Source: Deltaproteobacteria bacterium
Lineage (GTDB): Bacteria > Myxococcota_A > UBA9042 > CAIXZC01
Direction of reading: 5' to 3'
Assembly: GCA_016875215.1 (NCBI GenBank)
Contig: VGRX01000016.1
Coordinates: 1 to 33,307 of the forward strand
DNA: 33,307 nucleotides
In this document: in pieces, positions 1-33,307 of the stretch
How the letters are laid out: each line of letters opens with the position of its first letter
Numbering within the stretch: the stretch's first letter is position 1
Program-made: the position numbers and the translations under genes
The notes under the pieces: model-generated
Seen by the model: only the letters and a program-made list of their open reading frames with translations
What the model was told of the DNA's origin: nothing
The model's database searches: none

Positions 1-174
1 GGGGGGGGCCGCACCAGCGGCCGTGCGAACGCAAGAGAGGCCGGGGTCCTTCACTCCCGGCAGCAAGGCGGATCCGACTTTGCAGGCTGAAGGGCCGGGT
101 CGCTCAGGATGACGTGCCGAGCATGGAGGCCCATATTTGCCCGCATCCCACGGCACTCGGCGGCCGTTCTGGTC

Positions 175-2697
175 CTACTCGCGGATCTGCTTCTCGATGA
201 GGGCCTTCTCGGTTGCCGAGAGCTTGCCTTCCATGAGCTTGAGGTAGGTCTTGAGGTGCTTGGCGCCGTTGGCGAAGTCACCCTTGCTGTTGTAGGCCTT
301 TCCGAGCTTCTTGTGGAGGTCGGCCGAGGGGGCCCCCTTGAGCGCTTCCTTGTAGAAGAGGATGGCTGCAGCGTAGTTGCCTTGCGCCACCGCGTCGTCC
401 CCCTTCTTGATGTTGGAAGCGGCCTGGGCCTTGGCTTCGGCCTTGGCCGCTTCCTGGGCCTTCTGGGCCTCTTCCTCGGCCGCCTTCTTCGCTTCCTCGG
501 CCGCCTTCTTCTTGAGCTCGTCCTGCTTCTTGCGGGCCTCTTCGTCCTTGCGGCGCAGCTCCTCGTCCTTCTTGCGCTTCTCTTCGAGGCGCTTCTTGTC
601 CTCCTCCTCCTGCTTCTTCTTGAGCTCGGCGAGGGTGGGACCGACCTTCTCGGCCATGAGGGTCTGTGCCGACGGAAGGAGGACGTCCCGCTTCCCGAGG
701 CACTTGCCGTACTCGACAGCGAGGTCGCTGACCCGGTCCGCGGACATGCGGGAGAGGATGGACTGGTACTCGGTGTCCAGGGCGACGACCTTGGTGAGGA
801 CGGCCTTGAACTCCTCGATCCTGACCGTGTCGGGGGTGGCCTCCCACTCCTTCTGTCGGGCGGAGAGGGCTGAGCTCAGGTCTGCGACCTCCTTGCGGCT
901 CAGCTCCACCTGCTGGGTGAGCTCCTGGACCTTGGCGGCGGCGAGGTCGGCCTGGTTGGCGACTGCGGGGAGCTCCTCGGACAGGACGAGCTCGGCCTTC
1001 CTGCGGAAGGTTTCGACCCGGGTCTTCTCGTTCTCGATTGCGGGCTCGATGCTCAGGAAGTCACCCTGGCGCAGCTTGCCCTGGAGCTCGGCGAGCCGCT
1101 TCTTCCCTTCGCCGCATTCCGCCAGCAGCGCCTGGACCTCGTTCACCTTGTCGTCCCGCTTGCGGTCCTGCCATTCGGAGCTGCGGAGCGCCAGCAGCCG
1201 GTCGTTCTCCGCATACACGAGCTGGATGTCCTGGACGGTGGCGGTCACGGCGCCCATGCGGGCCATGAACTTCTTCTGCTCTTCCCCGACGCGGGCGGCC
1301 TCGGCGCGGGCGGCCTCTTCGATGCGGCGGCGAAGCTCTTCCTCGGAGATTCCCTGTTTTGACGCGGGGTGGGCCTCTTCGGCCAGGCTGCCGCCGTTGA
1401 CCGGATCGGCTGTCCCGGACGGATTCCCCGCGGCTTCTCCGGACTGGGATGCCGCGGTACCGCCGGAATCGGCGGGAGCGAAGAACCGGCTGTAGACGAA
1501 CCATCCGCCTCCGCCGAGCACGCCGAGCAGGAGGACGATGGCGACCGCTATCTTCAGGCCCGAGCCGCCACTCGACTCGGTCACGAGCGTCTGCTCCTCG
1601 TCCGTGGGGGTTTCCTGGCGTACCCCCGGACCGTAGGGGGACGTCTTGCTGCCGGCAGAGGAGTGCTTTCTTTCGTCCGCGCGCTCGAGTTCCTCCTTCG
1701 AGGGCCGCGCCATCGGGGCCGTGCGCTCGATGGCCTCCCTGTCCCGCTCGATGATTCGAGCAACCTCCTGGAGGAGCTTCTTGATCTCCAGGCAGTTGGG
1801 CGGCCGCTTGTCGCGGTCCTTCGACATCAGGCGCAGCGTGAGCTGCTCGAGCGCCGGGTGCAGGTTCGGGTTGAGCTCGCGGGGGCGGGCCGGTTCCTGG
1901 GTCAGGTGTTTGGTGACCACGCCGATGGGCGTGTCCGCGGTGAATGGGAGCTTCGCGGTGCAGAGCTGGAAGAGGATGACCCCCAGCGAGTAGATGTCGG
2001 AGCGGGCGTCGAGCACCTCGCCGCGGGCCTGCTCGGGAGACATGTACTCCGGGGTGCCGCAGACAATGCCCGCCATGGTCTGGAACGTCTCGGCAGTGTC
2101 CGATTCCCGGATCTTGGCGATACCGAAGTCGAGGACCGTGACGAAGTCCTTCTGGTGCCGTCGGTCCTCGATCATGATGTTCTCGGGCTTGAGGTCCCGG
2201 TGGATGATCCCCTGAGCATGGGCGTCGTCGAGTGCAGAGCAGATCTGGTCGACGATGTGGATGATGCGCTCCGGCGGGAAGGGGAACTCCTTCCTGACGA
2301 GGTGGGCGAGGTCCCGGCCGTCGATGAAGTCCATCGCGATGTAGTGGGTCCCATCCTCCGCCGTACCGAAGTCGATGATGTTGATCGCGTTTGGATGCTT
2401 GATGCGGCTTGCTGCGCGGGCTTCCCGGTGGAAGCGCTTGGACAGGGTCTTGTCGCCGGACAGGTGCTGGTGCAGGACCTTGATGCAGACCGTCTTGCCG
2501 AGGGTGGTCTGCTCAGCCTTGTAGATGCTGCCCATGGCCCCTTCGCCGACCTGTTCGAGGACGAGGAACTTGCCGGCGATGGTGCGGCCGATCATGCCGC
2601 GCTCGTCCTGCTCCTGAGCGGGGATTGCCTCACCGCAGTTCGGGCAGAACCGCGTGGAGTCGGGGGTCTCGGTAAAACATTTGGGGCAAACTTTCAC
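175..2697 (-). CDS. Ser/Thr protein kinase with N-terminal zinc ribbon, TM segment, coiled coil and C-terminal TPR
   Basis: Translation has CPKCF..FCPNC zinc ribbon, GxGxxG..K kinase loop (QVGEGAMGSIYKAEQ), HRDLKPEN, DFGIAK, APE-like (GTPEYMSPEQ), TM helix IAVAIVLLLGVLGGGGWFVY and a C-terminal TPR-like segment. ORF is open to 3021, but the zinc ribbon begins at GTG 2697, so that start is preferred. Confidence 0.9.
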   Translation of the reverse strand: MKVCPKCFTETPDSTRFCPNCGEAIPAQEQDERGMIGRTIAGKFLVLEQVGEGAMGSIYKAEQTTLGKTVCIKVLHQHLSGDKTLSKRFHREARAASRIKHPNAINIIDFGTAEDGTHYIAMDFIDGRDLAHLVRKEFPFPPERIIHIVDQICSALDDAHAQGIIHRDLKPENIMIEDRRHQKDFVTVLDFGIAKIRESDTAETFQTMAGIVCGTPEYMSPEQARGEVLDARSDIYSLGVILFQLCTAKLPFTADTPIGVVTKHLTQEPARPRELNPNLHPALEQLTLRLMSKDRDKRPPNCLEIKKLLQEVARIIERDREAIERTAPMARPSKEELERADERKHSSAGSKTSPYGPGVRQETPTDEEQTLVTESSGGSGLKIAVAIVLLLGVLGGGGWFVYSRFFAPADSGGTAASQSGEAAGNPSGTADPVNGGSLAEEAHPASKQGISEEELRRRIEEAARAEAARVGEEQKKFMARMGAVTATVQDIQLVYAENDRLLALRSSEWQDRKRDDKVNEVQALLAECGEGKKRLAELQGKLRQGDFLSIEPAIENEKTRVETFRRKAELVLSEELPAVANQADLAAAKVQELTQQVELSRKEVADLSSALSARQKEWEATPDTVRIEEFKAVLTKVVALDTEYQSILSRMSADRVSDLAVEYGKCLGKRDVLLPSAQTLMAEKVGPTLAELKKKQEEEDKKRLEEKRKKDEELRRKDEEARKKQDELKKKAAEEAKKAAEEEAQKAQEAAKAEAKAQAASNIKKGDDAVAQGNYAAAILFYKEALKGAPSADLHKKLGKAYNSKGDFANGAKHLKTYLKLMEGKLSATEKALIEKQIRE

Positions 2698-2802
2698 GGT
2701 CTTGCTGTCCTCGTCACAGAGTCCTCCCTGCCCGTCGGTAGGGACTTGCCCATTATACCCCGCGACCGTCGGACTTTCAAGTTTTGTTTGCGTGCGCGGG
2801 CG

Positions 2803-2831
2803 TTGACAGGGCGGGAGGTTCCTGCTAGACA
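2803..2831 (+). promoter_or_regulatory. Putative sigma70-type promoter for the thiolase gene
   Basis: TTGACA (2803-2808), 17-nt spacer, TGC-TAGACA extended -10-like element (2826-2831), about 55 nt upstream of ATG 2885. Confidence 0.5.
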
Positions 2832-2884
2832 ACCTTCTTGCACGGCCGCGGAGGCCGAACGGAACGGAACCAGGGAGGCGGAGC

Positions 2885-4063
<1,179 letters not shown>

Positions 4064-4130
4064 AACCGGCACCGGACAACGAAGTTCCATGTGAGAGGGG
4101 GCTCTGCCCCGACCCGCCAAGGAGAGGCTG

Positions 4131-4913
4131 ATGACTGAGACCTACGTGACGTTCCAGAAGGACGGGGCCATTGCGACGATCACCATCGATCGGCCCAAGG
4201 CGCTCAATGCCTTGAACCCGGAGGTGCTGGGGCAGCTTGCCGCGGCACTCAGACAGGCCCGGGAGGACCGCGACGTGCGGGGGGTGATCCTGACCGGTGC
4301 GGGCGGACGGGCCTTCGTGGCCGGCGCCGACATCGCCTCGATGGTGGACATGCCGCCCGAGAGAGGGTTCGAGTTCGCCGAGCTGGGGCTGGCAACGCTC
4401 CAGCTCATCGAGGACATGCCCAAGCCGGTGGTGGCGGCCATCAACGGATTTGCGCTCGGCGGCGGGCTCGAGCTGGCCCTGGCCTGCGACATGATCTATG
4501 CGACTCCGAAGTCGAAGATGGGGCTTCCCGAGGTGACCCTCGGGATCATGCCCGGATTCGGCGGAACGCAGCGGCTGGCCCGGCTGGTCGGCCGCAACCG
4601 GGCCAAGGAGCTGGTGTTCACGGGCGACAAGATCGACGCGGCCACGGCCAAGGCCTACGGCATCGTGCAGGAGGTGGTGGAGGAGGAGCAGCTCCTCGAC
4701 TACTGCAAGGGCGTGCTGGGCCGGATCGCAGCGGCCGGTCCGGTGGCCGTGGCGCAGTCCAAGCGCTCGATCAACAAGGGGTGCGACCTGGCGCTCGACG
4801 CCGGGCTTGCCGTGGAGAAGCTGGCCTTCATGTCGCTGTTCGCCACGGCCGACAAGAAGGAAGGGATGAAGGCATTCCTGGAGAAGAGAAAGGCCGAATT
4901 CAAGGGGGAATGA
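4131..4913 (+). CDS. Enoyl-CoA hydratase/isomerase (crotonase) family
   Basis: 260 aa; crotonase signature [47 protein letters not shown], oxyanion-hole AFVAGADI. Confidence 0.95.
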
Positions 4914-4914
4914 C

Positions 4915-5328
4915 ATGACCGAATCCCATCTGAGAGTGCTGGTTGCCAAGCCGGGGTTGGACGGCCACGATCGGGGGGCCAAGGTGGTTGCGCGGGCCCT
5001 GCGGGATGCCGGCATGGAGGTCATCTACACCGGGCTCCACCAGACCCCGGAGATGGTGGCGAATGCAGCGATCCAGGAGGACGTGGACGTCGTCGGCCTG
5101 TCGATCATGTCGGGTGCGCACGGCCACCTGGTCCCGGAGATCATCCGCATCCTCAAGGAGAAGGGGGCCGAGGACATCCCGGTGGTGCTGGGCGGGATCA
5201 TTCCGCAGGACGACTTCGAGGCCATGAGGACGGCCGGCGTCGCCGAGATCCTCACTCCGGGGACGTCGCTGACCGACCTGGTGGACAAGGTGCGCAGGCT
5301 CGGCGAGGCCAAGCGCAAGGCCGAGTAG
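4915..5328 (+). CDS. Cobalamin B12-binding domain protein (methylmalonyl-CoA mutase small-subunit/C-terminal type)
   Basis: 137 aa; [35 protein letters not shown] contains the DxHxxG B12-binding motif; [16 protein letters not shown]. Confidence 0.9.
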
Positions 5329-5367
5329 GGACGATGGCCTGCCCCGAGCCGAGCCGAGGGGGCGATG

Positions 5368-5407
5368 GTCGACAGGGGCCCGCCGGAGACTCGTGCGAAG
5401 GCGGATG
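5368..5407 (+). repeat. Diverged copy of a 40-bp REP-like repeat
   Basis: GTCGACAGGGGCCCGCCGGAGACTCGTGCGAAGGCGGATG aligns without gaps to the 40-bp unit tandemly repeated at 19967-20086. Confidence 0.65.
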
Positions 5408-5444
5408 GCCGCCGGTCGAGAAGCCGATGCAGGGGACCCGGCTG

Positions 5445-6338
5445 ATGACCGATGGTCCTGTCTTCATCTCAGCAAGTAGAAGGACAGACATTCCCGCGTG
5501 GTACACGCCATGGTTCATGAACCGGCTGAGGGAGGGGTTCTGCCGGGTCCGCAACCCGTTCAGGCCATCCCAGGTCCGGGAGGTGGCGCTGTCCCGAGTT
5601 GCGGGGGTCTTCTTCTGGACTCGCTGGCCGGGGCCGATCCTGCCGCACCTGGACGAGCTGGAGGAACGGGGGATGCGCTCCATCTTCCACGTCACGGTGA
5701 CCGGCCTGCCGCCTGGGCTGGAGCCGCATCCCGTGGCAGAGGAGAGACGGCTTTCCGCCGTGGTCGAGCTGTCCCGCCGGCTGGGTCGGGGGCGGGTGTG
5801 GTGGCGCTACGATCCCATCGTCCTGGGAGGAGGATTGGGTCGGCGCCACCACGTGGAGACGTTCGATCGTCTGGCCGGAGCGCTGGAGCCGGCCGTGGGC
5901 AGGGTCACGCTGTCGCTGCTCGACTGGTACCGGAAGACCGAGCGGAGGATGGGCCAGACCCCCATGGCCCGGGAAGCGGGGTTTCTCCGCCTGAGCGGGG
6001 ACGAGGCGGAGGTGGTGGATCTGGTGGGGGAGCTGGGGAATCGGGCCCGGCGGAGCGGGATCGTCCCGGTCTCGTGCTGCGAGACTTCCTGGGGGGAAAC
6101 GGGGGTGGAACCCGGGGCCTGCATCGACGGGGTGGCATTCGCCCGGCAGCTCGGGGTCCACGGGCCGCCGGGGCGTGACCCGGGGCAACGCCCGCACTGC
6201 CGTTGCAGCCCGAGTATCGACATCGGTGCGGTCGATTCCTGCATCGCGGGCTGTGCGTACTGCTACAGCACGCGCAGTCACGAGGCCGCCTGCCGGGCGT
6301 TCTCGCTGCATTCCCCGGACGCACCGGACCTCCTCTGA
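5445..6338 (+). CDS. DUF1848 family protein with C-terminal cysteine cluster
   Basis: VFISASRRTDIPAWYTPWFMNRL N-terminus and CRCSPSIDIGAVDSCIAGCAYCYST C-terminal cluster typical of DUF1848. ORF opens at 5334, but the conserved N-terminus begins at ATG 5445. Confidence 0.8.
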   Translation: MTDGPVFISASRRTDIPAWYTPWFMNRLREGFCRVRNPFRPSQVREVALSRVAGVFFWTRWPGPILPHLDELEERGMRSIFHVTVTGLPPGLEPHPVAEERRLSAVVELSRRLGRGRVWWRYDPIVLGGGLGRRHHVETFDRLAGALEPAVGRVTLSLLDWYRKTERRMGQTPMAREAGFLRLSGDEAEVVDLVGELGNRARRSGIVPVSCCETSWGETGVEPGACIDGVAFARQLGVHGPPGRDPGQRPHCRCSPSIDIGAVDSCIAGCAYCYSTRSHEAACRAFSLHSPDAPDLL

Positions 6339-6427
6339 CTGATGTTCCGCCCTTCTCGCCCACTGTGGCAGGAACGGCGTATCGCGACTCGCTGGCCCGC
6401 ACCCTGCAACGGATTGGGCGGTTTGTA

Positions 6428-6456
6428 TTGCACCGTCTCACCCCCCCGCCTATAAT
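6428..6456 (+). promoter_or_regulatory. Putative sigma70 promoter (TTGCAC-17-TATAAT)
   Basis: TTGCAC at 6428-6433, 17-nt spacer, TATAAT at 6451-6456, directly upstream of the TPR gene. Confidence 0.65.
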
Positions 6457-6488
6457 GCACTCGCGATGCACTTGAACCGGGGGCTGGG

Positions 6489-7283
6489 TTGCTGGACCGA
6501 GATGAATTGATAGAGCATCTCGAGTACCTGCTCAATGAGGGAGAACCCGAGCGGGCGTGGAATCTCTGCCGTCGCGGTCTGCGGCGCTATCCTCGGGACC
6601 CCGACCTCTGGCTCTTCCTGGGCGATTCGCTCGTCGATTCGAGACGGCTGGTGGACGCGGACAAGGCGTTCCGCAAGGCCGTCGAGCTGCGCCCGGACTG
6701 GGGAATCCCGTTGGCCAAACAGGCCGAAGTGCAGCTCATGGAAGGCAACCTCGAGCGAGCCGTCCGGCTGGCCGAGGAGGCGCACGAGCTCGACCGGAGC
6801 CTGGCCCATGCCTCCTACCTGAAGGGCATCTGCCTCGAGCTTGCCGGACAGGAGGACGGTTCCGCGTTCTGGTACCACCGGGCGCACCGCCTGCAGCCGG
6901 AACAGTACTTCGTGCCGGCCCGGATATCGCAGCAGCGCTTCACGGCCGAGTTCGTGGACGTGCTGGACGGCCTGCGCCAGCAAGGCATCATCGGCGATGG
7001 GCTGGACCAGGGGAGCTGGACGGTCCTCGACCGGGTGGACCCGGACAATCCGGACCTGGCGGGGGTGAGCCTCCTGTCCTTCTGCCACCTGGTCAAGAAG
7101 CCCGGGAGCCGCCGTCGCGGGGGGCGGGTCAGGCGGGATGCTGCATGGGTGGAGCGGGGCTACCTGTTCCGCCGCAACAACATCCGCGAGTGCCGGACGC
7201 CGGACGATCTGAACATGCAGCTCTACGTGGCGATCTCCGATGAGTTCGAATCCATCCCCGGGGGGCGGACTGTGGTCGCCTGA
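6489..7283 (+). CDS. TPR repeat protein
   Basis: 264 aa; tandem TPR-like helices (PERAWNLCRRGLRRYPRDPDLWLFLGDSLVDSRRLVDADKAFRKAVELRP). Apparent TTG start. Confidence 0.75.
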   Translation: MLDRDELIEHLEYLLNEGEPERAWNLCRRGLRRYPRDPDLWLFLGDSLVDSRRLVDADKAFRKAVELRPDWGIPLAKQAEVQLMEGNLERAVRLAEEAHELDRSLAHASYLKGICLELAGQEDGSAFWYHRAHRLQPEQYFVPARISQQRFTAEFVDVLDGLRQQGIIGDGLDQGSWTVLDRVDPDNPDLAGVSLLSFCHLVKKPGSRRRGGRVRRDAAWVERGYLFRRNNIRECRTPDDLNMQLYVAISDEFESIPGGRTVVA

Positions 7284-9081
7284 CCGACCCGTTGTGCTTC
7301 TTCCTCCCGGAAGTCCCGAAGAGATGCGTGCGCGTGGCCTGGATCGGCCGGACGTGCTCCTGGTGACTGCGGACCCGCTCGTCGACCACCCTTCGTTTCC
7401 AGCCGGCCTCCTGGCCCGCGTGCTCGAGGCGGAGGGGTTCTGCGTTGCATTGGCCTCCCGGCCCGACCCGGCCGACCCCGAGGCGCTGCGGGGCTACGGA
7501 ATCCCGCGACTGTTCGCAGGGGTGACGGCCGGCGCCCTGGATTCCATGGTGGCCAACTACACCGCGCTCAGGCGGCGGCGCAGCGACGATGCCTATGCCC
7601 CGGGAGGGGGGGCGGGCGGCCGCCCCGACCGGGCGCTGACGGTGTACTGCAACCTGGTCCGCAAGGCATTCGGCAAGCAGGTCCTGGTGGTTGCCGGCGG
7701 GCTGGAGTGCTCGCTGCGCCGGTTCTCGCACTATGACTTCTGGAGCGATTCGGTGCGCCGTCCGATCCTGATGGACTGCGGCGCAGACCTGGGCGTGCAC
7801 GGGCAGGGGGAGAACGTGGTGGTGCGACTGGCCCGGGCGATTCGAGCTCTGGCCGCGCAGGGGAAGGGGGCATCGGATCCGCGGGCCCCGGCGTCGTTGC
7901 CCCCTTGGGTGCTCGACGTTGCCGGACTGATCTGGAGGCAGCCGGCGAGCCAGCCCATCCCCGGGGACGCCCTCCTCCTCCCCTCGCACGAGGAGGTGGC
8001 GGCAGACCCGACGGTCCAGGCAAGGGCGCATGCCCTGGCCGAGCGCAGCCGCCACCGCCGCCTGGCCCAGCGGTGCGGCGGGATGGCCGTCATCGTGAAT
8101 CGGCCCGACGACCCGTCGCCGGCCGACCTGGACCGCACCTTCTTCCTGCCGTTCACTCGAAACGCCTATCCGGTCTACGGAGCATTGCCGATTCCGGCGC
8201 TGGAGCAGGTCCGCTTCTCGGTGACGTCCCACCGCGGGTGCTTCGGCGGGTGTGCGTTCTGCGCAATCACCGCGCACCAGGGGCGCCGGGTCTGCAGCCG
8301 CTCGCAAGCCTCGATCCTGGCCGAGGTGGAGCGCATCGTCGCACACCCGGACTTCCGGGGGACGATCCCGGACCTGGGTGGCCCTACGGCCAACATGTAC
8401 GGTGCGTCCTGCGCATCCGGCCGTGACTGCGAGCGCATCTCCTGCCTGTGGCCGTCCCGATGCCGGCACCTGGTGAGCGGGCAGCGGTCCTATGCCGACC
8501 TGCTCGAGCAGGCTGCGGCCGTTCCCGGAGTGCGCCACCTCTTCGTCACGACGGGCATCCGGATGGACCTGGCGCTGGAGGACGAGCGGTTCATGCAGCA
8601 GCTCGCTTCCGTGCACACCAGCGGCCACCTGAAGGTGGCCCCCGAGCATGTCGTCCCCCACGTGCTTCGAATCATGCGCAAGCCGTCGGGCGGGGACTTC
8701 GCGTCGTTCGTGGCGCGACATCGCGACCTGTCCGGCAAGGCCGGGCGGAGGCAGTACGTATTGCCCTACCTCATGGCTGCGCACCCCGGCTGCCGGCTCG
8801 AGGACATGGTGGAGCTGGCCCTCTTTCTAAGGAAACACCGGCTCGTGGTCGAGCAGTGCCAGATCTTCACCCCGACTCCGGGCACCGCGGCCACGGTGAT
8901 GTATGCCACCGGGCTCGACCCGGCCACGATGGAGCCCGTCTTCGTGGAGCGCAACCCGGAGCGCAAGAGGCTCCAGAAGGCGCTGATCCTCAGTCACCTG
9001 GCCGAGAACGCCGGCGACGTGCGCAAGGCACTCCGGCTCTGCGGCCGGGAGGATCTGCTGCCGGTGCTGGTTCGAAGCTGA
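7240..9081 (+). CDS. YgiQ-family radical SAM protein
   Basis: 613 aa; VTSHRGCFGGCAFCAITAHQGRRVCSRS radical-SAM CxxxCxxC motif; YgiQ-like N-terminal (GLECSLRRFSHYDFW) and GGPTANMYG segments. Confidence 0.9.
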   Translation: MSSNPSPGGGLWSPDRPVVLLPPGSPEEMRARGLDRPDVLLVTADPLVDHPSFPAGLLARVLEAEGFCVALASRPDPADPEALRGYGIPRLFAGVTAGALDSMVANYTALRRRRSDDAYAPGGGAGGRPDRALTVYCNLVRKAFGKQVLVVAGGLECSLRRFSHYDFWSDSVRRPILMDCGADLGVHGQGENVVVRLARAIRALAAQGKGASDPRAPASLPPWVLDVAGLIWRQPASQPIPGDALLLPSHEEVAADPTVQARAHALAERSRHRRLAQRCGGMAVIVNRPDDPSPADLDRTFFLPFTRNAYPVYGALPIPALEQVRFSVTSHRGCFGGCAFCAITAHQGRRVCSRSQASILAEVERIVAHPDFRGTIPDLGGPTANMYGASCASGRDCERISCLWPSRCRHLVSGQRSYADLLEQAAAVPGVRHLFVTTGIRMDLALEDERFMQQLASVHTSGHLKVAPEHVVPHVLRIMRKPSGGDFASFVARHRDLSGKAGRRQYVLPYLMAAHPGCRLEDMVELALFLRKHRLVVEQCQIFTPTPGTAATVMYATGLDPATMEPVFVERNPERKRLQKALILSHLAENAGDVRKALRLCGREDLLPVLVRS

Positions 9082-9098
9082 GGGCGGGTCCTGAGGCT

Positions 9099-9272
9099 TC
9101 ACCTGCTCGAGTCCCCATCCGCCCCCTCGGTTGTCTGAGTCCGTCCGTCGCGACCGCGTTCCAGGTCGCAGGCGGCCGACATTCAGGTGGAGACTCCGAG
9201 CCGGGGCAGGATCACCGCCTGGAGCAGATACCACGCGGCCAGCACGGCCAGCATCAAGAGGATGTCCTTCAC
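9099..9272 (-). CDS. Candidate small selenoprotein: single-TM peptide with in-frame TGA (Sec30) and UMSAAC motif
   Basis: GTG start at 9272 preceded by GGGAGGT. Reads VKDILLMLAVLAAWYLLQAVILPRLGVST-U-MSAACDLERGRDGRTQTTEGADGDSSR-stop. TGA at 9185-9183, then a 7-bp stem-loop 19 nt downstream. Confidence 0.6.
9149..9170 (-). promoter_or_regulatory. Candidate bacterial SECIS stem-loop (small selenoprotein)
   Basis: Minus strand TGCGACC-TGGAACGC-GGTCGCG: 7-bp stem, 8-nt loop starting TGG, loop begins 19 nt after the TGA. Confidence 0.55.
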
Positions 9273-9328
9273 GAGACCTCACCTCCCGTACGAGCGTCAC
9301 ATGGGAGTTGAGCCGGTTGGGACAAAAT

Positions 9329-9371
9329 GGTTACGACCCCCTGCGCGAAATCGTTCGTCGTGACGATAACC
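9329..9371 (+). promoter_or_regulatory. Nested inverted repeat between divergent small-selenoprotein and helicase genes
   Basis: Outer GGTTA(9329)...TAACC(9371) and inner ATCGT(9350-9354)...ACGAT(9363-9367), upstream of ATG 9397. Confidence 0.35.
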
Positions 9372-9396
9372 CTACCGGACGGAAGGAGGGGGGGAC

Positions 9397-12300
9397 ATGG
9401 AACCAGCGGTCGCGAGAATCGAGGAGAACGAGCCATCGTGGCAACCGTTGCCCGGGCAGGCGGTGCAGGTCCGGGGAAGGCCGGCAGCGGTCCTGAGCGT
9501 GGTGGGTGCATCCGGGGCCGCCGGCTCGCTGGTGGAGGTTGCCTACACCGACGGGGCCGAGCCTGGGCTGGAGCGGCTGCTCTGGCGCCTGGAGCTCGGG
9601 ACGTCCGGCGGTCCGGGGGCCAGGTCCCGGCTGCGCGTGGGACCGCCGTCCCGCCTGGTTCCGTTCCGGGCTGCGGTCCGGGCCGCACGCTGGGAGGCGC
9701 CGGCTGCCGGGGTGCTGACTCCCGGGGGACCGCTTGCGCCGCTCCGCTCCGCGGTCCGCCTCGAGGAGCACCAGATGGTGCCGCTGATCAGGGCGTTGTC
9801 GATGCCCCGGGTGAGGCTGATGCTGGCGGACGACGTGGGGCTCGGCAAGACCATCGAGGCCGGCCTCATCGCTGCGGAGCTGGTGCTCCGGCGGCAGGTG
9901 CGGCGGATCCTGGTGCTCTGCCCACCGGCGTTGCGCCGGCAATGGCAGGACGAGCTGCGGTTCCGCTTCGGGCTGGAGCTGTCGATTCTCGATCGGCAGG
10001 CAGCCGAACGGCTGGGCGGGCCGGAGGAGGCGTTTTCCGCTCTCCCCAGGGTGATCGTATCGCCGCACTGGCTTTCCCGGCCTGAAGTCCTGGCAGCGTT
10101 CCGGAGCGCGGCCGCCCGTGATAGCCGGGGGGGCAATCGGATCGACCTGCTCGTGGTGGACGAGGCCCACCATTTCCTGCCCCGGCCCCGGGGCAGCGAC
10201 TCGGACCTGGTCGCGATGCTGCGCGAGGTAGTCCCCTGGAGCGAGCACCGCCTGTTCCTGTCGGCCACCCCTCACGACGGGTTCCGGACGTCGTTCACCG
10301 GTCTGCTCGAGATCCTGGACCCGTTGTCGTTTCGCCGCACGTCCGCCCCCACGGCCGCGGAGCGCCAGCGCATGAAGGAGGTGGTGATCCGGCGGCTCAA
10401 GCGGGAGCTTCCGGCAGGAGAGAGTCGATTCCCGTCCCGCCGGGTGACCGCGTGGCCCGTCGTGCTCCCATCGGCCCAGGAGCGGCTGTTCGCCGCACTG
10501 CGGGAGGCCGCCGGATTCCTGCGCCGCTGCGGCCGGGAAAAGAGACGATGCACGGTCTTCCTGGCCGAAGTGCTGTCCAAGAGGCTCCTGTCGTCGGTCG
10601 CGGCATTTGCTTCGAGCTTTGCAGCCTTCCTCGGCGGGCTCGAGAAAGGGCTGGGCCGTGGCGTGCCGCCCCTGCGCGTGACCGAGGGATCGGTGGTGAT
10701 GCAGACCCCGGGTCCGGACCCGGACACGGAGGTCGCATGGCTTCAGGCCGCGGCCCGACTGGGGGCGTTCCTCTCGCAGTACCATCCGAAGGCCGTGGGG
10801 AGGTTCGACGCGCTCGCTCGAGCGCTGGCTGAAGTGACCGAGCCTGAGGGCGGGTTCGCCGATGCCCGCATCGACCGGCTGGCCGATTGGATCGAGGCGC
10901 ACCTGCGAAGGGACGGGAGGTTCGTTCCGGACGAGAAGGTGGTCGTCTTCACCAGCTTCGTCGCTACGCTTCAGGCCGTGCGCGCCCGCTTCGCCGCCCG
11001 TTGGCCGGCGGAAGGCGATTCCCTGGCGTTCCTGTCCGGGGCCACGGGCGAGGCGGAGCGGTGCACGACGCTGGCCCGCTTCTCGGATCCCGGGTCGGGC
11101 CTTCGGGTGCTGGTCACCACCGACGTGGCAGCCGAGGGGCTCAATCTCCAGCAGGCGGCCCGATATGTCTTCCACCACGACATCCCGTGGAACCCCGCGG
11201 TGCTCGAGCAGCGGGTCGGCCGGGTGGACCGGATCGGCCAGGGGAGACCGGTCCGCTCGTTCCACTTCGTCAGCCCGCAGTCGCAGGAGATGCGGCTGCT
11301 CTCCCGGGTCGTCCGGAAGACCGAGGCGATGGAGCAGGATCTCGGCCGGTTCGGTGAGTTGATCGAAGCACGCGTGCGCAAGGTCGTTGCAGGGTCGGCT
11401 CCTGCGAGAGTCCTGTTTCCGGTCGAGCCCGAGGCCGAATCGGATCCGCCGGTGTGCAGCCAGCCGGCCGTTCCCGGCCTGGCGGAGGAGCTGACGGCAG
11501 CGGCCGGCCGACTGCACCTGAGGTCGCAGGAGGTGCGGGAGGGGCTTGCAGAAGCGCTGTCGCTCGACGGTGCGATGCTGTGCGACGGGGACCTCCCCGG
11601 CCTCTTCCGCATCGAGGGCCGGGGAGGGATCGTGCCCAGGACCCTGGCCCGGGAGGCGGCTCTCTGCTTCGACCGCACGGTCCTGCCCTGGGACGGCCGG
11701 GGACCTTCGCTGGTGCATCCGGGTACACCGCTGTTCGCGTGGATGTGCGCCCGTCTCGGCCGGTTGCGGGAGGGCACGCTGCTGTGGACCGCCCAGGCTG
11801 GAGAGCCCCCCCCCGGCACCGATGCCGCGGTCCTCCTGTTCCTGACCCTCTGGGCCGAGAATCGGCTTCGGGAGCCTCTCGCCCGTGCGCCGGATCTGCT
11901 GCTGCTGAGCCTGTCGGAGCATGCGGACAGATGGAGGCCCGGCCGGGTCTCCACTGCAGAGGACGGGGAGGTCAGAGAGCTCGCGGAACGGATCCTGGCA
12001 TGCGCCGGGGGAAGCGTCCCGGCCGAGCCTCGAGAGACCCTGGCCGGCCCGATCCTGGCCGCGGCACTCCCGCTCCTTCCCCGTCTCGTCGAGCGGCGCC
12101 TCAGCGAGCTTGCCACAAGGATGCGACGGATGCTCTCGCATGGCTACAGCAAGGCCTCGCGCACCCTGGAGCTTTCCTGTCGCCGGCAGGAGAGGGAGAT
12201 ACGCCAGGCAGTCTCTCCCCGCACCGTCGAACGACTCGAGGAGCACCTGGAGCGCCTGGAAATCGAGCGGACCCGCAAGGGTTTCCTGTTCGCGGAGCTG

Positions 12301-12504
12301 GCGTCCACGGCACGGCGCCAGACCGACGAGCTGCGGGAGGAGCTCGATGCGCGGGAACGGCGTGGAATGGAGCTCCTGCGGTCGATCGGAGAGGAGAAGC
12401 GCCTGCTGGCGGAGCGACTCCCCCTGCGCTACTCGCTGGCCTGGCCCCCCACCCTTCGCCTCGATGCGCTGGCGGTCCTGGTGCGACAGGGAGGCCGTTC
12501 ATGA
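9397..12504 (+). CDS. SNF2/superfamily 2 helicase, DISARM DrmD-like
   Basis: 1035 aa; Walker A LADDVGLGKTIEAGLIAAEL, VVDEAHHF (DEAH), LSATPHDGFR, helicase-C motif ATDVAAEGLNLQQAARYVFHHDIPWNPAVLEQRVGRVDRIGQ. N-terminal layout (EEHQMVPLIRALSMPRVRLMLADDVGLGKT) resembles DrmD as recalled. Confidence 0.85.
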   Translation: MEPAVARIEENEPSWQPLPGQAVQVRGRPAAVLSVVGASGAAGSLVEVAYTDGAEPGLERLLWRLELGTSGGPGARSRLRVGPPSRLVPFRAAVRAARWEAPAAGVLTPGGPLAPLRSAVRLEEHQMVPLIRALSMPRVRLMLADDVGLGKTIEAGLIAAELVLRRQVRRILVLCPPALRRQWQDELRFRFGLELSILDRQAAERLGGPEEAFSALPRVIVSPHWLSRPEVLAAFRSAAARDSRGGNRIDLLVVDEAHHFLPRPRGSDSDLVAMLREVVPWSEHRLFLSATPHDGFRTSFTGLLEILDPLSFRRTSAPTAAERQRMKEVVIRRLKRELPAGESRFPSRRVTAWPVVLPSAQERLFAALREAAGFLRRCGREKRRCTVFLAEVLSKRLLSSVAAFASSFAAFLGGLEKGLGRGVPPLRVTEGSVVMQTPGPDPDTEVAWLQAAARLGAFLSQYHPKAVGRFDALARALAEVTEPEGGFADARIDRLADWIEAHLRRDGRFVPDEKVVVFTSFVATLQAVRARFAARWPAEGDSLAFLSGATGEAERCTTLARFSDPGSGLRVLVTTDVAAEGLNLQQAARYVFHHDIPWNPAVLEQRVGRVDRIGQGRPVRSFHFVSPQSQEMRLLSRVVRKTEAMEQDLGRFGELIEARVRKVVAGSAPARVLFPVEPEAESDPPVCSQPAVPGLAEELTAAAGRLHLRSQEVREGLAEALSLDGAMLCDGDLPGLFRIEGRGGIVPRTLAREAALCFDRTVLPWDGRGPSLVHPGTPLFAWMCARLGRLREGTLLWTAQAGEPPPGTDAAVLLFLTLWAENRLREPLARAPDLLLLSLSEHADRWRPGRVSTAEDGEVRELAERILACAGGSVPAEPRETLAGPILAAALPLLPRLVERRLSELATRMRRMLSHGYSKASRTLELSCRRQEREIRQAVSPRTVERLEEHLERLEIERTRKGFLFAELASTARRQTDELREELDARERRGMELLRSIGEEKRLLAERLPLRYSLAWPPTLRLDALAVLVRQGGRS

Positions 12505-15500
12505 GCCGGGGGAGGTTTCCAGGTCGGGACGGGCGGCTCGCCGCGGCGGAAGGCCATTCGCAACGGACTCCCAGGTCGGGACGGGTGCGGGGGATGGTAT
12601 CCGCGCTGGAAGGGATCGTGGCACCGGCAGCGCACGAGTGGACACGGCTTGGGTTGCCGGAAGAGCCGCTGAGGTTGGCAGCGATGCGGATCCTGCTGCG
12701 GCTGGTCGTCATCCGGCGGGCGGAGGGAACGGGGCTGCTGCCCTGTGACGACCCGCTGTACGGGCCGTCCTACTCGCTCTCGGGCCTCCATCGCCGTCTC
12801 CGGGGTGAGCGGCTGGCCGGGGAAGGAAGCCTGGCAGGCCGCGGGCACGCGTGGCCGCGAGTCCAGGCACTGTTCCAACTGGTCTGGGCGGGGAGCGACC
12901 ACCCGGCACTGCCGATCCGGGCGTACGGCGGGGAGTTGTTCGAGCCGGGCCGCACCGGTTCCGACAGCCCGGTCCTGCAGGCGCTTGCCCTGCTCCGGGT
13001 GAACGGTCCCGATGATGCAGGCGTGCTCGAAGTGCTGGATCGGCTGGGGGAGTGCGAGCGTCTGGCCGGAGGGCCTGAAGCTCCGGCAGCGCGCCTGGTG
13101 GGGACGCTCTACGAGGAGCTCCTGGAGTGGCGACTCGAGCTGGAATCGGGGGAGCCGCGGGCGGTGAACGACCGGTCCCGGCGCAAGGGAACCGGCAGCT
13201 TCTACACGCCGCCGGAGCTTGCGCGCGACCTGGTCCGCAGGACGCTCGACCCGCTCCTCGTGGACGTCAAGAACCACCTCCGCCCCCCGGAGGAGCTGCT
13301 TTCGCTTCGCGTGTGCGACCCGGCCATGGGGTCCGGCTCCTTCCTGTCCGCTGCCCTGGAGCACCTCTCCGAGGCCGTCGTGCGTTCCGCGCAGCAGCAC
13401 GGGAGACTCCGTGCCGCGCACAGCGGCCGGGAGAGCAGCGCGGCCACCCTGGTCGACCTGGGGAGGGACATCCGCCTGGAGCTTCCCGGTGCGGCGGACG
13501 ATCCCCTCCTCGAGGAATCCCTCCGGGTTCGCGTCCGCCGTCTGGTGGTCGAGAACTGCCTCTGGGGGGTAGACCTCGATCCGGTCGCGGTGGAGCTGGC
13601 CCGCACCGCCCTCTGGCTCGAGACCCTGGACCGCCGGCTCCCGCTCACGTTCCTCGACCACAAGCTGGTCTCGGGGGATGCGCTGGTCGGGTGCTGGCTG
13701 AGCGACCTGCCGGTCTATCCGCTGTCCGCCTGGCGGCACGAGCCGGCTGCGCCTCAGGTCAACGCAGAGGCCCGCTCCGTTCTGCTGGCAAAGACATCTC
13801 CGCTCCTGCCGCTCAGCGGTTCGGGACGTCCGGAGTCGGTTCGCCGGCGCCTGTCGGGGTGCCTGGACGAGCTGAGGGCCATCCCGATCGAGTTCCCGGA
13901 TCGAAAGCGGGCCGGCTACAGGGCGCGGGTGCTCGGGGACAGCGAGGCCGTGGCGCTCAAGGGGCAGATGGACCGCTGGTGCGCGCTCTGGTTCACGCAA
14001 GGGGGACCGGGGCCGGAGCGTCCTGGACCCCGGTTGTGGTACTCGTGCCCCGATGCGGGCATGGAACCGGCAGCACGAGCGGCCTCGACCCGGCGTTTCC
14101 TGCACTGGGAGCTGGTGTTTCCCGACGTTTTCGAGGGGGAGTTCCCCGGATTCGACGCGCTGCTGGGTAACCCTCCCTGGGAGGTGCTGCGCTCACGGCC
14201 GGACCGCTTCCTGCTGTCCCGCTGGTTCTCGGGCAGGGCCTGTCCCGGCGGTCCCCTCGATGCCCGCTACCGGGCCCTGTCCCGCAAGACAGGGGACCCG
14301 TGCGCTGCCGACGCGGAAGCCCGGTCCGCTCCGTTCGTGGAGCAGGGGGCGTCGGACCACAACACCTATCGGCTGTTCCTGGAGCAGGCGTGGCACCTGA
14401 TCCGGGCAGGGGGACGGCTCGGCTTCCTGGTTCCAGGGGGGATCGCAAGCGATCGGGGGGCGGCCCCGCTGCGCCGGCTGTTCCTGGACCAGGGGGAGTG
14501 GGAGCAGCTCATCTCTTTCGACAACCGGAGACGGCTGTTCCCGGTGGACGGACGTCTGAAGTTCTGCGCGGTGGTGGTGCGCAAGGGTGGCCGGACGGAG
14601 CGGGTGCACGCGTCCTTCGGGAACGAGACGCCCGTGCCTGCGGAAGGGGTCGCCTGGTCCAGGGAGCTGATCGAGGACCACTCGGCTCAGCTTGCGTTTC
14701 CCGAGCTTTCGGGGGGCGAGGAGATCGCCCTGTTCACCGCCCTGCATCGGGCTGGGATTCCGCTCGTGCGATGGCGCCCTTCGACCCGTGCTGCGAGCTA
14801 CGCACGGGAGCTCGACGCGGGAAACGGCGAAGGGCTTTTCGCCCCGGTCCCGGATTGGCTGGCCCGCGGCGCGGTTCCCTACCTGCCCGAGCCAGGCGAG
14901 CCGGCCGCGGACCACCAGGCGGCGGGATTCCCTGCGGCTCTGGATCTGTGGAAGGACCGCGACGGGCTGCTCCTTCCCGTCGTGCACGGAGCCCTCGTGC
15001 TTCCCCACGGCCTTTCGAATCCGGATCCTCGGGAGGGGATCTCGCCGCGCGACCTGATGCCCCTGGACCGGTACTTCCGTGGTCGGGGCCGAGGGCTCAA
15101 GGTCGCGGTCCGCCGCGTCACCAACGCGACCAACACCCGCACCCTCATCGCAGGGCTGGTCCCCGACCTCCCGTGCACGGACAAGGCCGCGGTGCTCACC
15201 CTTCCTGCGGTCGAGGAGATGCTGCTGCTCCTGGCGCTGCTGAACTCGTTCCCGCTCGACTTCGTCGCCCGGCGGATCTGTGCGGGGACGAACCTGGACC
15301 GCCATCACCTGATGCGTCTGCCGATGCCGAGCCTGTCGAACCTCGGCCGCATCAGCTCGTTGGCCGATCATCCGCCAGATCCGCCATGGGGGAGCCTCGG
15401 CTCCGGATCGATCGGGGTTCGGCTGGCCCGGAATGCACTGCGGCTCGGGGCGTGCCACCCGCTCTTCGCCCCGCTCTGGGTTCGCTGCGCCGAATCGTGG

Positions 15501-16061
15501 CCGGAGCTTCTGCAGCGGCCCTGGCATGCCTGGTGGGCGGTGACTCCGGCAACCCGCACGGCGCTGAAGGTCGAGAACGACCTGCTGGCTGCGTCGGCCT
15601 GTGGGCTGGGACCGGAGGCTCTCGACTTGATGTTGGAGGAGTGCGGGCACCCGTCGGAGCGGCTGGCGGACCCGGCCTTTGCCGCGACTCTCGACCGCCG
15701 GGGGTTCTGGCGGGTGGACCGTGAGCGGCCGCCGGAGGCGAGGCACACGGAGCTCGTCCGGACCTTGTCGAGGCCGGCCGGACGCCGGTTCCCGGCGGAG
15801 GGCTCCGGGGGGTCGGCCGATACGGCGCTACCTGCGACCGGCAGGTCCCCTGCGGGCCGGCCCCCGAGCGAATCCGCCACGACTTCGGTTCCGGCCGCGC
15901 CAGGTTGGGAGCAGACGCTGGTTCCCCACCTGGGCCCGCTCCTGGCCCCGTGGCAGGAAGGGCTGGACGCGGCAGACAACTGGAAGCTGTGCCGGGAGAC
16001 AGCCGGTCGCCTGGCGGAGCTCGGCTTCCGGCTCCTGCCTGGGAGAACCGGACTGCTGTAG
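12501..16061 (+). CDS. N6-adenine DNA methyltransferase, Eco57I/DrmMI-like
   Basis: ATGA overlap with the helicase stop; motif I VCDPAMGSGSFLSAALEHL, motif IV FDALLGNPPWEVLRSR, C-terminal TRD-like region. ORF is open from 11454, but ATG 12501 is the coupled start. Confidence 0.88.
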   Translation: MSRGRFPGRDGRLAAAEGHSQRTPRSGRVRGMVSALEGIVAPAAHEWTRLGLPEEPLRLAAMRILLRLVVIRRAEGTGLLPCDDPLYGPSYSLSGLHRRLRGERLAGEGSLAGRGHAWPRVQALFQLVWAGSDHPALPIRAYGGELFEPGRTGSDSPVLQALALLRVNGPDDAGVLEVLDRLGECERLAGGPEAPAARLVGTLYEELLEWRLELESGEPRAVNDRSRRKGTGSFYTPPELARDLVRRTLDPLLVDVKNHLRPPEELLSLRVCDPAMGSGSFLSAALEHLSEAVVRSAQQHGRLRAAHSGRESSAATLVDLGRDIRLELPGAADDPLLEESLRVRVRRLVVENCLWGVDLDPVAVELARTALWLETLDRRLPLTFLDHKLVSGDALVGCWLSDLPVYPLSAWRHEPAAPQVNAEARSVLLAKTSPLLPLSGSGRPESVRRRLSGCLDELRAIPIEFPDRKRAGYRARVLGDSEAVALKGQMDRWCALWFTQGGPGPERPGPRLWYSCPDAGMEPAARAASTRRFLHWELVFPDVFEGEFPGFDALLGNPPWEVLRSRPDRFLLSRWFSGRACPGGPLDARYRALSRKTGDPCAADAEARSAPFVEQGASDHNTYRLFLEQAWHLIRAGGRLGFLVPGGIASDRGAAPLRRLFLDQGEWEQLISFDNRRRLFPVDGRLKFCAVVVRKGGRTERVHASFGNETPVPAEGVAWSRELIEDHSAQLAFPELSGGEEIALFTALHRAGIPLVRWRPSTRAASYARELDAGNGEGLFAPVPDWLARGAVPYLPEPGEPAADHQAAGFPAALDLWKDRDGLLLPVVHGALVLPHGLSNPDPREGISPRDLMPLDRYFRGRGRGLKVAVRRVTNATNTRTLIAGLVPDLPCTDKAAVLTLPAVEEMLLLLALLNSFPLDFVARRICAGTNLDRHHLMRLPMPSLSNLGRISSLADHPPDPPWGSLGSGSIGVRLARNALRLGACHPLFAPLWVRCAESWPELLQRPWHAWWAVTPATRTALKVENDLLAASACGLGPEALDLMLEECGHPSERLADPAFAATLDRRGFWRVDRERPPEARHTELVRTLSRPAGRRFPAEGSGGSADTALPATGRSPAGRPPSESATTSVPAAPGWEQTLVPHLGPLLAPWQEGLDAADNWKLCRETAGRLAELGFRLLPGRTGLL

Positions 16062-16076
16062 CCCGGATGATCCGGG
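16062..16076 (+). terminator. Short perfect hairpin at methylase 3' end
   Basis: CCCGGA-TGA-TCCGGG immediately after the TAG stop; no U-tract, so termination is uncertain. Confidence 0.35.
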
Positions 16077-16138
16077 ACCATCGACCATTCTCCGGGGGAT
16101 CGAGACATGCGGGCAGCCGCCCGGCCGACGTCCCGGCC

Positions 16139-16849
16139 TCACCGTGACAGCACCCGGTACAGGTTCCTCTTCACGTCCGGGACGTGCCGTTCCAGCTCGG
16201 CGATGAACGCCTTGGTGTCGCGGCGCACGAAGGCCATCTTGCCCGGGCAGCGGCAGGCGGGATCGACGAACTGCTGGGATGCGGCGTAGGCCCGGGTCTC
16301 GTCTTCCAGGACGGTGGCCAGGGGACGGACGAGGGAGAGCTGCCCGTCGAAGAACTCCACCCGGGGGGCCATGGTGCTGATGTTCCCGTGGTGGAACATG
16401 TTCATGAGCAGCGTCTCGACCAGGTCGTCCAGGTGGTGCCCCAGCGTGATCTTGTTGTGCCCGGTGCGAAATGCCATCTTGATGAGCGCGGTGCGTCGCC
16501 GCAGCGCGCAGTAGAAGCAGTTGATGTTGCCCTTGATCTCCTCGTTGATGGGGTAGAACGTGGTCTCGAATGCAAAGCCGTAGCGTTGAGCACGTTCCTG
16601 GATGACCTCCAGGGGAATGCTCCCGCTTCAGGTGATGTCGGTCCGGATCTTGGCCGCGGTGAAGTGGGTATCGGGGAAATGCCCGGGCTTCAGCCAGCCG
16701 CACAGGTCGAGGAGGGTGAAGCTGTCCTTGCCGCCCGATACGCCGATGATGACGCGGTCGCCGGGCTCAAACATCCGGTAGGTGCGGACCGCGTCCAGGA
16801 ACCTCTCCTGGAGCGGCAGCGGGATGGGGCACTCCGTGGACCGGGTCAC
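16139..16849 (-). CDS. TtcA-like PP-loop ATPase / tRNA sulfurtransferase with in-frame TGA; candidate selenoprotein (Sec74)
   Basis: N-half: GVSGGKDSFTLLDL PP-loop, then ...AAKIRTDIT-TGA-SGSIPLEVIQERAQRYGFAFETTFYPINEEIKGNINCFYCALRRRTALIKMAFRTGHNKITLGHHLDDLVETLLMNMF. Both sides are in the same frame. The ORF track splits it into 16628-16849 and 16139-16477. Confidence 0.75.
16595..16617 (-). promoter_or_regulatory. Candidate bacterial SECIS stem-loop (ttcA-like gene)
   Basis: Minus strand TTC-CC-CTGG-AGGTCAT-CCAG-GAA: 7-bp stem with 2-nt bulge, loop AGGTCAT beginning 19 nt after the TGA (16630-16628). Confidence 0.55.
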
Positions 16850-17604
16850 GGCTCGTCCCTACGTGCCTCGGGGGTGACCTGGATTGCTGGCGGGGCCAAA
16901 GCATCGAGCAGGTGGGAGAGCACCTCGAACGGGAGCGTGACGTCCACCAGTCCCCCTCCGGTCCCCACCGCATTCGTGAGCCGCTGCAGGACATCGAGCG
17001 AGCGGACGTCGGCGGCCAACACCCGGGGCCGGATCCCGTAGGCGGCATACAGCGCGGCAATGCGGGCCACGACGGCCACACCGTCCCCGCCCGCATCATC
17101 GAGGCGGCCGACCATGCAGGCGATGGAATGGGGGAAGCCGGGGTTGCGGGAGGCCGGCGGCCCTTCGGTGCACGGTATCCCGTCGCGCCATTCCTGGACG
17201 TGAGGGAACGTGCTCACTGCGAGGGCCTGGACGGGGTCGGACACGGACGAGATGCACACCTCGATTCCCCGAGCCACCAGCACGGAGGCGGCAAACAGGC
17301 TCTCCGGGAGCGGTTTGAGCATGCACACCAGGGTCGGACCGCTCAGCGGTCCTCCGGTCCGTTCCGCCATCCGGGCATCCAGCCCGACCGCCTGGTCGAC
17401 GACCTCGTGTGCGGTCCCCTCCGACATCTGGAAGAACAGCTTCCAGTCCCGCCGACCGGAGGCCACGACGGCCTCGATCACGGCGGCGGGCGTTGCGCCC
17501 CGATCGGCCAGTGCCCCCTGCTGGACGGTCACTCCGCCTACGTACGGCAGAAGCGCAGCGGCCCTGATGTCGCCGGACCGAGCGGAATTCAGGAAGAACC
17601 GCAT
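16846..17604 (-). CDS. Divergent transaldolase / fructose-6-phosphate aldolase-like protein
   Basis: 252 aa; MRFFLNSARSGDIRAAALLPYVGGVTVQQGAL resembles the MxFFIDTAxxxEI...GVTTNPSL start; LVDVTLPFEVL near the C-terminus. Overlaps the ttcA-like start by ATGA. Confidence 0.6.
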   Translation of the reverse strand: MRFFLNSARSGDIRAAALLPYVGGVTVQQGALADRGATPAAVIEAVVASGRRDWKLFFQMSEGTAHEVVDQAVGLDARMAERTGGPLSGPTLVCMLKPLPESLFAASVLVARGIEVCISSVSDPVQALAVSTFPHVQEWRDGIPCTEGPPASRNPGFPHSIACMVGRLDDAGGDGVAVVARIAALYAAYGIRPRVLAADVRSLDVLQRLTNAVGTGGGLVDVTLPFEVLSHLLDALAPPAIQVTPEARRDEP

Positions 17605-17627
17605 GGAACGCTCCCGTGGGGAGAAGG

Positions 17628-17891
17628 CTACATCGGGACGGCTTCGACCGCTGCGACCTCGGGGACCACTTCCCGCACCTTGCGCTCGATGCCGAGCTTG
17701 AGCGTGTACATGGCGCCGGGGCAGCCGGCGCAGTGCCCCTTGAGCCGGATGCGCACGACGTTGTTCTCGGTCATCTCCACGAACTCCATGTCCCCGCCAT
17801 CCATCTGGAGATAGGGGCGCAGCTCTTCAAGCGTCGCCTTCACCTTGTCCAGCATCTCTTCGTTGATCATCGAATCCCCCTCCGGCGTCAT
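17628..17891 (-). CDS. NifU C-terminal-domain Fe-S scaffold protein
   Basis: 87 aa; LRPYLQMDGGDMEFVEM...VRIRLKGHCAGCPGAMYTLKLGIERKV (CxxC NifU motif). Confidence 0.92.
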   Translation of the reverse strand: MTPEGDSMINEEMLDKVKATLEELRPYLQMDGGDMEFVEMTENNVVRIRLKGHCAGCPGAMYTLKLGIERKVREVVPEVAAVEAVPM

Positions 17892-18014
17892 GCCGTAGGT
17901 ATCATGCGAATTCGGACGGAAAGATCAAGTGATTCCTGGTCCCATCCGGTCTACGAGTATGGTCGGGTCGTTCGTCGAGCGCCGCCGGATGATTGACGGT
18001 CAAGGCGACCATGT

Positions 18015-18479
18015 TTAGAAGTATTTGGTGCACTGGTCGGTGAAATCCTGCATGGCGGCGCAGGTCATGAGCATTGCAGCGCGGTGGGCGTCGTTCGAGT
18101 CGTCCGCACACACCAGGTGATTGCAGTCGCACCAGTTCGTGTTGCCGGGGTGGTCCTGGGCTTCCGTCTGCTTGCACACGCAGTAGGGGACGGTGAAGTA
18201 CTCCTCCCCCTTTTCCAGGCATTCGCAGACTGCCGGGGTTTCCGTGCACCCGCCGTCGCCTCCCGCGTCCTCCGCACCGGCCTCCCCCTCGGCATCCGCG
18301 GGTCCAGTCGTGGAATCCTTGGGGGAAGAGGCATCCTGGTCCTTCTTCTCCTTTATGTACATCGTAGAGTGGCCCACGCCTGCGGCCCCGGCGGCGACCG
18401 GGTGCCCCGAGGGGACCTCGTACTCGGCCTCGCAGGCCGCAAAGAACAGGAGAACCACCACCAGAGAAAGGCGTTTCAT
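18015..18479 (-). CDS. Cys-rich putative lipoprotein
   Basis: MKRLSLVVVLLFFAACEAEYE lipobox-type signal; acidic linker; 13 Cys in the C-terminal half. Start trimmed from the 255-aa ORF. Confidence 0.7.
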   Translation of the reverse strand: MKRLSLVVVLLFFAACEAEYEVPSGHPVAAGAAGVGHSTMYIKEKKDQDASSPKDSTTGPADAEGEAGAEDAGGDGGCTETPAVCECLEKGEEYFTVPYCVCKQTEAQDHPGNTNWCDCNHLVCADDSNDAHRAAMLMTCAAMQDFTDQCTKYF

Positions 18480-18586
18480 GGGAACCTCCGGCGCAACACA
18501 CCCATACCGGCTTGGAGTGTACCTGCTGCGACCATTCCAGTCAAAAAAGTGCAATCGTCGAGGGTGCCTTGGCAGCCTTGGGGGGG

Positions 18587-19252
18587 CTACTTCCAGGTGG
18601 TGCCGCCGGTCTTGGCGCCGGCAGCGAGGCGCTCCTCGTTGAGCTTGTTGAGGATGGCCTGGGCCGCGTCCGATGCGGAATCGATCTCGGACTCGGGTCC
18701 GGACATGATGAGGCGGCCGGTGGCCCCCCACGGGATGACGGTATTGAGCTTGACGCGGGCGGCCTTGAGCGCTTCGTTGCACGCGATGGCCAGGTACGCG
18801 GCCGGCGTCGCCTCGAGGATGAGGATGGAATCGCCGGCGAGCACCATGTTCCCCTTGGCCAGGGCGGTAAACGAGATAGCGTGGTCCTGCTCGACGCCGC
18901 GGATGATGTGGCTGGCCAGGATCTTCACTTCGGCCCGGTTCGCGACCGAGAGGCCGGTCTGGTCGAACACGATGCGTCCGGCCTCGAGCACTTCCCCCTG
19001 GTCCGCGTGGTGGATCTGCATCATGCCGAAATGGCGCTCGGTGACGAGCGAGCCCAGGCGCACCTTGGTCCGCTTCAGGACCAGGTCGATCATCTTGTGG
19101 ATCTCCATGGCCGGCGCCAGCTCGAGGAAGACGGCAGCATCGAACTCAGCCGGGTCGTACACGCGGTTGTCCTTGGCAATGTACTGGGCGAGCTGCGGCT
19201 GCAGGCTGTCGATGAAGGTGTAGGTACGAAGCTCGAATACCTTGTCGCTCAT
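18587..19252 (-). CDS. Tandem BMC-domain-like shell protein
   Basis: MSDKVFELRTYTFIDSLQPQ...; two BMC-like segments, FLELAPAMEIHKMIDLVLKRTKVRLGSLVTERHFGMMQIHH and ILILEATPAAYLAIACNEALKAARVKLNTVIPWGATGRLIMSGPESEIDSA. Confidence 0.6.
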   Translation of the reverse strand: MSDKVFELRTYTFIDSLQPQLAQYIAKDNRVYDPAEFDAAVFLELAPAMEIHKMIDLVLKRTKVRLGSLVTERHFGMMQIHHADQGEVLEAGRIVFDQTGLSVANRAEVKILASHIIRGVEQDHAISFTALAKGNMVLAGDSILILEATPAAYLAIACNEALKAARVKLNTVIPWGATGRLIMSGPESEIDSASDAAQAILNKLNEERLAAGAKTGGTTWK

Positions 19253-19414
19253 CGGATGAGGACCTCCTTTCCCGGTCGGTGGCCCCGAGGCCCCTTTCTC
19301 ATATCGAAATCCCCAGGGGTTGGCAAGGGTTTTTGCGGCATGAGCGGAATCGCCTTGACACGCTCCCCGCTTTTCGTCCAAAGTCCGTCCGTTTCAGCTT
19401 CGGGAGGTGCTGTG

Positions 19415-19966
19415 ATGGTTCCTCGATACATGTTCCTGACCAAGGGGAAGGGGGTCCACAAGAACAAGCTGGAATCGTTCGAGCTGGCACTTCGGGATGC
19501 GGGCATCCAGATGCTCAACCTGGTCAGCGTATCCAGCATCTTCCCTCCCGGCTGTCAGATCATCCCGCGGGAAGAGGGAATCAAGATGCTGGCGCCGGGG
19601 CAGGTCGTCTTCCTGGTGCTCTCGCAGAACTCGACCGACGAGCCGCGGCGGATGATCTCGGCGTCGGTGGGGCTGGCCCGCCCGAGGGCCGTGGGGCAGT
19701 ACGGCTACATCAGCGAGCACCACGACTTTGGCCTGACTGCGGAAGAGGTCTCGGAGAAGACTGAGGACATGGCGGCCAGCATGCTGGCCTCGACCCTGGG
19801 CATCGCGTTCAACCCGGAGGCTGCCTGGGACGAGCGCAAGCAGGTGTTCGAGATGGCCAACTTCCTGGTCGAGACCCAGTCGATGTCCGAGACCGCGCTC
19901 GGCTACCACGAGAAGGACGTCAAGAAGTGGACCACGGTGGTGGCCGCTGCGGTGCTCGTCCCCTGA
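19415..19966 (+). CDS. pdaD: Pyruvoyl-dependent arginine decarboxylase
   Basis: MVPRYMFLTKGKGVHKNKLESFELALRDAGI...LVSVSSIFPPGCQIIP (self-cleavage Ser-Ser); QYGYISEHH. Confidence 0.9.
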   Translation: MVPRYMFLTKGKGVHKNKLESFELALRDAGIQMLNLVSVSSIFPPGCQIIPREEGIKMLAPGQVVFLVLSQNSTDEPRRMISASVGLARPRAVGQYGYISEHHDFGLTAEEVSEKTEDMAASMLASTLGIAFNPEAAWDERKQVFEMANFLVETQSMSETALGYHEKDVKKWTTVVAAAVLVP

Positions 19967-20086
19967 GTCGACGGAGTCCCGCCGCAGCCTCATGCGAAGG
20001 CGGACGGTCGACGAAGTCCCGCCGCAGCCTTGTGCGAAGGCGGACGGTCGACGAAGTCCCGCCGCAGCCTTGTGCGAAGGCGGATG
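19967..20086 (+). repeat. Three tandem 40-bp repeats, each with an imperfect palindrome
   Basis: Unit GTCGACGAAGTCCCGCCGCAGCCTTGTGCGAAGGCGGACG at 19967, 20007 and 20047. Contains CCGCC...GGCGG and nested GCCTT-GTGCG-AAGGC. First unit begins on the base after the pdaD stop. Confidence 0.95.
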
Positions 20087-20178
20087 ATCGACGGCGCAAT
20101 GCCCGAGGCGAGCCCCCTGACCGGAAGAGGGAGTGGACCGACCGCTCGTCGGATGATCGCTCCGCACGGAGGTGAGAG

Positions 20179-21075
20179 ATGCCCATGCAGGTGCAGCGCC
20201 CCGGGTTCGGCTACCTGCCCGACCCGCACTGGACGTACGAGAAGGCTGCTGTCGCGGTGATCCCCGTGCCGTACGAGCGCAGCACCACGGGTGGCAAGGG
20301 GACCGCTGCAGCGCCGGATGCCATCATACAGGCCAGCGACATCATCGAGACTTTCGACGAGGAGCGGGGAATCGAGCTTGGCGAGCTGGGGATCGCGACG
20401 CTGGAGCCGCTGCCCGTGTCGAGGACCACTCCGGCCGAGATGGGGGAGATGGTGGAAGATGCGGTCGCACGCGTGCTGCGGGATCAGCGCTTCCCGCTCC
20501 TGCTGGGGGGCGAGCACACCATCACCGCACCGGCCGTGGCTGCCGTCGCCCGCCACCTGAGCGACAAGCCCACCCTGGTCCAGATCGATGCCCATGCGGA
20601 CCTGCGGGAGAGCTACCAGGACGATCCGCACAGCCATGCGTGCGCCATGCGCCTGTGCCTGCCCCACGTGAAAGAGCTCGTGCAGATCGGCGTCCGGGCC
20701 GTGTCCCGGGAAGAGCACGGGTTTCTCCGTGAGCATCGCACATCGGGGGCCGCTCCGAAGATCACGACGTTCATCGCCGGCACTTCGAGGATCGAGGACA
20801 TCCTGGCAAAGCTGGCGGAGATCCGGGGGCCGGTCTACCTGACCGTGGACATGGACGGCTTCGACCCCGGTCTCGTCCCGGGCGTCGGCACGCCCGAGCC
20901 CGGCGGCATCTCCTGGGCAGACGGCTGCGCCATCGTGAAGGCCCTTTGCTCCGGTGCGGACCTCGTGGCCGCCGACGTGGTCGAGCTCCTGCCGATCCCG
21001 GGGCTCCTGACCAGCCAGGTCACGGCAGCCAAGCTGATCTGGCGCATCCTCTCGCAGAAGTTCTTCCGGCAGTAG
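20179..21075 (+). CDS. speB: Agmatinase / ureohydrolase
   Basis: GGEHTIT, QIDAHADLRESY, HSHACAMR, DMDGFDPGLVPGVGTPEPGG metal-binding motifs. Confidence 0.93.
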   Translation: MPMQVQRPGFGYLPDPHWTYEKAAVAVIPVPYERSTTGGKGTAAAPDAIIQASDIIETFDEERGIELGELGIATLEPLPVSRTTPAEMGEMVEDAVARVLRDQRFPLLLGGEHTITAPAVAAVARHLSDKPTLVQIDAHADLRESYQDDPHSHACAMRLCLPHVKELVQIGVRAVSREEHGFLREHRTSGAAPKITTFIAGTSRIEDILAKLAEIRGPVYLTVDMDGFDPGLVPGVGTPEPGGISWADGCAIVKALCSGADLVAADVVELLPIPGLLTSQVTAAKLIWRILSQKFFRQ

Positions 21076-21171
21076 CTCCGGGAGCCTGGGGCCCGTGCAG
21101 GGCCGTTTCTCTCGACCTGCAACTGCGGTTTCCGATTGGCGATGGCCGCTCGGCTTCGAGGCCGAGCAGCT

Positions 21172-24100
21172 TCACTCCGGGGGGAGCCTGGTCCACGGCT
21201 CGTCGTGGCCGCCCCCCTTCCACCAGAGGGAGGGACGGCCCAGCCGCAGGTTCTCCACCTCCTTGCGGAGCCACTTCTGCTTGAGCTCGTTGCGCACCTT
21301 GTCCGCGCCCTCCGACATATCCAAGTAGCGCTCGATGTCCCTTACGGCCAGGTCCAGGTCCTGCCGGCGCACCAGGATCGACCGGACGTAGTAGGCATCG
21401 GGGTCGCTGCCCGCAGCTACGTCGATGGCCTTCTGGACCGCTGCTTCGGCCTCGGCCTGCCGCCCCAGGTAGAAGTGGTCGAGCGCGATGTAGACGTACA
21501 CCCTGGGGTCGTCGCTGACCCGCTCCAGGATCCGGTTGAGCAGGACCAGGCTGTCCTCGTAGTGCTCGTGGGTGTAGAAGAGCCGGACCGCCTGGAGCCA
21601 CAGGCCGACCAGGTCGTCGGGGTCGCGGGCCAGGCGGTCGTCGACGTAGCGGGCATCCTCCTCGGGAGTCAGGTAGCGCTTCAGGGTGGCATGGACCGAG
21701 GCTATTCCCTTGAGCAGTTCGGGGTGGTGGATGTCCCGGTCCGCGATGCGGAGCAGGTAGTCGAGCGAGGCCCGCAGCGGCTCGGGGTCATCCTTGCGGG
21801 CCCCTTCGAGGAAGAAGGTCGATGAGATGGAATCCCACAGCTCGGTGCTGTCCACCAGGAGCTCGTCGGCCGCGAGCAGAATCCGCCGGGCCTCGGCGAA
21901 GTCGCCGTCGAGAAGCGGCTTACGGGCCATGGAGAAGTACTCTCCTGCGATGGTGGTGAACGAATCCCTGACGGACTTGCGGGCCACCTCCCCCGGCTTC
22001 ACCTCGAACAGCCCGATGGTCATCCCGGCCAGGGAGGGAGGATACCACTGGAACGGGGAGGCGAACTCCCCCTCGTTGGGGATGCGGAACACCTTGACCG
22101 GCATCAGGACGTGGCGGGTCATCATCCAGCGGCACCCCGGGTGCAGCAGGCGGAGCGGGTCGGGTTCCACCCCCCACTCTTCGTAACCGAAAGACTCGCG
22201 CATGGCATAGCACTGCACCCCGAGGAAGAAGAAGGTGCGGCGGGTCCAGTCGGGCCGCTCCCGGAACTCGGTCAGCGCCATCACACGGTGGTCGCGCAGC
22301 GGCGGCTCGAGCAGGTAGGAGCCGAAGAACCGGTGAACCGGCGGGGCCCCCTCACGGCTCGGATTCTCGGCCAGAGACGCATCGGACCAGGCCCGGCTCG
22401 GCTCGTCGCGGCCGGTGAGAGCCACCAGGTTGATCTGCCCCTCCGGGAGGGCAGCCATCATCTCGGGGAACAGACGATCCTGCGCCTGGTAGTTGGTCCG
22501 GAAGAAGACGAACCCGGCCGTCGGGACCGCGGTGGCAGCCGCCAGGAGCGGCGCCGCCACGGCCAGGATCCGGCCCCGTCCCGGGAAGCGGTCCACGAGC
22601 GCCTGCACGCCGGCCGCGGCCACCAGGGTCATCAGCATCATCCCCGGCACGTGCAGGCGCAGCATCGATTCGTCGTTGAAGTCCACGTGGTAGAGCGCCA
22701 TCCAAACGACGGCAAGCAGGGTGACCGGGAGCAGATCCCGAACCCCCTTGCGGGTGAACCCGGCCAACGCCAGGGCGACAACGGTCAGCACGGTCATCCC
22801 GGCGGGGAAGAACAGGGGGCGCCAGAACAGGTTGCGCCACATCCAGTCGAAGAGCATCACGTGCGGCAGGAAGCGGTCGGCAGACAGGTTGCCCCGGGAT
22901 GCCTCGGCCGAAACCGCCTGGACGATGAACCGGGCATACGGCACGGCCAGCAGCAGCAGGAGCGCGGCCGGGACCAGCAGCGGCAGCAGGCTCCGGTCGC
23001 GGCGCAAGTGCGGAATCACGGTCACCAGCAACAGGAGCGGGGCCACCAGCAGCAGCTCGGGACGGAAGTGGGAGCCCAGCGCCAGCAGGGGAACCGACGC
23101 CGCAAGCAGGAGCCAGCGTCCTGAGCGGGACAGGTGAGCCGCCGCACCGGCCCCGTGCCCCGGGGCCGAGGCCTCGCAGTCCGCATCGCCGGTGGACCCG
23201 GCCGACCGCTCAGCGCAAGTAGTGCCGGGGGCCGTGAGTCCGCGAAGGTACTCCTGCACCAGGAGAGCCCCGGAGAAGAGCAGGAAGACAGCCGGTACGA
23301 GCAGGCTCTCGGAGTTGCCGTCCCGCAGGAAGAGGGGCGTGAACGCAAGAAAGGCAACGGAGAGGAGGGGGTGGGGGCCGGGGGCGGCGGGAGAGACATG
23401 GGACGGATAGGACGAATAGGACAAATAGGACGAATAGGACCCGCCGCTTGGGAAGGCAAGAGGCCGCAGGGGAGAAGGACCTGCCGATGCAAGGGGAGCC
23501 TCGCCTGCCGACGGATCGGGGCGAAGCCCACCGGCCGGGTTGTCTTGGCCGAACCGGGCCTGCCTTGCGGGAGCAAGGTGCGACGGATCGGGGCGAAGCC
23601 CACCGGCCGGGTTGTCCTGGCCGCTCCGTGGGCGCGGGGCGCCAGCGGCGTGATCGCACCGGGCCATGCCCGGCGGTGCGCCAGCGGCGTGTCGAAAAAA
23701 CCAGGTGGTAATGAGGAGGGCATTGCACAGCGAGAGGAGGGTGTGGAGCCAGAGGACGGAGTTCATTCCGGGGGGGAAGAGGGCGAACAGGGCATGGTAG
23801 AGAAGCGGTCCGGCCGCGCCGTACCGGGGAAGCTCGTCGAGGGTGACTGCGGATGCGAGGACCGGGTGCCCCATCCCGACCTGGACCGGGACGTACGGCA
23901 CGAAAAGGCAGCGGAGCAGCGCGGACAGGGCGAGCAGGGCGAGGACGGAGAGCGCGACCGGGCGGCCCCATCCGGCAACCTCCCGGACCACGATCCGGGT
24001 GACCACGACGAGTCCGGCCAGGGCGAGCAGCCAGAGCACGACGTCCACCACGAGCAGCCCGGCTGCGGAGGTCCCGCGGACGGCCACTCCTCCATAGTTC

Positions 24101-24609
24101 ACCCCGTCCTTTCCCGCCCTCCCGTCCGGGGCGGCCGGCGGCCTGGCCCCTCCTGCCGAAACAGGACTTGCGGACACGGGGAGCATCGGGGCCGTGTCGT
24201 TGCGCTCGACGGTGCGGGCGAGCTCCTTCATGAAGCGGCCGACGGCCATCTCCTGGTGCTCGTCCAGCCCCTGGGGGGGGACGGAGTAGGAGATATTGAG
24301 GTTCCGGGTCGAGGCAAAGGCGGGTCTGGCGGGGTCCCGCGCCTCCACCACGACGGAGATGCTGCCGACGTCCGGGGCGTGGAAGCGGTAGACGATCTGG
24401 CCCGGTTCGACCGAGAGGTCTTCGAGACTCCACGGTTCGGGCAACCCCTCGCCGCGGTCGACGAGCGTCAGGGCCTGCTCCCTGTCGACGGCCCGTGCGG
24501 GAGCGGGCGTAGCGATGCCGGCGGCCAGGGCAATCAGGAAGAACCCTGCTGCGGCAGGGAAGGTGAGCGGACGAACCGGGACCCTTCGCTTCGTGTCAAT
24601 CCTAGCCAC
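21172..24609 (-). CDS. Large multi-TM protein (glycosyltransferase-like) with C-terminal TPR region
   Basis: Signal/TM start, many TM segments, C-terminal TPR-like repeats (YLTPEEDARYVDDRLARDPDDLVGLWLQAVRLFYTHEHYEDSLVLLNRIL). GTG start at 24609 overlaps the rhomboid stop. Confidence 0.7.
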   Translation of the reverse strand: MARIDTKRRVPVRPLTFPAAAGFFLIALAAGIATPAPARAVDREQALTLVDRGEGLPEPWSLEDLSVEPGQIVYRFHAPDVGSISVVVEARDPARPAFASTRNLNISYSVPPQGLDEHQEMAVGRFMKELARTVERNDTAPMLPVSASPVSAGGARPPAAPDGRAGKDGVNYGGVAVRGTSAAGLLVVDVVLWLLALAGLVVVTRIVVREVAGWGRPVALSVLALLALSALLRCLFVPYVPVQVGMGHPVLASAVTLDELPRYGAAGPLLYHALFALFPPGMNSVLWLHTLLSLCNALLITTWFFRHAAGAPPGMARCDHAAGAPRPRSGQDNPAGGLRPDPSHLAPARQARFGQDNPAGGLRPDPSAGEAPLASAGPSPLRPLAFPSGGSYSSYLSYSSYPSHVSPAAPGPHPLLSVAFLAFTPLFLRDGNSESLLVPAVFLLFSGALLVQEYLRGLTAPGTTCAERSAGSTGDADCEASAPGHGAGAAAHLSRSGRWLLLAASVPLLALGSHFRPELLLVAPLLLLVTVIPHLRRDRSLLPLLVPAALLLLLAVPYARFIVQAVSAEASRGNLSADRFLPHVMLFDWMWRNLFWRPLFFPAGMTVLTVVALALAGFTRKGVRDLLPVTLLAVVWMALYHVDFNDESMLRLHVPGMMLMTLVAAAGVQALVDRFPGRGRILAVAAPLLAAATAVPTAGFVFFRTNYQAQDRLFPEMMAALPEGQINLVALTGRDEPSRAWSDASLAENPSREGAPPVHRFFGSYLLEPPLRDHRVMALTEFRERPDWTRRTFFFLGVQCYAMRESFGYEEWGVEPDPLRLLHPGCRWMMTRHVLMPVKVFRIPNEGEFASPFQWYPPSLAGMTIGLFEVKPGEVARKSVRDSFTTIAGEYFSMARKPLLDGDFAEARRILLAADELLVDSTELWDSISSTFFLEGARKDDPEPLRASLDYLLRIADRDIHHPELLKGIASVHATLKRYLTPEEDARYVDDRLARDPDDLVGLWLQAVRLFYTHEHYEDSLVLLNRILERVSDDPRVYVYIALDHFYLGRQAEAEAAVQKAIDVAAGSDPDAYYVRSILVRRQDLDLAVRDIERYLDMSEGADKVRNELKQKWLRKEVENLRLGRPSLWWKGGGHDEPWTRLPPE
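23400..23441 (-). repeat. 9-bp in-frame microsatellite
   Basis: Minus strand TCCTATTCG TCCTATTTG TCCTATTCG TCCTATCCG TCCCAT, encoding SYS SYL SYS SYP SH. Confidence 0.9.
23509..23623 (-). repeat. 43-bp direct repeat pair, 72-bp spacing, inside CDS
   Basis: Plus-strand copies 23509-23551 and 23581-23623 (CGACGGATCGGGGCGAAGCCCACCGGCCGGGTTGTC(T/C)TGGCCG), one mismatch; encode GQDNPAGGLRPDPS twice. Hairpin CCTTGC-GGGA-GCAAGG lies between them. Confidence 0.95.
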
Positions 24610-25330
24610 GGCGCCCCCTGAGCACGTTGATTCTTCCCGGCGCCAGCTCCAGCCGGGGTCTGGCCACGGTCCCGGCCTTGAGCAGCATGGCCAGCACGAG
24701 TCCTGCGGCAAAGCCGCCCACGTGGGCCCACCAGGCCACTCCGCCCGGTGTCTGGGCCAGGAGCGACGTGTACCCGTAGAGGAGTTGCAGGGCAAACCAC
24801 AGGCCGATGAAGATGAAGGCCGGGATCCGGATGAAGTAGAACAGCACGAAGATCGGCAGCAGGGTCAGGATCCGGGCCCTGGGGTAGAGCACCAGGTAGG
24901 CCCCGACCACGGCCGAGATGGCACCGCTGGCCCCGACCATGGGGGTGGTGTCGGTCGGAGCCGTCACGATCTGGACGAGCCCTGCGACAAGCCCGCCGGA
25001 GAAGAAGAGCACGAGGAACCGAAACCGGCCGAGGCGGTCCTCCACGTTGTCGCCGAAGATGTGCAGGAACCAGAGGTTCCCGAGCAGGTGCAGCCAGCCG
25101 CCGTGGATGAACATGTGCGTCACCCAGGGCAGAAGGTGTCGCTCCGGGGAGAACCCGCCCGAGATGTCCACCGTCATGGCATGGGGGACGAGCCCGAAGC
25201 GGGACACGAACTGCTCCACCTCGGTGCCGAGGAGCAGCTCGCGGGAGAACACGGCCACGTTGATCGCGATGAGGAGATAATTGAGCAGAGGGAGCCGCTC
25301 CCGGGCGGTATCGTCCTTGAGCGGGATCAC
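24602..25330 (-). CDS. Rhomboid family intramembrane serine protease
   Basis: 242 aa; six-TM layout, GASGAISAVVGAYL catalytic Ser motif, HVGGFAAGLVLA catalytic His region. Confidence 0.9.
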   Translation of the reverse strand: MIPLKDDTARERLPLLNYLLIAINVAVFSRELLLGTEVEQFVSRFGLVPHAMTVDISGGFSPERHLLPWVTHMFIHGGWLHLLGNLWFLHIFGDNVEDRLGRFRFLVLFFSGGLVAGLVQIVTAPTDTTPMVGASGAISAVVGAYLVLYPRARILTLLPIFVLFYFIRIPAFIFIGLWFALQLLYGYTSLLAQTPGGVAWWAHVGGFAAGLVLAMLLKAGTVARPRLELAPGRINVLRGRRG

Positions 25331-25333
25331 GGC

Positions 25334-27898
25334 TCACTCCCCGACGGTCCAGCCGAACCGGGCGCCAGCCTTGAACGGGACATTCTCCAGGCGCCACGAG
25401 CCGGTCCCGTCGGGCGACGTGGCATGGACGGAGTGGGATCCCGGACCGGACAGGAGCAACTCGGCGGTTGCCCCGGCCGCCACCTCGCCGGCAGGAAGGC
25501 CGTCGACCGACAGGAGGAGACGGTCCGAGGTCCGGTTCCTCAGCTCGATCTCAGGATCGCTCCCCCTGGCCAGGAAGGGCATGTAGAGGTTGGCCGACAC
25601 GGTCACGGTGCCGACCCGATGCGTCCCGTCGGGCAGGTCGACCCGGACGACGTGAGTACCGATGTCGAGCGGAATCGGCTTCGGGTCGGGTGCGTCCGTG
25701 GCAATCCGGGCGACCTCGATTCCATCCACGAGCACGGTACCTCCGGTTCCGGCCAGCCCGTGGACGAGCACGCCGCCCGACTCGGAGCGGATGGTCCACT
25801 CCGCCTGGACTCCTGTCGCGGGCGTGAAGGTGAATGCATGGAGCTGGCCGCCATCCCCCCTGGCGGTAACGGTCGTCACCCGAAGCGGGAGCCCTTCGAT
25901 CCGGGTCATTCCGCCCGCGGGCAGCGTGCCGGCCGAAGCCCCGTCCAGCAGGACCGCGAGCGCTTCCGACGTCCGGTTGAGGATCTGGAGGACGCCGAGC
26001 TTCTCCGACAGACGCCAGATATACCAGCCCCCCCCCTGGAGCTGAAACGCCACCTCGTCGATCCGTTGTTCGCCGATCCGGGCCTCGAGGCGGTGGCGCC
26101 CGGGGGCAATCCGGTCCTTCACGAACGAATCCCCGGCTTCGACCGAGGCCAGCGGCGTCCCGTCCAGGAACAGCTCCACTGCGCCCGCTGTCCGGTTCTC
26201 GACCACTGCGCCGGTGGACAGCGCGGCCAGCTCGATGAGCACCAGGGCTCCGGGTTCCCCCGCCACCCGCCTGTCGTACCGGTTGCCGGTGACGGTCCCG
26301 CGGAGCCGGACGACACCGGAAAGCCCCGGGAGCCGGGCGGTTCCCTCGCCCGCCGCCGGGATCTCGTGGGGCTCCGGGCTCAGCTCGTGGAAGACCTTGA
26401 CCGGCTCTCCCGTGTTGTTCCGGATCAGGACGGCCAGTGCGGTCAGCGCAACGTCGACCACGGCGGTCCCCTGGTCGCGGGGCACGATCTCGACCGCTTC
26501 CCGCTTCACCAGGGTACCGTCTTCGGCCAGCACCTCGACCAGGTGCCTGCCGAGCGGCTGCCCGGCCAGCTCCACGGTCATGCCGGGTCCGACGCGGGTG
26601 AGGGGGCGGCCGTTGCGGTGGAATGCCAGCATCTCCGCGGTCCGGTTGCGCAGGACGAGCCTTCCGGGCTGGGGCCCGAGGACGACCTCGGCGAGCGTTC
26701 CGCCCACGACGTCGACGTCGAAGGTTGCCACGTGGCCGCACAGCACGCACCGGGCCTGGAGGACGTGCCGGCCGGCCCGGAGCGGGAACCGCAGCGCGGC
26801 CAGGGGGGCCATCTCGCCCATGACCCGGCCGTCGGCTGCCAGTTGGAGGGTCTCGCCCACGTGGTTGCGGACCATGACCTGCCCCTGCCCCTCCTCGAGG
26901 ATCCAGGCTTCGGTGGTCTCGGGGACGATGAGGAACGTCTGCTCGATGGTCCGGCCCGAGTCCCCTTGGGCCCTCAGGGTCGTGTTCCCCGCTGCCAGCC
27001 CCAGGATCTGCCGGCTCGAGCCGGGCTCGATGCGGGCGGCCTCCTGGCCGGCCAGGTAGAGGGTGACGGCCTCGGGAAGACGGTTCTCCACGGACAGGTT
27101 CCCGGAGCTGCCCGACAGGCGCACGGGGTTCTCCGAGCCGGGGTCCAGCTCCACCCGGCTCCGGAGCGATTGCCCCGTTGCCGGATAGCGGATGTCCAGG
27201 ATTGCGGGGCCGGCCGGCAGTCCGTCGAACCGGGTTGCCTCGTTCGGGGCGAGCCGGGCGGAACGGTCGCGTACAGCGACCTCGACCGGCTCGCTGCCGT
27301 CGTTGGTGACCAGGAGGACCGCCATGGGTGCGGCTGCTTCGACGGTCGACAATGCGTTGGAAACGAGGTCCGCATCCTGGGTCCAGCGCACGATTCCTCC
27401 GCTCTCGGCGAAGGTGAGCGTCGCCCGGCCTGCGGGGACCTCGACGAAGAGGGAATCAGCCCCTGACGGGACCGCGCCGAGCCGCACGAAGTCCAGGTAG
27501 ATGTCGAGGTCGAACGGGGTGGAGTTGCGCACGGCCAGAAGGGCGGTGCGATCCTCCACGGCCTCGGTTCCCGGAACCGCGACCTCCTTTTCCTGCCGCG
27601 GGTCGACGACCTGGCGGACCCGCGGCTCGGGGCACGAAAGCTCCAGCCGCCAGGGGGCGGCCGGGAGGTTGCGCACCAGCAGCCGGGTGGCTGCGGGAAC
27701 GGTCCGGTGGTACCCCCGGTCGACGAACAGCTCGCACGGGGTGGGACCTGCGTTGCGCACGAACAGGCTCGACGGCCCCCCTTCCCGCTCCGGCGCGGTC
27801 GCACACCCGGCGGACGACAGCACGACGGTCGCCAGCAGGCAGATGAAGACCCGGCGGGCAGAGGCACGACTCCGCAACATCCCGGGGCTTGCGAGCAT
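25334..27898 (-). CDS. Large lipoprotein of repeated PEGA/Ig-like beta modules
   Basis: Signal peptide with lipobox VVLSSAGC. Multiple repeats of the form VxNRTxxxVxLxLDGxxxGxVxAGxxxxxxxLxxGxHxLxAxxxDG. Confidence 0.7.
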   Translation of the reverse strand: MLASPGMLRSRASARRVFICLLATVVLSSAGCATAPEREGGPSSLFVRNAGPTPCELFVDRGYHRTVPAATRLLVRNLPAAPWRLELSCPEPRVRQVVDPRQEKEVAVPGTEAVEDRTALLAVRNSTPFDLDIYLDFVRLGAVPSGADSLFVEVPAGRATLTFAESGGIVRWTQDADLVSNALSTVEAAAPMAVLLVTNDGSEPVEVAVRDRSARLAPNEATRFDGLPAGPAILDIRYPATGQSLRSRVELDPGSENPVRLSGSSGNLSVENRLPEAVTLYLAGQEAARIEPGSSRQILGLAAGNTTLRAQGDSGRTIEQTFLIVPETTEAWILEEGQGQVMVRNHVGETLQLAADGRVMGEMAPLAALRFPLRAGRHVLQARCVLCGHVATFDVDVVGGTLAEVVLGPQPGRLVLRNRTAEMLAFHRNGRPLTRVGPGMTVELAGQPLGRHLVEVLAEDGTLVKREAVEIVPRDQGTAVVDVALTALAVLIRNNTGEPVKVFHELSPEPHEIPAAGEGTARLPGLSGVVRLRGTVTGNRYDRRVAGEPGALVLIELAALSTGAVVENRTAGAVELFLDGTPLASVEAGDSFVKDRIAPGRHRLEARIGEQRIDEVAFQLQGGGWYIWRLSEKLGVLQILNRTSEALAVLLDGASAGTLPAGGMTRIEGLPLRVTTVTARGDGGQLHAFTFTPATGVQAEWTIRSESGGVLVHGLAGTGGTVLVDGIEVARIATDAPDPKPIPLDIGTHVVRVDLPDGTHRVGTVTVSANLYMPFLARGSDPEIELRNRTSDRLLLSVDGLPAGEVAAGATAELLLSGPGSHSVHATSPDGTGSWRLENVPFKAGARFGWTVGE

Positions 27899-27911
27899 CG
27901 TCCGCCGCGAC

Positions 27912-27951
27912 CATCCGCCTTGGCACAAGGCTACGGCGGGATTTCGTCGAC
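27912..27951 (-). repeat. Inverted-orientation copy of the 40-bp repeat
   Basis: Minus strand GTCGACGAAATCCCGCCGTAGCCTTGTGCCAAGGCGGATG, gapless alignment to the 19967 unit with few mismatches. Confidence 0.9.
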
Positions 27952-27993
27952 CATCGACCATCGACCCTCTCCGACGACTGGCAGACCAGAGGC

Positions 27994-28554
27994 TCATGCC
28001 TCGGGGGTTCCTTTGGTTTCACCGGGCTCGGACTCAGGGGTCTTGCCGCCTTCTTCCTCCTCCTCGGGGGGCGGTTCGGGCGGCCAGACCTCGAACGGGA
28101 TGTCCTTGTCGAGCTTCTCCTTGATGACTTCCCGGGAGAACTTGACCTCGTTGAGGAGGATGCACAGGTACAGCCGGTCCGCGTCGTACTCCTCCAGGAG
28201 CTCCTCCAGGAACACCCGGGCAGCGTCGTCCTCGATGCGGACGATCTTGTCCACTTCCTCGTTGATCGTGCGGACCTTGTTGTACATTGCGTGGTAGAGC
28301 CGGTTGTTGCTCCGGTTCCACAGCGTGGTGATGAGCTGCGCCAGCTCCTCGTTGCCCTTGCCGCGGATCTCCTTGTCGATCATTTCACGGATGCGGCGCT
28401 TCCCGGCCACCTGGAGGCGGTACCCCTTGAAGTAGCGGATGTACATCGGACGGCTGAGGACCTGCACTCCCTTGACGATGTGCTCGATGGGCACGTCCTT
28501 CAGGATGATCTCCAGCTCCTGGTTCAGCGACTTGATGATCTCGACCCCTCTCAT
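27994..28554 (-). CDS. Conserved hypothetical helical protein with acidic/proline tail
   Basis: MRGVEIIKSLNQELEIILKDVPIEHIVKGVQVLSRPMYIRYFKG...; RBS GGGAGG upstream of ATG 28554; tail PPEPPPEEEEEGGKTPESEPGETKGTPEA. Confidence 0.65.
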   Translation of the reverse strand: MRGVEIIKSLNQELEIILKDVPIEHIVKGVQVLSRPMYIRYFKGYRLQVAGKRRIREMIDKEIRGKGNEELAQLITTLWNRSNNRLYHAMYNKVRTINEEVDKIVRIEDDAARVFLEELLEEYDADRLYLCILLNEVKFSREVIKEKLDKDIPFEVWPPEPPPEEEEEGGKTPESEPGETKGTPEA

Positions 28555-28886
28555 CTCGGCCTCCCTGGCGTTCAACCGGCATCGGCTGTGAACTTAGCGC
28601 ACTTCAGAGCAAAAAGCCAGGAGGGAATCGCCGGCCCCGCCGCCTCCCCCGCCAGGTCGTTTTCCCGCCGTCGTCGCGGACAGAGAGTCGCATCCGGTCG
28701 GATGGAGTTGCGTCCCCAGGTGCGTGCAAACATACCCTCCTGGCCCGAGTGTTCCACCGGGCTGCTGGAGTATTTTCCCGCAGGCGCGTGAAGATATCGC
28801 GACGGCTTCCTCTTGAAAAAGCAACTGTCCCGTGGCACTCTGATCTCCGGGTTGTGGATTCCGGTGCGTTTTCGGGGAGGGTTCGG

Positions 28887-31800
28887 ATGAAGATTCGTTT
28901 CCTGGTTGTGCTCTCGATGGGTCTGGTTGCTGCGTGCTCCCCCGGCGGGCCTGCCGGCGGGGATTCGGAGTCGGACGTTCCCCCGGACGTCATGGTCGGC
29001 GACGGTCCTCTGGGAGAGCTCGAAGCAGTTGAGTTCCCCTGCGGCGACGGAATCTGCGATCCGGAGGCCAAGGAGACGTGCAAGACATGCCCCGCAGACT
29101 GCAACGAGTGTGCGGACGTGTGCGGTGACGGCCAGTGCACGGGCGAGGAGTCCTGCACCGACTGTCCGGGTGACTGCGGCGAATGCTGCGGCAACGGGAA
29201 GTGCGAGGGGGAGGAGACCTGCGGCGATTGTCCGGGCGATTGCGGGGTGTGCCCTCCGGTATGCCCCAACGCCAAGTGCGAGGATGGTCCCGAGTACGGA
29301 GATGAGGCGGAGAGCTGCGTGACCTGCCCCGCGGATTGCGGCGAGTGCGACGACGTGTGCGGAGACGACGAGTGTGCGGGGGCGGAGACCTGCACCGACT
29401 GCCCGGAGGATTGCGGCCCGTGCCTGCCCGAGTGTCCCAACGGGAAGTGCGAAGATGCTCCCGAGTTCGGCGAACAGGCGGAGACGTGCGAGACCTGCCC
29501 GGACGACTGCGGTATCTGCCCGGACGAGGATTGCGGCAACGGGGAGTGCCAGGACGAGAAGGAGAGCTGCAAGAACTGCCCCGAGGATTGCGGCCAGTGC
29601 CCGGCGTGCCCGGACGGGACGTGCAACGGCGAGGAGACGTGCGAGACCTGCCCGGACGACTGCTGCGCTCCCCCCTCCTGCGGGGACGGCAAGCTCGACG
29701 CAGGGGAGGAGTGCGACGACGAGAATCTCGAGCCGGACGACGGCTGCGACGACGTGTGCAAGGTGGAGCCCGCCGCGGCGGAACCGGGGGCGATCATCAT
29801 TACCGAGATCCTCAAGAACCCCGCGTTCGTGGACGATTCGGTCGGCGAGTGGTTCGAGCTCTACAACACGACGGAGTCAGACATCGACATCAATGCCTGG
29901 GAGATCAAGGATCTCGGGGTGGACAAGCATCGGATCTTCAAGGCTGGCGGCGTGGTGGTGCCCGCAGAGACCCACGTCGTGCTGGCCAAGAGCGGCGACC
30001 CGTCGGTCAACGGCGGGTTCGAGCCGCTCTACGTGTACGCCTCCTTCAATCTGTCGAACAAGGATGACGAGATCATCCTGCTCTCGGGAAGCACCGAGGT
30101 GGATGTGGTCGCGTACGACAACGGCGAGACGTTCCCCAATGACGTGGGCCGCTCGCTGTCGCTGGACCCGGACAAGTACGACTTCGAGCTCAACGACCTC
30201 GGGGAGAGCTGGTGCTCCGGGCCGCTCACGTTCGGCAAGGGGGACTTCGGCAGCCCGGGGGACGACAACCCGTCGTGCAGCCCGGTCTGCGGGGACGGCA
30301 AGTGCGCCAAGGAAGAAGGGTGCGAGGCCTGCCCCGAGGACTGCGGCGTCTGCCCGCCGAAGTGCAACAACCAGGTCTGCGAGATGGACAAGGACGTGTA
30401 CGGGGACGCTGCGGAGAACTGCTCGGTCTGCCCGGCCGATTGCGGCCCGTGCTGCCCCAACGGCTTCTGCGACTATGGCGAGCAGTGCGGCACCTGCCCG
30501 CAGGATTGCGGCCAGTGCTGCCCCAACGGGCAGTGCGACAACGGCGAGAGCTGCATCACGTGCCCCGACGACTGCGGGACGTGCCAGCCCATCTGCGGCG
30601 ACCAGGTGTGCAACGGCAACGAAACCTGCGAGAGCTGTGCGCAGGATTGCGGTACCTGTCCGGCGGCAGGCTGGTGCAAGCTGTCCGGCAAGGCGGGGGA
30701 CACGGTGATGTGCCAGCTCGCGCTGGCGGCCGAGAATGCGGCCAGCCCCAAGGCCACCGGAATCCAGTTCAAGATCTCGTGGGACAATGCCAAGGTGGGG
30801 CTGGACAAGCTGTCGTGCATGGCCGGCGGCATCGACATGTGCGACCAGTTCAATACGCTGCCCACCGGGCATGCCCTGTCGGTCGTTCCACCCAAAGCGC
30901 AGTGGGCCGGGAACGTCTCGGCTGCCATCTACTACGGCAACGTGCCTCCCAAGGCGATCACCGAGGCCTACCTCGAGGGGGGCAAGGTGGTGGGGAACGG
31001 ATACGTGCTGGACCTCGTGTTCAAGATCAAGCAGCCGATCGATGCGGCAGCCGCCGTTGTCCCGGCATTCACGGACCTCAAGGGGACCGATGCGGTGGCC
31101 AATTCGCTGACCGTAACGATGGACGCGGGGTTGCTCGTGACGTCGGCCGGCGGGGTGGGGCCGAAGTGCGGGGACGGCCAGTGCAACGGTACGGAGACCT
31201 GCACCACCTGCCCGGGTGACTGCGGCGCGTGTCCGAAGTGCGGTGACGCGAAATGCGACCCGGGCGAGAACTGCAACACCTGCCCCGGCGACTGCGGCGC
31301 CTGCTGCCCCAACGGAGCGTGCGACTACGGCGAGACCTGCTCGACCTGTGCGGCCGACTGCGGGGCCTGTCCGGTCTGCGGCGACGCCAAGTGCAACGGC
31401 ACCGAGAACTGCAACACCTGCCCCGGCGATTGCGGCGCCTGCTGTCCCAACGGCAAGTGCGACTTCGGCGAGACCTGCTCGTCCTGTGTGGCCGACTGCG
31501 GTGCCTGTCCAGTCTGCGGGGACGGCAAGTGCAACGGCACCGAGACCTGCACCACCTGCCCGGGTGACTGCGGCGCCTGCCCGCCGGCCGGCTGGTGCAA
31601 GCTGTCGGGCAACAACGGAGCGACCATCTCGTGCAAGCTGAAGCTGGCTGCCGAGAACGCATCGAGCCCGAAAGCCACCGGAATCCAGTTCAAGCTGAAC
31701 TACGACAACGCCAACGTCAGCCTGGAGAAGCTCTCCTGCATGACAGGCGGGCTGGACATGTGCGACCAGTTCAACGCCCTCCTGTCCGGCCATGCCATCG

Positions 31801-32855
31801 GCGTGGCCCCGCCAAAAGCCTCCTGGGCCGGCTCGTTGTCGGTGGCGATCTACTACAGCAACGTGCCGCCCAAGTCGATCACCGACGCGTACATGAACGG
31901 CCTGGTGGTCGTGGGCAACGCAGACGTGCTCGACCTCGTGTTCAAGCTCAAGACGAACATCCCGGCGCAGTCTCCGGTCACGCCGCTTTTCAGCGGCCTG
32001 ACGGCCACTGACGCCGGCGCCAACCCCCTGACCATGACATTCAAGGACGGCCTGTTCACCACCGCAGCGGCGGGGGCGGCCCCGAAGTGCGGGGATGCCC
32101 TGTGCAACGGAACGGAGACCTGCAGCACCTGCCCCGGCGATTGCGGCGCCTGCTGTCCCAACGGCAAAAACGACTTCGGCGAGACCTGCTCCACCTGTGC
32201 GGCGGACTGCGGCGCATGCCCGGTCTGCGGCGACGGCAAGTGCAACGGGACCGAGACGTGCGGGACCTGCCCCTCCGACTGCGGCGCCTGCCCGGTCTGC
32301 GGCGACGGCAAGTGCAACGGGACCGAGACGTGCGGGACCTGCCCCTCCGACTGCGGCGCGTGTCCGACCGGCTGGTGCTCCGTGTCCGGCAACGCGGGGA
32401 CCACCGTCAACTGCAAGCTCAAGATCGCTGCGACCAGCAATACCTCCCCCAAGGCCACCGGAATCCAGTTCAAGGTGGGCTACGACTCGACCAAGGTCTC
32501 CTTGGAGAAGTTCTCGTGCCTGATGGGCGCGCTCGACATGTGCGACCAGTTCAACGCCTTGCTCTCCGGCCACACGCTGAGCGTGGCCCCACCCAAGGGG
32601 CAGTGGGCCGGCAACGTGTCCGTGGCCATCTACTACGGGCAGGTACCCCCCAAGGCGATTACGGAGGCGTACCTCTCGGGCGGAGTGGTCACCGGGAGCG
32701 CTGACGTGCTCGACATCGTGTTCAAGCTGACGCAGACGGTTTCGGCCGGCTCACCGGTCCAGGTGAACCTGACCGACATGGTTGGAACGGACGCCACAGC
32801 GAATTCGCTGACCGTGACATTGCAGAATGGGGTGCTGGTCACTTCAAAGCCATAA
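28887..32855 (+). CDS. Secreted lipoprotein-like Cys-rich multimodular protein: 23 CGDGxCNGxETCxTCPxDCGxC units, one DUF4215-like unit, one LTD domain, three cohesin-like modules
   Basis: Signal MKIRFLVVLSMGLVAAC; DUF4215-like CGDGKLDAGEECDDENLEPDDGCDDVC; LTD IIITEILKNPAFVDDSVGEWFELYNTTESDIDINAWEIKD; three GWCxxSG...ATGIQFKxxxDxxKVxLxKxSC...VLDLVFK modules. Confidence 0.8.
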   Translation: MKIRFLVVLSMGLVAACSPGGPAGGDSESDVPPDVMVGDGPLGELEAVEFPCGDGICDPEAKETCKTCPADCNECADVCGDGQCTGEESCTDCPGDCGECCGNGKCEGEETCGDCPGDCGVCPPVCPNAKCEDGPEYGDEAESCVTCPADCGECDDVCGDDECAGAETCTDCPEDCGPCLPECPNGKCEDAPEFGEQAETCETCPDDCGICPDEDCGNGECQDEKESCKNCPEDCGQCPACPDGTCNGEETCETCPDDCCAPPSCGDGKLDAGEECDDENLEPDDGCDDVCKVEPAAAEPGAIIITEILKNPAFVDDSVGEWFELYNTTESDIDINAWEIKDLGVDKHRIFKAGGVVVPAETHVVLAKSGDPSVNGGFEPLYVYASFNLSNKDDEIILLSGSTEVDVVAYDNGETFPNDVGRSLSLDPDKYDFELNDLGESWCSGPLTFGKGDFGSPGDDNPSCSPVCGDGKCAKEEGCEACPEDCGVCPPKCNNQVCEMDKDVYGDAAENCSVCPADCGPCCPNGFCDYGEQCGTCPQDCGQCCPNGQCDNGESCITCPDDCGTCQPICGDQVCNGNETCESCAQDCGTCPAAGWCKLSGKAGDTVMCQLALAAENAASPKATGIQFKISWDNAKVGLDKLSCMAGGIDMCDQFNTLPTGHALSVVPPKAQWAGNVSAAIYYGNVPPKAITEAYLEGGKVVGNGYVLDLVFKIKQPIDAAAAVVPAFTDLKGTDAVANSLTVTMDAGLLVTSAGGVGPKCGDGQCNGTETCTTCPGDCGACPKCGDAKCDPGENCNTCPGDCGACCPNGACDYGETCSTCAADCGACPVCGDAKCNGTENCNTCPGDCGACCPNGKCDFGETCSSCVADCGACPVCGDGKCNGTETCTTCPGDCGACPPAGWCKLSGNNGATISCKLKLAAENASSPKATGIQFKLNYDNANVSLEKLSCMTGGLDMCDQFNALLSGHAIGVAPPKASWAGSLSVAIYYSNVPPKSITDAYMNGLVVVGNADVLDLVFKLKTNIPAQSPVTPLFSGLTATDAGANPLTMTFKDGLFTTAAAGAAPKCGDALCNGTETCSTCPGDCGACCPNGKNDFGETCSTCAADCGACPVCGDGKCNGTETCGTCPSDCGACPVCGDGKCNGTETCGTCPSDCGACPTGWCSVSGNAGTTVNCKLKIAATSNTSPKATGIQFKVGYDSTKVSLEKFSCLMGALDMCDQFNALLSGHTLSVAPPKGQWAGNVSVAIYYGQVPPKAITEAYLSGGVVTGSADVLDIVFKLTQTVSAGSPVQVNLTDMVGTDATANSLTVTLQNGVLVTSKP
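32217..32360 (+). repeat. Near-perfect 72-bp tandem duplication in coding sequence
   Basis: Units 32217-32288 and 32289-32360 differ only at the last base; each encodes one 24-aa Cys-rich unit. Confidence 0.95.
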
Positions 32856-32868
32856 GGGGAGGAAGACC

Positions 32869-33307
32869 ATGAAGGCGCGTAGTGTGTTGGGGATCCTGAT
32901 CCTGGTTCTATCGTTGGGTGCCGCAGGGAACGCACTGGCCGGCCTGCCGGGAGACGTCACCGGCAACGGCGCCGTGGATGTCTCGGACATCCAGTGCACG
33001 GTGCTGACCGCGCTCAACCCGCAACCCCCGGCCTGCCTGGCGGCGCCGACGGCCGCGGACCTCAACTGCAGCGGGGCCACCGACGTCGTCGACATCCAGT
33101 TGGAGGTCCTGATCGTCCTGTACTACCCGAATCCGGGGTTGCCGGCAGACAAGGACGCGAACAAGAACAACATCGTCGATGCCTGCGAAGGGGCGCCGCC
33201 GGTGTGCGGCAACGGCAAGTGCGAGCCTCCGACCGAGAGCAACGCCAACTGTCCGGCGGATTGCCCCGCATCCGCGTACAAGGCGGGTGACGTGATCATC
33301 ACGGAGA
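32869..33307 (+). CDS. Secreted dockerin-containing protein with Cys-rich unit, truncated by window end
   Basis: Open frame to window edge: MKARSVLGILILVLSLGAAGNALAGLPGDVTGNGAVDVSDIQCTVLTALN...ADLNCSGATDVVDIQLEVLIVLYYPN...DKDANKNNIVDACEGAPPVCGNGKCEPPTESNANCPADCPASAYKAGDVIITE. Two dockerin-type Ca-binding repeats; absent from the ORF track because it has no stop in the window. Confidence 0.8.
   Translation, partial: MKARSVLGILILVLSLGAAGNALAGLPGDVTGNGAVDVSDIQCTVLTALNPQPPACLAAPTAADLNCSGATDVVDIQLEVLIVLYYPNPGLPADKDANKNNIVDACEGAPPVCGNGKCEPPTESNANCPADCPASAYKAGDVIITE

Follow-up and report, generated by a model that had tools for sequence, protein, structure and literature searches.

In this study, we analysed a 236-residue PP-loop protein with TtcA-like motifs, whose gene lies in the window (the whole 33,307-nt stretch of DNA under analysis), and found that its codon 74 is an in-frame UGA that almost certainly encodes selenocysteine (Sec). 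The Sec reading of this codon is strongly supported by four independent lines, namely comparison with related genes, selection, the Sec machinery of the genome and the SECIS hairpin. The gene appears to represent a branch of the PP-loop thiolases that contains Sec, and it is a candidate for a new selenoprotein family, as a catalogue of May 2026 listing 119 prokaryotic selenoprotein families has no PP-loop ATP pyrophosphatase/ATPase or tRNA thiolase among them (PMC13188914). Similarly, no PP-loop or thiolase selenoprotein was found in earlier surveys, the deep-Sep paper or the published, openly readable articles searched. It would be the first selenoprotein family placed in the Fe-S sulfur-transfer (tRNA-thiolase-like) class, and would bring Sec into the active-site loop of an Fe-S enzyme that inserts sulfur and is not a redox enzyme, whereas known selenoproteins are mostly redox proteins.

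The gene, its neighbourhood and its relatives

The sequence-only reading had described one continuous frame split by a single TGA, with SGGKDS upstream and NCFYC, GHHLDDLVETLLMNMF and PACRCPG downstream, and translation bore this out: the frame is intact apart from that one internal codon (Table 1), and the motifs are all in their places, NCFYC at 16522-16508 (-), followed by GHHLDDLVETLLMNMF and then by PACRCPG. In the list of open reading frames made with the standard code (table 11), the gene is reduced to a 112-residue tail, which illustrates how conventional gene prediction truncates such Sec genes at their UGA.

Table 1. Features of the Sec gene and its upstream neighbours in the window.
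Feature	Coordinates	Strand	Basis or remark
CDS of the 236-residue PP-loop, TtcA-like predicted selenoprotein	16139..16849	-	GTG start, terminal TGA
In-frame TGA, codon 74, read as Sec74	16628..16630	-	TGA in G001, Cys in G002
Putative SECIS stem-loop directly 3' of the UGA	16582..16627	-	folding and shuffles
Putative SECIS apical hairpin, CCUGG-AGGUCAU-CCAGG	16597..16613	-	loop motif as behind the selD UGA
PP-loop SGGKDS, residues 38-43, ATP pyrophosphatase motif	16721..16738	-	translation, alignment
CFYC, Cys111 and Cys114	16508..16519	-	in register with [4Fe-4S] ligands of TtuA/NcsA
CRC, Cys199 and Cys201	16247..16255	-	Cys201 invariant, in register with third cluster ligand
Transaldolase/fructose-6-phosphate-aldolase-like gene	16846..17604	-	Pfam 24 bits, just below cut-off
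NifU C-terminal-domain (Nfu-type) Fe-S carrier gene	17628..17891	-	23 nt upstream of the aldolase-like gene

At its GTG start, the Sec gene overlaps with the stop codon of the aldolase-like gene upstream of it, and the same overlapping pair occurs in the two nearest relatives described below. The Nfu gene, whose adjacency was seen in the window (the contigs of the other genomes end at that point), is compatible with an Fe-S-dependent enzyme. Further features of the window include a DrmD-like SNF2 helicase and a neighbouring DrmMI/type IIG-like DNA methylase, at 9397-12504 (+) and ~12639-16061 (+), respectively, which by PADLOC resemble a DISARM-type defence arrangement; this pair is also convergent to the Sec gene in the related genome G001 (L051:1258-7705). 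In addition, a bacterial microcompartment (BMC) domain protein is encoded at 18590-19381 (-) (25.8 bits, cut-off 24.5), with no other shell genes nearby, and a very long protein is encoded at 28749-32855 (+) in which many CGDGxCNGxETCxTCPxDCGxCP repeats alternate, as judged by eye, with cohesin-like stretches.

Comparison was made with a sample of 110 related genomes (the genome of the window is denoted G000). The two nearest genes belong to G001 and G002, members of the same family that are assigned to two further genera. The G001 gene (58% identity) has a TGA at the identical codon, KIRTDIT-U-SGSIP, and the G002 gene (54% identity) has TGC, for cysteine, at the Sec column, VQTDIT-C-SGSIP. 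An alignment of homologues, the check proposed with the sequence-only reading, consequently has Sec or Cys at column 74. The recurrence of the TGA in another genus, at a synonymous divergence of ~0.9, is beyond chance. Between the window gene and the G001 gene, dN and dS were 0.37 and 0.96, respectively, upstream of the TGA and 0.35 and 0.91 downstream of it. The resulting dN/dS of ~0.38 on both sides indicates purifying selection, and therefore that protein-level selection still acts on the segment past the TGA.

The window gene and that of G001 are the only two Sec copies in the genomes sampled, and G003, the fourth genome of the family, is without a match to the Sec gene. Neither a further Sec copy nor a closer relative was found in viral contigs, plasmids or a Chloroflexota sample, and a scan of genome contigs returned only two loci, a distant Chloroflexota relative and a TilS-like Omnitrophota gene. 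G002 alone was counted as a firm Cys homologue; the cysteines of two other relatives, G053 and G004, fall in the Sec column in a six-row alignment and one to two columns off it in an alignment of 87 rows. The G053 gene, a more distant relative with a Cys loop, immediately follows thiE- and thiL-like genes (L054:3163-5968), a possible hint that this branch is connected with thiamine or a thio-cofactor. An Omnitrophota relative (G380:C58, L113) has a frame change just past the Sec/Cys column (LDIS.. / ..QCVNKERL), which is probably an assembly error.

Selenocysteine machinery and the SECIS hairpin

The genome of the window was also examined for Sec machinery, as had been suggested with the sequence-only reading, and SelA, SelB, SelD and tRNA-Sec are all present. 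SelA was matched with 558 bits, SelB with 298 bits close to a contig end, and tRNA-Sec with 79 bits and the anticodon TCA, while SelD is itself a selenoprotein with an in-frame TGA at the known Sec site, AGUAAK (G000:C96, L049). In G001, tRNA-Sec is present, as is SelA, the latter partial at the end of a contig. SelA was found in all six checked genomes with closer clade relatives, as well as in 240 of the 379 phylum genomes sampled, indicating that use of Sec is widespread there. A phylogenetic link between the subfamily and the Sec trait was considered and dropped because SelA is this common across the phylum.

The loop AGGTCAT, which had been placed 19 nt after the TGA from the letters alone, is there, within the hairpin CCUGG-AGGUCAU-CCAGG, and begins 19-20 nt past the UGA. 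Together with its lower stem, the element (49 nt) folds with -24.0 kcal/mol (z -4.1), and none of 200 shuffles was as stable. The G001 gene has a hairpin in the same register, CGUGG-AGGUCCU-CCGCG, in which a C-G pair of the stem is exchanged for G-C relative to the window gene; its apical hairpin is stable, but the whole region of 45-56 nt is no better than shuffles. In the window's genome, selD has a hairpin of the same kind, GCGC-AGGUCCU-GCGC, 31 nt past its UGA. Both UGA copies and selD therefore have the AGGUC[A/C]U loop in common, whereas the Cys gene of G002 lacks it and has no fitting SECIS hairpin in the corresponding region.

We also applied by script the published constraints for bacterial SECIS elements (bSECIS), which are a loop of 3-9 nt with a G within its first two positions, a stem of 4-16 bp, a spacing of 16-37 nt and an energy of -7.5 kcal/mol or lower (PMC13188914). 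The hairpins of the window gene (-8.7 kcal/mol, spacing 20, loop 5, 6 bp) and of the G001 gene (-8.7 kcal/mol, spacing 21, loop 3, 7 bp) both lie within these limits, in agreement with the SECIS proposed by the sequence-only reading. However, the bare model is passed by 14% of codon windows in the genes of the window and by 17-22% of synonymous shuffles, so that a hairpin within these limits is not by itself strong evidence. A hairpin with AGGUC at its apex is rarer: among the 3842 codon windows examined in eight coding sequences of the window, the only one is that behind this TGA (the single match comprises eight overlapping codon windows). The loop alone is nevertheless only suggestive because Glu-Val codons (GAG GTC) favour AGGUC at this site, and the weight lies on its reappearance past the UGA of the G001 gene and of selD. 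Rfam returned no match for this putative SECIS, and synonymous sites of the window and G001 genes showed no extra conservation across it (pS 0.52 versus 0.53 downstream).

Protein class and the position of residue 74

The Sec protein matched the PP-loop family ATP_bind_3 in Pfam (53.8 bits, cut-off 27), and its best NCBIfam match was TtcA (NF007972) at 146.4 bits, below the equivalog cut-off of 272. It does not have the DQxxPG loop after strand 2 that members of the TtcA clade have at that place, and has DITUSGSIP there instead. A tree built from 21 sequences grouped the genes of the window, G001 and G002 in a 99/99 clade separate from that of TtcA, and a search of the genome of the window at E 1e-10 yielded no second TtcA-like gene. 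The earlier identification as TtcA-like therefore stands as regards the motifs and not as regards TtcA proper, from which the protein is separated by its score and by its own clade. Cys111, Cys114 and Cys201 are invariant in alignment A1 and in register with the cluster cysteines of TtuA and NcsA, enzymes in which three cysteines hold a [4Fe-4S] cluster (PMC10067955). An AlphaFold model built with six aligned sequences (mean pLDDT 82, pTM 0.82) had TtuA and NcsA as its top 17 Foldseek matches in the PDB, with TM scores of 0.70-0.76. From alignment and predicted fold, we regard the Sec protein as a member of the TtcA/TtuA superfamily that is TtcA-like yet not a proven TtcA, and consider it likely to catalyse a reaction of the [4Fe-4S] PP-loop thiolase type.

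In the model, Sec74 is in a less confidently predicted loop (pLDDT ~64) between a strand of residues 62-70 and a helix of residues 80-89. Profile alignment to solved structures matches the Sec column to the glycine of NLGISGYS in Pyrococcus horikoshii TtuA and of NEGIEGYR in Methanococcus maripaludis NcsA, which lies between Leu81 and Ser87 in the former and between Glu88 and Arg94 in the latter (numbering derived by fitting the letters printed in the paper to its positions). These residues are reported as second-sphere residues of the catalytic site beside the cluster (PMC10067955). It is by alignment, rather than by a solved structure, that Sec74 is placed at the active site.

Proposed chemistry, its alternatives and known systems

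The explanation that we consider probable as a whole, on the basis of the alignments and the predicted fold, is a Sec relay in a PP-loop enzyme that resembles TtcA, TtuA and NcsA and depends on a [4Fe-4S] cluster. SelB and tRNA-Sec would decode the UGA at codon 74 by means of the AGGUC-loop SECIS just downstream. The enzyme would most likely use ATP to adenylate a base, whether of tRNA or of some other substrate, after which sulfur, or possibly selenium, would take the place of the activated oxygen. The sulfur would bind to a [4Fe-4S] cluster that has an open iron, and Sec74, or Cys in the sister form, may act as a chalcogen relay that accepts sulfur as a selenylsulfide (-Se-S-) and passes it to the cluster's open iron or directly to the adenylated base. 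Within the same scheme, Sec74 or Cys could alternatively protect or ligate the open iron. As to the separate parts, a role of Sec74 as chalcogen carrier is a tentative proposal, and the specific version in which a selenylsulfide or perselenide on Sec74, beside the cluster, puts sulfur or selenium into the adenylated base is more doubtful still.

Somewhat less probable again is that Sec74 is real but serves in redox protection or cluster ligation, with the sulfur coming from cluster-bound sulfide alone. Sec74 or Cys could close on the unique iron, or Sec74 could form a selenylsulfide with Cys199, as an on/off switch. The extra Cys199 of the CRC motif, which is found in the clade of the Sec gene and not in canonical TtcA, would suit this role, as would the use of a cluster-bound hydrosulfide by TtuA and NcsA (PMC10067955) and the view that most known selenoproteins are redox proteins (PMC13188914). 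However, the relatives in G053 and G004 have a loop Cys without the CRC motif, and a pairing with Cys199 therefore does not hold throughout. Transfer of selenium instead of sulfur, with Sec74 as carrier and a seleno-modified nucleoside or cofactor as product, was also raised in the sequence-only reading, and we consider it improbable. The presence of SelA in each of the six checked genomes with closer relatives implies that selenophosphate is available to it, but with SelA so frequent in the phylum this co-occurrence means little. Known tRNA selenation, moreover, runs through YbbB/SelU, and we know of no seleno-nucleoside of the kind that would be made.

The readings in which codon 74 is not Sec are much weaker. 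The assembly is a draft metagenome of 857 contigs, which could favour a true stop, whether in a pseudogene, through sequencing error or in a truncated two-part gene. Such a stop is very improbable given that the TGA is kept across genera with equal selection on both sides, that the cysteine of G002 is exactly in the Sec column, that the SECIS matches the bacterial model and that the first ATG of the downstream frame comes only past the cluster CxxC. Reassignment of TGA (for example to Trp), or readthrough without Sec, has no point in its favour that we found and is of negligible probability, since TGA is an ordinary stop in the window, where it ends both the upstream gene and the Sec gene, relatives carry Cys and not Trp at the column, and the genome has the full Sec machinery.

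The Sec reading agrees with known Sec genes in its arrangement: in E. coli fdhF, whose SECIS has an AGGUC loop, and in selD of the window's genome, an apical hairpin with GGU at the loop likewise lies 16-37 nt past the UGA. Among PP-loop enzymes, LarE, the sulfur insertase of the nickel-pincer cofactor, is also a sulfur transferase, one kind of which sacrifices the sulfur of a cysteine while others use CxxC-C or a [4Fe-4S] cluster (PMC8584467, PMC9283937). It differs in being only a distant fold match to the model of the Sec protein (TM 0.42-0.50). Its sulfur cysteine (Cys176 in the naming of the solved variants) is not known to lie within the strand-2 loop.

TtcA (NF007972) has in common with the Sec protein the SGGKDS PP-loop, the CxxC and third cysteine, and a similar length and order of motifs, but its third cysteine is in CxxCGS rather than CRC. 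Its canonical loop has Gln or His and no Cys, where the Sec protein has Sec, and therefore Sec or Cys is not required for TtcA chemistry itself. The closest solved structures by profile and fold are the [4Fe-4S] tRNA uridine thiolases TtuA and NcsA/Ctu1/Ncs6, whose three cluster cysteines and GH-x-LDD motif are in register with those of the Sec protein. Identity to them is low (19-26%), however, and they have Zn-finger ends, which the 236-residue Sec protein does not, as well as a loop Gly, functioning without Cys or Sec at that place. A testable question for the superfamily is whether sulfur is handed on by a chalcogen of the protein or travels over the cluster alone, and the natural Sec and Cys versions at one position provide a ready comparison. 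If true, a mechanism with Sec as carrier would stand between those of the cluster-only and the Cys-persulfide thiolases.
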